Under the pieces are notes generated by a model, which was not told the origin of the DNA, searched no databases, and saw only the letters and a list, made by a program, of their open reading frames with translations. A stretch of 64,000 nucleotides of DNA from Cytophaga aurantiaca DSM 3654. Its GTDB lineage: Bacteria; Bacteroidota; Bacteroidia; Cytophagales; Cytophagaceae. Below are positions 1 to 64,000 of this stretch, one piece after another (the stretch's first letter is position 1; the number at the start of each line of letters is the position of its first letter). Where the stretch lies: assembly GCF_000379725.1 (NCBI RefSeq), contig NZ_KB903663.1:124001-188000 (forward strand), read 5' to 3'. The position numbers and the translations under genes were made by a program.

Positions 1-511
1 TTACATACTTATTTTTCAATAAAACTGTGCCGCATAAAGCTGCTATCGGGTAAAATAAAAACTTACTATATGTCGCCCAAAATCCATGCAAAACAAGTAT
101 GCTAATAGCCATAGCAAATTGTACAATTAGACATAAGCTTAACATCAACATTTCATACCGTACTACCTTTGATGTAGTCTTTACAGAATTGTATAAAAAT
201 AAACATGTCATGATCATACTACCTAACAAGCCGCCAAAGAACATTATGGGCCCAAACGGCCAGTGCATAATTCTAAATAAATCTCCAATGCTCCCAAGTA
301 TAAGGAGACCTATAACAATTGAATACAGCCAATCTGTTTTTTTATTTTCGAAAATCAGATGCCACAGAAAAATAAATTCAGCAACATACGCCACCCAAAC
401 AAATGATTGACTTGCAGAATCGGCAAGTATCAATAGTGTTTTACTGATTATAAGCAAAAGCAAAGGTGCTATTGCAAAGAGTTGTGTCGAACGTTTAATA
501 TTACTAATCAC
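1..511 (-). CDS. Multi-pass membrane protein with GldL-like HWP motif (3' end outside window)
   Basis: A continuous open frame of 170 codons runs off the left edge without a stop. The start is read as GTG at 511-509. An in-frame TAA lies two codons upstream, and the next in-frame ATG is far inside, so GTG is the best start. The protein is strongly hydrophobic, with about five or six likely membrane spans (near residues 10-28, 37-53, 62-78, 88-108, 118-140 and 148-165). The motif IMHWPFGP resembles the IMHWPG signature of GldL and of many small Bacteroidota membrane proteins, but the rest does not identify it as GldL. Function is unknown. It lies on the same strand as the next gene and just downstream of it, so the two may be cotranscribed. 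Confidence 0.7.
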   Translation of the reverse strand, partial: MISNIKRSTQLFAIAPLLLLIISKTLLILADSASQSFVWVAYVAEFIFLWHLIFENKKTDWLYSIVIGLLILGSIGDLFRIMHWPFGPIMFFGGLLGSMIMTCLFLYNSVKTTSKVVRYEMLMLSLCLIVQFAMAISILVLHGFWATYSKFLFYPIAALCGTVLLKNKYV

Positions 512-526
512 TATTTATATCTAATT

Positions 527-561
527 TTTACTGACCACTGTCTAACGACCACTGACCACTA
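527..561 (-). repeat. Heptad array starting at a stop codon
   Basis: Five consecutive 7-bp words read on the minus strand from 561: TAGTGGT, two words on, CAGTGGT again, and so on. Three of the five are CAGTGGT or its close variant CAGTAAA. The first word begins with the TAG stop codon of the upstream gene. The words are seen directly; any role is unknown. Confidence 0.7.
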
Positions 562-987
562 TATCAAATCATCATCCTCTTCTTCTATATATTCAAGATT
601 CCGTTTGTACACCTGATACAAGATCCAGCTGAACGGATAGATCCAGATAACATCGTTAAATACATTTACCCAGAAAAAGGAAGCATCTAACTGATTGGTA
701 AAAATATAATGTATCGAACCGATTGGCCCTAATATCTTTCCGATCAAACCAACCATTATAAGCGGCCAGTAACGTGCCGGATCACGCGAAGCAAAATAAT
801 ACGCAATCCCATACACTCCAACCAACATACCAACACATTGCAAAACGATAATGACAAATATAGAATCGCTGTCGTCAAATAAAATCACTTTGGGATAAGC
901 CAAAATCAATACCCCCCAAAAAATATTGTATATGGCCGCTAAAGTCATAATGAGTCTTGATATGACCCGAATCGTTTCTTGTTTCAT
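559..987 (-). CDS. Conserved four-TM membrane protein
   Basis: A 142-residue protein with four predicted membrane spans (about 12-32, 43-63, 74-92 and 105-125) and a very acidic C-terminal tail (EEEDDD). A basic N-terminus (MKQETIRVISR) suggests that both ends are cytoplasmic. Similar small proteins are common in Bacteroidota and are sometimes labelled alkyl hydroperoxide reductase in databases, but no redox motif (no CxxC) is visible here and I assign no function. The start ATG at 987 is the only good choice. The gene ends in a TAG that is also the first three bases of a heptad array. The partial membrane gene begins 48 bp downstream. Confidence 0.7.
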   Translation of the reverse strand: MKQETIRVISRLIMTLAAIYNIFWGVLILAYPKVILFDDSDSIFVIIVLQCVGMLVGVYGIAYYFASRDPARYWPLIMVGLIGKILGPIGSIHYIFTNQLDASFFWVNVFNDVIWIYPFSWILYQVYKRNLEYIEEEDDDLI

Positions 988-1178
988 AAATGGTCTTTGG
1001 TTAATAGTATAATATATCTATTTTTTATGACAATTTATATTTTCAGATGATACGTTTTTATCCGTGAAGCGGTTGTGAATACCCGCATTTATAGCTGCTG
1101 AAAAGAGATTTCAAGGCCATTTTGTTAAAATTTACCATTCAATAACGATCATAGGCACATTTACTTATTCTTTATGGT

Positions 1179-1186
1179 TATATTTG
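1179..1186 (+). promoter_or_regulatory. Promoter -7 box of the DnaJ-KTSC gene
   Basis: TATATTTG fits the Bacteroidota -7 consensus TAnnTTTG and lies 29 bp before the ATG at 1215. No clear TTTG -33 element is visible 19 bp upstream, so the call rests on the -7 box and its position. Confidence 0.5.
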
Positions 1187-1214
1187 TAGCGTTAAAATCA
1201 GAATTACAGGAAAT

Positions 1215-1667
1215 ATGAAAAAGGTAGCCGATTATAGAAAACTATTAGGCGTAGATAAAACTGTTGAATTAAAGGAGTTAAAAACCATTTACCGGAATTT
1301 AATGAAGGAATGGCATCCGGATAAATTCAACGACAATGAAACTGCAAAGCTTGAAGCAGAAGAAAAAAGTAAAGAGTTTATTGAAGCATACAATTTCTTA
1401 ATGAGCATTGCTCCAGAAACAGTTGAATCGTTCAAAGAAGAATTTCTTCATACAATCACAAACGCAAGTATGATCGATTACCAATACAAAGCACGTGTAT
1501 TAGAAGTAAAATATTCTGACGGTGCTGTGTACGAATTCTTTGATGTGCCAAGCAACATTTATAACAAATTATTAAACTCAGATGTACCGGGAAGATTTGT
1601 TCGTCGTAATATTTGTGGTGGCGAATTTGTTTACAGAAAGACTGCAAACCCTGCGAATGTAGACTAG
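1215..1667 (+). CDS. DnaJ-domain protein fused to a KTSC domain
   Basis: A 150-residue protein with two parts. Residues about 5-65 form a J-domain: DYRKLLGV start, a long helix, the diagnostic HPD triad (WHPDKF, about residues 34-39) and a closing helix. J-domains stimulate the ATPase of DnaK. Residues about 85-142 match the KTSC domain (first described next to lysyl-tRNA synthetases), with the pattern VKYSDGAVYEFFDVP followed by the GRFVRR segment. There is no G/F linker, zinc finger or substrate domain, so this is not a canonical DnaJ but an adaptor of unknown target. It has its own promoter and a strong terminator, so it is probably monocistronic. Confidence 0.85.
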   Translation: MKKVADYRKLLGVDKTVELKELKTIYRNLMKEWHPDKFNDNETAKLEAEEKSKEFIEAYNFLMSIAPETVESFKEEFLHTITNASMIDYQYKARVLEVKYSDGAVYEFFDVPSNIYNKLLNSDVPGRFVRRNICGGEFVYRKTANPANVD

Positions 1668-1691
1668 TTCAACGTTTGAGGTTTAACAAAT

Positions 1692-1725
1692 AAAAAAAGA
1701 GAGGCTGAATAGTCTCTCTTTTTTT
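1692..1725 (+). terminator. Rho-independent terminator after the DnaJ-KTSC gene
   Basis: A GAGAG/CTCTC stem, extended inward by GCT...AGT with one G-U pair and flanked by A7 and T7 tracts, lies 25 bp after the stop codon. The symmetrical A and T tracts make it potentially bidirectional. Confidence 0.8.
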
Positions 1726-1737
1726 ATGCACTCTTTC

Positions 1738-1927
1738 GCTTAAGGCCTAAGGCGAAAAGCCTAAAGCTTATGATGCATTTTGATTCAGCAAGACTTTTGT
1801 TTTTAAAAGCTTTAAGTCTTAGGCTTTCTGCATTAAGCATTAAAAAGAGCTGCTGTTATATTTAACAGCAGCTCTCTTAATAAGAAACGCAAAAGCATTA
1901 GGCGTTTGGCGTTAAGCCTTATGCTTA
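1738..1927. repeat. Three blocks of degenerate heptads between DnaJ-KTSC and clpB
   Basis: Block 1 (1738-1772) has five words of the GCTTAAG / GCCTAAG kind. Block 2 (1806-1847) has six words such as TAGGCTT and TAAGCAT. Block 3 (1886-1927) has six words which, on the minus strand, start with the clpB stop codon (TAAGCAT at 1927-1921, then AAGGCTT, then AACGCCA-type words). The blocks are in different registers and are separated by unrelated sequence and a terminator hairpin. The words share an AGGC/AAGC flavour in both orientations, so the RNA could fold back on itself. Confidence 0.7.
1841..1880 (-). terminator. Rho-independent terminator of clpB
   Basis: A perfect 13-bp stem (1846-1858 with 1863-1875, core AGAGCTGCTGTTA) with a 4-base loop, followed on the minus strand by T5. 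It lies about 50 bp beyond the clpB stop. It is also a plausible stop for transcripts from the left. Confidence 0.85.
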
Positions 1928-4540
1928 CAAAGACACATTATCCAAATTCAAAAACTGAAGATTACCATCTTCACCAAGTGTGATCCCTACAACACTTTCT
2001 TTCTGAATCTTTCCGGAAAGAATTTCTTTCGACAATTCATTCAGGATCAAACGCTGCATCACACGTTTCAACGGACGAGCACCAAACTGCGGATCAAATC
2101 CAAGCTCTCCCAATTTATCCAATACTTCAGCACTTGCCTCCACTTTAATTCCGTTTTCTTCCAGACGTTTTTGGATCAAGCTAAACTGTATACCAACAAT
2201 CTTACGGATCTCTTTTCGAGTCAGCGGTCTGAACATGATAATTTCATCCACCCGATTCAAAAACTCCGGACGAATCGTTTTGCGTAACAAATTGATTACT
2301 TCATTTTTTGTTTCCTCAACTACCTGGTCCTCGTTTGCTGCCGTTAATTTTTCAAAATTCTCTTGAATGACATGCGCACCCATGTTGGATGTCATGATGA
2401 CAATTGCATTTTTAAAGTTCGCTACACGCCCTTTGTTATCGGTCAAGCGGCCTTCATCCAATACCTGAAGCAATATATTAAACACATCCGGATGAGCTTT
2501 TTCAATTTCATCCAATAAAATTACTGAATACGGTTTACGTCGAACGGCTTCTGTTAATTGTCCACCTTCTTCATACCCGATATACCCCGGAGGCGCCCCC
2601 ACCAATCGGCTTACCGCGTGGCTTTCCTGATATTCAGACATATCGATACGTACCATGGCATTATCGTCGTTGAATAAATATTCTGCCAATGCTTTTGCCA
2701 ATTCGGTTTTACCAACACCTGTGGTTCCTAAGAAAATAAAAGAACCTATCGGACGCTTCGGATCCTGCAATCCTGCTCTGCTTCTACGGACCGCATCAGA
2801 TATAGCCTCTATAGCTTCAGCTTGTCCGGCAACACGTTTACCTAATTCTTCTTCTAAGTGAAGTAATTTTTCACGTTCACTCTGAAGCATTTTTGAAACC
2901 GGTATGCCCGTCCATTTTGCAACAACTTCTGCAATATCTTCCGGCGTCACTTCTTCTTTCAACATCGAAGAACCGATAGTTTGTTTCAGTTCTTGCAACT
3001 GCTTGTTGAAATCAGCTAATTGTTTTTCGGCTTCCTGAATTTTACCGTAACGGATCTCTGCAACCTTCCCGTAATCGCCGTTACGCTCAGCCTGGTCTGC
3101 TTCCATTTTATAACGGTCGATATCTTCTTTCGCTTGTTTCAATCCATCAATCACACGCTTCTCACCTTGCCACTTCGCCATGATCTGATTCTTCTGCTCG
3201 CCTAACTCTGCAAGTTCACGTGAAAGAATTGTTTCCTTCTCTTTGTTATTTTCTCTACGGATTGCTTCACGTTCAATTTCCAATTGCATAATGCGACGAA
3301 GAATTTCATCCAGCTCCTGTGGCATCGAATCCAATTCGATACGCAATTTCGCAGATGCTTCATCCATCAAGTCAATGGCTTTATCCGGCAAATAACGATC
3401 ACTGATGTATCGTTGAGAAAGCTCTACCGCAGCAATGATCGCATCGTCCTGAATACGGATACCATGGTGTACTTCGTATTTTTCTTTGATTCCACGAAGA
3501 ATAGAAATTGCATCCTGTGTATTCGGTTCATCAACAATCACAGCCTGGAAACGACGTTCCAATGCTTTATCTTTTTCAATGTATTTCTGATATTCTTTTA
3601 ATGTAGTTGCTCCGATCGCGTGCAACTCACCACGAGCAAGAGCCGGCTTTAACAAGTTCGCTGCATCCATTGCACCTTCTCCGCCACCTGCCCCAATCAA
3701 CGTATGGATCTCATCAATGAACAAAACAATTTCTCCATCAGAATCAATAACTTCCTTGATCACCGATTTCAAACGTTCTTCAAATTCTCCTTTGTATTTT
3801 GCACCCGCAACAAGCAAACCCATATCCAAAGAGATCAATTGTTTGCTCTTTAAATTTTCCGGCACATCTCCTGAAACAATACGCTGTGCAAGGCCTTCAG
3901 CGATGGCTGTTTTACCAACGCCTGGCTCACCCAATAAGATTGGATTGTTTTTTGTACGTCTGGATAAGATCTGCAGTACTCTTCTGATCTCTTCATCCCG
4001 ACCGATCACCGGATCTATTTTACCTGAACGCGCTAAGTCGTTTAAGTTTTTAGAATACTTTTCAAGCGAACGGTATTTACCTTCTGCATGCTGATCGGTT
4101 ACTTTGCTTGAACCACGTAATTCCTGGATCGCAGCACGTAAACCTTTTTCAGAAAGTCCCGCATCTTTTAACAACGTAGCAGCTTTATCTTTTCCTGAAA
4201 CCAAGGCAAGCAACATGTGTTCAATAGAAATATACTCGTCGCCAAACTCTTTTGATAAAGCCGTAGCCTTATTTAATACCTGCGTAGCGTCGTTTGATAA
4301 ATACGGGCTGCCTCCTGAAACTTTGCCGTATGTTTTAATTACGGCATCCAATGTTTGATTGAATGTTACAGGATTGATATTATTTTTTTTGAATAAAAAA
4401 GGAACAACGTTTTCGTCCGCAACGATTATCCCTTTCAATAAATGAACAGATTCAATGGACTGCTGTTCGTTGGCAGCAGCAATTTCCATAGCTTTCTGAA
4501 ATGCCTCCTGCCCTTTAATCGTATAATTATTAATATTCAT
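1925..4540 (-). CDS. clpB: ATP-dependent chaperone ClpB
   Basis: An 871-residue Hsp100 disaggregase, the usual length for the family. Order: N-terminal Clp repeat domain (about 1-145), first AAA+ module with Walker A GEPGVGKT at 204-211 and Walker B ending DEIH near 276-279, a long coiled-coil M domain (about 400-530) that distinguishes ClpB from ClpA and ClpC, and a second AAA+ module with Walker A GTTGVGKT at 605-612. There is no ClpP-binding IGF loop. It cooperates with DnaK to rescue aggregated protein after heat stress. The ATG at 4540 is preceded by GGAGG at a good distance, unusual in this genome. No CIRCE element is visible upstream. Confidence 0.97.
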
Positions 4541-4548
4541 ATTTTTTT

Positions 4549-4553
4549 CCTCC
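4549..4553 (-). promoter_or_regulatory. Shine-Dalgarno sequence of clpB
   Basis: GGAGG on the minus strand, 8 bases before the clpB ATG. Ribosomal-protein and other genes in this window lack such a motif, so this is exceptional here. Confidence 0.6.
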
Positions 4554-4584
4554 GGTTAGCTGTTGTTCAAACCTTGAACCATTT

Positions 4585-4612
4585 CAAATATACGTAATAA
4601 AAAAAGCCAAAA
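4585..4612 (-). promoter_or_regulatory. Probable clpB promoter
   Basis: The -7 box TATATTTG (4592-4585) matches TAnnTTTG. A TTTTG at 4612-4608 could be the -33 element, but its spacing (15 bp) is shorter than the usual 19. The predicted start is about 35-40 bp before the ATG. Confidence 0.5.
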
Positions 4613-4768
4613 TGACGCTATTTATCAGTTATTCAAGTAGTTTATATGTCAAAATAACTGATTTAGATCATTTTCACAAGCTAGGTAAATGACAATTTTT
4701 CATTCATAATGTATATCTGCGCACAAGATACATCGTGAGTAAAAATGAGATTACTCGGCTTAATGTTG

Positions 4769-4776
4769 TATTTTTG
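4769..4776 (+). promoter_or_regulatory. rlmN promoter -7 box, almost touching the start codon
   Basis: TATTTTTG (TAnnTTTG type) ends 4 bp before the ATG at 4781. Transcription normally begins about 5-8 bp after this box, so the message would start at or inside the start codon. The box therefore also argues against the in-frame ATG at 4745. Confidence 0.55.
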
Positions 4777-4780
4777 TAAC

Positions 4781-5842
4781 ATGCAAACTACATCTACAGA
4801 GATCAAAAAGAAATGCATCCGCAGCCTTAGTGCTGAGGAGCTTAAAGATTTTTTTGTAGCCTCGGGTGAAAAAGCGTTCCGTTCCAAGCAAGTATATGAG
4901 TGGCTTTGGAAACGCTCTGCGCGTTCTTTCGAAGAGATGACCAATCTTTCGAAAGAGACCCGCACATTATTAGAAAACAATTTCACCATCAATCCTGTTA
5001 CGATTTCTCAGAAACAGGTAAGTAACGATGGCACCATAAAATTCGGTTTTAAATTACACGACGGTTATCTGGTTGAAGGTGTATTGATACCGGCTGATGA
5101 TCGCATGACCGCTTGTATCTCTTCGCAGGTAGGCTGTTCGCTTACGTGCAAGTTCTGCGCAACCGGTTATATGGACCGCAAGCGAAATCTTGAGCCTTAT
5201 GAAATTTACGATCAGGTTGTACTGATCAAAGAAGCTGCCGAAGAACATTATCAGACTCCCCTTACAAACATTGTACTAATGGGCATGGGCGAACCTTTGC
5301 TGAATTATACAAACGTATTGAAAGGAATAGATAAAGTAACTTCCGAAGATGGTTTGCACATTGCATCCAAACGCATTACACTTTCTACAGCGGGCATCGC
5401 GAAGATGATCACAAAGCTTGGCGATGAAAAAGTAAAGTTCCGTCTTGCACTATCCTTGCATGCTGCGAATGACGAGAAGCGAAATACGATTATGCCGATC
5501 AATGAAACAAACAATTTAAATGTATTGAAAGAATCGTTGTTGCATTTCTGCAAAGAAACAGGTTCATCAGTAACATTTGAATACATTGTGTTTGATGGCG
5601 TAAATGATACTGCGCAGGATGCAAAAGAATTGTATACTTTTGCAAAAAACATTCCGTGTAAAATAAACATCATTGAATACAATCCCATTCAGGAAGCAGA
5701 TTTCATGAATACCTCGGTTGACAAACTGGAGCAATTCAAAAAAGTATTGACTGACAAAGGAATTATTGTTAATATTAGAAGAAGCCGTGGCAAAGACATT
5801 GATGCTGCCTGCGGACAATTAGCCATTAAAGAAATAAAATAA
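4781..5842 (+). CDS. rlmN: Dual-specificity 23S rRNA/tRNA adenine-C2 methyltransferase RlmN
   Basis: A radical-SAM enzyme that methylates A2503 of 23S rRNA and A37 of some tRNAs. From the chosen start it has 353 residues. The [4Fe-4S] motif CSLTCKFC gives C119, C123 and C126, followed by ATGYM. The acceptor cysteine near the C-terminus (DAACGQ, C344) that forms the covalent intermediate is present, as are the GMGEPLLN and RxxLSLHA motifs. An in-frame ATG exists at 4745, but it lies upstream of the promoter box and would add a hydrophobic tail absent from the family. The lipoprotein gene starts 1 bp after the stop, so the two form an operon. Confidence 0.95.
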   Translation: MQTTSTEIKKKCIRSLSAEELKDFFVASGEKAFRSKQVYEWLWKRSARSFEEMTNLSKETRTLLENNFTINPVTISQKQVSNDGTIKFGFKLHDGYLVEGVLIPADDRMTACISSQVGCSLTCKFCATGYMDRKRNLEPYEIYDQVVLIKEAAEEHYQTPLTNIVLMGMGEPLLNYTNVLKGIDKVTSEDGLHIASKRITLSTAGIAKMITKLGDEKVKFRLALSLHAANDEKRNTIMPINETNNLNVLKESLLHFCKETGSSVTFEYIVFDGVNDTAQDAKELYTFAKNIPCKINIIEYNPIQEADFMNTSVDKLEQFKKVLTDKGIIVNIRRSRGKDIDAACGQLAIKEIK

Positions 5843-5843
5843 C

Positions 5844-6407
5844 ATGAAACACATCTTTCGCATTTTAGCTATTGCTTTATTTTTACCTATTTTTTTTTCA
5901 TGCGATGATTTTAGTGAGAACACAAATGTTGTTTTAACCGATACACTTGCTCTTGATTCAATTATTGAGCCCTTAGCAGGTTATTCTTCGAAATTCAAAA
6001 CTTTGATCGTTACGGATACAGGAGTTTTCAGAGGTAGAAAATTCGGGGCAAGCAAAGCACTTACGTTGGAGCCGGGTTTAGAAAAAATTGAAGAAGATGC
6101 TACAAATACTACATACAACATAAATTTAGGAGCTACAGAATACGGAGATATCATGTACACCTTCAACAAAGACGTCTTCACTTCTGTAGAAGTTTTTGTA
6201 TATCCTAAAGACGATAGTAGCTTACAAGCATTAAAAACTGAACTGGTAGATTTTTATTCTAAAAAAATCGGCGCTTCGGTTTTAAAGAAAAAAGGAAAAA
6301 CAGTTTTACTGAATCCGGAAGAAAATTACGGAATTGAATGGAGCGAGGAAGGCAACAGAAAAATCAAAGATCTGCGCATGTATATTTTCAGTTTGTCGGC
6401 GTTATAG
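5844..6407 (+). CDS. Putative outer-envelope lipoprotein
   Basis: A 187-residue protein with a lipoprotein signal peptide: basic MKHIFR start, hydrophobic core, and lipobox FFSC with the acylated cysteine at C20. The next residues are DDF. The remainder is soluble, with beta-strand-like segments around TKxGxxRGRKFG and a C-terminal basic stretch. I recognise no enzyme motif. It begins 1 bp after the rlmN stop and must be cotranscribed with it, but a functional link to rRNA methylation is not implied. Its TAG stop is also the first three bases of a heptad array. Confidence 0.75.
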   Translation: MKHIFRILAIALFLPIFFSCDDFSENTNVVLTDTLALDSIIEPLAGYSSKFKTLIVTDTGVFRGRKFGASKALTLEPGLEKIEEDATNTTYNINLGATEYGDIMYTFNKDVFTSVEVFVYPKDDSSLQALKTELVDFYSKKIGASVLKKKGKTVLLNPEENYGIEWSEEGNRKIKDLRMYIFSLSAL

Positions 6408-6439
6408 GTTTTACGTATCATGTTTTATGTTTTAAGAAC
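6405..6439 (+). repeat. Heptad array starting at the lipoprotein stop codon
   Basis: Five 7-bp words from 6405, starting with TAGGTTT and including CATGTTT and TATGTTT. The words share the ending GTTT and a leading TA or CA. The array runs directly into the palindrome at 6435-6471. Confidence 0.65.
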
Positions 6440-6476
6440 GTCGTCGGGGTTATAAACCTCGACGACGTTCTGTTTT
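6435..6476 (+). terminator. 17-bp palindrome acting as terminator or repeat element
   Basis: The arms 6435-6451 and 6455-6471 pair over 17 bp with one G-U pair and a 3-base loop, and are followed by GTTTTA. The core GTCGTCG/CGACGACG is much richer in G+C than the surroundings. It can end rlmN-lipoprotein transcription. The length, and the high-GC core in an AT-rich gap, also fit a dispersed palindromic repeat. Confidence 0.65.
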
Positions 6477-6549
6477 AGGGGAAATTGACAGCAACCAATT
6501 TCCTTCAGAATCGTTTTATAGATTAAAGGTTCACAAACCGATTTGAGCT

Positions 6550-7020
6550 ATGAAAGATCTACGAAACTTCTGCTTTTTTCTGACCTTGTTTTTTACTTAT
6601 ACCATTGCACATGGTCAGACTTCTCCTAAAAATTATTTAAAACCTGCTACAGCAACATTTCATGCCGACAGTATATTCACACCGCTTAGCCTTGGTATGA
6701 TTCGTTATTACATGCCTTCAACTCATGTATGGCTTACATCATTAAATAGCCATTACATAGATACTACAAAAAATCACATCAATCCTGTTGCCGTTCCTGC
6801 TTACCACGAAATAAAAAACAAAGGATTATTCGGTCCACATCATGTCAAAAAACAAATGGAAGCCGGCTTATATTATCATCCATATTTTTTCCGCTCAATG
6901 CCATATGGTAGATCAGCTTACGATCCTATCAACAAGCCTTATGAGAATCTCCCCTACGGTTATTCACCCTTCAGCATTAAAGCTTCGGGCTCTCCGTATT
7001 TTATATTACCGAAGTTTTAA
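6550..7020 (+). CDS. Secreted protein of unknown function
   Basis: A 156-residue protein with a Sec signal peptide (hydrophobic residues about 6-18, likely cleavage near AHG-QT, residues 19-23). The mature part is rich in Tyr, Pro, His and Asn, with PYGYSPF and YHPYFF segments, and has no membrane span or known motif. The gene is tail-to-tail with the TPR gene, with only 3 bp between stop codons. I do not recognise it. It could be an orphan specific to close relatives. Confidence 0.6.
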   Translation: MKDLRNFCFFLTLFFTYTIAHGQTSPKNYLKPATATFHADSIFTPLSLGMIRYYMPSTHVWLTSLNSHYIDTTKNHINPVAVPAYHEIKNKGLFGPHHVKKQMEAGLYYHPYFFRSMPYGRSAYDPINKPYENLPYGYSPFSIKASGSPYFILPKF

Positions 7021-7023
7021 AAT

Positions 7024-8850
7024 CTATTTGCAGTAGTCGAGTAATAATTCCAATGCCTTGGTGTTTCCTAAGTCTGCAGCCTTCTTAAAGTCTTTACAGG
7101 CGTTCGTCGTGTCATGTAATTCGAAATAACATAATCCGCCTCGATATAAGTATGCAGTACTATTAAAAGGATCTACTTCGGCTGCTTTGGTAAAATCTGC
7201 TTTCGCTCCGTAAAAGTCACCTCTGGAACTTTTAAAAGCACCTCTATTCATATAACCTAAAAAATAATCGGGATTGTTTTTTATAGCTTGATCATAATTA
7301 TACAATGCCTTATCATATTCTTTTAATTCTTCATATGCCAATCCCAAACCCTGCAAAGCAGGAGCGTATGCCGAATCAATTTTTATTGCATGCTTAAAAT
7401 TAATAACGGCAGTTTTAAAATCTTTTGTCATACAGGCAATGTTACCTTTATTATAGTAAGCGATTTTATAGTTCGAATCAAGTTCGATTGCTCTGTTATA
7501 ATCTTTTAACGCATTTTTTAATTGATTGAATTGCGCTTTTACATTCCCGCGGTTATTATAAAATTCTGCTTGTGAAGAATCGAGCTCGATTGCCTTATTG
7601 TAATCAATAAGAGCACTTTGATAATCATCCAGATTAAATTCAGAAGAACCTCTTTTATTATATGCCCAAGCATTCAATGAATCCAATCTTATTGTGGTAT
7701 TATAATCAGCTATTGCCTCTTTGTCTTTTTTTAACGCAGCCTTTATATACCCTCTATAATAATACGCATCGCCATATTTGTTATTAATAATTATAGAACT
7801 ATCTAAGTCTGCAATTGCTGAATTATATTTGCCAAGTTCGTATTTTATTCGTGCTCTTGAAAAATACGCTTTATACATATTCTTATCCAACTGTATAGAT
7901 CTATTATACGCTGCCATAGCTTGGTCATACTTCTTTTGTTCACAGTAAATGACACCTCGGTTCAGATATGCACTTGCATAACCAGGTGATAGTTGTATCG
8001 ATTTATCATAATCAACTAAGGCCTGTTCAAATTGCTTGAGTTTTTGCTTGCAAAGCCCTCTATTGTAATATGCCACAGCAAAATCCGGTGAAAGTTTAAT
8101 AGCTTCAGTAAATGAAACAATGGCATCTTTATAAGCAGTTTCATTTACTTTAATTACTCCTAAATAAAAATGAGAAAGACAATAGGGTGAACACTTTTTC
8201 TTGATTTCATTCTCGCCTAAAAGTTTTGCATCTTCATTGAAAATAGAATCCCGCACAAAGTGAAATTTAACATTTAATGCCGTTTCAAAATCATCCTGTG
8301 CTCTATCGTATTGATTGAGTTGAAATTTAACATATCCTCTGTTAAAATAAACATCCGCACTTAATGGGCCTGTTTCAATAGCTTTATCATAATCCGCTAT
8401 TGCTCCATTGAAATCGTGTTGTAAGAATTTAACACTCGCTCTATTTATATATGATTCTGTAAAGCGTGGATTCAATTTTATTGTTGAACCAAAATCTTCT
8501 GATGCTCCATCGTAATCAGCCAATAATAGTTTAATATATGCTCTCTGATAATACGACTTAAAATCTGATTGATTTAATTGTATAGCCTGATCGACATCCA
8601 GCAAGGCTCCTTTAAAATCTCTCAAAAAATATTTCGTTAAGGATCTTCCACGATAAGCTTCATAGGTTGGCTTCTTCTTTATTGCTTTATCATATTCTAG
8701 CAATGCTCCCGGGTAATCTTTTGCTTCGAATTTTTGATTTGCTTTAGCAAGCTTTGGATCCACCTTTTGGGAAAAAGCATTAACTGCTATACCAAAAAAT
8801 AAAAAGAGTCCAACATAGAAAGACACTTGAGCAGTGAATGTAGATTTCAT
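7024..8850 (-). CDS. Secreted TPR-repeat protein
   Basis: From the Met at 8850 the protein has 608 residues, with a Sec signal peptide (about 1-27, cleavage near AVNA-FSQ). The remainder is roughly sixteen tetratricopeptide repeats with the recurring pattern AYYNRG...KxFxxAxxDYxKAIxLxP. TPR arrays are protein-binding scaffolds, and no catalytic domain is attached. A longer start at 8895 would add 15 residues (MFVYLLFNES...) that spoil the signal peptide. It lies 46 bp downstream of the MFS transporter on the same strand and may be read from that promoter. Probable periplasmic or outer-membrane-associated assembly factor; the partner is unknown. Confidence 0.85.
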   Translation of the reverse strand: MKSTFTAQVSFYVGLFLFFGIAVNAFSQKVDPKLAKANQKFEAKDYPGALLEYDKAIKKKPTYEAYRGRSLTKYFLRDFKGALLDVDQAIQLNQSDFKSYYQRAYIKLLLADYDGASEDFGSTIKLNPRFTESYINRASVKFLQHDFNGAIADYDKAIETGPLSADVYFNRGYVKFQLNQYDRAQDDFETALNVKFHFVRDSIFNEDAKLLGENEIKKKCSPYCLSHFYLGVIKVNETAYKDAIVSFTEAIKLSPDFAVAYYNRGLCKQKLKQFEQALVDYDKSIQLSPGYASAYLNRGVIYCEQKKYDQAMAAYNRSIQLDKNMYKAYFSRARIKYELGKYNSAIADLDSSIIINNKYGDAYYYRGYIKAALKKDKEAIADYNTTIRLDSLNAWAYNKRGSSEFNLDDYQSALIDYNKAIELDSSQAEFYNNRGNVKAQFNQLKNALKDYNRAIELDSNYKIAYYNKGNIACMTKDFKTAVINFKHAIKIDSAYAPALQGLGLAYEELKEYDKALYNYDQAIKNNPDYFLGYMNRGAFKSSRGDFYGAKADFTKAAEVDPFNSTAYLYRGGLCYFELHDTTNACKDFKKAADLGNTKALELLLDYCK

Positions 8851-8896
8851 ATTATATTTTAAAAACGATTCATTGAACAATAAATATACGAACAAC

Positions 8897-10153
8897 TTAA
8901 TTAGATCTTTTTTTCTTCACTAAATAAATTCCAACAAATACTACCGTCAATATCACCGGGAGTATTGCAACTAATTGTAAGGTCTCTATGCCAGCATCTA
9001 ATTGTGCGGCATTTAAGAGCTCAATGTCTGGATGGTTTTTGCCAATCTTATGAAGTGTTTCTACTGTATATCCTTTCGGCATATGCATCAATGTTTTACT
9101 ATCGTATAACATTCCCATAAATGGCAAGACAAAAGACACAGAAAGCATTCCTGCGCCACCCATTAATGAAATACCTAAGGCACCTGTCTTGGGTAAATTT
9201 TCAGAAACAAAACCCAACATGGTTGGCCAGAAAAAACAGATGCCAAAAGCAAAAATAGTAGCCGGCAAAAATGCCCAATACCCATCCACATAGTTAAATA
9301 AGAATAACCCAATAGCAGAAAATACAGCAGAAAAAATTAACATGCCAATAGGTGATAACCGATGAACAAAGCCACCAGCAAAGGTACGTCCAAAAGCCAT
9401 CAATAAATTAATATATACAAGCAATAAAATATCTTTTACTCCAAGGCTGCTTAAGAAATTGGAGATCCATTGGTTCGTACCAAATTCTGTACTTGCCGTT
9501 AACAGCATACAAAACAACATAACAAGAAATAAAGGCTGTGTACATGCCTGAAACATTTGTTTAAATGAAACACCGGCATCAACACGTTCGGTTGCCGGAA
9601 ATTTTTCATTAAAGAATAACAATCCATTGGCTGCTGTAGGAATTAAAATAGTCGCTAATTGAAACTCCTTCGACAAATTCCATTCTTTAAAGAAAAAAGC
9701 AATCAAACCGCCAATCACAATTCCACCCGGAAACCACACATGTAACCGATTCAGCTTTGTTGTTTTATCATCTTTATACAAGGTTGAAACCAATGGATTA
9801 CAAACCGCTTCAACCATACCATTCGCAATTCCTATTAACAATGTTGAAAAGAATAATGACCAAAATCCTGTTGCTAAAATTGTCAATGCAATGCCCAACA
9901 CATGCCCTCCAAAGGCCACAACAATCAAGCGTTTCATGCCAATCAGATCACAGAGAAAACCGCCAAAGATGATGGACAATGTAAAACCCCAGAATGCAGT
10001 ACCTAGAACATAACCAATCTTTTCATGGGATAGTGAAAACAACTCACAATATTCTTTTTCTAAGCTTGCACGAATAGCAAATGTCATTGCCGTAGCGATG
10101 ATAGCGATGCAGCTTGCTAAAAATAATTTATTGGGATTGATCGTCTTTTCCAT
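8897..10153 (-). CDS. MFS transporter, sugar or sugar-derivative type
   Basis: A 418-residue major facilitator protein with 12 predicted spans. The loop after span 2 carries the MFS signature as DLIGMKRLI. The segment HVWFPGGIVIGG in span 5 is typical of Bacteroidota MFS proteins encoded beside Gfo/Idh oxidoreductases and xylose-isomerase-like proteins. It is divergent from exactly such a pair (10325 and 11517), so the substrate is probably a sugar, an oxidised sugar or a cyclitol. The exact substrate cannot be read from sequence. The shared 171-bp intergenic region holds inverted heptad arrays. Confidence 0.85.
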   Translation of the reverse strand: MEKTINPNKLFLASCIAIIATAMTFAIRASLEKEYCELFSLSHEKIGYVLGTAFWGFTLSIIFGGFLCDLIGMKRLIVVAFGGHVLGIALTILATGFWSLFFSTLLIGIANGMVEAVCNPLVSTLYKDDKTTKLNRLHVWFPGGIVIGGLIAFFFKEWNLSKEFQLATILIPTAANGLLFFNEKFPATERVDAGVSFKQMFQACTQPLFLVMLFCMLLTASTEFGTNQWISNFLSSLGVKDILLLVYINLLMAFGRTFAGGFVHRLSPIGMLIFSAVFSAIGLFLFNYVDGYWAFLPATIFAFGICFFWPTMLGFVSENLPKTGALGISLMGGAGMLSVSFVLPFMGMLYDSKTLMHMPKGYTVETLHKIGKNHPDIELLNAAQLDAGIETLQLVAILPVILTVVFVGIYLVKKKRSN

Positions 10154-10176
10154 AGTCTCAAATGTACTATAAATTG

Positions 10177-10281
10177 TAATAAGTTATAAGTTATAAGTTT
10201 TAAGTTATAGGTTATAGGTTTTAATATGCCCATTAGGTTTTCAGTTCTTAAAACTTAAAACATAGAACTTAATACTCAAAG
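10177..10281. repeat. Inverted pair of heptad arrays in the sugar-locus divergent promoter region
   Basis: The left array (10177-10225) has seven 7-bp words of the type TTATAAG / TTTTAAG / TTATAGG. The right array (10247-10281) has five words of the complementary type CTTAAAA / CATAGAA / CTTAATA. They point towards each other around a short spacer, so the region can form a long imperfect hairpin or cruciform. It lies between the two divergent start codons, so it overlaps the regulatory region of both transcripts. Confidence 0.7.
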
Positions 10282-10324
10282 ATTCTTTCTTATATTTAAC
10301 TATTAAATACTACTTCAAAAAAGT

Positions 10325-11479
10325 ATGAGTAAGAAAATACGCATGGGTATGATCGGCGGCAGTCTGGATGGATTCATCGGATCTGTTCATAGAATGGCTG
10401 CAGCTTTAGATGGAACAATTGAACTTGTTTGCGGTGCATTCAGCAGTAATGCAAAACGTTCTATTGAAACAGGTAATGCATTAGACCTTCCTGAAGATCG
10501 AATCTATGTATCATTTGAAGAAATGATTGCGAAAGAAGCGCAATTGCCTGCAGATCTTCGGATGCAATTTGTGTCGATCGTAACACCGAATCATTTACAT
10601 GCACAACCGGCAGCTCTTGCATTAAAACATGGCTTTCATGTCTTGTGTGAAAAACCCTTGGCATTTTCATTTGAAGAAGCAAAAAAAATAGGCGAACACG
10701 TAAAAAGAACAGGTTTATTATTCGGCGTTACCCATACCTACACAGGTTACCCGATGGTAAAAGAAGCGAAAGATCTTATTGCAAAAGGCAAGCTTGGTAA
10801 AATTCGAAAAGTTATTGTTGAATATCCTCAAGGCTGGCTATCCGATCCCATTGAAAACGATGGACAAAAACAAGCGAGCTGGCGCACAAACCCTGCACAG
10901 GCTGGCATCAGCTGTTGTGTAGGCGATATCGGCACGCATGCAGAAAATCTTGTAGAATATATTACAGATTTAAAAATAACAGAATTAAGTGCAGACGTAA
11001 GCTCTGTTGTTGCAGGTAGAACATTGGACGATGATGCAAATGTATTGCTACGTTTTAACAATGGCGCTAAAGGTATTTTAATTGCGTCTCAGATTGCAAA
11101 TGGCGAGGAGAATGAATTAAAGATTCGTGTGTATGGTGAGCACGGCGGATTGAAGTGGCTTCAATCCGAACCCAATACCTTGATCGTAAAACAAAATGAT
11201 CAGCCAACGCAACTACGAAGAGCGGGTGCAAATCATTCATATCTATCAGAACATGCACGCCTTCACTGTCGCATACCAGCGGGCCATCCCGAAGGATATA
11301 TTGAAGCGATGGCAAATCTCTACAGAAACTTTGCCGCATCCATCCACGCATTCGAAAATAAAACTTCATCAAATCCATTACTTGATTATCCAACCATCGA
11401 AGATGGAATCAGAGGCATGCAATTTATCGAAACCGTAATTGCTTCCGGGAAAGAGAATGCAGCATGGAAACAACTATAA
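10325..11479 (+). CDS. Gfo/Idh/MocA family oxidoreductase
   Basis: A 384-residue NAD(P)-dependent sugar dehydrogenase. The N-terminal Rossmann fold begins GMIGGSLDGFIG (about 8-19). The family motif EKP is at 109-111. The C-terminal domain carries the catalytic-type GDIGTHA segment with D201 and H205. These enzymes oxidise or reduce sugar hydroxyls (inositols, glucose derivatives, 3-keto-glycosides). The TIM-barrel gene follows after 37 bp and the transporter is divergent, which points to uptake and catabolism of one unidentified sugar. No signal peptide, so cytoplasmic. Confidence 0.9.
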   Translation: MSKKIRMGMIGGSLDGFIGSVHRMAAALDGTIELVCGAFSSNAKRSIETGNALDLPEDRIYVSFEEMIAKEAQLPADLRMQFVSIVTPNHLHAQPAALALKHGFHVLCEKPLAFSFEEAKKIGEHVKRTGLLFGVTHTYTGYPMVKEAKDLIAKGKLGKIRKVIVEYPQGWLSDPIENDGQKQASWRTNPAQAGISCCVGDIGTHAENLVEYITDLKITELSADVSSVVAGRTLDDDANVLLRFNNGAKGILIASQIANGEENELKIRVYGEHGGLKWLQSEPNTLIVKQNDQPTQLRRAGANHSYLSEHARLHCRIPAGHPEGYIEAMANLYRNFAASIHAFENKTSSNPLLDYPTIEDGIRGMQFIETVIASGKENAAWKQL

Positions 11480-11516
11480 GTTTCTCTAAAAATTAATTCA
11501 TAATTTATTTTAGTAG

Positions 11517-12527
11517 ATGAAAACAATCAAAGGTCCGGCAATCTTCTTAGCTCAATTTATGAGCGATTTTGCCCCATTTAATAACTTAAAAAATATCTGT
11601 GCATGGGCTGCAAGTATTGGCTATAAAGGTGTACAAATACCCAGTTGGGATTCCCGTTGCATCGATTTAAAAAAAGCAGCAGAGAGCAAAACATACTGCG
11701 ATGAAATTAAAGGTATTGTTCAATCAGCCGGATTAGAAATCACCGAACTTACGAGTCACTTGCAAGGACAGCTTGTTGCTTCACATGCAGCATATGATTC
11801 TGCCTTTGATGTATTTGCACCAGCAGGCTTACATAATAACCCTAAAGCACGTACAGAATGGGCCACACAACAACTTATCTATGCTGCCAAAGCAAGTGAA
11901 AATTTAGGACTAACGGCACACGCAACATTCTCCGGCGCATTACTTTGGCACACCATGTATCCGTGGCCACAGCGCAAGGCCAGAAGTGTTGAAGAAGGTT
12001 TTGCAGAGCTGGCAAAACGTTGGTTACCGATTCTGAATGCATTTGATCAATCGGGTATTGATTTGTGTTATGAAATTCATCCGGGTGAAGACTTGCATGA
12101 TGGTATTACCTTTGAACGGTTTTTGAATGCAACCAACAATCACAAGCGGGCACATATATTATACGATCCAAGTCATTTCGTTTTGCAACAATTAAATTAT
12201 CTGGATTACATAGATATCTATCACGAACACATAAAAATGTTTCATGTGAAGGATGCAGAATTCAATCCATCCGGACGTTCAGGCGTATATGGCGGTTATC
12301 AGGACTGGATCGATAGGCCAGGCCGTTTCCGCTCCTTAGGCGATGGACAGGTAAATTTCAAATCAATCTTTAGTAAACTTGCGCAGTATGATTTTCCTGG
12401 CTGGGCTGTATTAGAGTGGGAATGCTGCCTGAAACACCCGGAAGACGGGGCGAGAGAAGGTGCTCCATTTATAAAAAATCACATCATCCGTGTGGCTGAT
12501 AAAGCCTTTGATGATTTTGCTGGATGA
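11517..12527 (+). CDS. Sugar phosphate isomerase/epimerase (xylose isomerase-like TIM barrel)
   Basis: A 336-residue protein of the AP-endonuclease 2 / xylose-isomerase-like barrel family. Metal ligands of the family are visible: Glu in CYEIHPGE, Asp/His in YDPSHF, His in FHVKDAEF and the final Glu in VLEWECC. Members act as epimerases, isomerases or dehydratases on keto-sugars and inositol derivatives. It is cotranscribed with the Gfo/Idh gene (37-bp gap) and probably takes the keto product of that enzyme. The substrate cannot be assigned. Confidence 0.88.
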   Translation: MKTIKGPAIFLAQFMSDFAPFNNLKNICAWAASIGYKGVQIPSWDSRCIDLKKAAESKTYCDEIKGIVQSAGLEITELTSHLQGQLVASHAAYDSAFDVFAPAGLHNNPKARTEWATQQLIYAAKASENLGLTAHATFSGALLWHTMYPWPQRKARSVEEGFAELAKRWLPILNAFDQSGIDLCYEIHPGEDLHDGITFERFLNATNNHKRAHILYDPSHFVLQQLNYLDYIDIYHEHIKMFHVKDAEFNPSGRSGVYGGYQDWIDRPGRFRSLGDGQVNFKSIFSKLAQYDFPGWAVLEWECCLKHPEDGAREGAPFIKNHIIRVADKAFDDFAG

Positions 12528-12567
12528 TATTAAACAAGCTGCAACTAGGATCTACACATTTAATGTA

Positions 12568-13443
12568 TCAGTTTTCCAACATTCCAATTTCTCCATTAGA
12601 ATGAATCATAAGTTCACTATCCTTTAAAGAATGTATATCTGTTTGCGGTTTTGTTGTAATAGTAATATCATACTTCATTTTTTTGCCTTTTTTAATATAG
12701 TCAGCTAGTGTTCGACTTATTTGCTTAAAGCTTAATTGAACAGGAATATGAACACTTGTGGAATCATTCGGCTTAATTTGAATTGTCCCAGGGATTTCTC
12801 CGAGAATTTCTTTCTCATCCTCGATTTTTATTCGATATTTAAAATTGCTAAAACTGAATTGCGTCGTATTATTATTCAGTACTAAAAGATCGATTCCTAA
12901 TTCTGTTTCTGAAGTGGTTAGCTTTTCAATTTTAAATTTCTTTACTTCAATTTTGGGTATTAAAATTAAAGGTATTTTCTTTTCAATTTTAATTTTCGCA
13001 GAACCTTTAGGAATAAGGCTACTATATAAAATTGCATCTATTTTTAGCATAGAGCTATCGCGCCCTTCTTTTCTCAATCGCTCAAATAATTCTATACGTT
13101 CTTTATAATTAATACTTAAGGGAATTGTAATGGTTGAAGTATCATTTGCGTCGATGTTTATAGGTTCCGCATAGCTACTCTTTCCTATTTTTTCATTTTC
13201 GACAAAAATCACATATGTAATACTATCAATAGAAATCCCAATGGGAACATTATTTACTAATTGTATATGAGCGAGTAAATCAGCCCTTTCAGAAGTCAGC
13301 TTAATAAGATCTACTTTAGCAATTGTTATCGAAGGAAGGGCAGCCTCTTCTATGGATTCATTCTTTTTGTAAAAATGGGTCAGTGTATATATTATCCCGC
13401 CAATTAATAACAAAATGATTAGTATGGCTAAATATTTTTTCAT
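12568..13443 (-). CDS. Membrane-anchored protein with two WHy/LEA2-type domains
   Basis: A 291-residue protein with an N-terminal signal anchor (about residues 4-24) and no lipobox. Two similar beta-rich repeats follow, at about 38-125 and 165-245. Each has the LEA-type-2/WHy pattern of alternating strands with an LxxxNN(N/V) turn (LVNNVPIG and LVLNNNTTQ), a central YxIxxE strand and a closing IxIPLS / VHIPVQLS strand. WHy domains occur in desiccation and stress proteins and in envelope proteins. I infer a periplasmic position; function is unknown. It is convergent with the TIM-barrel gene, 40 bp away. Confidence 0.65.
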   Translation of the reverse strand: MKKYLAILIILLLIGGIIYTLTHFYKKNESIEEAALPSITIAKVDLIKLTSERADLLAHIQLVNNVPIGISIDSITYVIFVENEKIGKSSYAEPINIDANDTSTITIPLSINYKERIELFERLRKEGRDSSMLKIDAILYSSLIPKGSAKIKIEKKIPLILIPKIEVKKFKIEKLTTSETELGIDLLVLNNNTTQFSFSNFKYRIKIEDEKEILGEIPGTIQIKPNDSTSVHIPVQLSFKQISRTLADYIKKGKKMKYDITITTKPQTDIHSLKDSELMIHSNGEIGMLEN

Positions 13444-13542
13444 TTGAATAGCTAGTAAATAATTTTCTTATAAAATGTATGTATACTTAATATAAGTATT
13501 ATTTATCTAAGAACTTTTCAATAAAAAATATTTTTTTTACAC

Positions 13543-13570
13543 AAAAAAGGTCGAAAATTATTCCGACCTT
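13543..13570 (-). terminator. Terminator of the serpin gene
   Basis: The AAGGTCG/CGACCTT stem (13547-13553 with 13564-13570) is followed on the minus strand by T6 and further T-rich sequence, about 70 bp after the serpin stop. Confidence 0.75.
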
Positions 13571-13574
13571 AAAA

Positions 13575-13622
13575 TTAAATATCATTCATTTTTTCTTCTC
13601 TTCCATCTACCTGCAAGACAAA
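13575..13622 (-). pseudogene. Remnant of a pirin C-terminus
   Basis: On the minus strand this short segment reads FVLQVDGREEKM followed by NDI and a stop. The intact pirin gene (14972-15988) ends FALHADGREEKM. Most differences lie at third codon positions or are conservative. There is no open frame upstream of the fragment. It looks like the last codons of a second, lost pirin copy, now between the WHy gene and the serpin. The match is only about 12 codons, so chance is unlikely but not excluded. Confidence 0.5.
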
Positions 13623-13640
13623 GACGAATAAAGAACTATT

Positions 13641-14879
13641 CTAATAACCAACATTTGGAGGCATACCACCATTGTTCGTTCGTGGACCAGTATATACTTT
13701 AACATCTTTGCCATTCACTTCTGTTGGATTAACAACACTTCCCATAAACAAAATCGTTTCGGTTTGCTTGTCTACAATCAAAAATAAAAATGGTTTGTTG
13801 GCATTAAATTCAATTGGCTTGGCTTCAACACTTCTAATCATACTTACGCTCGTAACAGCTGCAGCTTCACTCCCCTTTTCATTCACCGCAATAAACGTTT
13901 TATGTACCACTTTTGAAATAAACAAACCTTTGGGTGCTACTCCGGAAAAATCAGCGCCGTAAGTAAAGGGATCTGTTAAGCCCATTTGCTTTAATTCATT
14001 CGACAATTCAAAATCGGCCGCGAATGTAAATTTCGGCAAATAAACATTTACCTTTTGCTCCGCTAACCCAAATCTATAATCTCCAAATGTTTGGGCACTC
14101 ATATTTTCAATTATGTCAGCAAGAGTATATTTTTCCTTAGGCAACACAATTATTATTGAAAGTTCATTGCCCTTGTAAGGCATCTCTAAAACCTGACTGT
14201 AATCATCATGATAATAATTAAAATTATGTTTTTGATACATCATATCTACAATATTTTTCTTATTTCTATTGACTGAAAAAGTATCCTTTCTAGTGTTTTT
14301 CTCATCAAATTCATAAAGCCAATTTCCTTTAAAATAAATGGCATTCGTTAATAATACTTGAGTTTGAGCCAATGCTGGATCTGTAATAATATTGTCAATC
14401 TTATTTTTGGTTTTAGCCTTGACCCATTCATTTACAGCCGCGGCATTCGTTATTGGATAAACGGATGCGTTATAATATTTATAAAGCAGATCAATATATT
14501 GCTGATGTACTTTTTCTTCATCCCTTTTCCAAATTGCATTTGCCATTGCAAGACGGATAGAAGTGTCTCCTTTAAATAAATTTAATCGACGTTGAATTTC
14601 AGCAAATGCCTCATTTGATTTTTCTTGATCTCCCTCGAAATGAAGTATATTTTGCATTTGCACCTTTGTTTCATTGCGTGCACCGGCATAAGCCATCGAT
14701 AGTGCAAATGAAATACTATATGGAGAAATGCAGATACTCGTATCTTTCTTAAACGCTTGTTTAAAAAGTTCGAAAGCAAAATCCGTATTGCCAATAACCG
14801 TTTTATTTATGGATTGTGCGTTTGAAGAAATAAAAAGCAACCCAATAAAAATGGTTGTTAATGCAGATCTAAAATTCAT
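13641..14879 (-). CDS. Secreted serpin (serine protease inhibitor family)
   Basis: A 412-residue protein with a Sec signal peptide (about 1-21, cleavage near SNA-QS), then a complete serpin fold: ISPYSISFALSMAYAGA (helix B region), LTNAIYFKGNW (strand 3A), LPKF, and the C-terminal PFLFLI-ILFMG core. The reactive-centre hinge is EKGSEAAAVT (334-343), with the small residues needed for loop insertion, so it is probably inhibitory. The scissile region reads MIRSV, with Arg349-Ser350 the likely P1-P1' or P2-P1 pair, pointing to a trypsin-like target. A 35-residue Pro/Gly/Asn-rich tail follows the fold. Serpins are sporadic in bacteria. It has its own terminator. Confidence 0.93.
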   Translation of the reverse strand: MNFRSALTTIFIGLLFISSNAQSINKTVIGNTDFAFELFKQAFKKDTSICISPYSISFALSMAYAGARNETKVQMQNILHFEGDQEKSNEAFAEIQRRLNLFKGDTSIRLAMANAIWKRDEEKVHQQYIDLLYKYYNASVYPITNAAAVNEWVKAKTKNKIDNIITDPALAQTQVLLTNAIYFKGNWLYEFDEKNTRKDTFSVNRNKKNIVDMMYQKHNFNYYHDDYSQVLEMPYKGNELSIIIVLPKEKYTLADIIENMSAQTFGDYRFGLAEQKVNVYLPKFTFAADFELSNELKQMGLTDPFTYGADFSGVAPKGLFISKVVHKTFIAVNEKGSEAAAVTSVSMIRSVEAKPIEFNANKPFLFLIVDKQTETILFMGSVVNPTEVNGKDVKVYTGPRTNNGGMPPNVGY

Positions 14880-14971
14880 AACAAATAATTTAATAATGAA
14901 AATATAATATCCTTTGAACGAAGAAATAAATAAGATAGTATGTATTAAAAATAGATTAATTATTTTGATAC

Positions 14972-15988
14972 TTACATTTTCTCTTCTCGCCCATCCGCAT
15001 GCAGCGCAAAGCGCCCTCTGTCACGCGCATGTGCCTGCTCATGATTTGGCCAGGGCCAACCACCGAATTGTGTTTTCTGATATTCAGCAAATGCTTCTCT
15101 GATTTCTTCTTCTGTATTCATAACAAACGGACCGTATTGTACAACCGGCTCATTCATTGGTTTACCTTGCAGCAATAATAAATAACATGGTTCATTTCCT
15201 GCTTCAAGTGTTACATCCACATCTGATTTCAACTGCACAGAATGATAAACAGAAATATCCGTTGCAGCAATTTTTATTGCACCACCTTTATAAAAATACA
15301 ACATTCTGTTTACGCCGGCTTCTGTTTTAGGTAATGTCCACGTTGCGTCCGCATTCAATTTTATGGTAAGAATTGAAACATGATTATTTGCTTCTGCAGC
15401 CCATGAATCAGGAGTTGGCTTAGGTGCATGCTTACCTTTCAAATATCCAGCAATAACATTTACTTCAACCGCTCGTCCATTCGTATCCGTTTCTGTTAAT
15501 ACCGGAATGTTTTCGTTCCAAAGCATTTTAAAATGCGGCTGCACAAACTTACTTCTCTTTGGTAAATTCAACCAGATCTGAAACAACTCCATCGGATTTG
15601 GTTTATCTGTATGTAGCAACGGAAATATTTCAGAATGTAATACACCTTTACCTGCAGTCATCCATTGTACATCACCAGTACTAAAACGACCTGCAGCTCC
15701 CAACGAATCTGTATGATCAACCACACCTTCTTTAACAACCGTAACAGTCTCAAAGCCTCTGTGCGGATGATATGGAAAGCCGGGCATGGTTTGTCCGTGA
15801 TACATATTCCATTTGTCTTTGCCTGAAAAATCCTGTCCGATATTTCTCCCTGCTAATGAAACAGCAGGTCCCATCTTTTCATTTCCGATCGGAAACTCAT
15901 CGCGATGATGTACACAAAAAATAAACGGATCCAATGTTTCCCAGGGAAAGCCTAATGGTTTTATGTTAATGATTGCTGTTGATTCCAT
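14972..15988 (-). CDS. Pirin family protein
   Basis: A 338-residue bicupin of the pirin family, slightly longer than the usual 230-300 residues. The N-terminal cupin has the metal-binding set FPYHPHRGFETVT (His, His, Glu), with a further HSE in GKGVLHSE. The C-terminal cupin is more degenerate. Bacterial pirins include quercetin 2,3-dioxygenases and regulators; the substrate here is unknown. The start ATG at 15988 lies only about 15 bp after the T-tract of the upstream gene's terminator, which leaves little room for a separate promoter. A decayed copy of its C-terminus lies beyond the serpin. Confidence 0.9.
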   Translation of the reverse strand: MESTAIINIKPLGFPWETLDPFIFCVHHRDEFPIGNEKMGPAVSLAGRNIGQDFSGKDKWNMYHGQTMPGFPYHPHRGFETVTVVKEGVVDHTDSLGAAGRFSTGDVQWMTAGKGVLHSEIFPLLHTDKPNPMELFQIWLNLPKRSKFVQPHFKMLWNENIPVLTETDTNGRAVEVNVIAGYLKGKHAPKPTPDSWAAEANNHVSILTIKLNADATWTLPKTEAGVNRMLYFYKGGAIKIAATDISVYHSVQLKSDVDVTLEAGNEPCYLLLLQGKPMNEPVVQYGPFVMNTEEEIREAFAEYQKTQFGGWPWPNHEQAHARDRGRFALHADGREEKM

Positions 15989-16002
15989 GTGTATGTCTGA
16001 TT

Positions 16003-16042
16003 AAAAAAATTCATCAGACTATTTTATGTAGTCTGATGAATT
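16003..16042 (-). terminator. Terminator of the PBP1A gene
   Basis: A perfect 14-bp stem (16008-16021 with 16029-16042, core TTCATCAGACTA) with a 7-base loop and T7 on the minus strand, about 40 bp after the PBP stop codon and immediately before the pirin start. Confidence 0.85.
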
Positions 16043-16079
16043 ATAAATTTCTTAAATACGGATAATAAAACAGTAAATA

Positions 16080-18368
16080 TTATTCTACAATTTCTGCATC
16101 CGGCAACTGATCTTCCTCGACAGCTTCTTCAGTGAGTGCTAAGCTATCAACTACTACACGATCAGGTCTACGCGGACAATTAATATTGATACTCATACGT
16201 GAAGGCATTTTAAAGCGTCCCATACGAATATCTAAAGAAGTATCTGCATATACTTTCTCCATAAACAATCCAAAGATCGGTAATGCCGTCTTGGATCCTT
16301 CGCCGGTTGCAGATGTCCTAAAGTGTATACTACGATCTTCTCCGCCTACCCATACGCCACCTACCAAATGCGTAGATACTCCCATATACCAGCCATCAGA
16401 ATAATTTGATGAGGTACCGGTTTTTCCACCCATTTCATTTCCTCTGAAAATATCATATTGAAACAATGCCTGAGATGTACCCCCACCTTCTTCTGTTCCA
16501 CCTTTTAACATGTATACCATCACTGCAGCCGCTTCTTCGCTTAATGCATCTTTACGTTCAGGTGCCGCCTCAAAAATAACATTGCCACTATTGTCTTCAA
16601 TACGTTCAATGAAAGTTGGTTCAGTCCACACGCCTTTATTTAAGAAGGTACTGTAAGCACCTACCATTTCAAATACGTTCACATCGCTCGAACCAAGACA
16701 TATAGAAGGAACAGGTCGAAGTTCACTTTCAATACCCAACTTATGCGCCATCTCAATAACTGCATTTACTCCTACCATTTTAGTTAGTCGAGCTGCAATG
16801 GTATTGATCGAACGAGCCATACCTCTACGCAGGTTCAACGAATCGCCGGAATACACCCAGTCAGCATTGCGTGGTGTCCAAACAATGTGTTTGCCATCCT
16901 CTTCGTATTCAAACGTAATTGGCAAATCAGGTATTAAGGTGCATGGGGAGATACCTTTTGAAATTGCAGTCGCATATACAAAAGGTTTAAATGAAGAGCC
17001 AGGTTGACGCTTACTTTGCTTTACATGGTCGTATTGAAAATGCTTATAATTAATACCTCCAACCCACGTCTTAATATAACCGCTGTATGGATCCATAGTC
17101 ATAAATCCTGTATGTAAAAAGTGCTTGTAATAAGCAATCGAATCATACGGACTCATTAATGTATCAATATCTCCTTCCCAGCTGAATACAGACATCTTTA
17201 CAGGGGTCTTGAACACAATCATTATAGAATCATTATTCTTACCGTATTTCTTTTCTAATGCTTTATAACGATCGGTATCCTTTGCAACATCTTCTATGAA
17301 ATTCGGAATTTCCGTTTTATTCTGATAACGCCAAGGTTTCTCCCCTTCCCAATGCTTATTAAACCTACGCTGCAACACTTTCATGTGTTCGGAAACAGAT
17401 TCTTCAGCATGCACCTGCATACGGGAATCGATCGTCGTATAAATTTTTAGACCGTCGCCGTATAGATCTTTGTCATTCTTCTTACACCATTCCTGCAGAT
17501 ATTTACTAACCATTGTTCTAAAATAGGTTGCTGAACCATCCGAATGTTTTTCAACTTCATAGTTCAGTTTAATAGGCTGCATTTTTAATGTATTGAATTG
17601 AAGATGTGTGATGAATTTATTTTCAAACATCAATTCCAAAACCGTATTCCTTCTATTAAAACAATTTTCAGGATTTAAGATCGGACTGTAACTTGTGGGT
17701 GCCTTAAGCAAACCTACCAGCATAGCGGCTTGCGAGATACTTAAACTATCCTGACCTTTCCGGAAAAATGTTTTTGCAGCTACTTTAATTCCAAATGAAT
17801 TACTTCCAAAATCTACTGTGTTCAGATACAAAGCTAAAATCTCGTTTTTGGTATACATGCTTTCAAGAGTGATTGCTAACTCCCACTCTTTTACTTTTGC
17901 AATAAAAATATTAAAACCGGGAATATAGCCCAACACCCCTTTTTCTTTAATGCCACGTGTCTTAAATAAATTTTTTGCAAGCTGCTGTGTGATTGTACTG
18001 GAGCCACGTTTGTCACCTTTTGCCATATAGTAAAAGATTCCAAAAACACCTTTCAAGTCAATGCCTGCATGCTCTCTGAAACGAATATCTTCTGTTGTAA
18101 TAAGTGCATTTATTACATTCGGAGAAATTTCTGAATAGGTTACAGGACTGCGATTTTCTCTAAAATACTTGCCTAATAATACACCATCTGAAGAATATAC
18201 TTCAGATGCCAATTCATTTTTAGGATTTTCCAATTTAACCAAATCGGGCATCTGGCCAAATGCGCCAAGGTAGTTCACGCGTATTAATATAGACCAAAGG
18301 AATAAGGTGTATAGCCCGCCAATGAAGAGCGTCCAGAGTATTGTAGTATATCGAGTATATTTATTCAT
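16080..18368 (-). CDS. Bifunctional penicillin-binding protein 1A type (transglycosylase/transpeptidase)
   Basis: A class A PBP of 762 residues. A single N-terminal membrane anchor lies at about 8-30. The glycosyltransferase family 51 domain carries TTEDIRFREHAG (catalytic Glu93) and RGSSTITQQLAKNLF. The transpeptidase domain has all three penicillin-binding motifs: SSFK (Ser458), SIN (520-522) and KTGT (649-652). It polymerises lipid II and cross-links peptidoglycan in the periplasm. The acidic C-terminal tail (AEEDQL region) is not conserved in the family. Its gene lies 54 bp beyond the DivIC-like gene on the same strand, so division and wall synthesis may be coexpressed. Confidence 0.95.
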   Translation of the reverse strand: MNKYTRYTTILWTLFIGGLYTLFLWSILIRVNYLGAFGQMPDLVKLENPKNELASEVYSSDGVLLGKYFRENRSPVTYSEISPNVINALITTEDIRFREHAGIDLKGVFGIFYYMAKGDKRGSSTITQQLAKNLFKTRGIKEKGVLGYIPGFNIFIAKVKEWELAITLESMYTKNEILALYLNTVDFGSNSFGIKVAAKTFFRKGQDSLSISQAAMLVGLLKAPTSYSPILNPENCFNRRNTVLELMFENKFITHLQFNTLKMQPIKLNYEVEKHSDGSATYFRTMVSKYLQEWCKKNDKDLYGDGLKIYTTIDSRMQVHAEESVSEHMKVLQRRFNKHWEGEKPWRYQNKTEIPNFIEDVAKDTDRYKALEKKYGKNNDSIMIVFKTPVKMSVFSWEGDIDTLMSPYDSIAYYKHFLHTGFMTMDPYSGYIKTWVGGINYKHFQYDHVKQSKRQPGSSFKPFVYATAISKGISPCTLIPDLPITFEYEEDGKHIVWTPRNADWVYSGDSLNLRRGMARSINTIAARLTKMVGVNAVIEMAHKLGIESELRPVPSICLGSSDVNVFEMVGAYSTFLNKGVWTEPTFIERIEDNSGNVIFEAAPERKDALSEEAAAVMVYMLKGGTEEGGGTSQALFQYDIFRGNEMGGKTGTSSNYSDGWYMGVSTHLVGGVWVGGEDRSIHFRTSATGEGSKTALPIFGLFMEKVYADTSLDIRMGRFKMPSRMSININCPRRPDRVVVDSLALTEEAVEEDQLPDAEIVE

Positions 18369-18422
18369 GAATGCATTTCTGCTTAGCTAAAACAAGCACA
18401 AGTATTGGAAGGTGTATTAATT

Positions 18423-18728
18423 TTATTCTTCTACAAGAATGTAGATGTCTTCTGTAGGTTTTTTCATTAAGTAATGCTCTCTGGCAAATTTTTCAAGCTT
18501 TACTTTATCTTTCATCAAAGCTTCTTCTTCAGCTTTAACTTCTATAATTTTTTGTTCATAATACTCACGTTCACTTTCAAGATCACTGAGTTGACTTCTC
18601 ATTTTATACTGGCTTATGATATCATTTGAATCAAAAAAAATCATCCAAATAATAAATACGACGGCGAATAGGAAGAAAAAATTCCTAAAGAAAGGAGGTA
18701 GCGTTTTTGTCCATTCGAATATTTTCAT
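18423..18728 (-). CDS. DivIC/FtsB-like septum formation initiator
   Basis: From the Met at 18728 this is a 101-residue bitopic protein: short basic N-terminus, one membrane span (about 17-37), then a coiled coil (about 45-80) rich in Glu/Lys, and the C-terminal YLMKKPTEDIYIL segment found in FtsB/DivIC proteins. These recruit late divisome components together with FtsL and FtsQ. A start at 18773 would add 15 residues encoded by the terminator hairpin of eno, so it is rejected. Lies immediately downstream of eno, as in many Bacteroidota. Confidence 0.85.
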   Translation of the reverse strand: MKIFEWTKTLPPFFRNFFFLFAVVFIIWMIFFDSNDIISQYKMRSQLSDLESEREYYEQKIIEVKAEEEALMKDKVKLEKFAREHYLMKKPTEDIYILVEE

Positions 18729-18740
18729 AACGCAATTTAC

Positions 18741-18775
18741 AAAAAAAAATGTCCCGCTAATAGTGCGGGACATTT
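18741..18775 (-). terminator. Terminator of eno
   Basis: An 11-bp stem (18747-18757 with 18765-18775, core GTCCCGC) with a 7-base loop, followed on the minus strand by about ten T residues. It lies 8 bp after the eno stop and ends the long ribosomal/carA/eno block. Confidence 0.92.
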
Positions 18776-18782
18776 AGTTATA

Positions 18783-20078
<1,296 letters not shown>

Positions 20079-20096
20079 TTAAATTTATTTAATATA

Positions 20097-21197
20097 CTAG
20101 TTTAAGTTTGATACAAATTGATCGAATAAGTATCTGGAGTCATGCGGACCTGGAGAAGACTCCGGGTGATATTGTACAGAAAATGCATTCTTGTCTTTAA
20201 GACGAATACCTTCTACTGTGTTATCATTTAAATTAATGTGTGTGATCTCAACATTGCTATCCTTTGGAATTGAATTTGCATCCACAGCAAAACCATGGTT
20301 CTGAGACGTAACTTCAGATAAACCAGAAATTAAGTTTTTTACCGGATGATTCAAACCTCTATGTCCATTAGGCATTTTATACGTTGGAATTCCGTTCGCT
20401 TCAGCAAGAATCTGATGTCCTAAACAGATCCCGAACATAGGTTTGTTTTCAGACAATATTTCTTTTACCGTATCAATCGCATAGCTTGTTACTGCTGGAT
20501 CTCCAGGGCCGTTCGAAATAAAATATCCATTTGGAGCCCAGGATTTCATTTCAGTATAAGTAGTCTTCGCAGGGAATACTTTTAAGTAGCAATTTCTTTC
20601 TGTAAGGTTTCTTAAGATATTCGTTTTAACACCAAGATCTAATACAGCAACTTTATATTTTGAATCCGGATTCCCTAAAAAATAACTTTCTTTTGTAGAT
20701 ACAATACTGGAAAGTTCCAAGCCTTTCATGGAAGGTACATTTTTCACCTCTTGCTTCAACTTTTCTACATCCAGAATCTCAGAAGAGACTACAGCATTCA
20801 TTGTTTTTCCGGCCTTGCGAATATGTCTCACTAATTCTCTAGTGTCAATATCACTGATGCCTACAATATTATTCTTTTCAAAATACTCCTGTAATGATCC
20901 GTCTCCATCTTTTCTGGAAAACATTTCGGAGAAATTTCTGCAAACCAACCCGCTGAATTTAACTCCTGCAGATTCTTGTTCGTCTTCTTTAACGCCATAA
21001 TTACCAATATGACTTGTGGTGTTAACAATGATTTGACCGTAATAAGATGGGTCAGTATAAATCTCTTGATAACCAGTCATTCCTGTATTAAAACAAATCT
21101 CACCTGATGTTGTACCAATCTTTCCAACAGCAATGCCTTTATACCAGGTGCCATCTTCCAACATTAAATAAGCGTCTTTTTGTTCGTGGAGTTTCAT
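20097..21197 (-). CDS. carA: Carbamoyl-phosphate synthase small subunit
   Basis: A 366-residue glutaminase subunit that feeds ammonia to CarB for arginine and pyrimidine synthesis. The N-terminal CarA domain contains GMTGYQEIYTDPSY. The class I glutamine amidotransferase domain has the nucleophile cysteine in FGICLGHQ and the His-Glu pair in VQYHPESSPGPHD. carB is not in the window. The rplQ-carA-eno order is common in Bacteroidota. A terminator lies between rplQ and carA, so carA probably needs its own promoter, perhaps the weak TTATTTTG just after that hairpin. Confidence 0.97.
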   Translation of the reverse strand: MKLHEQKDAYLMLEDGTWYKGIAVGKIGTTSGEICFNTGMTGYQEIYTDPSYYGQIIVNTTSHIGNYGVKEDEQESAGVKFSGLVCRNFSEMFSRKDGDGSLQEYFEKNNIVGISDIDTRELVRHIRKAGKTMNAVVSSEILDVEKLKQEVKNVPSMKGLELSSIVSTKESYFLGNPDSKYKVAVLDLGVKTNILRNLTERNCYLKVFPAKTTYTEMKSWAPNGYFISNGPGDPAVTSYAIDTVKEILSENKPMFGICLGHQILAEANGIPTYKMPNGHRGLNHPVKNLISGLSEVTSQNHGFAVDANSIPKDSNVEITHINLNDNTVEGIRLKDKNAFSVQYHPESSPGPHDSRYLFDQFVSNLN

Positions 21198-21226
21198 TAT
21201 AAATTTGAATGGTTGAATTTAAACAA

Positions 21227-21266
21227 AATAAAAAAGGATTCAACAAAAGTCAAATCCTTTTTTATT
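21227..21266 (-). terminator. Terminator behind rplQ
   Basis: A 14-bp stem (21227-21240 with 21253-21266, core AAAAAAGGATT) with a 12-base loop. Its 3' arm ends in the T-tract. It closes the ribosomal-protein transcript 35 bp after rplQ. Confidence 0.85.
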
Positions 21267-21300
21267 TAAGATATTGTTAAACATTTTTGCTTTGTTAGCA

Positions 21301-21765
21301 TTATGCTTGTGGTTCAGTACCTGTTGATTCAGAATCATCTTTCTTAGCAGCAGTAGAACGACGAGTTCTTTTTGCAACTTTAACTTCAGTTTCTTTAACG
21401 TATGTTTCGTTGTAATCAACTAATTCAATGATACACATATCAGCGTTATCGCCAATACGAGCACCTGTTTTTAAGATTCTAGTGTAACCACCTGGTCTTG
21501 CTGCGATTTTCTCAACAACATTGTCAAATAATTCTTTAACTGAATCTTTATTTTGAAGATAAGAGAAAACCGTTCTTCTACTGTGCGTAGAATCTGCTTT
21601 CGCTTTTGTAATCAAAGGTTCAACATACTTTCTAAGCTCTTTTGCTTTAGCAACTGTAGTTGAAATTCTTTTATGAACAATCAAAGAAGAAGCCATGTTT
21701 GATAATAGAGCTCTTCTGTGAGTTACTGTTCTACCTAGGTGATTGTCTTTTTTACCGTGTCTCAT
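21301..21765 (-). CDS. rplQ: 50S ribosomal protein L17
   Basis: 154 residues. The first 115 match L17 ([20 protein letters not shown] at the start, [20 protein letters not shown] in the middle). The remaining 35 are a charged, low-complexity tail ([15 protein letters not shown]) beyond the roughly 120-residue core. Last gene of the ribosomal block, 5 bp after rpoA, followed by a strong terminator. Confidence 0.97.
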
Positions 21766-21770
21766 TGCGA

Positions 21771-22760
21771 TTAATCCTCGTCAAGTTTGTACTTAGCCGT
21801 ATCCATTCCAAAGGATAAGTTTTTATCTATAATTAACTGCTCTAACTCGTTTAGAGACTTCTTACCAAAGTTGCGGAACTTCATCATGTCAGAAATATCA
21901 AGAGTAGCAAGCTCTCCTAATGTTTTGATATCAGCAGCCTTTAAACAGTTGTAAGCACGTACAGACAAGTCTAGATCAGCTAGAGATGTTTTCAAAAGCT
22001 TTCTCATGTGTAAGAATTCTTCATCAACAGTCTCTTCTTCTTCAGCCTTCACAGCCTCAAACGTCATCGTTTGATCTGAGAATAACATGAAGTGTTTTAT
22101 TAAAATATTAGCAGCACCTTTCAATGCATCTTCAGGATGAATAGATCCGTCAGTTAATATTTCAAGAATTAGTTTTTCGTAATCCGTTCTTTGTTCTACC
22201 CTTGTGTTCTCAACACTGTATTTTACATTTTTGATTGGTGTAAAAATAGCATCGATCGGAATATAACCAAAGATTTGTTCTGCTGGTTTGTTTTCTTCTG
22301 CAGGCAAATAACCACGGCCTTTTTCAAGTGTTAACTCGATATCAAAGTTAGAATTAGAATCTACGTTGCAGATTAATAATTCAGGGTTTAAGATTTGATA
22401 AGCAGAAGTAAACTTAGCAATATCTCCAGCCTTGAAAGAAGATTGTTTCTTGATACTAACAACGATTTTATTTTCGTTCACGTCAGATATCTTTTTGAAA
22501 CGAACTTGTTTAAGGTTCAAGATAATCTCAGTTACATCTTCCCTTACGCCAGGAATCGTAGAGAACTCATGTAACACACCAGGAACTTTGATTCCAGTGA
22601 TCGCATAACCTTCAAGAGAAGATAATAAAATTCTTCTTAAAGCATTACCGATAGTTACACCATATCCTTTTTCAAGAGGTTTGAATTCAAACAGACCATG
22701 AAAGTCGTCTGCTTTTTCCATAACCACTTTTTCCGGCATTTGAAAAGAAAGAATAGACAT
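21771..22760 (-). CDS. rpoA: RNA polymerase alpha subunit
   Basis: 329 residues. The N-terminal assembly domain has [21 protein letters not shown]-type sequence (about 31-50) for dimerisation and beta contact. An acidic linker follows (about 225-240), then the C-terminal domain with the helix-hairpin-helix element ([19 protein letters not shown]) that binds UP elements and activators. Lies between rpsD (28 bp upstream) and rplQ, the usual alpha-operon position. Confidence 0.98.
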
Positions 22761-22788
22761 AAATATATAGTTAGATTATGTTTATTTA

Positions 22789-23394
22789 TTATTTAGAGTA
22801 CAACTCGACAATCAGTTGTTCCTGGATATTTTCAGGAATTTCGTCACGTTGAGGGTAAGTTACAAATTTACCTAACATGCTTGAATCATCCCATTCCAAC
22901 CAAGTAAATTTCTTAGCAGATTGAGTAGAAAGACTGTCTGTTATTGATTCAAGCGCTTTAGACTTCTCACGAACGCCTAATTGATCACCTGGTTTCAATT
23001 GGTATGAAGGGATATTTACGATATCACCATTCACTACAATATGTTTGTGAATTACAAGTTGACGAGCAGCTCTTCTAGATGTTGCAATACCTAAACGGTA
23101 AACTGTGTTATCTAAACGAGCTTCAAGCATTTTCAAAAGGTTTTCACCAGTGATACCTTGTTTTCTTGCTGCTGTATCGAAAGTTTTAGCAAATTGTCTT
23201 TCTAATACACCATAAGTATATTTAGCCTTTTGCTTTTCTTTCAACTGAATAGAATATTCAGATTGCTTTCTTTTTTTATTTCTACCGTGCATTCCGGGCG
23301 CATAGTTCTTCTTCTGAAGTGCTTTGCTATCTCCCATTACAGGCTCACCGAATCTTCTCGAGATTCTAGCTCTAGGGCCAGTATAACGTGCCAT
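22789..23394 (-). CDS. rpsD: 30S ribosomal protein S4
   Basis: 201 residues. It begins [16 protein letters not shown] and has an S4 RNA-binding domain ([23 protein letters not shown], about 92-115). The N-terminal zinc-binding cysteines of some S4 proteins are absent, so this is the zinc-free type. S4 is a primary 16S rRNA binder and, in E. coli, represses the alpha operon; no such leader structure was identified here. Confidence 0.98.
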
Positions 23395-23430
23395 TTTTTA
23401 TTAATTAATATTAATGTTCAATTAAAATAA

Positions 23431-23838
23431 TTAGACTCTTCTCTTTTTAGGAGGTCTGCACCCGTTATGTGGCATAGGTGTTACGTCTTTGATAACTAAC
23501 ACTTCGATACCTGCATTTTGGATGGTGCGAATTGCAGACTCTCTACCTGAGCCTGGTCCTTTTACAAAAACTTCACACTTTCTCATTCCGCCTTCAAAGG
23601 CAACTTGAGCACAGTTTTGCGCTGCAACCTGAGCAGCGTAAGGAGTATTCTTTTTAGATCCGCGGAATCCCATTTTACCAGCAGAAGCCCAAGATATAAC
23701 TTGACCTGTACTGTTAGTAACAGAAATGATAATGTTGTTAAAAGAAGCTCTGATATGAACCTGTCCTGTTGGTTCGATAACTACGATTCTTTTTTTAGCC
23801 TTATCTTTTCTTTTCGCGGCTGTTGATTGTTGAGCCAT
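23431..23838 (-). CDS. rpsK: 30S ribosomal protein S11
   Basis: 135 residues. The core [18 protein letters not shown] and the C-terminal signature [18 protein letters not shown] are diagnostic. S11 sits in the platform near the Shine-Dalgarno helix. Lies between rpsM and rpsD, as in the standard alpha operon. Confidence 0.98.
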
Positions 23839-23866
23839 ATTCTGAATTAAATATCAGTTGTAATTA

Positions 23867-24244
23867 CTACTTAGTTGCTTTCTTTTTATTCGCAACTGTC
23901 TTACGCTTACCCTTACGAGTACGGCAGTTATTTTTTGTACGCTGACCACGTACAGGTAAACCTTTTCTGTGACGAAGGCCTCTGTAACAGCCGATATCCA
24001 TCAAACGTTTAATGCTTAATTGCACTTCAGACTTAAGAGCACCTTCAGTTTTGTGTTCAGAACCGATGATAGCACGAATTGCATTCGCTTCTTCATCATT
24101 CCACTCACTTACTTTCTTATCCCAGCTTACGCCAGCTTTCGTCAAAATACTTTGAGCTGAGTTACGACCAATACCATAGATGTAAGTCAAAGAAACTTCA
24201 CCTCTTTTGTTATCGGGAATATCAACACCAGAAATCCTTGCCAT
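23867..24244 (-). CDS. rpsM: 30S ribosomal protein S13
   Basis: 125 residues. It begins [26 protein letters not shown] and ends in the basic tail [18 protein letters not shown], which contacts the P-site tRNA. It is the head protein at the A-B1 bridges. Placed 18 bp behind rpmJ. Confidence 0.98.
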
Positions 24245-24262
24245 AGTATTATTCTATTATTA

Positions 24263-24379
24263 TTAACCTTGTCTTTGTTTGAACCTTGGGTTCTTCTTAT
24301 TGATTACTAGAAGTTTGCCGTGTCTTCTGACAACTTTGCAATCTACACTTCTTTTTTTGATCGATGTTTTTACTTTCAT
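24263..24379 (-). CDS. rpmJ: 50S ribosomal protein L36 (zinc-free type)
   Basis: A 38-codon gene found by direct translation of the gap between rpsM and infA. It starts [11 protein letters not shown] and ends NPRFKQRQG, the L36 signature. Of the canonical zinc ligands (C11, C14, C27, H32) only C14 remains; the first position is Ser11 and the His is replaced in NPRF. It is therefore the C-minus form that does not bind zinc. The position between infA and rpsM is the normal one. Confidence 0.95.
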
Positions 24380-24407
24380 CGTCTTATTGATTTATAAGTT
24401 AAATTTA

Positions 24408-24626
24408 TTATTTATAACGGAATACGATTCTACCTTTTGTCAAATCATATGGAGACATCTCCATTCTAACCTTATCTCCTGGTAAAATCTTTATATAATT
24501 CATTCGCATCTTACCGGAAATGTGTGCAATAACTTGATGGCCGTTGCCCAATTCAACGCGGAACATTGCGTTTGATAAAGCTTCTAATATTTTGCCATCT
24601 TGTTCAATTGATGCTTGTTTCGACAT
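24408..24626 (-). CDS. infA: Translation initiation factor IF-1
   Basis: 72 residues, a single S1-like OB fold: [22 protein letters not shown], then [13 protein letters not shown] and [17 protein letters not shown]. It binds the A site of the 30S subunit during initiation. Lies 8 bp behind map and 28 bp before rpmJ. Confidence 0.98.
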
Positions 24627-24634
24627 GCGATGAA

Positions 24635-25414
24635 TTAAATATTAATTATTTTTTCTATGAATTCAAAGGTAGTCAAAATTTCTGGTTTTCCCTTTTTTAC
24701 TGCTACCGTATGTTCGAAATGTGCCGAAGGCATTTTATCTGAAGTGCGAATTGTCCATCCATCATTTTCCTGAATAACATTTTTCTTACCCAAATTAATC
24801 ATCGGCTCAATAGCAATTACCAGATTTTCTTCTAGTTTTAGCCCTTTGCCTCTGTTTCCATAATTAGGAACTTCAGGTTTTTCATGAAGGTTTTTACCTA
24901 AACCATGTCCAACCAATTCTCTAACCACTGAATAACCTTCTTTCTCAACGAACGTTTGTATTGAAAAGCCTATATCACCAATTCGATTGCCTACTACAGC
25001 TTGTTCAATACCTTTATATAAACTCTCTTTTGTAACTCGAAGAAGCTTTAATACTTCTTCTTTAACATTGCCTACAGGGTAAGTATAAGCGGAATCACTA
25101 TGGAATCCTTTGTACTTTACACCGCAATCAACAGAGATAATATCACCATCTTTTAATTCATATTCACTTGGTAGACCATGAACAACAATTTCATTCACAG
25201 AAATACAAAGTGTGGAGGGGAAACCATTATAACCTTTAAAGGAAGGGATACCTCCGTTATCAGCTATGAATTGATAAGCAATTTTATCTAATTCTTTTGT
25301 TTTAACTCCAGGTCTAATGATTTTTGCAATTTCTGCATGAGCCTTTCCAAGTATTATTCCGCTCTCACGTATAATATCAAGCTCTTCATTAGACTTGTAA
25401 TGAATTACAGCCAT
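24635..25414 (-). CDS. map: Methionine aminopeptidase, type I
   Basis: 259 residues. It removes the initiator Met from nascent proteins. The two-metal centre is visible: VDCGV and [10 protein letters not shown] (two Asp), [15 protein letters not shown] (His), IAIEPMI (Glu) and FEHTVAV (final Glu). There is no N-terminal zinc-finger extension, so it is the minimal bacterial type. Sits between secY (6 bp) and infA, the usual Bacteroidota order. Confidence 0.97.
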
Positions 25415-25420
25415 TTTAAA

Positions 25421-26743
25421 TTAAACAACTGCAGTGTCTAATCTTCCTTTAACTCGACCACTTTGCATCATTCCATCATAATGCTTCATCAATAAGAAAC
25501 TCTCAATTTGTTGAAGCGTGTCAAGAACAACACCAATCATAATCAATAAAGAAGTACCACCATAGAAGTAAGCAAATTCTCTTTCAATTCCAGCCATACT
25601 TGCAAACGCAGGCAGGATCGCTAAAACTGCAAGAAATATTGATCCAGGCAATGTGATTTTTGTTAATACATCATCAATGTATTCTGAAGTAGCAACACCA
25701 GGTTTAACACTAGGTATAAATCCACCATTTCTTCTTAAATCTTCAGCAATAGTATTTGGATTAACCGTAATTGCAGTATAGAAATAAGTGAAAAGAATAA
25801 TCATTGTTGCAAATACAACATTGTATTGCCAAGATGTAAAATCACTCATTGTTGTTCCTATTGTACTTGCAAACTCAGATTCAGGAAAAGAAGAACCTAA
25901 AATTGCTGGTAAGAACATTACAGATTGAGCAAATATAATCGGCATTACACCAGCTGCAATTAATTTTAATGGCAAATATTGACGTTGACCAATTACTTGT
26001 TTGCCACCTGCGATTTGTCTTGTGTACTGAATCGGTATTCTTCGTGTTGCTTGTTGTACAAGTACAACCAACAAAATAATAAAGAACAACGCTCCAAATT
26101 CAAATAACAATGCTAAGCTTCCAGGGAGACCTTTAGATCCTACTTCAGCCATTAAAGCAAAAGGAAGTCTAGAAACAATCCCGATCATGATCAACATAGA
26201 GATACCGTTACCAATACCTTTTTCAGTGATACGTTCTCCTAACCACATACAGAACATTGTTCCTGAGATTAGAGTTACAATTCTAACGATGTCCATCATA
26301 GGATTATTCATCCCATCATAAAACATTCCATCACTTAACGTTGCTTTCAAATATCCAATTGATTGAGCAACAGTAATGAATATTGTCAGAATTCTTGTAT
26401 ACTGATTTATTTTCTTTCTACCGGATTCTCCGTCTTTTTGAAGACGTTGAAAATAAGGAACTGCGAAAGTTAATAACTGTAAGACAATTGAAGCTGAAAT
26501 ATACGGCATTATACCTAAACCAAATACAGATACGTTGTTAAACGCGCCACCTGAAAAGGTATTGATAACACCTAATATACCCTCTGAACTACCGGCTTCA
26601 CTGATTTTACTAGGATCTACTCCTGGTAAAACAACAAAAGAACCTAGTCTGAACATAACTAGGAACGCAATAGTTGTGACGATTCTTGTACGAAGCTCGT
26701 CAATTGAGAATATATTCTTAAAAGTAGTAATGAAACGCTTCAT
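25421..26743 (-). CDS. secY: Preprotein translocase subunit SecY
   Basis: 440 residues, ten membrane spans forming the protein-conducting channel with SecE and SecG. Signatures include the plug and pore region (GLGIMPYISASIVLQLL), the LGERITEKGIGNG loop and the cytoplasmic NPNTIAEDLRRNGGFIP region that contacts SecA and the ribosome. The start codon overlaps the rplO stop by one base, which suggests translational coupling. secE lies about 24 kb upstream in the window. Confidence 0.98.
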   Translation of the reverse strand: MKRFITTFKNIFSIDELRTRIVTTIAFLVMFRLGSFVVLPGVDPSKISEAGSSEGILGVINTFSGGAFNNVSVFGLGIMPYISASIVLQLLTFAVPYFQRLQKDGESGRKKINQYTRILTIFITVAQSIGYLKATLSDGMFYDGMNNPMMDIVRIVTLISGTMFCMWLGERITEKGIGNGISMLIMIGIVSRLPFALMAEVGSKGLPGSLALLFEFGALFFIILLVVLVQQATRRIPIQYTRQIAGGKQVIGQRQYLPLKLIAAGVMPIIFAQSVMFLPAILGSSFPESEFASTIGTTMSDFTSWQYNVVFATMIILFTYFYTAITVNPNTIAEDLRRNGGFIPSVKPGVATSEYIDDVLTKITLPGSIFLAVLAILPAFASMAGIEREFAYFYGGTSLLIMIGVVLDTLQQIESFLLMKHYDGMMQSGRVKGRLDTAVV

Positions 26744-27195
26744 TATCCTATAAGAGTAACTTTACCGCCTGCATTCACAATAGCTTCAGAAGCTGATGCT
26801 GAAAATGCATGTGCAATAATTTCTGCCTTAATTGATTTAACTTCTCCTCTTGCCAAGATTTTAACTTTATCGTTGTTTCCAACTAAACCATTTTGGTTCA
26901 TTAAAGCTATATCAACAACAGAAGCACCTGTTTTTTCGATTAATTCAAGTAATTCATCCAAGTTAATTGGCTTGAATTCGATTTTGTTTAGAGGTTTAAA
27001 TCCAAACTTAGGCAAACGACGTTGTAACGGCATTTGACCACCTTCAAAACCAATCTTAGAAGAATAACCAGATCTTGATTTAGCTCCTTTATGACCTTTA
27101 GTTGATGTACCGCCTCTACCAGAACCAGTACCTCTACCTATACGTTTTGATGTTTTTACAGAACCTTTTGCAGGTCTTAATGTATGTAATTTCAT
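26743..27195 (-). CDS. rplO: 50S ribosomal protein L15
   Basis: 150 residues. The Gly/Arg-rich N-terminus (RIGRGTGSGRGGTSTKGHKG, about 18-37) threads into 23S rRNA, and the C-terminal globular domain ends VNAGGKVTLIG. Overlaps secY by 1 bp. Confidence 0.98.
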   Translation of the reverse strand: MKLHTLRPAKGSVKTSKRIGRGTGSGRGGTSTKGHKGAKSRSGYSSKIGFEGGQMPLQRRLPKFGFKPLNKIEFKPINLDELLELIEKTGASVVDIALMNQNGLVGNNDKVKILARGEVKSIKAEIIAHAFSASASEAIVNAGGKVTLIG

Positions 27196-27200
27196 AATAC

Positions 27201-27377
27201 TTACTCGCTAACAACTACTAAATGATTAACTTTATTTATCATTCCTTTTATTGAAGGTGTAAGCTCTTGTTCAACTGTAGCATTGATTTTGCCCAAGCCT
27301 AAAGAAGCTAAAACTTTTTTCTGCTTATCAGTTTTTTTAATTGAACTTACAACTTGAGTAATTTTTACTTTTGCCAT
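27201..27377 (-). CDS. rpmD: 50S ribosomal protein L30
   Basis: A 58-codon gene read directly from the gap between rpsE and rplO. It starts MAKVKITQVVSSIKKTDKQ and continues VLASLGLGKIN, the L30 pattern (residues contacting 23S and 5S rRNA), ending VNHLVVVSE. The ATG at 27377 is 12 bp from rpsE. The position matches the standard spc operon order rpsE-rpmD-rplO. Confidence 0.95.
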   Translation of the reverse strand: MAKVKITQVVSSIKKTDKQKKVLASLGLGKINATVEQELTPSIKGMINKVNHLVVVSE

Positions 27378-27389
27378 GATTATAAATAA

Positions 27390-27908
27390 TTAACCATTAA
27401 ATACTTTACTCATTGTAACACCACGCTGCATAGCTACTTTATGAGGAGCTCTCATTTTAACTAACGCATCAATAGTTGCTTTTACTACGTTGTGAGGATT
27501 TGAAGATCCCTTAGATTTTGCTAAGACATCCTTTACACCAGCACTTTCAAATACAGCACGCATCGCACCACCTGCAATAACCCCAGTACCTGGAGCAGCT
27601 GGCTTAACGAATACAAATCCGCCACTGTATTTACCAATCATTTCATGTGGTAGAGTTCCGTTAATTACAGGAACTTTAATAAGATTCTTTTTAGCGTCAT
27701 CGATTGCTTTAGTGATAGCATCTGTAACTTCATTTGCTTTACCTAAACCATGACCAACAACACCGTGTCCATCTCCTACTACAACTATTGCAGAAAAGCT
27801 GAAACGACGTCCACCTTTTACTACTTTAGCAACGCGGTTAATAGCAACTACGTGCTCTTTAAGCTCGATTTCGCTTGCTTTTACCGTTTTAACGTTGACT
27901 TGAGACAT
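27390..27908 (-). CDS. rpsE: 30S ribosomal protein S5
   Basis: 172 residues. The double-stranded RNA-binding N-domain has [22 protein letters not shown], and the C-domain has [24 protein letters not shown]5 lies at the mRNA entry channel and affects decoding fidelity. Confidence 0.98.
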
Positions 27909-27928
27909 AATATCTTTTCTTTATTGAA

Positions 27929-28279
27929 TTAGAATGCTAAACCACCTTCTCTTGCACCTTCAGCCAATGCCTTCACACGACCATGATACAAAAAGCCACC
28001 TCTATCAAAAACAATGTTTTTAACGCCTTTGGCTGCTGCTTTTTCTGCTATTGTTTTCCCAACTAATGTAGAAATCTCGCATTTTGTTCCTTTGCTAGAT
28101 TTAAACTCAGTAGAAGAACAGCTCGCAAGCGTTAAGCCACTGATATCATCAATTAATTGAGCATAGATACCTGTATTACTTCTGAATACAGACAATCTAG
28201 GTTTCTCAGCAGTACCAGAAATTTTATTTCTGATACCTCTTTTGATTCTGAGCCTTCTAAGATCTTTCTTAGTTGCCAT
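27929..28279 (-). CDS. rplR: 50S ribosomal protein L18
   Basis: 116 residues. It ends [27 protein letters not shown], the 5S rRNA-binding signature of L18; the N-terminus is basic ([20 protein letters not shown]). Confidence 0.98.
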
Positions 28280-28288
28280 ATCTTAATA

Positions 28289-28843
28289 TTATTTAGATGC
28301 TGTTTTACCAGCTTTTCTTCGTACAACTTCACCTTTGAATCGAACACCTTTACCTTTGTAAGGTTCGATTTTTCTTAGAGATCTGATTTTAGCAGAAACC
28401 TGACCGATCAATTGCTTATCAATACACTCTAACGTAACAATTGGGTTCTTACCTTTTTCTGTTACTGCAGAAGCAGTAATTTCTGTAGGTAATTTAAAGA
28501 ATATACCGTGAGAATATCCTAAACTCAATTCTAAGACATTATTAGTTACAGTAGCTTTGTAACCAACACCGACTAATTCAAGATCGATTTTATAACCTTG
28601 ACTTACTCCTACAACCATGTTGCCAATTAAAGAGCGATACAAGCCATGTAAAGCTTTGTGTCTTTTTTGCTCAGTAGGTCTTGCAACTACAACCTTTCCA
28701 TCTTCTACGGAAACTTTGATATCTGAATCAACCTGTTGAGTAAGAGAACCTTTAGGGCCTTTTACTGTTACAAGATTATTTGCTGAAACAGATAATTCAA
28801 CTTTTTCCGGAAGAGTTACAGGTAATTTACCAATACGTGACAT
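28289..28843 (-). CDS. rplF: 50S ribosomal protein L6
   Basis: 184 residues, two similar alpha/beta domains. It begins MSRIGKLPVTLPEKVELSV; the signature PYKGKGVRFKGEVVRRKAGK near the C-terminus contacts the sarcin-ricin region. Follows rpsH after 21 bp. Confidence 0.98.
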   Translation of the reverse strand: MSRIGKLPVTLPEKVELSVSANNLVTVKGPKGSLTQQVDSDIKVSVEDGKVVVARPTEQKRHKALHGLYRSLIGNMVVGVSQGYKIDLELVGVGYKATVTNNVLELSLGYSHGIFFKLPTEITASAVTEKGKNPIVTLECIDKQLIGQVSAKIRSLRKIEPYKGKGVRFKGEVVRRKAGKTASK

Positions 28844-28864
28844 AGTATTCGTCCGAAATTTTAA

Positions 28865-29257
28865 TTAATATACAAAGCAAAGAACTTCTCCGCCTATGTT
28901 CAAATTTTTAGCTTCTTTATTGCTCATAATACCTTTAGAGGTAGATATGATAGCAACACCAAGACCATTTAATACACGTGGCATTGTTTCAGCGTGTGTA
29001 TATTTTCTCAAACCAGGTTTGCTAATGCGTTCTAAATGAACGATTGCAGACTCTTTAGTAAGAGCATTATATTTTAAAGCTATTTTGATAGAACCTTGTA
29101 CAGCACTATCTTCAAATTTATAGCTTTGAATATATCCTTTATCAAAAAGTACCTTTGTAATTTCCTTCTTCACATTTGAAGCAGGAATCTCAACAACGCG
29201 ATGTTTTGCTTTTATCGCGTTTCTGATTTTTGTAAGGTAATCGGCTATTGGATCCAT
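28865..29257 (-). CDS. rpsH: 30S ribosomal protein S8
   Basis: 130 residues. It starts MDPIADYLTKIRNA and ends with SNKEAKNLNIGGEVLCFVY, containing the S8 motif STSKGIMSNKEA that binds helix 21 of 16S rRNA. In E. coli S8 represses the spc operon. A promoter-like box lies in the unusually long 102-bp gap before this gene. Confidence 0.98.
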   Translation of the reverse strand: MDPIADYLTKIRNAIKAKHRVVEIPASNVKKEITKVLFDKGYIQSYKFEDSAVQGSIKIALKYNALTKESAIVHLERISKPGLRKYTHAETMPRVLNGLGVAIISTSKGIMSNKEAKNLNIGGEVLCFVY

Positions 29258-29313
29258 ATTTTTAACAATTCTAACAACTTTGAATAAGAAATTAAAAGCC
29301 CTAAAAGGGCCTG

Positions 29314-29321
29314 CAAAGGTA
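29314..29321 (-). promoter_or_regulatory. Internal promoter -7 box before rpsH
   Basis: TACCTTTG followed by CAG, identical to the box before rpsL. It lies in the only large gap inside the rplC-rplQ cluster. A clear TTTG -33 is missing at the expected distance. A small GCCCT/AGGGC hairpin (29298-29310) with T4 directly follows the box. Confidence 0.55.
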
Positions 29322-29359
29322 CGATATTATTTTTTAATAATAAAGTATTTTGAAATAAA

Positions 29360-29629
29360 TTACCAGCTTGCTCTAGTTACACCTGGAATTTTACCATTTG
29401 CTGCAAGTTCTCTGAAAGTAACACGGTTGATACCGAATTTTCTCATATAACCTCTTGGACGACCAGTTAATTTACATCGATTGTGTAAACGTACTGGAGA
29501 TGCATTTTTAGGTAGTTTATCTAAACCTACGTAATCACCTGCTTCTTTTAGAGCTTTTCTTTTTGCAGCAAATTTATCAACTGTTGCTTGCTTTTTTCTT
29601 TCTCTAGCTTTTACCGATTCTTTAGCCAT
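29360..29629 (-). CDS. rpsN: 30S ribosomal protein S14 (zinc-free long form)
   Basis: 89 residues, the long type without the two CxxC pairs of the zinc form. Signature [20 protein letters not shown], then [22 protein letters not shown] at the end. Placed between rplE and rpsH. Confidence 0.98.
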
Positions 29630-29638
29630 GGTATATAA

Positions 29639-30193
29639 TTATTTTTTCAGAGATGCAAACGGCATACCGAATGCTTTCAGAAGTTCAAAACTTTCTTCGT
29701 CAGTATTGGCAGTAGTCACAATAGTGATGTCCATACCAGTAATTTTATTGATTTTGTCAATGCTGATTTCAGGGAAGATGATTTGTTCTTTTACACCTAA
29801 TGTGTAATTTCCACGACCATCAAAACCTTTATCGTTTATACCTTTGAAGTCACGTACACGTGGTAGAGCAACTGCTGTTAAACGGTCAAGAAACTCATAC
29901 ATGTGGTTGCCTCTTAATGTAACTTTAGCACCAATTGGCATATTAGCTCTCAATTTGAAGTTAGAAACATCTAACTTAGATTTAGTAGCTACTGCTTTCT
30001 GACCAGTAATTAATGTAAGTTCATCAACACCTACATCAACTAATTTCTTGTCAGCAACTGCCGCACCGATACCTTTATTGATTACAATTTTTGTAATCTT
30101 AGGAACTTGCATAACTGAAGAATATTGAAACTTAGTTTTCAATTCTCCAACAATATCTTTAAGATATTTATCTTTTAATCTAGGATTAGCCAT
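29639..30193 (-). CDS. rplE: 50S ribosomal protein L5
   Basis: 184 residues. It contains [18 protein letters not shown] and [19 protein letters not shown], the 5S rRNA and P-site tRNA contacts, and [20 protein letters not shown] near the end. The start overlaps the rplX stop by 1 bp. Confidence 0.98.
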
Positions 30194-30528
30194 TATTTGA
30201 TTACCTCCCCTGACTTTTTAGCGTATCTAACTATCTTGCCGTTTTTATCTTCTTTACGGCCAATTCTTGTTGCTTTTCCAGTTTTTGGATCAGCGATCAT
30301 CAATTTACTGATGTGAATAGGAGCTTCCTTTTTAACGATGCCACCGTTTGGTACATTCGCAGTTGGCTTATTGTGTTTAGTAACAATATTGATACCTTCA
30401 ACAATAGCCTTTAGGTTTTCCTTATCAACAGAAACAACCTTTCCAGGTTTTCCTTTGTCATCACCAGAGATAACGATAACGTTATCGCCTGTGCGGACAT
30501 GTAATTTAGTTTGTTTGTTGCTTGCCAT
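30193..30528 (-). CDS. rplX: 50S ribosomal protein L24
   Basis: 111 residues, KOW motif near the N-terminus ([20 protein letters not shown], about 13-32). An early assembly initiator of the large subunit. Coupled to rplE by a 1-bp overlap. Confidence 0.98.
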
Positions 30529-30533
30529 ACGAA

Positions 30534-30902
30534 TTAAAGGACTTCAGGGGCTAATGAAACGATTTTCATAAATTGCTTGTCTCTCAATTCGCGCGCAACT
30601 GGACCGAAGATACGAGTACCTTTAGGTTCATCATTATTATTTAATAAAACGGCAGCGTTATCAGAGAAACGGATGTATGAACCATCCGCACGCTTAATTT
30701 CTTTTTTGGTGCGTACCACCACGGCTTTAGATACCGTACCTTTCTTCATATTGCTTGAAGAAATTGCTGACTTTACAGTCACAACAATTTTGTCACCAAT
30801 TGAAGCATATCTTTTACCTGTACCACCAAGTACACGGATTACTAATACTTCTTTAGCACCACTATTGTCTGCTACGGATAGCCTTGATTCCTGCTGTATC
30901 AT
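30534..30902 (-). CDS. rplN: 50S ribosomal protein L14
   Basis: 122 residues. It starts [20 protein letters not shown], the L14 signature, and contains [20 protein letters not shown] near the end. Forms the intersubunit bridge region with L19. Confidence 0.98.
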
Positions 30903-30904
30903 GA

Positions 30905-31168
30905 TTACTTAGCTTTTTCAATGACTTCAACGAGTCTCCAACGTTTTAACTTACTTAATGGTCTTGTTTCCATAATGCGCACTGTATCACCAATTCCGCA
31001 TTCCTGATTTTCATCATGGGCCATTAATTTTGTAGTTTTGTGAATGAATTTACCATACTTAGCGTGTTTTACTTTACGTTCAACAGCTATAGTAATAGAT
31101 TTATTCATCTTATTACTCACTACTTTGCCAGTTCTTTCTTTTCTGGCGTTTCTTAGAACTTCTTCCAT
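30905..31168 (-). CDS. rpsQ: 30S ribosomal protein S17
   Basis: 87 residues, an OB-fold: [20 protein letters not shown], then the signature [20 protein letters not shown]. Only 2 bp separate it from rplN. Confidence 0.98.
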
Positions 31169-31202
31169 TATAGTTCGGTAGATTTAATCTTTCGACCTTA
31201 AC

Positions 31203-31391
31203 TTATTTAATTTTTGCAGTAAGTTCAGTACTCAACTGAGCAATTAGCTTGCGAGTATGACTTATTTTCATCGGGTTCTCAATTGGAGAAATCGCATGTG
31301 CAAATTTTAGCTTGTGCAAGTTCTCTTTTTCCGCAGCGATACGCTGCTTTAAATCTTCTACCGATAAACCTTTTATTTCAGCAGTTTTCAT
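31203..31391 (-). CDS. rpmC: 50S ribosomal protein L29
   Basis: 62 residues, two helices. KTAEIKGLSVEDLKQRIAA at the start and NPMKISHTRKLIAQLSTEL at the end match L29, which surrounds the exit tunnel with L23. One base separates it from the rplP stop. Confidence 0.96.
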   Translation of the reverse strand: MKTAEIKGLSVEDLKQRIAAEKENLHKLKFAHAISPIENPMKISHTRKLIAQLSTELTAKIK

Positions 31392-31392
31392 A

Positions 31393-31815
31393 TTATGATG
31401 CTACGTAATCCGGTTTAACTATAAACTTTGTTTTGAAAGGCAATTTCTGCGCAGCCAAACGCAAAGATTCTTGTGCCGTTTCTATCGATACTCCGCCTGA
31501 TTCGAATAAAATTGTACCTGGTTTGATACAAGCAACCCAATATTCAGGAGCACCTTTACCTTTACCCATACGAACCTCTGCAGGCTTCTGAGTAATCGGT
31601 TTGTCTGGAAATATTCTGATCCAAACTTGACCTTCTCTTTTCATTGCACGTGTCATTGCGATACGTGCTGCTTCAATCTGACGAGCTGTAATCCAGCCGC
31701 CTTCTAAAGACTTGATTGCAAAAGAGCCGAAAGCAATTCTATGGCCACGGGTAGCAACACCAGTTACTCTTCCCTTTTGCTGCTTTCTATATGTTGTACG
31801 TTTTGGCTGTAACAT
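31393..31815 (-). CDS. rplP: 50S ribosomal protein L16
   Basis: 140 residues. It begins [19 protein letters not shown] and contains [20 protein letters not shown] and [19 protein letters not shown], the L16 signatures near the A site. Confidence 0.98.
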
Positions 31816-31848
31816 GACTTTGTTTTATATACAGACAGAATCTCTGTT

Positions 31849-32616
31849 CTATTTGTTAGACTTTTTTCTATTGCCGCCACCTTCGCCGCCTCTTTTTCTT
31901 CTTGGGCCGCCTTGGTTTGGAGAAGCATTATCGTTGTTTGAAGAACCTGTACCAGATGCAACATTTCCTACATTTGGAGACAAATCTCTCTTACCGTATA
32001 CTTCACCTTTAAAGATCCATACTTTGATACCGATTTTACCGTATACAGTTAATGCTTCACTAACAGCGTAGTCAATATCAGCACGCAATGTATGTAGAGG
32101 AATACGTCCTTCTTTATATTGGTCAGTACGTGCCATTTCAGCACCACCTAAACGACCAGATAATTTAATTTTAATACCTAGAGCACCTACACGCATTGTG
32201 CCAGCAATTGCTTGCTTCATTGCACGACGATAAGAAATTCTAGCTTTCAATTGTTGTGCAATTGATTCACCAACTAAAAGAGCTTCCATTTCAGGTCTTT
32301 TGATTTCAAATATATTAATTTGAACATCTTTGCCTGTAATTTTCTTTAACTCTTCTTTAATCTTATCAACTTCAGCACCACCTTTACCAATAACAACACC
32401 TGGTCTAGCTGTATTAATTGTAAGGGTTACTCTTTTAATCGTTCTTTCGATTATAATTTTAGAGATGCCGCCTTTAGGAATACGAGCAAGTACATACTTA
32501 CGGATTTGTTCATCTTCAACCAATTTGTCAGCAAATGTTTTGCCTCCGTACCAGTTAGACTCCCAACCTTTAACAACTCCTAAACGGAAACCTATCGGAT
32601 TAACTTTTTGTCCCAT
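31849..32616 (-). CDS. rpsC: 30S ribosomal protein S3
   Basis: 255 residues. The KH domain lies in the N-terminal half ([20 protein letters not shown], about 69-88), and the C-terminal domain has [20 protein letters not shown]. About 40 extra C-terminal residues are low in complexity (Asn/Ser/Gly, then RRKRGG). S3 lies at the mRNA entry channel and has helicase activity with S4 and S5. Confidence 0.98.
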
Positions 32617-32621
32617 GGTAA

Positions 32622-33170
32622 TTAATTCGCTTTAGTTTTAGCTTTGCTTTTTTCACCAGTTGCCTTTTTAGCAGCAGCTTTTGGCTTCTTAGCATTAGCA
32701 GCAACAACTTCTTTTTCTTCAACTACTGCAACAGGTGCAGAAGGTAATTCTTTTAAAGAATCAATCACGATAGTAATGTGATTTGATCTTTTACGAACTC
32801 TATACGCTCTTCCTTGTGGTGCAGTGCGAAGTCTTTTAAGAACTCTACCACCATCAACAAAAATTTCACGAATATATAAATCAGCATCTTCAACTCTAGC
32901 TTCAGAGTTCTTAGCTTGCCAATCTGCAACTGAACCTAGTACTAATTTTTCTAATTTTCTAGCACCTTGTTTCGCTTGGTATTTCAAAATACCTAATGAT
33001 AAGGTTACACGCTGCCCTCTGATTAGGTCAGCAACGAGTCTCATTTTACGAGTAGACGTTGGGACATTGTTAAGGTGTGCCTTAACAGCTCCTTTAGCTG
33101 CTGCTTCTTTAGCTGCTGCTATCTTCTGTCTTTTGAGAACCGATTTTTTTATTTTAACTGTCGTTTCCAT
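32622..33170 (-). CDS. rplV: 50S ribosomal protein L22 with Ala/Lys-rich tail
   Basis: 182 residues against about 110 in E. coli. The core [22 protein letters not shown] to RSNHITIVI is L22, whose beta-hairpin lines the exit tunnel. It has about 30 extra basic N-terminal residues and a C-terminal tail of about 35 residues ([19 protein letters not shown]). The tail is low in complexity and predicted to be disordered. Confidence 0.96.
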
Positions 33171-33199
33171 TGGAATACTTTGTCAAATGAATGACTTAA

Positions 33200-33469
33200 T
33201 TATTTCTTACCTTTTGCAGCGTGACCTTTGAAAGTCCTAGTTGGTGAAAATTCACCGAATTTATGTCCAACCATATTTTCTGTTACAAAAACAGGGATGA
33301 ATTTATTTCCGTTGTGTACAGCAAATGTATGTCCAACGAACTCAGGAGAAATCATTGATCTTCTTGACCAAGTTTTAATCACAGTTTTTTTAACTGTATC
33401 ATTCAACGCCTGAACTTTATTTTCAAGACGGAAATCTATGTAGGGGCCTTTTTTGAGCGAACGTGACAT
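33200..33469 (-). CDS. rpsS: 30S ribosomal protein S19
   Basis: 89 residues. It begins [12 protein letters not shown] and contains [21 protein letters not shown] and [14 protein letters not shown]-like sequence ([15 protein letters not shown]). The start overlaps the rplB stop by 1 bp. Confidence 0.98.
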
Positions 33470-34308
33470 TATTTACTCAATCTTTTGTTAACTCTCTTTT
33501 TTACAATCATATTCTTAGAATACTTGTTTGAGCTTCTGGTTTTTCCACCTTTAGCATACAAACCTTTTCTAGATCTTGGGTGACCACCTGATGAACGACC
33601 TTCACCACCACCCATAGGGTGATCAACAGGGTTCATAGCAACACCTCTTACTCGTGGTCTTCTACCAGCCCATCTGTTAGCACCTGCTTTACCTTTTGTA
33701 AGGTTCATGTGCTCAGCATTTGAAACTGTTCCGATTGTTGCATAGCAAACAACAAGAACCATTCTCATTTCACCGGAAGGTAATTTTAATGTAGCATATT
33801 TACCTTCACGAGCTACTAATTGGCAGTAAGTACCTGCACTACGAGACATCGCAGCACCTTTACCTGGCTTTAACTCTATATTGTGTACAACAGTACCTAG
33901 AGGAATGTCTGATAATGGAAGACTATTGCCAACTTCTGGTGCAATACCAGGTCCAGAAAGAAGCGTATTGCCTACTGCTAATCCTGCTGGAGCAATAATG
34001 TATCTTTTTTCACCGTCTGCATAAGACAATAAAGCGATACGAGCAGTACGATTTGGATCGTATTCAATAGTTTTTACAACTGCTGGAATAGCGTGTTTAT
34101 CGCGTTTAAAATCGATAATACGATACTGCTGCTTATGACCACCGCCTATGTAGCGCATAGTCATCTTACCTTGGCTGTTACGACCACCTGATTTCTTAAT
34201 AGAAACTACAAGCGATTTTTCAGGAGTAGAGGTAGTTACATCATCGTATGATGCGCTAACTCTAAATCTTGTACCAGGTGTAATCGGTCTGAATTTTTTC
34301 AGTGACAT
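33469..34308 (-). CDS. rplB: 50S ribosomal protein L2
   Basis: 279 residues. Signatures: [21 protein letters not shown], and the peptidyl-transferase-proximal [15 protein letters not shown] with the conserved His (about 229-232). Required for subunit association and peptide-bond formation. Confidence 0.98.
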
Positions 34309-34324
34309 GATGGAACCTTAATGA

Positions 34325-34612
34325 TTATAGATTACTGTAGAAATCTATGATTTCTCCGTCTTTAACTTTTACGATTGCCTTTTTGAATGAAGATGTCTTT
34401 CCGGATAAGAAAGCCCCTTTGCTATAACGGGTTTTCTTTTTGCCTGGAGCGATCATGGTTCTTACTTCTTCAACATTGACGCCGTACATTTTTTCAACTG
34501 CTTGTTTGATGGCAACTTTGTTTGCATTTTTATCTACAACAAAGCCGTATACTCCACCTTCATTCTGTGCAGATACCTTCTCGGTAATAAGTGGTTTCTT
34601 TAAAATACTCAT
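34325..34612 (-). CDS. rplW: 50S ribosomal protein L23
   Basis: 95 residues. It starts MSILKKPLITEKVSAQNEG and contains NKVAIKQAVEKMYGVNVEEV. L23 is the docking site for trigger factor and SRP at the tunnel exit. Confidence 0.97.
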   Translation of the reverse strand: MSILKKPLITEKVSAQNEGGVYGFVVDKNANKVAIKQAVEKMYGVNVEEVRTMIAPGKKKTRYSKGAFLSGKTSSFKKAIVKVKDGEIIDFYSNL

Positions 34613-34620
34613 GACTCTAA

Positions 34621-35247
34621 TTAGTTGAGTAATGCTTCAATTTTCGAAACAGATCCTTCTGAAATAACTACTTTCTCAGCATTAACTAAATCATACGTGT
34701 TGATTTGGTCTACGCTAACAACTTTAGCTTTTTTCAAGTTTCTGCTTGAAAGGATTATGTTTTTATCGATATCAGCGAGTACTAATAAAGTCTTTTTCGT
34801 ATCGAAAGAAAGATCTTTAAGTATTGCTAAATAATCTTTAGTTTTTGGGGCATTCAAAGTGAAGTTCTCAAGAACAGTAACGTTGCTTTCTTTCAACTTG
34901 TGGCTGAATGCAGACTTACGTGCTAAATCTTTAACTTTTTTATTTACTTTGAAACCGTATGTTCTTGGTCTTGGACCGAAGATAGTACCACCACCAACAA
35001 ATATTGGTGATTTACGGCTACCTGCTCTCGCACCGCCTGTACCTTTTTGCTTTTTCAATTTCTTAGTAGAGAAAGAAACTTCAGCACGTTCTTTAGCTTT
35101 GTGAGTACCTTGTCTTTGGTGAGCAAGATATTGTTTCACATCCAAGTAGATCGCGTGATTGTTGGGCTCTACTGCGAAGATATCGTCAGAAAGAACTACT
35201 TTCTTTCCTGTATCTTTACCTTTTATATTTAATAAGGATAGTTCCAT
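34621..35247 (-). CDS. rplD: 50S ribosomal protein L4
   Basis: 208 residues. The extended loop RQGTHKAKERAEVSFSTKKL to GSRKSPIFVGGGTIFGPRPR lines the exit tunnel. In E. coli L4 represses the S10 operon; here the promoter lies directly before rplC. Only 2 bp separate it from rplC. Confidence 0.98.
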   Translation of the reverse strand: MELSLLNIKGKDTGKKVVLSDDIFAVEPNNHAIYLDVKQYLAHQRQGTHKAKERAEVSFSTKKLKKQKGTGGARAGSRKSPIFVGGGTIFGPRPRTYGFKVNKKVKDLARKSAFSHKLKESNVTVLENFTLNAPKTKDYLAILKDLSFDTKKTLLVLADIDKNIILSSRNLKKAKVVSVDQINTYDLVNAEKVVISEGSVSKIEALLN

Positions 35248-35249
35248 AA

Positions 35250-35873
35250 TTACTTCTCAATTAAAACGTAAGAATTTTTAGAACCAGGTACAGAACCGCT
35301 AACAACTAATAAGTTGTGCTCAGGATAAACTTTCAAAACCTGTAAGTTTTGAACTTTAACTCTATTGTTACCCATTCTACCAGCCATACGAGTACCTTTA
35401 AATACACGTGCAGGGAAAGAACATGCACCAATTGAACCCGCGTGACGCGCTCTGTTATGCTGACCGTGAGTTTGACCACCCACACCACCAAAACCATGTC
35501 TTTTTACAACACCTTGAAAACCTCTACCTTTAGCTGTTCCAATAACATCCACGAAGTCACCTTCTTGGAATATATCTTGAGCAGCTAATGCTTGTCCAAG
35601 AGATACTTCGTTTTCAAAACCTTTAAATTCAACAAGTTTTCTTTTTGGAGAAACACCTGCTTTTTTAAAGTGACCTAAAAGAGGCTTAGTAGTGCTCTTT
35701 TCTTTTTTATCATCGAAAGCCAACTGAACAGCTTTATAACCATCTGTTTCTACAGTCTTGATTTGCGTGATAACGCAAGGACCAGCTTCAATTACAGTAC
35801 AAGAAATATAATTTCCTACTGAATCGTATACGCTTGTCATCCCTACTTTTTTACCTATAATACCGGACATCAC
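35250..35873 (-). CDS. rplC: 50S ribosomal protein L3
   Basis: 207 residues. It starts with two Met codons (35873 and 35870); [20 protein letters not shown] follows, so either could be used. The signature [20 protein letters not shown] (about 115-134) is diagnostic; the central extension reaches the peptidyl-transferase centre. First gene of the transcript from the 35933-35962 promoter. Confidence 0.98.
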
Positions 35874-35932
35874 CCTAATATTTTACGGACAATACAATTT
35901 AATTATTTAACACCTTCGCTAAAAAGGGACTG

Positions 35933-35962
35933 CAAAGATACGAAAAAATACGTGTAAGCAAA
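35933..35962 (-). promoter_or_regulatory. rplC operon promoter
   Basis: TTTG at 35962-35959, 18 bp spacing, then TATCTTTG at 35940-35933 followed by CAG. This matches the Bacteroidota consensus almost perfectly. It lies about 60 bp before the rplC start and after the rpsJ terminator. Confidence 0.8.
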
Positions 35963-36008
35963 ATTACTTTACGTTTATTTTCTCTTAAATGAGTCCTTTG
36001 GAGAAAAG

Positions 36009-36034
36009 AAATGTAATACTTTCGTATTACATTT
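36009..36034 (-). terminator. Terminator between rpsJ and rplC
   Basis: An 11-bp stem (36009-36019 with 36024-36034, core AAATGTAATAC) with a 4-base loop. Its 3' arm ends TTT and is followed by CTTTTC. It separates the rpsL-rpsJ transcript from rplC. Confidence 0.7.
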
Positions 36035-36060
36035 TATTATTTTATCAATTAAAGCTCTTA

Positions 36061-36366
36061 TCAAACTTTAATTTCTACGTCTACTCCACTTGGCAACTCT
36101 AATTTCATTAGAGCATCAACTGTTTTAGAACTTGTAGAGTAGATATCAACCAATCTTTTGTAAGTACAAAGTTGGTACTGATCTCTTGATTTCTTGTTTA
36201 CGTGAGGAGATCTTAAAACTGTGAAGATCTCCTTTTCTGTTGGCAAAGGAATTGGACCACTAACCACAGCTCCAGTTGCTTTAACAGCTCTTACAATTCT
36301 TTCGGATGACTTGTCAACCAAATTGTGATCGTAAGATTTAAGTTTTATTCTGATTTTTTGATTCAT
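36061..36366 (-). CDS. rpsJ: 30S ribosomal protein S10
   Basis: 101 residues. It begins [20 protein letters not shown] and contains [20 protein letters not shown] and [17 protein letters not shown]10 is also NusE, the NusB/NusG partner in antitermination. Here it ends the str-type transcript behind fusA (4 bp) rather than starting the rplC transcript. Confidence 0.98.
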
Positions 36367-36370
36367 GATA

Positions 36371-38476
36371 TTATTTGCTTACAGCAGTACCTTTAACTTT
36401 AGCTACTATAGTTTCTGCAAGGTTTGCAGGAACGAATTCATAATGAGAGAATGTTAATGAAGCAGTTGCACGACCAGATGAGATAGTTCTCAAGTCAGTC
36501 ACATAACCGAATAGTTCAGACAACGGAACATCAGCTTTAATTACCTGAGCACCCATCTTAGAATCCATTCCTTTCATCATACCTCTTCTTCTGTTCAAGT
36601 CACCTGTAACAGGACCAGTATATTCTTCAGGAGTAAGAACTTCTACAGACATGATTGGTTCCATAATCTTAGCGCCTGCAGCTTTAGATGCTTCTTTGAA
36701 ACCTTGTCTTGCTGCTAATTCAAATGATAATGCATCTGAATCGACATCGTGGAAAGAGCCATGATTTAAACGTACTTTCATTGATTCCACAGGGAAACCA
36801 GCAAGAACACCGTTTTTCATTGCTTCTTCGAAACCTTTTTGGATAGATGGAATAAATTCTTTTGGAATTACACCACCAACAATTTTGTTTTCGAATTCTA
36901 AACCTAATTTACCATCTTCACGTGGAGATAGTTCAAATACGATATCGGCAAATTTACCACGACCACCTGATTGTTTTTTGAAAACTTCACGGTGTTCAGT
37001 GCTTTTTGTCAATGATTCTTTGTAAGCAACTTGAGGAGCACCTTGGTTGATTTCAACCTTGAATTCACGTCTCATACGATCAATGATAATTTCAAGGTGT
37101 AATTCACCCATACCCCTAAGAATCGTCTGGCCAGTTTCGTGGTCAGTAGAAACGTGAAGTGTTGGATCTTCTTCAACTAGTTTTGCAATTGCAATACCCA
37201 TTTTATCCGCATCAGCCTGAGTTTTTGGTTCGATAGCGTAACCAATTACCGGTTCTGGGAAATCCATGGATTCAAGAACAATTTTATTTTTTTCATCACA
37301 CAGCGTATCTCCTGTTTTGATATCTTTGAAACCAACTACGGCACCGATATCTCCACATTGTAAACTGTCGATTTGATTTTGTTTGTTTGCATGCATTTGG
37401 AAAATACGAGAGATTCTCTCTTTGTTTCCAGAACGCGTGTTGAATACATAAGAGCCTGATTCTAATAATCCAGAATAAGATCTTACGAAACATAAACGAC
37501 CTACGAAAGGATCCGTAGCGATTTTGAATGCTAAACCACAGAATGGTTCAGATTCCATCGGCTTACGAATTACTTCTTTCTCTGTATCCGGGTTAATACC
37601 TACGATATCATCTTTATCTAAAGGTGATGGTAATAACTCCATTACATAGTCAAGCATTGTTTGAACACCTTTGTTTTTGAATGAAGAACCACATAACATT
37701 GGTACAATCTTCATATCTAAAACAGCTTTACGCAAAGCGTTCAATATCTCAGTTTCAGAAATCGAGTTTGGATCTTCGAAGAATTTCTCCATCAAAGTCT
37801 CATCGTAATCAGCAACTGCTTCTAATAATTTTTCTCTGTATTCAAGCGTTTCGTCAACCATGTCAGCAGGAATAGGAATTTCTGTAAAAGTCATCCCTTT
37901 ATCCGCTTCATTCCAAACGATTGCTCTGTTGTTAACTAAGTCAACAACACCTTGGAAATTGTCTTCAGACCCAATTGGTAACTGCAATGGAACAGCGTTG
38001 CTACCTAACATTTCTTTAACCTGTTTACACACGTTTAAGAAATCGGCGCCAGAACGGTCCATTTTATTAACGAAACCTAATCTAGCTACTTTGTAGTTGT
38101 TTGCTAAACGCCAGTTTGTTTCAGATTGTGGTTCAACACCATCAACCGCACTAAATAAGAATACTAAACCATCAAGTACACGTAATGATCTGTTTACTTC
38201 AACCGTAAAGTCAACGTGACCCGGGGTATCGATAATGTTTACGTGGTAGTTGTTATTTCTGTATTTCCAGTTAACTGTAGTAGCTGCAGAAGTAATTGTA
38301 ATACCTCTTTCTTGCTCTTGAGCCATCCAGTCCATTGTTGCTCCACCTTCGTGAACTTCACCAATTTTGTGGTTTACACCAGCATAGTAAAGAATACGTT
38401 CAGTAGTAGTAGTTTTACCAGCATCAATGTGAGCGGCAATACCAATATTTCTTGTGAATTTTAAATCGCGAGCCAT
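36371..38476 (-). CDS. fusA: Elongation factor G
   Basis: 701 residues, a translocation GTPase. G1 motif AHIDAGKTT (about 15-23), G3 DTPGHVDF, G4 NKMD. It carries the full set of five domains, with the domain IV tip (GSFHDVDSD). Single copy in the window, in the rpsL-rpsG-fusA order, so it is the housekeeping EF-G and not the mobile-like paralogue. 18 bp behind rpsG. Confidence 0.98.
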
Positions 38477-38494
38477 AATATTGTTTTGCAGAAA

Positions 38495-38962
38495 TTAGAA
38501 TCTGAAATGTGAGAATGCTTTGTTAGCTTCCGCCATTCTATGTACGTCATCTCTCTTTTTAACTGCAGCACCTTCACCTTTAGAAGCAGAGATAATTTCG
38601 CCAGCTAATTTATCCGTCATAGTTTTTTCACCACGAGAACGAGCGTAGTTGATCAACCACTTCATGCCTAAAGCCATCTTTCTGTCCGGACGAACTTCAG
38701 TTGGAACCTGGAATGTAGAACCACCTACACGACGAGAACGAACCTCAACCTGAGGACTCACGTTGTTAAGTGCTTTTTTCCAAACTTCTAAACCGCTTTC
38801 AGATGTTTTCTTTTCAACTAATGCAACTGCATCATAAAAAATACTGTATGCTGTGCTTTTTTTGCCATCATACATTAAGCTGTTTACAAATTTAGTAACC
38901 ATAGTGTCACTAAATTTAGGATCAGGAAGAAGATATCTCTTCTTTGGTTTCGCCTTTCTCAT
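38495..38962 (-). CDS. rpsG: 30S ribosomal protein S7
   Basis: 155 residues. It begins [20 protein letters not shown]; the signature [14 protein letters not shown] and [20 protein letters not shown] match S7, the head-assembly initiator. Lies 7 bp behind rpsL. Confidence 0.98.
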
Positions 38963-38969
38963 AATCTAA

Positions 38970-39383
38970 TTATTTTTTCTTGCCTTTAGCAGGAGCTGCA
39001 GCAGCTTGGCCTGGTTTAGGTCTCTTAGCACCGTATTTCGATCTACTTTGTTTTCTACCGTTTACTCCGGCAGTATCTAACGCTCCACGAACGATGTGAT
39101 AACGCACACCTGGAAGATCTTTTACTCTACCGCCACGGATCAACACAATACTGTGTTCCTGAAGGTTGTGACCTTCACCGGGAATGTAAGCATTCACCTC
39201 TTTAGAGTTTGTTAAACGCACCCTCGCAACTTTACGCATTGCAGAGTTTGGTTTTTTTGGTGTTGTAGTGTACACACGTGTACATACGCCCCTTCTTTGT
39301 GGGCAGGAATCTAGAGCAGGAGACTTTGACTTGAATACAAGTTGTTCTCTTCCTTTTCTTACTAATTGTTGTATAGTAGGCAT
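38970..39383 (-). CDS. rpsL: 30S ribosomal protein S12
   Basis: 137 residues. The decoding-site loops are wild type: [18 protein letters not shown] (including the Lys that matches E. coli Lys43) and [17 protein letters not shown] (Lys88 equivalent). No streptomycin-resistance substitution is visible. The tail [14 protein letters not shown] is a short Ala/Lys extension. First gene after the promoter at 39423-39453. Confidence 0.98.
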
Positions 39384-39422
39384 TTATCCTAAGTATTTAA
39401 CTATTCTCAATTTATCGGACTG

Positions 39423-39453
39423 CAAAGGTACGCATATTTGGCTATTCTGCAAA
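39423..39453 (-). promoter_or_regulatory. str operon promoter (before rpsL)
   Basis: TTTG at 39453-39450, exactly 19 bp, then TACCTTTG at 39430-39423 followed by CAG. This is a textbook Bacteroidota promoter, about 40 bp before rpsL. Confidence 0.85.
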
Positions 39454-39546
39454 TTGTGGATATTATTTTTTTTGAAATTCATCCACATCTTATCACCAAA
39501 TTTCGTATTCCTTTATTATTTTATGCTTAATTGGTTAGATTTTCGA

Positions 39547-39879
39547 CTATGCCTCACCTACAGTACCGCCAAAATTCATTGGAAACCGGGGAAACTCCTC
39601 TTGATCTTTAATTGCTCCAAATGACTCTTCATATTTAACGATATTGTCATTTAAAGCCTGTAATAAACGTTTTGCATGTTCAGGAGTCAATACTACACGT
39701 GCCTTAACGCGTGCTTTCGGGACTCCAGGCATCATACGAATGAAATCCAATACAAACTCACTGTTTGAATGCGCAATCATTGCTAAGTTCGCATAAACAC
39801 CTTCTGCCATATCTTCCGGCAATTCAATGTTTAATTGATTTTGCATCATTTCTTCAGCGGGATTATTTTTGATAGCCAT
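39547..39879 (-). CDS. DUF3467 protein, conserved behind rpoC
   Basis: From the Met at 39879 (MAIKNNPAEEM) it has 110 residues. It contains the DUF3467 core: YANLAMIAHSNSEFVLDFIRMMPG and ARVVLTPEHAKRLLQALNDN. The family is almost always encoded directly behind rpoC in Bacteroidota; function is unknown. A start at 39912 would place 11 residues inside the rpoC terminator, so it is rejected. It lies between the rpoC terminator and the rpsL promoter. Confidence 0.85.
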   Translation of the reverse strand: MAIKNNPAEEMMQNQLNIELPEDMAEGVYANLAMIAHSNSEFVLDFIRMMPGVPKARVKARVVLTPEHAKRLLQALNDNIVKYEESFGAIKDQEEFPRFPMNFGGTVGEA

Positions 39880-39896
39880 TTTTGTAAACGCTTTTA

Positions 39897-39936
39897 GAAA
39901 AAACAAGGGCAAAGGTTATGGAACCAGTGCCCTTGT
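39897..39936 (-). terminator. Terminator of rpoC
   Basis: ACAAGGGCA at 39903-39911 pairs with TGCCCTTGT at 39928-39936; inside the loop GGTT/AACC pair again. On the minus strand a T6 run follows. It lies between rpoC and the DUF3467 gene, so the latter would depend on read-through or on a weak start near it. Confidence 0.8.
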
Positions 39937-39955
39937 GTATTTTTTCAATGAATGA

Positions 39956-42900
39956 TTAACTCTGTTGTAACTCGCCTTTGCGTGCAGCGTTGAACGCTTC
40001 CTTCGATGCAATCAAGCTATCGTATTCTTCTTTAGATCCTACGATAATGTCATTGAATTCTCTCTGACCTGTACCTGCAGGAATTAAGTGACCTACGATT
40101 ACGTTTTCTTTCAAGCCTTTCAAGAAGTCCATTTTACCTCTTACAGCTGCTTCACTTAACACTTTCGTTGTTTCCTGGAATGAAGCTGCAGAAATAAAGC
40201 TTTCTGTATCTAATGAAGCTTGTGTGATACCTTGTAACGTTGGCATAGAAACAGCTGGCTCAGCATCTCTTACTGCAACCAAACGTTGATCTTTACGCTT
40301 CAAGCTAGAGTTTTCGTCTCTTAATTGACGCGCTGTAATAATCATGCCTGGTCTTAGTTTTTCTGAATCGCCGCATTCTACAACAACTTTCTTATCTAAG
40401 ATATTATCGTTTTCTTCTCTGAATCTGAAACGATCTACTGCTTGGTTTGTTAAGAAAGATGTGTCACCAGCTTCGATAATCTGAACCTTTTGCATCATCT
40501 GTCTTACAATAATCTCAATGTGTTTATCATTGATTTTTACACCTTGCAAACGGTATACTTCCTGAATTTCATTTACAAGATATTCCTGAACCGCCGTTGG
40601 ACCTTTGATTGACAAGATATTTGATGGAGTAATTGCACCATCAGTCAATGGGTTACCTGAACGGATGAAATCGTTGTCCTGAACAAGAATGTGTTTTGAT
40701 AGAGGCACCATGTATCTCTTCTTAACACCATCTTTTGATTCGATAAAGATTTCTCTATTACCTCTCTTAATTGTACCATATGTTACGATACCATCGATCT
40801 CACTTACAACAGCAGGGTTAGAAGGGTTACGCGCTTCGAACAATTCAGTTACACGAGGAAGACCTCCTGTGATATCTCTTGTTTTACCAACAGAACGAGG
40901 GATCTTAACTAGAACCTGACCTGGTTTAACAGCCTGGCCATCTTCAATTGCTAAGTGGGCACCTACCGGAATAGAATATTCTTTAGGATCGCCTTTCTTA
41001 GGATTTACAATGATTGCAGGGTTCTTCGTTTTATCTTTTGTATCAACAATAACTTTTTCTCTGTGTCCTGTTTGTTCATCTGATTCTTCACGGAAAGTAA
41101 CACCTTCTTCGATTGAATCAAATTGAACTGTACCTTCAAATTCAGATAAGATAACAGCATTATATGGATCCCAGAAACAAAGCTCCTGACCTCTTGTAAC
41201 TGTTTCTCCATCTTTAACAGTTAAGAATGCACCATATGGAACGTGGTTACTTATTAACGTTTTACCAGATACTGGCTCAACGATACGAATTTCACCTGAA
41301 CGACCCATTACTACAGTAACTTTTTCGCCTTCTAAGTTTGTTGATTGGATTACTCTTAGATCATCAAAAGCAACAACACCATCAAACTTAGCTTTGATTT
41401 TTGCATCAACTGTAATGTTAGATGCCGTACCACCTACGTGGAATGTACGAAGTGTTAACTGAGTACCTGGTTCACCAATTGATTGTGCTGCAATAACACC
41501 TACTGATTCTCCAATACCTACCATGTGTCCGGAAGTTAAGTTTCTTCCGTAACATTTAGCACAACATCCTCTTCTTGATTCGCATGTAAGTACAGATCTG
41601 ATTTCTACAGATTCGATACCTGAATCATCTATTTTCTTAGCAATTTCTTCAGTAATTTCTTGTCCTGAAGAAACCAATAATTCATTTGAAATGATGTGGA
41701 ACACATCATGAACACTCACTCTACCAAGGATACGTTCAGTCAATGGTTCAACAACATCATCGTTGTCTTTCAACGCTGAAACTGTAAGACCTCTTAACGT
41801 ACCGCAATCCTGTTCGTTGATAATCGCATCTTGTGCAACGTCTACCAAACGACGAGTTAAGTAACCAGCATCCGCTGTTTTAAGAGCTGTATCAGCAAGA
41901 CCTTTACGAGCACCGTGTGTAGAGATGAAGTACTCAATAACGTCAAGACCTTCTTTGAAGTTAGAAAGGATCGGGTTTTCGATGATCTCACCAACAGAAC
42001 CTTGTAAGTTCTTTTGTGGCTTAGCCATCAAACCTCTCATACCACCTAATTGACGAATCTGCTCACGAGAACCACGTGCTCCTGAGTGCATCATCATGTA
42101 GATCGGATTGAAACCTTGTTGATCAGCTTCAAGCTGCTGCATCAATGTATCTGTGATCTCAGAGTTAACGCGCGTCCAGATATCAATAACCTGATTGTAA
42201 CGTTCGTTGTCTGTGATAAGACCCATTAAGTAGTTGCTCCAAACAGCGTCAACTTCTTTCTTCGCTCCATCAATCAATGTGTTTTTATCTGCAGGGATAC
42301 CAATGTTATCCAAACCAATAGAAAGACCACCTCTGAAGGCCATCTGGAATCCAATCTGCTTGATATCATCCAAGAACTTCGCAGTTTTAGACATACCAGC
42401 AATCTTGAATACTGTACCAATGATTAACTGTAATTTTTTCTTCGTTAAAAGTTCGTTTACAAAACCTACTTCTTCAGGAACAACTAAGTTGAACAATACT
42501 CTACCTGCAACGGTTTCAATCATTTGTTCAGCAAGTTCACCTGATTCTAAGCGTACTTTACCTTTAACTTTTATTAATGCATGTTGAGATAAGCGACCTT
42601 CGTTGATAGCGATCACAACCTCTTCTGCACCGTAGAATGTCATGCCTTCACCTTTGATTGGGTGTTCAGGAGTTGACTTACGGCCTTTAGTTACATAATA
42701 CAAACCAAGAACCATGTCTTGAGATGGTACCGTGATAGGCGCACCATTCGCAGGGTTCAGGATGTTGTGAGACGCAATCATCAATAACGATGCTTCAAGA
42801 ATTGCCTCATGTCCAAGTGGAACGTGAACAGCCATCTGGTCACCATCGAAATCGGCGTTGAAGGCAGTACACACTAATGGGTGTAACTGAATTGCTTTGC

Positions 42901-44272
42901 CTTCAATTAATTTTGGTTGGAAAGCCTGAATACCTAAACGGTGAAGTGTAGGAGCACGGTTTAGAAGGATCGGGTGACCTTTCAATACGTTTTCAAGAAT
43001 ATCCCAAACTACAGGATCTTTACGATCAACTATTTTCTTTGCAGATTTAACAGTTTTAACGATACCTCTTTCGATTAACTTACGAATGATAAACGGCTTG
43101 AATAATTCAGCTGCCATATCTTTCGGAAGACCGCATTCGTGTAGTTTCAATTCAGGACCTACAACGATTACAGAACGACCAGAGTAATCTACACGTTTAC
43201 CTAGTAAGTTCTGACGGAAACGTCCTTGCTTACCTTTCAACATGTCTGATAAAGATTTCAATGCTCTGTTACCTTCAGCACGTACAGCGTTAATCTTACG
43301 TGAGTTATCGAACAATGAATCTACTGCTTCCTGAAGCATACGCTTTTCGTTACGTAAGATTACTTCCGGAGCTTTGATTTCGATCAATCTTTTCAAACGG
43401 TTGTTACGGATAATAACACGTCTGTAAAGATCATTCAAATCTGATGTTGCGAAACGACCACCATCCAATGGAACTAATGGACGTAATTCTGGGGGAATAA
43501 CAGGAACCATGCGGATAATCATCCACTCTGGTTTGTTTTCTATACGAGATCTAGCATCACGGAAAGCCTCAACAACTTTCAAACGCTTTAAAGCTTCTGC
43601 TTTACGTTGCTGAGAAGTATCGTTTGCTGCAGCGTGACGTAAGCTGTATGATAACTCATCTAAGTTCAAACGAGAAAGAAGCGTTTCTAACGCATCTGCA
43701 CCCATCTTAGCGATGAATTTATTAGGATCTTTATCGTCTAATAATTGGTTCTCACGAGGAAGTTTATCTAATATATCTAGATATTCATCTTCCGTAAGGA
43801 AATCCAAGTAGTTGATACCATCTTCAGATTTAACACCTGATTGAATAACAACGTAACGTTCGTAATAAATAATCTGATCAAGTTTTTTTGTAGGTAAACC
43901 TAACATGTAACCGATCTTATTTGGTAATGAACGGAAGTACCAGATATGAGCAACAGGTACAACTAATTCGATGTGACCCATACGTTCACGACGAACTTTT
44001 TTCTCTGTTACTTCAACTCCACAACGATCACAAATAATGCCTTTGTAACGGATACGTTTGTATTTACCGCAGTGACATTCCCAGTCTTTTACCGGACCGA
44101 AAATTCTTTCACAGAATAAACCACCCATCTCTGGTTTGTATGTTCTGTAATTGATTGTTTCAGGTTGTGTAACCTCACCATGAGAGCCTTCAAGAATTGA
44201 TTCCGGAGAAGCAAGACTGATGGTTACTTTTGTGAAATCGTTATTCAGTTTTTTGTTTTTTCTGAACGCCAT
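39956..44272 (-). CDS. rpoC: RNA polymerase beta' subunit
   Basis: 1438 residues, standard length. The N-terminal zinc-binding cluster shows as [10 protein letters not shown]...[10 protein letters not shown] (about 66-93). The catalytic Mg motif [15 protein letters not shown] and the trigger-loop region are present, and a second cysteine cluster ([13 protein letters not shown]) lies in the middle. Lies 45 bp behind rpoB. Confidence 0.99.
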
Positions 44273-44317
44273 TTTTTTCTGTGTCTATTGGTTAGCCAAA
44301 AGGTTCTTAAACTATAA

Positions 44318-47300
44318 TTAGTGAAGTGTGATCTCAAGGGCCAAGCCTCTAAGTTCATGTACCAATACATTGAATGATTCCGGGATGTTTGGTTTTGGAA
44401 GGTTCTCGCCTTTAACAATACATTCGTATGTTTTAGCACGACCAACCACATCATCAGACTTCACTGTAAGGATCTCTTGAAGTATGTTTGCAGCACCGAA
44501 TGCTTCAAGTGCCCACACTTCCATTTCACCGAAACGCTGACCACCGAATTGAGCTTTACCGCCCAATGGTTGTTGCGTGATAAGAGAGTATGGCCCGATA
44601 GAACGAGCGTGCATCTTATCATCAACTAAGTGACCAAGTTTCATCATATAAATTATACCTACAGTAACTGGTTGGTCAAAAGGATTTCCTGATAAACCAT
44701 CCACCAATTTTGTACGGCCAATTGTAGGTAAGCCAGCTTCTCTTAATTCGTTGATTACTTCTTCTTCAGAAGCACCATCGAAGATTGGAGTAGCGTATTT
44801 TCTACCTAATTTTTTACCGGCAAGACCTAATAATGTTTCATAGATCTGACCGATGTTCATACGTGAAGGTACCCCAAGTGGGTTAAGTACGATATCTACT
44901 GGTGTTCCGTCTTCTAAGAAAGGCATATCTTCATCACGAACGATACGGGCTACAACCCCTTTGTTACCGTGACGACCAGCCATCTTATCACCTACTTTTA
45001 GTTTACGTTTCTTAGCGATGTAAACTTTTGCTAATTGAACGATACCTGCAGGTAATTCATCACCAACTTCAAGTGTAAAACGCTCGCGTTTGAATTTGCC
45101 AGCTGTTTCATTTCTTGTAGTTAAATAGTTTTTAACTAGACGAAGAACATTTTCATTTATTTTTTTATCAGATGTCCAATTATCAATAATCAAATCACCT
45201 AATAAATTCGCTTCTTCCTGTACGTTATAGTTGCTCTCGTCTCTGTATGGGTTCTTGTCTGGGAAAACGTTCGCCTCAATATTTTTACGAGAGAATTTAA
45301 CACCTTTAGAAATTACTTCATCTCCGAATTTATGCTTAACACCTTGAGAAGTCTGTCCATCTAATAAAGTTGCAAGCTTTTCAATCATTCGTTCTCTTAG
45401 AACTAAAAGATCTTTGCTGTACTTAGCCTTTATTGTTTCAACCTGCTTCTTAGATTTAGCACGCAAATCTTTATCCTTTTTAGGACGAGAGAATAATTTT
45501 GTATCAATAACTACACCACGTAATGATGGCGGAGCTTTCATTGAAGCATCCTTCACATCACCTGCTTTATCACCGAAGATTGCACGAAGAAGTTTTTCTT
45601 CCGGCGTAGGATCAGATTCACCTTTAGGAGTGATTTTACCAATTAAGATATCGCCTTCTTTAATTTCAGCACCCGTACGGATGATACCGTTTTCGTCAAG
45701 ATTCTTAACAGCATCTTCACTTACGTTTGGAATTTCAGAAGTTAATTCTTCTTCGCCACGTTTTGTATCTCTAACTTCCAATTCATATTCATCGATGTGA
45801 AGAGAAGTAAAGATATCATCACGCACAACTTTTTCGCTGATAACAATCGCATCTTCGAAGTTGTAACCTTGCCAAGGCATGAACGCTACCATTAAGTTTC
45901 TACCTAATGCTAACTCACCTTTATCAGTTGCATAACCTTCGCACAATACCTGTCCTTTTTTAACTCTTTCGCCATGCTGAATAACTGGCTTCAAGTTAAT
46001 ACATGTATCCTGGTTGGTTCTTCTGAATTTGATTAAGCTATATGTAATTATATCTGTATCGAAACTTACCAAACGATCTTCATCTGTAAGATCGTAGCGC
46101 ATTTTGATTTCGTTTGCATCTACGTATTCAACAACACCATCTGCTTCTGCAATTAGTAATGTTCTTGAATCCATTGCCACGCGTCTTTCAAGACCTGTAC
46201 CAACAATTGGTGCTTCTGGTCTTAATAAAGGAACTGCTTGACGTTGCATGTTAGAACCCATCAATGCACGGTTAGCATCATCATGCTCTAAGAATGGAAT
46301 AAGAGAAGCTGCAACAGAAACAATTTGGTTTGTTGCAATATCAATCAAGTCAACTTTATCCGGAGCAATAACCGGGAAGTCACCTTCGTATCTAGCTTTA
46401 ACACGATCGCTCAAGAAATTACCGCTATCATCATACATAGCATTTGCCTGTGCGATGTGAGCGCCATCTTCTTCTTCAGCTGTTAAATAAACAGGTTGAT
46501 TTTTAACATCAACAACCCCTTCAATTACCTTACGGTATGGAGTTTCGATGAAGCCCATGCTATTCACTTTTGCGTGAACACATAGAGACGAAATCAAACC
46601 AATATTTGGCCCTTCAGGAGTTTCGATTGTACACAAACGACCGTAGTGCGTATAGTGAACATCTCGAACTTCGAAACCAGCACGTTCTCTAGATAAACCA
46701 CCAGGCCCAAGAGCCGACATACGGCGTTTGTGCGTGATCTCAGCCAATGGATTCGTTTGATCCATGAATTGAGATAATTGGTTTGTTCCGAAGAATGAAT
46801 TGATAACTGAAGAAAGTGTACGAGCGTTGATCAAATCTACAGGTTTGAAATCTTCGTTGTCACGAACATTCATACGTTCTTTGATTGTTCTTGCCATACG
46901 TGCAAGACCAACGCTGAACTGGCTGTAAAGCTGCTCACCCATCGTACGAACACGACGGTTGCTCAAGTGATCTATATCATCAACAACAGCACGTGAATTG
47001 ATAAGACCAATTAAATATTTTACAATGTTGATGATGTCTTCTTTTGTAAGAACTCTTACATCATTAGTCATTGCGCTACCTAATTTTTTGTTGATTCTGT
47101 AACGACCAACTTCACCAAGATCATAACGTTTATCACTGAAGAACAAGTTGTGAATGATATCACGAGCTGTTTGTTCATCCGGTGCATCTGTATTTCTTAA
47201 TTGACGATAGATTTGCTCTACGGCTTCTTTTTCAGAGTTTGAATTATCTTTCTGAAGCGTGTTGTAGATGATTGTATAATCAGCAATGTTTACGTCTTCT

Positions 47301-48193
47301 CTGTGAACGATGATTGATTTAGAGCCAGACTCAACAATAACGTTGATGTCTTCTTCTCTAATAACAGAATCACGTTCTAAAAGAACTTCATTACGATCGA
47401 TAGATACTACTTCACCAGTATCTTCATCAACGAAATCTTCTGTCCATGTACGAAGTACACGTGCAGCTAATTTTCTACCGATTGCTTTTTTGATATTTGC
47501 TTTTGTTGCCTCAATCTCTTCAGACAAACCAAACAAATCCAATATATCTTTATCACTACCGTATCCGATTGCTCTTAATAAAGTAGTTACAGGGAATTTC
47601 TTTTTACGATCGATGTATGCAAACATCACATTGTTCACGTCTGTTGCAAATTCAATCCATGATCCTTTAAAAGGAATTACTCTTGCAGAGTAAAGTTTTG
47701 TTCCGTTTGTATGTTTGCTTTGCGCAAAGAACACACCTGGGGAACGATGCAACTGGGATACGATTACTCGCTCAGCACCATTGATAACGAAAGAACCTCG
47801 TTCTGTCATGTATGGGATATTTCCAAGGAACACTTCCTGTTCGATTGTCTGGAAGTCTTCATTGTCTTTATCATTACATGTAAGACGAAGTTTTGCTTTA
47901 AGAGGTACTGCGTACGTTAATCCTCGATCGATACTTTCGTCAACATTATATTTTGGAGTATCGATGTTGTAATCGATAAAATCCAAAATGAAATTGTCGC
48001 GAGAATCAGATATTGGAAAATTTTCTGCAAAAACTTTATAAAGTCCCTCTTTGAATCTATTTTCAGCAGGAGTATCAATCTGAAAAAAATCTTTGAAAGA
48101 TCTAACTTGGATATCTAAGAAATCAGGATATTCAACCGTACTTCTAGCTTTTGCAAAGCTCTTTCTAAGATTTTGAGTATTGTTAGTTGCCAA
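44318..48193 (-). CDS. rpoB: RNA polymerase beta subunit
   Basis: 1291 residues. The rifampicin pocket is wild type in the readable positions: [20 protein letters not shown] then [16 protein letters not shown], with the Asp, His and Ser residues that mutate to resistance all present. The [13 protein letters not shown] segment and the C-terminal [13 protein letters not shown] region are as in the family. It follows rplL after 135 bp that hold an attenuator-like hairpin. Confidence 0.99.
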
Positions 48194-48268
48194 CGCTTTA
48201 ATTAGTTTATGTTAGATAATTTAAACTGAAATTTAGCACTTTTATTCTGGTAGTATACAAACAGGAAA

Positions 48269-48293
48269 AGACCTGACATGAACTGTCAGGCCT
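48269..48293 (-). terminator. Attenuator-like hairpin between rplL and rpoB
   Basis: CCTGACA at 48272-48278 pairs with TGTCAGG at 48284-48290 around a 5-base loop; on the minus strand CTTTTCC follows. The T-tract is short, so partial termination is expected. An attenuator at this place sets the rplL:rpoB ratio in E. coli; here it is inferred from position. Confidence 0.6.
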
Positions 48294-48328
48294 AATGCCG
48301 TATCTGATGAACAGAAGAGAATTAGAAA

Positions 48329-48700
48329 TTACTTAACTTCTACTTCAGCACCAGCTTCTTCAAGTTGTTTCTTGATAGCTTCAGCTTCTTCTTTAGATGC
48401 GCCTTCTTTCAAAGGTTTTGGAGCACCGTCAACTAAATCTTTAGCTTCTTTCAAGCCAAGACCAGTAAGATCTTTTACTAATTTAACTACTGCTAATTTT
48501 GAAGCACCTGCACTCTTAAGAATAACATCGAATGCTGTTTTTTCTTCAACTGCAGCAGCTGCATCACCACCACCAGAAACTACTACTGTAGCTGCAGCTG
48601 GTTCGATACCGTACTCGTCTTTAAGTATAGAAGCTAATTCATTAACTTCTTTCACTGTTAAATTAACCAATTGCTCAGCGAACGCTTTTAAATCTGCCAT
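48329..48700 (-). CDS. rplL: 50S ribosomal protein L7/L12
   Basis: 123 residues: N-terminal dimerisation helices (about 1-35), an Ala/Gly/acidic hinge ([18 protein letters not shown]), and the C-terminal domain with [20 protein letters not shown] that binds translation GTPases. Present in several copies on the L10 stalk, which explains the partial terminator after it. Confidence 0.98.
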
Positions 48701-48765
48701 TGTATTATAAATTATTAATGAATTGAATTTTTAAGTATTTGTTTGATCAGCCGAAGCTAATTTTT

Positions 48766-49269
48766 TTAAGCTTGCTCTGCGAAAACGCGACTTTCGTTTG
48801 TAAGTGCGCCAATAACACGTTGAGCTGGAGCTTGTAATAGAGCGATGATATCGCCGATAAGTTCTTCTTTAGATTTGATTGATGCTAATGCATCAAGTTT
48901 ATCTTTTCCAACATAGAAATCTGCGAAAACAGATGCTCCTTTAAACTCAGGTTTAGCAACACCACCTTTGTGGAATTGTTTCAAAAGTTTAGCAGGTACG
49001 TTTGCTGTGTCAGAAAACATTAGACCAGAAGCACCTTTCAGAGCTGCGCCATCTAAAGCTGTATGGTCAATATTCAATTGTTCAAGAGCCTTCTTAATTA
49101 AAGAGTTCTTTACAACTTTATATTCAACACCTTTAGAAAAACAAAGTTTTCTGAATTTGTTTATTTGATCTACTGTCATTCCAGAACCATCAGTGATATA
49201 GAATGTAGCAGCCCCTGCTATCTTCTGTGCAACCTCCTGAATGATTATTGCTTTTTCTTCTTTTGTCAT
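48766..49269 (-). CDS. rplJ: 50S ribosomal protein L10
   Basis: 167 residues. N-terminal rRNA-binding part with SGMTVDQINKFRKLCFSKGV and VKNSLIKKALEQ; C-terminal helix for L12 dimers (LLQAPAQRVIGALTNESRVF). In E. coli it represses its own operon; a leader structure was not identified in the 27-bp gap. Confidence 0.98.
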   Translation of the reverse strand: MTKEEKAIIIQEVAQKIAGAATFYITDGSGMTVDQINKFRKLCFSKGVEYKVVKNSLIKKALEQLNIDHTALDGAALKGASGLMFSDTANVPAKLLKQFHKGGVAKPEFKGASVFADFYVGKDKLDALASIKSKEELIGDIIALLQAPAQRVIGALTNESRVFAEQA

Positions 49270-49296
49270 TTGATTACTCGTTTAAGTAGGCTCTTA

Positions 49297-49995
49297 TTAC
49301 AGACCTGCTACTGAGCTCTTATCAATTGTTATACCTGGGCTCATCGTGCTAGAAAGTGTAATACTTCTAACATATGTACCTTTTGCCGAAGCAGGTTTTA
49401 ATTTGGAAAGTACTTGTAACACTTCGTTTGCATTTTCAAGAATCATTTCTGGAGTGAAAGATACTTTACCAACACTTGTGTGTACGATACCAAATTTATC
49501 GACTTTGAAATCGATTTTACCAGCTTTAACATCTTTCACCGCTTTAGCTACATCTAGTGTAACTGTACCTGCTTTTGGGTTAGGCATCAAGCTGCGTGGA
49601 CCAAGTATTTTACCTAGTTTACCAACTTTTGCCATAACAGTAGGCATTGTGATGATTACGTCAATATCCAACCAACCGCCTTCGATTTTTTGGATATAGT
49701 CGTCTAACCCTACGTGATCTGCACCAGCATCTTTAGCATCCTGAACTTTGTCAGGAGTACAAAGTACTAATACACGAACATCTTTACCTGTACCGTGAGG
49801 AAGCGTCACAATACCACGCACCATTTGATCTGCTTTTTTAGGATCAACACCTAATCTTACATCTAAATCAACAGAAGCGTCGAATTTAGTGTATGTGATG
49901 TCCTTAATTAGAGATGATGCGTCAGAAAGCGTGTAGGAATTATTGACATCAAATTTAGTAAGAGCGTCTTTTTGTTTTTTTGTCAACTTTGCCAT
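49297..49995 (-). CDS. rplA: 50S ribosomal protein L1
   Basis: 232 residues. It contains [20 protein letters not shown] and [20 protein letters not shown], the L1 signature. Forms the mobile stalk at the E site. Start 14 bp behind rplK. Confidence 0.98.
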
Positions 49996-50009
49996 GACTT
50001 TAATTTAAA

Positions 50010-50453
50010 TTAGTTCTCCCAAGGTGCTTTACCTGATACTGTTAATCCCATACTACGGGCAGTACCTGCTACCATTTTCATTGCAGATTCTATTTTAAAA
50101 GCATTTAGATCCGGCATCTTTGTTTCCGCGATTGTGCGAATTTGATCCCAGTTCACTGATCCAACCTTAACACGGTTAGGTTCAGCAGAACCTTTTTTAA
50201 TCTTAGCTGCTTCCGCTAATAGAATAGCTGCAGGAGGAGTTTTTACGACGAAATCAAAAGATTTGTCTGTGTAAACTGTAATTAATACTGGAAGCAATAC
50301 ACCCGGTTTATCCTGAGTTCTTGCATTGAATTGCTTACAGAATTCCATGATGTTCAAACCCTTGGAACCAAGAGCCGGACCAACTGGAGGTGAAGGATTT
50401 GCAGCCCCACCTTTAATCTGTAGCTTCACATATCCGGTAATTTCCTTTGCCAT
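50010..50453 (-). CDS. rplK: 50S ribosomal protein L11
   Basis: 147 residues. N-terminal [20 protein letters not shown] (the thiostrepton-region proline helix) and C-terminal 23S-binding domain ending [15 protein letters not shown]. Only 4 bp behind nusG, so nusG-rplK are coupled. Confidence 0.98.
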
Positions 50454-50457
50454 TTTC

Positions 50458-51015
50458 TTACTGGAGTTTTTCTACTTGTATATAATTAAGCTCAACGGGT
50501 GTATTACGGCCAAATATTTTAACCATAACGTTAAGCTTTTTCTTTTCTTCAAATACTTCTTCTACACTTCCTGTAAACCCGCTGAATGGACCATCCATAA
50601 CTTTTACGGTTTCGCCTACAACAAACGGAGTTTCAAGTACAACCTCACCCACCTGAGAATCATCAACTGTGCCCAATATTCTATTGACCTCAGACTGACG
50701 AAGTGGAATTGGTTTTTTGCTAGCAGCACCTTCGGAAGCACCCAGGAAGCCGAGAACACCAGGAATACTGGTAATCACGTGGGCAGCCTCTCCATGGCTT
50801 AAATCTGCTTGTATAAGAACATATCCTGGGAAAAAACTTCTTTCTCGTACTCTCTTTTTACCATTTCTCATTTCATACACCTTCTCGGCAGGAATAAGCA
50901 CCTGTGGAACATAATCCACTAGTCTTTGTCTGGTAATTTCGTTTTCAAGGTAAGATTTTACCTTTTTTTCCTGACCACTTACGGCCCTAACTACGTACCA
51001 TTGCAATTCGCTCAT
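50458..51015 (-). CDS. nusG: Transcription antitermination/elongation factor NusG
   Basis: 185 residues. NGN domain starts [20 protein letters not shown] and has [15 protein letters not shown]; the KOW domain is [20 protein letters not shown] (about 132-151). Couples RNA polymerase to the ribosome through S10. Lies 20 bp behind secE. Confidence 0.97.
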
Positions 51016-51035
51016 GTTCCTAGAAGAGTATAAAA

Positions 51036-51218
51036 TTAGTAAATCGACTCCAGCACGTATTTAAACGCGAAGTCGATGAGACCGATAACAACTGCAAATA
51101 TTAAAGATGCAACCAATACAAGAGCAGAACTGCTTTGTAACTCAGACCATTTAGGCCAAGAGACATTATTAGCTAGCTCGTCTATTGAACCTTGTACAAA
51201 ACCTACTAGTTTCTTCAT
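51036..51218 (-). CDS. secE: Preprotein translocase subunit SecE
   Basis: 60 residues, the minimal single-span SecE: an amphipathic helix ending in NNVSWPKWSELQSSS, then one membrane span (about 30-52). Stabilises SecY. Placed between tRNA-Trp (16 bp) and nusG. Confidence 0.93.
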   Translation of the reverse strand: MKKLVGFVQGSIDELANNVSWPKWSELQSSSALVLVASLIFAVVIGLIDFAFKYVLESIY

Positions 51219-51234
51219 AATTCACTTTCTTGTG

Positions 51235-51305
51235 CACGGGTGGAGAGATTCGAACTCCCATCAGCGGTTTTGGAGACCGACATTCTACCCTTGAACTACA
51301 CCCGT
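51235..51305 (-). tRNA. tRNA-Trp (anticodon CCA)
   Basis: Cloverleaf read on the minus strand: acceptor ACGGGTG/CACCCGT, D-arm with GTTC...GAAT, anticodon loop CTCCAAA, and the T-arm with GTTCGAATC. Discriminator G; the 3' CCA is not encoded. It lies directly before secE and shares its promoter. Confidence 0.93.
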
Positions 51306-51335
51306 AAATGCACCCTTTAATTTATAGTCGGGGTG

Positions 51336-51366
51336 CAAAGATATTAACAATCCTATAAAAAAACAA
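51336..51366 (-). promoter_or_regulatory. Promoter of tRNA-Trp-secE-nusG-rplKAJL-rpoBC
   Basis: TTG at 51366-51364, 20 bp spacing, then TATCTTTG at 51343-51336. The -33 element falls inside the terminator of tuf. Confidence 0.75.
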
Positions 51367-51397
51367 GTGCGTTTCTGAAATAATCAAAAACGCACTT
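51355..51397 (-). terminator. Terminator of tuf
   Basis: A 10-bp stem (51365-51374 with 51388-51397, core AAGTGCGTTT) with a 13-base loop and T7 on the minus strand, 17 bp after the tuf stop. Confidence 0.92.
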
Positions 51398-51413
51398 ATT
51401 TTAATTGGGATAA

Positions 51414-52601
51414 TTATTTCAAGATTTCAGTAACCTGACCGGCACCTACTGTTCTACCACCTTCACGGATAGCGAAACGTAAACCTTTATCTAAGGCAAT
51501 TGGAGCAATCAACTTAACTGTAATAGTAACGTTATCACCAGGCATAATCATCTCAGTTCCAGCAGGAAGTTCGATTTCACCTGTAACGTCTGTTGTTCTC
51601 ATGTAGAACTGAGGACGGTATTTGTTAAAGAATGGAGTATGACGACCACCTTCTTCTTTAGAAAGGATGTATACTTCAGCTTTAAATTCTGTATGAGGCT
51701 TAACTGAACCAGCTTTACAGATAACCATACCACGTTTGATAGCTTCTTTTTCGATACCACGTAATAAAAGACCAACGTTATCGCCAGCTTCACCACGATC
51801 TAGGATCTTACGGAACATCTCAACACCCGTTACTGTAGATTTTAAGTTCTCAGCACCGAATCCGATGATATCAACACCGTCACCAGAGTTAATGATACCT
51901 CTTTCAATTCTACCAGTTGCTACAGTACCACGACCAGTGATCGAGAATACATCTTCAACAGGCATTAAGAAAGGAAGATCAGTAAGACGAGTAGGGATTG
52001 GAATATCCTTATCAACAGCGTCCATTAGCGCTTCGATAGTTGCAACCCATTTAGGCTCAGCGTTAAGACCACCCAAAGCAGAACCTTGAATGATGCTCAT
52101 TGTATCACCAGGGAAACCGTAGAATGATAATAATTCACGGATTTCCATTTCAACTAATTCCAACAATTCAGGATCATCAACCAAATCAACTTTGTTCATG
52201 AAAACTACCATTGAAGGAACACCTACTTGACGAGCAAGAAGGATGTGCTCACGAGTTTGTGGCATTGGACCATCTGTAGCAGCAACTACCAAGATAGCAC
52301 CATCCATTTGTGCAGCACCTGTAACCATGTTCTTCACGTAATCCGCGTGACCTGGACAGTCAACGTGTGCATAGTGACGAGTTGCAGTTGAGTACTCAAC
52401 GTGAGAAGTATTGATAGTAATACCTCTTTCTTTTTCTTCTGGAGCGTTATCGATTTGAGAGAAATCTCTCTTTTCAGCCAAACCTTTATCAGCCAATACT
52501 TTTGTGATTGCTGCTGTTAAAGTAGTTTTACCGTGATCGACGTGGCCAATTGTACCAACGTTAACGTGTGGTTTTGAACGGTCAAAATTTTCTTTTGCCA
52601 T
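51414..52601 (-). CDS. tuf: Elongation factor Tu
   Basis: 395 residues. G1 [10 protein letters not shown] (about 19-28), G3 [10 protein letters not shown]4 NKVD. Delivers aminoacyl-tRNA to the ribosome. Only one copy is present in the window; the position behind three tRNA genes is the classic tRNA-tuf arrangement. Start and length are standard. Confidence 0.99.
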
Positions 52602-52667
52602 ATTTGAAAATCCTCTATTTAGATGTTATAGTATACGTAAAGATGTTATTCAATCTAATTCATATAG

Positions 52668-52740
52668 AGCCAATGACGGGACTCGAACCCGTGACCCCTT
52701 CCTTACCATGGAAGTACTCTACCAGCTGAGCTACATCGGC
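52668..52740 (-). tRNA. tRNA-Thr (anticodon GGT)
   Basis: Acceptor GCCGATG/CATTGGC, D-loop AGCTCAGCTGGTAGAG, anticodon stem CTTCC/GGAAG with loop ATGGTAA, T-arm GGGTTCGAGTCCC. CCA is not encoded. Third of three tRNAs before tuf. Confidence 0.95.
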
Positions 52741-52755
52741 TGCTAAGAAACAAAG

Positions 52756-52828
52756 AGCGAAAGACGAGGTTCGAACCCGCGACCTATAGCTTGGAAGGCT
52801 ATCGCTCTACCAGCTGAGCTACTTTCGC
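52756..52828 (-). tRNA. tRNA-Gly (anticodon TCC)
   Basis: Acceptor GCGAAAG/CTTTCGC, D-loop AGCTCAGCTGGTAGAG, anticodon loop CTTCCAA, T-arm GGGTTCGAACCTC. CCA is not encoded. Second of the cluster. Confidence 0.95.
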
Positions 52829-52907
52829 AAAATTAAACTGCCCTTCAAAAAACAAATCCTAATATCCGAACGGTCTCAGATAATCATTTTGGATTTGAAG
52901 GTTAGTT

Positions 52908-52994
52908 CTGGTGGGGGAACAAGGATTCGAACCTTGGAAGACATAAGTCAGCAGATTTACAGTCTGCCCCAGTTGGCCGCTTTGGTACTCCCCC
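52908..52994 (-). tRNA. tRNA-Tyr (anticodon GTA), CCA encoded
   Basis: A class II tRNA with a long variable arm. Acceptor GGGGGAG/TTCCCCC, anticodon loop CTGTAAA, T-arm GGTTCGAATCC. The discriminator A at 52911 is followed by a genomic CCA (52910-52908). First gene of the tRNA-tuf transcript. Confidence 0.95.
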
Positions 52995-53088
52995 ATTTAG
53001 AAATAAATTCTATTTTCAAGAATTCAGAGAACAACTCTTAAAACTTCCATCAAACAATGATTTTATTGCTTTAGTCATTTTTAAGAGA

Positions 53089-53154
53089 GTGCAAAATTAT
53101 AGTGTTTTTTATTTAATTCAAAGTTTTCGCACTAAATAATCTATAATTTTGCAC
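53089..53154. repeat. 14-bp perfect inverted repeat around the tRNA-tuf promoter
   Basis: GTGCAAAATTATAG at 53089-53102 is repeated in inverted form at 53141-53154, with 38 bp between. The left arm carries the -7 box of the tuf promoter; the right arm is the same box pointing towards asnS. Confidence 0.75.
53092..53122 (-). promoter_or_regulatory. Promoter of tRNA-Tyr-Gly-Thr-tuf
   Basis: TTTG at 53122-53119, exactly 19 bp, then TAATTTTG at 53099-53092. Fits the consensus very well and lies about 100 bp before tRNA-Tyr. Confidence 0.8.
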
Positions 53155-53170
53155 AATTTAATGAAACAAT

Positions 53171-54565
53171 TTAAAATTCAGCACTTTGCGGAGTACGTGG
53201 AAATGGTATCACATCTCTGATATTTCCCATTCCTGTTACAAACAGCATCAAACGTTCAAATCCAAGTCCAAAACCACTATGGGGAGCGGAGCCAAATTTT
53301 CTTGTTTCAAGGTACCACCAGATTTCATTTTCATGAATTCCGACTTCTTTACAACGGGCCTGAAGTTTTTCTAAGTTATCTTCTCGTTGAGAGCCTCCGA
53401 TGATTTCACCAATGCCAGGGAATAAAACGTCCATTGCACGGACCGTTTTTCCATCTTCATTAGCTTTCATATAGAAAGCTTTGATGTCTTTCGGGTAGTT
53501 TGTCAATATCACTGGCTTCAGGAAGTGCTTTTCAACCAGATAGCGTTCGTGCTCTGACTGAAGGTCAATCCCCCATTCAACTTTGTATTCAAATTTCTGT
53601 TTTGTAGCAATCAAAATTTCAACTGCTTCTGTATAATTCAAGCGTACAAACGGTGTTTCAACAACACTTTTTAGACGCGCAACCAATTCTTTGTCATACA
53701 TTTCATTTAAGAAATTCAAATCATCTATGCAGTTATCCAAAGCATATTGAACCAGGTATTTCAGAAACTCTTCTGCCAGATCCATATTGTCCTGAATTTC
53801 ATAGAAAGCCATTTCTGGTTCGATCATCCAAAACTCTGCTAGGTGGCGCGTTGTATTTGAATTTTCTGCTCTGAACGTTGGACCAAATGTATATACTTCT
53901 CCTAAGGCCATTGCAGCAAGCTCTCCTTCCAACTGACCGGATACCGTAAGGTTGGTAGCCTTTCCAAAGAAATCTTTTGTATAGTCAACTGCTCCTTCTT
54001 TTGTTTTAGGAGGATTCGAAACATCCAAGGTTGTTACCTGAAACATTGCACCTGCTCCCTCTGCATCCGAACCTGTAATGATTGGCGTATGCACGTAAAC
54101 AAATCCTTTGTCGTTGTAAAATTTATGTACTGCGAAAGCCATTGCATGACGCAAACGCAAAACACAGCTGAATGTATTTGTACGGGGTCTTAAGTGAGCG
54201 ATCTCTCTTAAGAATTCTAATGAGTGACCTTTTTTCTGCAATGGATACGTTTCAGGATCTGCTACGCCGATTACTTCAAGTGTTTCTCCCTGAATTTCGA
54301 CCGATTGCCCTGCACCCTGAGATTGCACCAATTTACCCGTAACACCTATGCAAGCACCTGTTGTTACGTCTTTTAACTGTTCTTCACTAAATTTTGCAAC
54401 ATCCAGTACAATTTGTATGGTATGAATGGTTGAACCATCATTTAAAGCAACAAAAGCAACGTGTTTATTTCCGCGTTTCGTTCTAACCCAGCCTTTTAGA
54501 GTTATCTGAGTATCTATGTACTGGCTTGAATTACTTAATAATTCTTTAATCTTTATCCTTTTCAC
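53171..54565 (-). CDS. asnS: Asparaginyl-tRNA synthetase
   Basis: 464 residues. N-terminal OB-fold anticodon-binding domain (about 15-100; [20 protein letters not shown]), then the class II core with motif 2 ([20 protein letters not shown]) and motif 3 ([15 protein letters not shown]). The terminal Phe and the Asn/Ser-rich active site fit AsnRS rather than AspRS. Divergent from rpoN. Confidence 0.96.
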
Positions 54566-54645
54566 GTTGGTATGCGTTTACTGTAAGTAAAGCGCAAAAA
54601 AAGGATATTTTATCTTTTTAATCAAAAAGAATTTCAAAAATGCGC

Positions 54646-54653
54646 TATTTTTG
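54646..54653 (+). promoter_or_regulatory. Possible rpoN promoter -7 box
   Basis: TATTTTTG, 40 bp before the rpoN ATG. No clear -33 TTTG upstream; weak call. Confidence 0.35.
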
Positions 54654-54693
54654 TTTGTAAGCACGTTTTACTTTGTGACTATTTTACCGTTTT

Positions 54694-56145
54694 ATGCAAA
54701 AATTAAGTATTCAGCAGCAGTTATCCCAGAAACTATCTCCTCAGCAGATTCAGTTTATAAAACTATTGCAAATACCTGCAGCAGAATTAGAATCCAGAAT
54801 TGAAGAAGAATTGGAAATAAATCCTGCTCTCGAAGAAGGCAAAGAAGAAGAAGCTCAAGACAAAGATTCGAATGAAGAAGAATTCTCGGATTCAGAAGAT
54901 GAGTTTGCGGATGATGATTTAGATATACAGGAATACATTCGTGATGAAGATGTTGCAGGCTATAAAATGCAGGGCGACGGGCCATCACAAGATGATGAAG
55001 AGCGCGAGTCTCCCATTGCAGGAACAACATCTTTGTCTGAGGTACTATTGAATCAACTAGGCTTTTTACGCTTAGATGAACGTCAAAGTAAAATTGCTGA
55101 ACAACTTATCGGCAGCATTGATGAAGATGGTTATATCCGAAGAAATCTGGATCTGATCGTTGATGATTTAGCTTTCTCTCAAAACATTGAAACAAATGTG
55201 GAAGAGATTGAAGAAGTTCTTTTCAGAATTCAGGACTTTGATCCTGCAGGCATTGGTGCCAGAGACTTACAGGAATGTTTGCTTTTGCAAATAGAACGCA
55301 AACATCTGGATGAGCCTGAAGTATTGCTTGCACATCATATTTTAAAAGATTGCTTTGAAGAATTTACGAAAAAACATTACGATAAAATTCAGAAAAAATA
55401 CGACGTAGACGATGAATCCATAAAGTCTGCGATAAACATCATAACAAAATTAAATCCTAAGCCAGGCGGAAATTCAGGCGACGATATCAAGACGCAATAT
55501 TTAATGCCTGATTTTATTTTACAGACAAACAACGGACAATTAGAATTGTTTTTGAATTCTAAAAATGCACCTGACTTACGCGTAAGCAGAAATTATTCTG
55601 AGATGTTTGAGACGTACGATAAGAGTGCAAAAAACGATAAAAAATTAAAAGAGGCTGTAACGTTTGTAAAACAAAAACTGGATGCAGCAAAATGGTTTAT
55701 TGAAGCCATCAAGCAGCGCCAACAAACGCTTTTAAAGACGATGCATGCCATTCTGGAGTTTCAAAAAGAATTCTTTTTTGAAGGAGATGAAACACTTTTG
55801 AAACCCATGATCTTAAAAGATATTGCCGATATGGTGAGCATGGATATTTCAACCATTTCGCGTGTAGCAAACAGCAAAGCAATACAAACAGAATTCGGAA
55901 TTTATCCGTTGAAATATTTCTTCTCGGAAGGTATCGCAACAGATTCAGGTGAAGATGCCAGCAGCAGAGAAGTAAAACATATTTTAAAAGAAATCATTGA
56001 AGGCGAACAAAAGAAAAAACCTTTGTCTGATGAAAAGTTAGAAAAAGAGTTAAATAAAAGAGGATACAACATTGCTCGAAGAACTGTTGCCAAATATCGT
56101 GAACAGCTAAATATTCCTGTTGCGCGATTAAGAAAGGAATTATAG
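54694..56145 (+). CDS. rpoN: RNA polymerase sigma-54 factor
   Basis: 483 residues. Region I is Gln- and Leu-rich (LSIQQQLSQKLSPQQIQFIK), region II is very acidic (about 45-105), and region III ends in the RpoN box ARRTVAKYRE (461-470) that reads the -24 element. Needs AAA+ activators, none of which lies in this window. The start ATG at 54694 is the first in frame. A membrane protein gene begins 4 bp later. Confidence 0.96.
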   Translation: MQKLSIQQQLSQKLSPQQIQFIKLLQIPAAELESRIEEELEINPALEEGKEEEAQDKDSNEEEFSDSEDEFADDDLDIQEYIRDEDVAGYKMQGDGPSQDDEERESPIAGTTSLSEVLLNQLGFLRLDERQSKIAEQLIGSIDEDGYIRRNLDLIVDDLAFSQNIETNVEEIEEVLFRIQDFDPAGIGARDLQECLLLQIERKHLDEPEVLLAHHILKDCFEEFTKKHYDKIQKKYDVDDESIKSAINIITKLNPKPGGNSGDDIKTQYLMPDFILQTNNGQLELFLNSKNAPDLRVSRNYSEMFETYDKSAKNDKKLKEAVTFVKQKLDAAKWFIEAIKQRQQTLLKTMHAILEFQKEFFFEGDETLLKPMILKDIADMVSMDISTISRVANSKAIQTEFGIYPLKYFFSEGIATDSGEDASSREVKHILKEIIEGEQKKKPLSDEKLEKELNKRGYNIARRTVAKYREQLNIPVARLRKEL

Positions 56146-56149
56146 GCTG

Positions 56150-56836
56150 ATGATGGAAACAATAGAAAAAAATAGCTGGAATTATATTTCCCTGCTTCTT
56201 TCATACATCATACATCCCGTATTCATTCCTACATACATATTCATCGTATTCTTATGCTTTGGCAATATTGTTTTTGAACCTTACCCATTACCTGCGCAAA
56301 CATACGTAGTGGCATTAATCTGTATTACCACAGCAATCATCCCTTTGATATTGTTAGCGGTTAATATGTTTTTGCTTCGAAAAAAAATAACGCATAAAGC
56401 ATTATTGATGGAGTCCCGTAAAGATCGGGTGATTCCTTTTTTTTACATAGGGATCTATTACTCTATATTAACCTACATGTTTTTTCATTATTTAAATTTC
56501 CCCTTACTGCTTACGTCCATAATGATCATTATCAGCGCAGCTGTTTTGACAAGTGCAATCATTAGTTTGTTTTGGAAAATAAGCGCACATGCTATTTCAT
56601 TGGGCGCTGGACTTATGATCTTTATTCTTACAAATACAATTATGCCGAATGAATATTTTTTCTATACCATTATTGGGACCTTATTCATTAGTGGCATTAC
56701 ACTATCGAGCCGATTAAATCTGAATGCACACACACCCGGACAAATATATGGCGGCTATTTAGTTGGTGTTGTGCTCAGCGGAATTGGTCTTTCTTATTTA
56801 TTGTCTAATCTATTCACATTCACTTTTAATTTTTAA
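56150..56836 (+). CDS. PAP2-like membrane protein, probably degenerate
   Basis: 228 residues with six predicted spans. The segment KISAHAISLGAG and, later, SSRLNLNAHTPGQIYGGY are where PAP2 phosphatases carry PSGH and SRxxxxxHxxxD. Here the third motif keeps SR and His but has Gln in place of the final Asp, and the PSGH serine region reads SAHA. It may be an inactive or altered lipid phosphatase. Two Met codons (56150 and 56153) open it. Cotranscribed with rpoN and the crotonase (4-bp gaps). Confidence 0.65.
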   Translation: MMETIEKNSWNYISLLLSYIIHPVFIPTYIFIVFLCFGNIVFEPYPLPAQTYVVALICITTAIIPLILLAVNMFLLRKKITHKALLMESRKDRVIPFFYIGIYYSILTYMFFHYLNFPLLLTSIMIIISAAVLTSAIISLFWKISAHAISLGAGLMIFILTNTIMPNEYFFYTIIGTLFISGITLSSRLNLNAHTPGQIYGGYLVGVVLSGIGLSYLLSNLFTFTFNF

Positions 56837-56840
56837 GACG

Positions 56841-57596
56841 ATGAGCTTAGTACTTTCAACCATAACAGATCGTGTTGTAACCATTTCAATGAACCGTCCG
56901 GAAGTGTATAATGCACTTACGCCGGATTTAATTGAAGCATTGATCTCTGCATTCAAAGATGCGGATTCGAAAGATGCGATTGATTACATCATTTTCAAAG
57001 GTGAAGGAAAAGGTTTCTGTGCAGGTCTGGATCTGCAATGGGCGCTGACTATACAAAGCGACAAGGTTGTTGAAATTGTTGAGCAATATTTCAACGTACT
57101 TACAACCGCAATACACTTGTGCAGCAAGCCTGTGATCTGTCTGCTACACGGGCCAGCAAGCGGCGCCGGCGCTTCGTTGGTACTTGCATGTGATCTGATA
57201 TTTGCTTCCGAACATGGTTCACTGGCATTTCCATTTTTGGGTTTGGGATTACAGCCGGATACAGGCATGGCCTATTATTTAAAGCAGCGTGTTGGTTATC
57301 ATCAGGCATTTGAATGGTTATTAGAAGGAAAAAAATTAACTATTGATGAAGCAGTAAACCACAAGCTGGTTCAGAAAAAATTTACAGACGAAACAATGAT
57401 GTCGGATTATCTTGGCTTTTATCTGAAGTCATTAAGTCAGCTACAAACTGGTGCGGGCAAGTCGTTAAAATCATTGTTAATCGGACAATCTTCTTTTGAA
57501 GAAACGTTAAAAAAAGAAGCGCAACAACAAGCGCTTGCTGTTAAAGGCGGAATGTTGAAAATAAAAATTGAGGAGTTTTTTAAGAGTAGGCGCTAG
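56841..57596 (+). CDS. Enoyl-CoA hydratase/isomerase family protein
   Basis: From the Met at 56841 it has 251 residues (MSLVLSTITDRVVTISMNRP). The crotonase oxyanion hole shows as GKGFCAGLDL (57-65) and the second as HGPASGAGASLVLACD. The catalytic pair of mitochondrial crotonase is not obvious, so the reaction (hydration, isomerisation or thioester hydrolysis) is open. A start at 56763 would add 26 hydrophobic residues that overlap the previous gene and lie outside the family. Last gene of the rpoN transcript; its TAG opens a heptad array. Confidence 0.9.
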   Translation: MSLVLSTITDRVVTISMNRPEVYNALTPDLIEALISAFKDADSKDAIDYIIFKGEGKGFCAGLDLQWALTIQSDKVVEIVEQYFNVLTTAIHLCSKPVICLLHGPASGAGASLVLACDLIFASEHGSLAFPFLGLGLQPDTGMAYYLKQRVGYHQAFEWLLEGKKLTIDEAVNHKLVQKKFTDETMMSDYLGFYLKSLSQLQTGAGKSLKSLLIGQSSFEETLKKEAQQQALAVKGGMLKIKIEEFFKSRR

Positions 57597-57649
57597 TTGC
57601 GAGGTACTAGATTTTAGTTACTAGCTTCTAGGTATTAGTTGCTAGACTC
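57594..57649 (+). repeat. Eight perfect heptads starting at the crotonase stop codon
   Basis: Eight 7-bp words in register from 57594. Seven start with TAG (TAGTTGC twice, TAGTTAC, TAGCTTC, TAGGTAT and relatives) and one is GAGGTAC. The register may continue more weakly towards the next start codon at 57680. Confidence 0.85.
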
Positions 57650-57679
57650 GTTAAGTACAAAGTATTTAATTCTATAATA

Positions 57680-58168
57680 ATGAAACAAGATCAATTTGAA
57701 CTAACATCATATAAGACTTCTAGAATCTTTAGCATATTAATTTTGATTCTTACTATTGTTATTTATGTATGGGCAGTTTTTGAAGATGCGAATGTACTAT
57801 TTTATATTTCATACTTTCTTATGTTCGCTTTGTTACTTAATGTTATTGATGCTTTCGATAAAAGCCCAATTCTAATAGTTGATAAAAATGGTATATGTGG
57901 CAAGATGATAAATAAAAAAATAAGCTGGCGTTTAGTTTCAAGCTATAATACTACAAATTTAACTAATGTTGATACTCAGGATTCTTTTAGAGTAGATTTT
58001 TATTTAAAAGATAATGAAAGGATAAGAATTACTTGGTGGGCAGCAGACCAAAGCTTTGATGATGTTAGAAGAGCTATACTTAAATATTCTTCAGAATATG
58101 ATATAATAGATAAAGGACATCATCAAAATGACCAGCCCTTACAACCCTGGCTTCCTAGTTCTAGTTAG
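57680..58168 (+). CDS. Small membrane protein, two TM plus soluble domain
   Basis: 162 residues with two spans (about 17-35 and 40-58) followed by a soluble domain (about 65-140) with alternating strands (ILIVDKNGICGKMI, ISWRLVSSYN, FRVDFYLKDNERIRITWW). This layout resembles the STM3941/PH-like small membrane proteins, but I do not recognise it with certainty. The composition is more AT-rich than its neighbours. TAG words frame it: the heptad array just before it and TAG-rich sequence at its own 3' end. Possible recent acquisition. Confidence 0.6.
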   Translation: MKQDQFELTSYKTSRIFSILILILTIVIYVWAVFEDANVLFYISYFLMFALLLNVIDAFDKSPILIVDKNGICGKMINKKISWRLVSSYNTTNLTNVDTQDSFRVDFYLKDNERIRITWWAADQSFDDVRRAILKYSSEYDIIDKGHHQNDQPLQPWLPSSS

Positions 58169-58221
58169 ACGTTCCTCCTTGGTTGTTTTTTTAATAAGAG
58201 AAAATTAATTCGTCTACAATA

Positions 58222-58266
58222 CTTGGGGCGATGCCCCAAGCTAAGATATTTCAGGCTTTCAGCCTG
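58222..58266. repeat. Bipartite palindromic (REP-like) element
   Basis: Hairpin 1: CTTGGGGC/GCCCCAAG (58222-58229 with 58233-58240), 3-base loop. Hairpin 2: CAGGCT/AGCCTG (58252-58257 with 58261-58266), 3-base loop. They are separated by 11 bp and there is no T-tract. The composition differs from the surrounding AT-rich gap, and the pair resembles dispersed palindromic repeats seen in other Bacteroidota. Also a possible transcript barrier between the converging genes. Confidence 0.65.
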
Positions 58267-58287
58267 CGTTGAACCATTAACAATCTT

Positions 58288-58767
58288 TTAGTCCTTAATT
58301 AACAACGCTACCGCATAAGCATTCACGCCTTCTTCCCTGCCTACATAACCAAGCTTTTCATTAGTTGTAGCTTTAATCGAAATGTCTTCAACAGGAATTG
58401 TCATGGCTTCTGACAAAGCTGCCTGCATGCGTTCGATATGCGGATTGATCTTTGGCATTTCTAAGGCAAGTGATGCATCAACGTTGCTGATCTCCCAGCC
58501 TTTTTCACGGATCAGTCTGCAAACTTCTTTCAAGAGTATTTTAGAATCTACCCCTTTCCATCGGGCATCGGTATTTGAAAAATGATAGCCAATGTCGCGC
58601 ATATTTGCAGCTCCTAAAATAGCATCGCAGATGGCATGGATCAATACATCGGCATCGGAGTGTCCATCCGGACCTTTTGTATATTCAAGCTGAATACCGC
58701 CAAGCCACATAGGTCTGCCTTCTTTTAAAGGGTGAACATCGTATCCAAAACCAACTTTAATTTTCAT
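58288..58767 (-). CDS. ispF: 2-C-methyl-D-erythritol 2,4-cyclodiphosphate synthase
   Basis: 159 residues, trimeric enzyme of the MEP isoprenoid pathway. Zinc ligands Asp10, His12 and His44 lie in GYDVHPL and ADVLIHAICD; KATTNEKLGYVGREEG near the C-terminus matches the family. No other MEP gene is in the window. Confidence 0.97.
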   Translation of the reverse strand: MKIKVGFGYDVHPLKEGRPMWLGGIQLEYTKGPDGHSDADVLIHAICDAILGAANMRDIGYHFSNTDARWKGVDSKILLKEVCRLIREKGWEISNVDASLALEMPKINPHIERMQAALSEAMTIPVEDISIKATTNEKLGYVGREEGVNAYAVALLIKD

Positions 58768-58809
58768 ATTATATTTTTAATTATGCAGTCAAAGACTGCC
58801 AAAATGAAA

Positions 58810-58842
58810 GGCACCAGTCACCGCTACGCTAAGACTGGCGCC
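58810..58842 (-). terminator. Terminator of the M16 protease gene
   Basis: Ten-bp imperfect stem (GGCACCAGTC with GACTGGCGCC, one mismatch) followed on the minus strand by TTTC and TTTT. It lies 15 bp after the M16 stop, between it and ispF. Confidence 0.55.
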
Positions 58843-58856
58843 AGATACTGTAGTGC

Positions 58857-60095
58857 TTATTCTTCTGATTTATAAAACAACGTTGAAGAGTTTTCTTTCT
58901 TCAACACCGTTTTCGCTACACGAGAAATATCCTCTGCTGTAACTTTCTGCATGTTCTGAGCTTCTTTGTTTACAATCTCCGGATCACCAAGCATTGCTGC
59001 ATACGCCAGATTCATTGCTCTATTTAGTACTTCTACTTCACCAAATACTAATGTTGACTCTGCCTGATTTTTTACTTTTTTCAATTCTGTTTCAGAGAAT
59101 TTTTCTTCCCTGATGGAAGCAATCAATTCTGATACTGCATCATCTCCTTCTTTCAAAGATACACCTTTTGAAAGTTTTCCATCGATCACCAGCAAACCCG
59201 GATCTACTGAACTCATAATGTATGCATTCAATGAACTGAACATTTTTTTCTGCTGCACCAATGATTCATACAAACGCGAAGATTTTCCCCTACCTAAAAT
59301 ATCGCTCAATAAATCTGTTGCATAAAAATCAGGTGATAATTTTCCGCCCATGTGAAACGTCTTATACAACGCATCCAAGGGAACTTTTGCACTTGTTTCT
59401 TCAAAGCGTGCAGATGCCTGAAGTGGTTCAACCGGGATGGAACGTTTTCTGCGTGTACCTGCAGGTATTGAACCAAACCATTTCTGAGAAAGTTTTTTCA
59501 CCTGTTCCAGTGTTACATTACCAGCAACTACCATGTAGGCGTTGTTCGGTAAATAATAAGAATAGAAGAAATCACGCACATCGTCCATCGTTGCATTTTC
59601 AATGTGTGAAATTTCTTTGCCGATGGTTGCCCATTTGTATGAATGTTCCTTATAGGCTAACGGACGAAGCTTCAGCCATACATCACCATACGGCTGATTG
59701 TAATAGCGCTGCTTGAATTCTTCAATCACTACACTACGCTGCACTTCCAGTACCTTCGGATCAAATGAAAGTGCCATCATACGATCGCTCTCTAACCAGA
59801 ATGCCGTTTCGATATTGTTCGCAGGAATGGTGATATAATAATTTGTTATATCCGGAGATGTGAATGCATTATTCTCACCTCCTGCTTTCTGCAATGCTTC
59901 GTCGTATGAAACAATGTTTTTGGAACCACCGAACATCAAGTGTTCAAAAAGGTGCGCAAAACCGGTTTTCGATTCAACTTCGTCTTTTGAACCAACATCG
60001 TATAAAATATTAAGAACAGCCATTGAGGTTGTATGGTCTTCGTGAACGAAAACTTTCAACCCATTATCAAGTACAAAAGAAGAATATTCAATCAT
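58857..60095 (-). CDS. M16 family zinc metallopeptidase
   Basis: 412 residues, the single-unit (pitrilysin-like/processing-peptidase-like) type. The inverted zinc motif HLFEH is at 48-52, with the third ligand Glu further on in the NIETAFWLESDRM region. No signal peptide is visible. These proteases degrade small peptides or presequences. A -7 box lies 20 bp before the start. Confidence 0.93.
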   Translation of the reverse strand: MIEYSSFVLDNGLKVFVHEDHTTSMAVLNILYDVGSKDEVESKTGFAHLFEHLMFGGSKNIVSYDEALQKAGGENNAFTSPDITNYYITIPANNIETAFWLESDRMMALSFDPKVLEVQRSVVIEEFKQRYYNQPYGDVWLKLRPLAYKEHSYKWATIGKEISHIENATMDDVRDFFYSYYLPNNAYMVVAGNVTLEQVKKLSQKWFGSIPAGTRRKRSIPVEPLQASARFEETSAKVPLDALYKTFHMGGKLSPDFYATDLLSDILGRGKSSRLYESLVQQKKMFSSLNAYIMSSVDPGLLVIDGKLSKGVSLKEGDDAVSELIASIREEKFSETELKKVKNQAESTLVFGEVEVLNRAMNLAYAAMLGDPEIVNKEAQNMQKVTAEDISRVAKTVLKKENSSTLFYKSEE

Positions 60096-60111
60096 TTCAA
60101 ATTCATTTTGA

Positions 60112-60119
60112 CAAAAATA
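60112..60119 (-). promoter_or_regulatory. Possible promoter of the M16 gene
   Basis: TATTTTTG on the minus strand, 17 bp before the ATG at 60095. No -33 element was found at the expected distance. Confidence 0.4.
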
Positions 60120-60231
60120 GAAACAGAAGCCGTATTTTTATACCTTATTCTCTAAAAGCTTTACACCAATTGCAATTATTCTTTTACTTTGCATGAAAGT
60201 GGCTTTTATAAAAGAGCTAAAATACCTTGAT

Positions 60232-62211
60232 ATGATATCATTTGAACGCAATAACATAGATCAGGATACCCTTGTGCGGTTATATAAAGAGCTTTTAAAG
60301 CCTCGTATGATCGAGGAAAAGATGCTCTTCTTATTACGTCAGGGTAAAATATCGAAATGGTTTTCAGGCATCGGACAGGAAGCAATTTCTGTTGGTGTTG
60401 CCTGTGCTCTGGAGAAAGAAGAATACATTTTGCCCTTACATCGCAACCTTGGCATCTTTACCAGCAGAGGTGTTCCTTTGCATCGGTTGTTTTGTCAGTT
60501 TCAGGGTAAGCCTTCCGGATTTACCAAAGGGCGCGACCGTTCGTTTCACTTTGGAAGCAAAGAACATCATATTGTAGGAATGATTTCGCACCTTGGTCCG
60601 CAGATGGCCGTGGCAGATGGGATTGCGCTAGCAGAAAAATTATCCCGGAGCAACCGAGCTACACTCGTATTCACGGGCGATGGCGGAACAAGCGAAGGAG
60701 ATTTTCACGAAGCGTTAAATCTTGCTTCGGTTTGGGATCTGCCGGTGATTTTTTTAGTAGAGAATAATGGATATGGTTTATCTACTCCACTGGAGGAGCA
60801 GTTCAGAATAAAAAGTTTCAAAGAAAAAGGTCCTGCTTACGCCATCGAAACCCACACAATCGATGGCAATAATATTCTTGAAGTATACACAAAGATCCGT
60901 GAACTTGCAGAATATGTACGCAGAGAATCCAGACCGGTACTTGTAGAAGCCATTACTTTCCGTATGCGCGGACATGAAGAAGCGTCCGGCACTAAATACA
61001 TTCCGGAACAATTGTTTGAAGCCTGGGCAAAAAAAGATCCGGTAGAAAATTTTGAACGTTACCTTCTTGATGAGGCAATTCTTTCTTTACAGGAAATTGA
61101 ATCGATCAAAGAAAAGATCAAATACTCTATTGAAGAAGCCTGGGCATATACAGAAAATGAAAAAGAAGTTGTAGCAGACAGCACTCTTGAAGAAGAAGAT
61201 ATGTATGCTCCATATGTTCATTTGAAAATAAGACCGCGCACTACCCTACAAAGCAATAAACGTTTTATAGACGCCATTAGTGACGGTCTACGACTGGCGA
61301 TGGAAAAGTTTCCGCGATTGATTCAGATGGGACAAGACATTGCAGAATATGGCGGTGTGTTTAAAGTAACAGAAGGATTAATCGAGCGCTTCAGCAAACA
61401 ACGTGTGCGCAATACACCTCTGTGCGAATCGTCTATTATTGGTGCAGGTTTAGGCTTAGCGATCAAAGATTATAAGTCGGTTATTGAAATGCAGTTTGCC
61501 GATTTTATTACAAACGGTTTTAATCAGGTAGTGAATAATCTTGCAAAATCACACTATCGCTGGGAACAACCAGCAGATGTGGTAATCCGTATGCCTACAG
61601 GCGCTGGAACGAGCGGCGGTCCTTTCCATTCACAATCTACTGAAGCGTGGTTCTTCCATACTCCGGGTTTAAAGATTGTTTATCCTTCGAATCCCTATGA
61701 TGCTAAAGGATTACTGCTTGCCGCTATTGAGGATCCAAATCCTGTGCTTTATTTTGAGCACAAAGCACTGTACCGCTCAATAAGTGCTGAAATTCCCGAC
61801 GATTATTATACTGTACCGATTGGTGAAGCCGTTATCGTTGAAGAGGGTGATGATATAACCATTGTTGCTTATGGCAATGCTGTATGGTGGGCAAAAGAAG
61901 CTGTGAAAAAAGAGGCCGCTTCTGCAGATATTATTGATCTGAGAAGTTTATTGCCTTGGGACAAAGAAACAGTTCTAAAAAGTGTATTAAAAACCGGTCG
62001 CGTTTTGGTGATCAATGAAGACACCATTACTGGTTCAATTTCTGCTGAAATAGCAGCCTGGATTAGTGAAAATGCCTTTGAAAACCTCGATGCACCTGTT
62101 ATGCGTGTGGGTAGTCTGGATACAGCAGTTCCTTTCTCTAAAACACTTGAAGACAATTTCTTACCTGTGAAGCGTATTCAGGAAAAATTGAAGGAACTTC
62201 AGTACTATTAA
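60232..62211 (+). CDS. Fused alpha/beta 2-oxoacid dehydrogenase E1 (branched-chain type)
   Basis: 659 residues from the chosen start. The first half is an E1 alpha domain with the thiamine diphosphate motif GDGGTSEGDFHEALNLAS...NN; the second half (from about residue 340) is the E1 beta domain (EYGGVFKVTEGL, PTGAGTSGGPFHSQSTEAW, then the C-terminal transketolase-like domain). Decarboxylates pyruvate or branched-chain 2-oxoacids and passes the acyl group to lipoylated E2. E2 and E3 are not nearby. An ATG at 60193 lies on top of a promoter-like TACTTTG; the start at 60232 gives the family-like N-terminus MISFERNNI and is preferred. Confidence 0.93.
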   Translation: MISFERNNIDQDTLVRLYKELLKPRMIEEKMLFLLRQGKISKWFSGIGQEAISVGVACALEKEEYILPLHRNLGIFTSRGVPLHRLFCQFQGKPSGFTKGRDRSFHFGSKEHHIVGMISHLGPQMAVADGIALAEKLSRSNRATLVFTGDGGTSEGDFHEALNLASVWDLPVIFLVENNGYGLSTPLEEQFRIKSFKEKGPAYAIETHTIDGNNILEVYTKIRELAEYVRRESRPVLVEAITFRMRGHEEASGTKYIPEQLFEAWAKKDPVENFERYLLDEAILSLQEIESIKEKIKYSIEEAWAYTENEKEVVADSTLEEEDMYAPYVHLKIRPRTTLQSNKRFIDAISDGLRLAMEKFPRLIQMGQDIAEYGGVFKVTEGLIERFSKQRVRNTPLCESSIIGAGLGLAIKDYKSVIEMQFADFITNGFNQVVNNLAKSHYRWEQPADVVIRMPTGAGTSGGPFHSQSTEAWFFHTPGLKIVYPSNPYDAKGLLLAAIEDPNPVLYFEHKALYRSISAEIPDDYYTVPIGEAVIVEEGDDITIVAYGNAVWWAKEAVKKEAASADIIDLRSLLPWDKETVLKSVLKTGRVLVINEDTITGSISAEIAAWISENAFENLDAPVMRVGSLDTAVPFSKTLEDNFLPVKRIQEKLKELQYY

Positions 62212-62285
62212 TCCCGTTATAAGAATAGCATTTAATTGTAAATACTTAGCAAAATACTTAGATTTACCCATAGACACCTTGTTTT

Positions 62286-62546
62286 ATGAGATACATACTG
62301 ATCCCCCTTGCCTCCTTATTTCTTGCTGTTAATTTAATTTCATGCAACAGCCATTCTTATCCTTGTCCGGGATTAGGCCAATCAACTGAAGCAGACGTTA
62401 GTCAGTTTGATGAAAATGGTGCATTAAAAACAGATTCAAAAAAGAAAAAGAAAACGAACACCAACGGTCGCTTTAATGTTGACAATGGTTTAATTAACAA
62501 AAAAAACCCGAAGCAGCTTAAATCTCAAGGCCGCAAACGCGTTTAA
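62286..62546 (+). CDS. Small lipoprotein
   Basis: 86 residues. Lipobox LISC with Cys20 after a typical signal peptide (MRYILIPLASLFLAVN). The mature part has an early CPG motif, an acidic stretch, then a Lys-rich low-complexity region (KKKKKTN) and a basic end. Unknown function. Followed after 10 bp by the basic repeat protein and probably cotranscribed. Confidence 0.75.
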   Translation: MRYILIPLASLFLAVNLISCNSHSYPCPGLGQSTEADVSQFDENGALKTDSKKKKKTNTNGRFNVDNGLINKKNPKQLKSQGRKRV

Positions 62547-62556
62547 TTGATACTAC

Positions 62557-63558
62557 ATGAAACAGTTCAAATATCTACTTTTCAGTTCGGGTGCGTTACT
62601 TACGTTTATGTTGTTGCCTTTTTTAGGCTTCAGTCAGACGGGTTATAAAGAAATTAAAAAGAAGCAAAACGAAGCCAGTACCTCTCAAGGTACGATCAAT
62701 GCGAAAAAGGCTAAGGCTTCAAGATCAAAAGGGCCGAAGAATAATCAGGCCACAGCAGAATCAAACAAAACGAATTCTGCTAAGAATCAAAAAAACATGG
62801 GTAAGTCGCAGGGCACCATGAATGCCAAGAAAGCGAATGCGTCTAATTCAAACGGACCTAAAAATGACCAGGCCACGGCTGAAGCAAATAAAGGTACCAA
62901 CGTTCAGAAGAAGCAACGTCAGATGGGTACCAGCACAGGCGATATGGTAGTATCAAACAAGACGGGGGTAAAACCTCCTAAGTATGATAACTCCGTTGTT
63001 GTAGACGATCGTCCTCAACGCAAGCAATCTAAACAAATGAGCAAATATCAGGGTGATATTGTTCCTGCAGAATCAAATTCGCATGGACCATTAAACTCAG
63101 GATCAACTGTAATCGCGCGTGAAATTGATCGCAAGCAGGAAAAACAACGTGCACAATATTCAGGAGATCTTGGTAATAATTTCTTAGCGAAACGTGCTAA
63201 AATGCGCGATGAAAAAAACAGGCAGGTATCTTCTTACAAAGGAGATCTGTTGGTTCGTACGTTAAATGCACGTGCAAAACGTACGCGCAAAAAAGCGAAA
63301 GATATTGCGAATTACAGAGGCGATCTTATTGTTCGGAAAGCTAAAAAAGGAATGCATCCAAGTGCTGTTTATCAGGGTGGAAAAGTTAAAAACTCTTACG
63401 CTGCTAAAGAGAAATACCGTAAGAAAATGCTTAAGAAATACGGTAAAACTGAAGGTTTGGAAGATGCAAACTGGCAGAAGAAAGAGAACAAAAAAGGCGG
63501 AGCGCCAAGATACGACAGCAGAGAAGCCGAAATCTGGAACTTGAAACCAAAACAATGA
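62557..63558 (+). CDS. Secreted, strongly basic repeat protein
   Basis: 333 residues with a Sec signal peptide (about 1-26, cleavage near GFS-QT). The mature part is very rich in Lys, Arg, Asn, Gln and Ser. Two related repeat types are visible: two long units with SQGTxNAKKAxAS and GPKNxQATAE (around 43-70 and 84-111), then short units ending in (Y/S)xGD with following hydrophobic residues at 126-129, 164-167, 201-204, 227-230, 253-256 and a last GG form at 272-275. The spacing is roughly 25-40 residues. No enzyme domain. Probably a disordered periplasmic or cell-surface scaffold; I do not recognise the family. Confidence 0.75.
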   Translation: MKQFKYLLFSSGALLTFMLLPFLGFSQTGYKEIKKKQNEASTSQGTINAKKAKASRSKGPKNNQATAESNKTNSAKNQKNMGKSQGTMNAKKANASNSNGPKNDQATAEANKGTNVQKKQRQMGTSTGDMVVSNKTGVKPPKYDNSVVVDDRPQRKQSKQMSKYQGDIVPAESNSHGPLNSGSTVIAREIDRKQEKQRAQYSGDLGNNFLAKRAKMRDEKNRQVSSYKGDLLVRTLNARAKRTRKKAKDIANYRGDLIVRKAKKGMHPSAVYQGGKVKNSYAAKEKYRKKMLKKYGKTEGLEDANWQKKENKKGGAPRYDSREAEIWNLKPKQ

Positions 63559-63896
63559 ACTGGATACCCTTAACGTCAGAAAGTCAATTAGAAGAAATCA
63601 TAACCACGTCGAATGAGGCGCCGGTTATGATCTTCAAACATAGTACACGCTGTTCAATCAGTTCAACTTCGTTGAATAGATTGGAGCGCAATTGGAATGA
63701 GAGTGAAATGGCAAATGTGAAAGCCTACTATTTAGATTTGATCGCCAACAGAGCTGTTTCAAATAAAATCGAAAGTCTCTTGCATGTTGAACATCAGTCT
63801 CCGCAAGCCATTCTTATTGAAAAAGGAAAGAGCAGCTGGGATGCATCGCATTACGATATTCAGTATGATGAAATAAAGAAGGCATTGGGAAGATAG
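63555..63896 (+). CDS. ytxJ: YtxJ-type bacillithiol system protein (thioredoxin-like)
   Basis: 113 residues, DUF2847/YtxJ family. Thioredoxin-like fold with a single active-site cysteine in FKHSTRCSIS (Cys33); the second Cys of CxxC is absent, so it would act as a monothiol bacilliredoxin. Its first ATG overlaps the end of the basic repeat gene by 4 bp (ATGA), so the two are translationally coupled. Its TAG opens a heptad array and a strong terminator follows. Confidence 0.85.
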   Translation: MNWIPLTSESQLEEIITTSNEAPVMIFKHSTRCSISSTSLNRLERNWNESEMANVKAYYLDLIANRAVSNKIESLLHVEHQSPQAILIEKGKSSWDASHYDIQYDEIKKALGR

Positions 63897-63934
63897 TTTG
63901 AGTTACTAGCTGATAGTTTCCAGTTACTAGACAT
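63894..63934 (+). repeat. Heptad array starting at the ytxJ stop codon
   Basis: Six units from 63894: TAGTTTG, a 6-bp AGTTAC, TAGCTGA, TAGTTTC, CAGTTAC and TAGACAT. Word content is close to that of the array at 57594. It runs straight into the terminator stem. Confidence 0.75.
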
Positions 63935-63982
63935 TTAAATAGAAAGAGTCCCGCCATTTAGCGGGACTCTTTCTATTTAAAT
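63933..63982. terminator. Perfect 22-bp terminator stem
   Basis: 63933-63954 pairs with 63961-63982 without a mismatch, loop of 6 bases. Core GAGTCCCGC/GCGGGACTC with AT-rich outer arms. No long T-tract directly follows on either strand outside the stem, but the outer arms supply U-rich RNA; it should work in both directions. Confidence 0.88.
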
Positions 63983-64000
63983 GCAACTTATTTTTTTCTT

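Follow-up and report, generated by a model that had tools for sequence, protein, structure and literature searches.

Degenerate heptad arrays at gene ends in Cytophaga aurantiaca: stop codons, inverted arms and turnover between species

Heptad arrays in the 64-kb window

In the 64-kb stretch of the Cytophaga aurantiaca DSM 3654 genome analysed here (the window), several genes run into arrays of tandem 7-bp words. A preliminary description placed such arrays after five stop codons, those at 559 (minus strand), 1925 (clpB, minus strand), 6407 (a lipoprotein gene), 57596 (a crotonase gene) and 63896 (ytxJ), and all five are present in the sequence. Its statement that several word types share a single period was likewise upheld. 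We sorted the words into families, using letters assigned in this analysis, from the arrays listed, which are part of 148. Seven families occur in both C. aurantiaca and a second Cytophaga genome (G002): A (CTAGTTA), B (TAAGTTT), C (AAxGCxx), D (CAGTTGT), E (AATTATG), F (CAAATTC) and G (AGTACxx). An additional family, H (AAAGTGT), was recognised by eye in G002.

The A-family (TAG) array behind the crotonase gene (57594..57649, plus strand) consists, as first described, of eight 7-bp words, all in register and one of them starting with GAG; its first word, TAGTTGC, holds the stop codon. The TAGGCGC directly upstream of the stop (57587..57593, plus strand) could be an extra array word or merely coding sequence, and at this position TAG is present in L051, which carries a variant array, and absent in G002. 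The G002 orthologue has an array with identical first two words that nevertheless counts as absent by score (0.50, just under the cut-off). G-family-like words follow the C. aurantiaca array (TTAAGTACAAAGTAT; 57651..57665, plus strand); G-type words likewise lie 3′ of the array in G002 and trail A words at some other loci too. The second A-family array, after ytxJ (63894..63934, plus strand), includes one word of 6 bp and ends in the closing word TAGACAT, followed by a GC-rich hairpin (∼63938-63979). Its inverted partner begins ∼3 bp past the end of the window, with the terminator-like hairpin lying between the two arms.

The remaining arrays belong to other families. A single D-family array (TAGTGGT/CAGTGGT; 531..561, minus strand) with one broken word follows the gene ending at 559, where C. 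aurantiaca has TAG plus the array and G002 has, at the aligned protein end, TAA and a plain hairpin with a T run. Behind clpB lies a C-family array (AAxGCxx; 1893..1927, minus strand) that is kept in G002 with substitutions, and more C-family arrays are found beside terminator-like hairpins in the convergent gap between clpB and the DnaJ-KTSC gene (1738..1850). A sixth array had been suspected after the DnaJ-KTSC stop at 1667. It did not hold up: the G002 orthologue has no array by eye, and the best period-7 window of the gap is at 1738. The lipoprotein stop is followed by a B-family array (TAGGTTT/TATGTTT; 6405..6436, plus strand) and then a hairpin (∼6435-6471), and the period-7 score of this 3′ end in G002 is 0.29. 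The strongest array of the window (10179-10280) is an inverted pair between divergent genes, away from any stop. It is formed by a B-family left arm (TAAGTTA; 10179..10224, plus strand) with no nearby stop codon and an inverted right arm (CTTAAAACTTAAAAC; 10247..10280, minus strand), and the whole region folds weakly (z -1.3). At gathering scores, Rfam found only tRNAs in the window.

Period, anchoring and anatomy of the arms

About 0.91 Mb of the C. aurantiaca genome (4.42 Mb, 46 contigs) was read. Counts were made in 800 kb plus the window (864 kb) and in a G002 sample of finally 1.2 Mb, with genes called by a simple ORF scorer, so that starts are less certain than stops, and with score cut-offs that were set by eye and were not identical between analyses. 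At a score of at least 0.55, the C. aurantiaca sample contained 52 intergenic windows with period 7, compared with 1, 2, 2, 5, 6, 10, 8 and 11 for periods 5, 6, 8, 9, 10, 11, 12 and 13, runs of N being scored as coding hits in these counts. The first 800 kb of G002 gave 37 windows at period 7 and 1, 0, 3, 1, 0, 10, 8 and 11 at the same control periods. Period-7 arrays scoring 0.55 were found at 38/791 C. aurantiaca 3′ ends (periods 5, 6, 8, 9 and 10: 1, 0, 3, 5 and 4) and at 25/790 5′ ends. Matching at lags of 7, 14 and 21 was raised in the 3′ flanks (z 6.5, 5.4 and 4.6); in the 5′ flanks lags 14 and 21 were raised (z 4.0 and 3.8) but lag 7 was not (z 0.7). The 7-bp arrays are real and beyond chance. 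The periodicity after stop codons that had been proposed as a check was borne out in C. aurantiaca, where the sample covered roughly one-fifth of the genome, and again in two further genomes.

Position was assessed in flanks whose intergenic space reached 120 bp or more (247 in C. aurantiaca, 295 in G002). The best period-7 window began no more than 10 bp from the stop in 21/34 array-bearing 3′ flanks of C. aurantiaca and 23/35 of G002, with 4 and 0 arrays at control periods 6 and 8 in C. aurantiaca and 2 and 0 in G002. On the start side, the same distance from the called start codon was kept in 11/30 and 16/30 flanks, respectively (period 6: 6 and 4; period 8: 0). These start-side arrays rule out an association with stops only. 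The proposed tie between arrays and stop codons was correct as far as it went, but arrays are also found at starts and in divergent gaps, often as inverted pairs.

The stop codon itself had been described as the first three bases of the first word. TAA or TAG in register with the stop was in excess in all three genomes examined: 30 versus 15.6 expected at 38 array ends in C. aurantiaca (p = 0.012), 30 versus 14.1 at 38 ends in G002 (p = 0.0025) and 26 versus 7.2 at 17 ends in G196, a distant member of the Bacteroidota (p = 0.0005). Other registers are used as well, with 23 TAA/TAG two bases on and 19 one base back in C. aurantiaca, and 15 in G196. Genes ending at arrays more often had TAG stops, i.e. 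13/38 compared with 105/755 elsewhere in C. aurantiaca (Fisher p = 0.0018), 14/38 compared with 129/959 in G002 (p = 0.00037) and 13/17 compared with 106/284 in G196 (p = 0.0018). We also examined 38 A-family rows, three of them opposite-strand readings, from 20 regions chosen by a four-TAG-word pattern that biases them towards TAG registers. Seventeen of the 38 lay near a coding stop, which was in word 1 in ten, word 2 in one, word 3 in two and upstream in four; such a placement follows if the TAG words of the array supply the first in-frame stop. The in-register stop is a preference, not a rule.

TAG was slightly the commonest stop in the 371 kb of G196 (119/301 genes; TAA 115, TGA 67), and only 13 of the 119 TAG stops are at array ends. 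Such a stop preference seems unusual.

An arm appears to consist of about five imperfect 7-bp words, reading outward from the adjoining gene. Among 387 intergenic regions of 75-700 bp in C. aurantiaca, 337 had no array, 20 had one on the left only, 14 on the right only and 16 on both sides (2.8 expected); the corresponding numbers for 479 G002 regions were 428, 12, 18 and 21 (2.7 expected). At the cut-off used, one-sided regions outnumbered two-sided ones among those bearing arrays (34/50 in C. aurantiaca, 30/51 in G002). Where both arms were present, their inverted similarity exceeded direct similarity in 15/16 and 19/21 regions, respectively, and permuting partners lowered the total score from 324 to 219 (sd 20) in C. 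aurantiaca and from 354 to 187 (sd 26) in G002. The true partner was the best match for 7/16 and 6/21 left arms only, and family resemblance therefore explains much of the similarity within pairs. Two-sided regions of C. aurantiaca were found in every gene orientation (-- 6/116, ++ 4/127, -+ 3/91, +- 3/53); in Cytophaga, pairs in divergent regions were about as frequent as in other orientations and transcription direction had no clear effect.

The A family has a common end. A closing word [TC]AGA was present in 31/38 A-family rows (TAGAC in 21), and 30/38 rows counted exactly four words, which is also the search minimum. In rows with a closing word, the first word carried TAG in 30/31, compared with 75/93 for words 2-4, and the opening TAG is thus mildly special. 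The order of words in A arms is weakly fixed (heterogeneity 0.089 versus 0.041, sd 0.015, permutation maximum 0.108). Given only a mildly special opening and this weak order, part of the array may be a slippage product. An opening TAGT rule for the D family was dropped, the runs being few and mixed (3/4 start-side and 1/5 stop-side in C. aurantiaca; 1/5 in G002). By inspection we also rejected cassettes of genes between matching arms, as neighbouring regions on one gene differ in word family (C1:31699, C/C; C1:32727, B/B).

At three C. aurantiaca loci (L186, L193 and L194) a single strand carries two A arms in succession, separated by 39-47 bp, which suggests that the A arm itself can be duplicated as a unit. 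By eye, inverted intergenic repeats spaced by ∼9 bp form another class (C44:109837-110036 and C24:160589-160808: CTGATTAAC CTGATTAGA; TGTCTGAACCACTGATT).

Turnover between species and arrays in other Bacteroidota

To follow array turnover we compared orthologous gene ends in the two Cytophaga species. Among 276 reciprocal-best orthologues, the 3′ end had an array in both species in 12 cases, in C. aurantiaca only in 12, in G002 only in 8 and in neither in 244; for the 5′ ends of 271 orthologues the numbers were 8, 8, 2 and 253. One-sided 3′ calls depend on the cut-off (0.53), as 7/12 of the C. aurantiaca-only and 3/8 of the G002-only ends score 0.46-0.52 in the other species; clear absence (≤0.39) was found for 5/12 and 5/8, respectively. 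Among 220 conserved neighbour pairs, an intergenic array was present in both species in 14, in C. aurantiaca only in 8 and in G002 only in 1.

Word similarity at the 20 ends where both species have an array was bimodal: ten ends were at background (scores 5-11) and ten were similar (19-39). Nine of the 20 exceeded the 95th percentile of between-locus scores (3′ 3/12; 5′ 6/8). Across the two species arrays are thus retained at corresponding gene ends, with unrelated words in ten of the 20 shared arrays. By eye the family differs on both sides in several regions (e.g. C44 gene 102 and C24 gene 93), and at a strict cut-off six regions were two-sided in both species, with the same family in four and a different one in two. 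This hints that both arms may change in concert. At the orthologues of C24 gene 77 and C35 gene 151, G002 carries an TCTGTGGCACACAGACC element where C. aurantiaca has heptad arms.

The preliminary description took different words with one period as the sign of a common mechanism rather than a common ancestor. This applies in part: the TAG-family arms have a common closing word, and the clpB and crotonase arrays are plainly orthologous, so ancestry counts within word families. Between families, a common generating process or a common constraint may be at work.

Arrays of this kind extend beyond Cytophaga. Five AGT at period 7 were found in 161/247 Bacteroidota genomes and at period 8 in 67/247; simple short repeats are picked up by the same searches, and their reversed control is frequent as well, which means that the numbers show the spread of such arrays and not membership of one system. 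The TAG pattern was present in 11/19 genomes of the family, including that of C. aurantiaca, with the control commoner than the pattern in one of the 11. C. aurantiaca has 70 five-AGT places at period 7 (reversed control 50) and none at period 8, whereas in G196 period 7 is absent and 114 places have period 8 (control 34). A single AGT-core superfamily was rejected, the reversed control (TGA words) being abundant as well.

In the 371 kb of G196, intergenic windows scoring at least 0.52 numbered 16 at period 8, two at period 7, one each at periods 9 and 12, and none at 5, 6, 10 or 11. Period-8 arrays, with words that are not all TAGT, were found at 17/301 3′ ends (period 7, 2; period 6, 1) and at 3/296 5′ ends. 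Nine of 125 G196 regions were two-sided (0.97 expected), although two of them do not look inverted by eye; convergent regions contributed 6/16 and divergent ones 0/49. The distant genome G196 thus has a similar layout built of 8-bp words. In a further sample (G129/G094, 340 kb), period-7 arrays were present at 12/290 3′ ends, with four at period 8; no inverted pairing was seen in its three two-sided regions, where direct similarity was higher.

Origin of the arms and relation to known repeats

In their behaviour the arms resemble DNA units that are dispersed and can be replaced: A-family arms share a closing word, an array may be there or missing at orthologous ends, the words at a fixed end can change, and in Cytophaga the direction of transcription makes no clear difference. 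The best explanation, to which we give somewhat less than even credence, is that they are dispersed intergenic DNA repeats, REP/MITE-like in behaviour, whose arms are copied and replaced, whose TAR words tolerate or supply a stop and which are reshaped by slippage. Arms sit alone or as inverted pairs at both ends of an intergenic region, paired regions being often able to form long imperfect hairpins, and would spread and be replaced as copied elements. As the words carry TAR and the period is not a multiple of 3, TAR would occur in every frame, and an arm may therefore adjoin or overlap the 3′ end of a gene. The arm would then lie flush with, or slightly over, that end, with its first in-frame TAR as the stop, and slippage would reshape it by gain or loss of words.

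We looked for traces of mobility. When loops were compared, the cross matches listed (the first 8 of 13 hits in C. aurantiaca and 8 of 50 in G002) spanned 16-44 bp, with no long common interior among them. In the neighbour regions of the two species that were inspected, none was recognisable as an empty site with intact flanks on either side, where a target-site duplication might have shown. Simple insertion would not usually exchange the words at a single stop. Y1-domain matches numbered 21 in four genomes. Of eight of these 21 loci that were read, one had an array ∼230 bp away, and of three more in the sample one had an array 337 bp away (plain counts), with no transposase clearly tied to arms. 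Y1 transposases as the mobiliser found no clear support, with an array within 350 bp at 2/11 loci.

Two further repeats were seen on contig C44. A palindromic family GACCCC..GGGGTC occurs at C44:108333-108628, C44:170544-170933 and C44:175785-176123, and CATGTTTATAG-like sequence lies close to two of these copies. That at C44:108333-108628 directly follows a Y1 transposase domain gene (C44:107889-108227), and the two make a possible REP/RAYT pair apart from the heptad arms. GTTGTTGGTG / CCAACAAC repeats (C44:128761-129192) follow another Y1-domain match (C44:128302-128517) at a distance of a few hundred bases.

Alternatively, paired arms might be transcribed 3′-end hairpins under selection, i.e. 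terminator-flanking or exonuclease-blocking RNA stems; the stem would begin at the end of the coding sequence and so include the stop. Folding gave z from -11.2 to -0.2 for 14 of the 16 two-sided C. aurantiaca regions (the two longest omitted), seven reaching -7 or below on at least one strand, and from -4.0 to -10.3 for seven of the nine G196 regions (the two non-inverted-looking ones omitted). Some arms flank terminator-like hairpins (clpB and ytxJ), and the two-sided regions of G196 are mostly convergent. Against this, four of the 14 folded C. aurantiaca regions, including that of the window, have |z| <2 on both strands, and divergent regions of Cytophaga are paired about as often as others. 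Co-directional regions showed no wobble bias on the transcribed strand (38 wobble-compatible versus 50; p = 0.24), and mismatches between arms were transversions more often than transitions (243 versus 159 in 50 elements). We regard selection for RNA hairpins as a rather unlikely account of the arms. Intrinsic terminators proper, with a GC-rich stem and T run at 3′ ends only, do not match the arms: pairs lie in divergent regions too, and the hairpin between the ytxJ arms is separate from them. Rho-type C-rich sites were also rejected, as outward 3′ arrays contain more G than C (0.161 versus 0.098 in C. aurantiaca; 0.210 versus 0.147 in G002).

We consider it unlikely, too, that the arrays are simply microsatellites, in which 7-bp slippage occurs anywhere, purifying selection spares the intergenic copies and template switching in quasi-palindromes makes the inverted partner. 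Heptanucleotides are the commonest class of long simple repeat in most surveyed genomes, as Mrazek (2007) is summarised in PMC4679880, where slippage of the polymerase is the proposed cause, and whole-word indels between arms were seen by eye in addition to the weakly fixed word order of A arms. On the 5′ side of the G002 orthologue of C35 gene 112 there is a long perfect TGAATTA run where C. aurantiaca has degenerate words, apparently a recent slippage expansion, and from this run slippage clearly also acts on the arrays. Slippage alone would not predict inverted pairing, though, and the distinct closing word common to A-family arrays and the recurrence of the same word families at unrelated loci in two species also speak against it.

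A bolder proposal is a phylum-wide system that installs arms made of words at gene boundaries and exchanges them, preferring the stop as anchor. Each arm would have an opening word, a few variable words out of a limited repertoire and a closing word, at a period set by lineage (7 or 8), and the family might change while gene and stop stay, as if by a dedicated copying or templating activity. This strikes us as quite improbable. Least probable are fail-safe stop arrays in all frames, with TAR words selected against readthrough or frameshifted ribosomes after a gene: the TAG-stop excess at array ends in C. aurantiaca, G002 and G196, the in-register TAR excess and the passage of periods 7 and 8 alike through all frames would suit them, but arrays also point away from genes at start codons, and inner D (CAGTTGT) and F (CAAATTC) words, on reading, hold few or no outward stops.

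The preferred reading, of REP/MITE-like repeats, can be set beside known systems. MITEs are dispersed intergenic copies with inverted ends. The arms are alike in both respects, but no common interior was seen in the loop matches listed and inverted termini are confined to two-sided regions (16/50 array-bearing regions in C. aurantiaca). Cyanobacterial STRR have a period of 7, and both they and long heptanucleotide simple repeats are near-perfect tandem copies. The arms have degenerate words and, in one family, a common closing word; most listed arrays are degenerate and not near-exact copies varying in number, with one perfect run in G002. Long heptanucleotide simple sequence repeats likewise have period 7 in Mrazek's survey as reported in PMC4679880.

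REP/BIME elements of the GTAG and CGTC super-families are, in the relevant parts of PMC3733652, short, palindromic, mostly intergenic, present in many copies and plausibly transcribed as hairpins, and the arms resemble them in this. REPs are described there as 20-40 bp palindromes with a tetranucleotide tag, the GTAG ones often near RAYT genes (PMC3733652). The arms here are instead made of tandem words, the loops between paired arms are unrelated, and no clear link to RAYT genes emerged at eleven Y1 loci. Nor are they single 20-40 bp stem-loops with a GTAG or CGTC tag: A arms open with TAG and close with TAGA, and symmetry, where present, is between two arms.

Intergenic TAACTGA heptamers occur, according to MacGregor (2015; PMC4679880), in marine Beggiatoaceae, Cyanobacteria and five Bacteroidetes, and the same paper points out that they end reading frames. 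Like the arms, they are intergenic tandem 7-bp words in Bacteroidetes. Their intergenic regions also hold other heptamers, and one set lies immediately behind a stop; relatives close enough to keep the gene neighbours have spacers that are shorter and free of repeats; and forward repeats can overlap the coding end by up to two words and four bases (PMC4679880). As presented there, the TAACTGA system uses one exact heptamer, lies mostly upstream of starts in the main genome and has no predicted structure of its own (PMC4679880), whereas the arms have degenerate words, several families and often inverted pairs, at stops and starts. Judged on the commonest words of the arrays listed, which differ from TAACTGA, the arms do not belong to the TAACTGA system.

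Searches of an open-access library, which lacks most subscription papers, turned up no account of inverted arms built of words at the ends of genes. The arms are filed as neither REP nor MITE, and we favour REP/MITE-like behaviour. The scattered degenerate heptamers of Bacteroidetes become a better defined object, i.e. arms flush with gene ends and often in inverted pairs, with a lineage-dependent period and fast turnover at fixed sites. The arms give testable predictions on the replacement of intergenic DNA without harm to genes, on the cause of the TAG-stop excess at some gene ends and on a possible action of hairpin-forming spacers at transcript ends in Bacteroidota. For annotation, an array can supply the stop of an open reading frame and sometimes its last codons.
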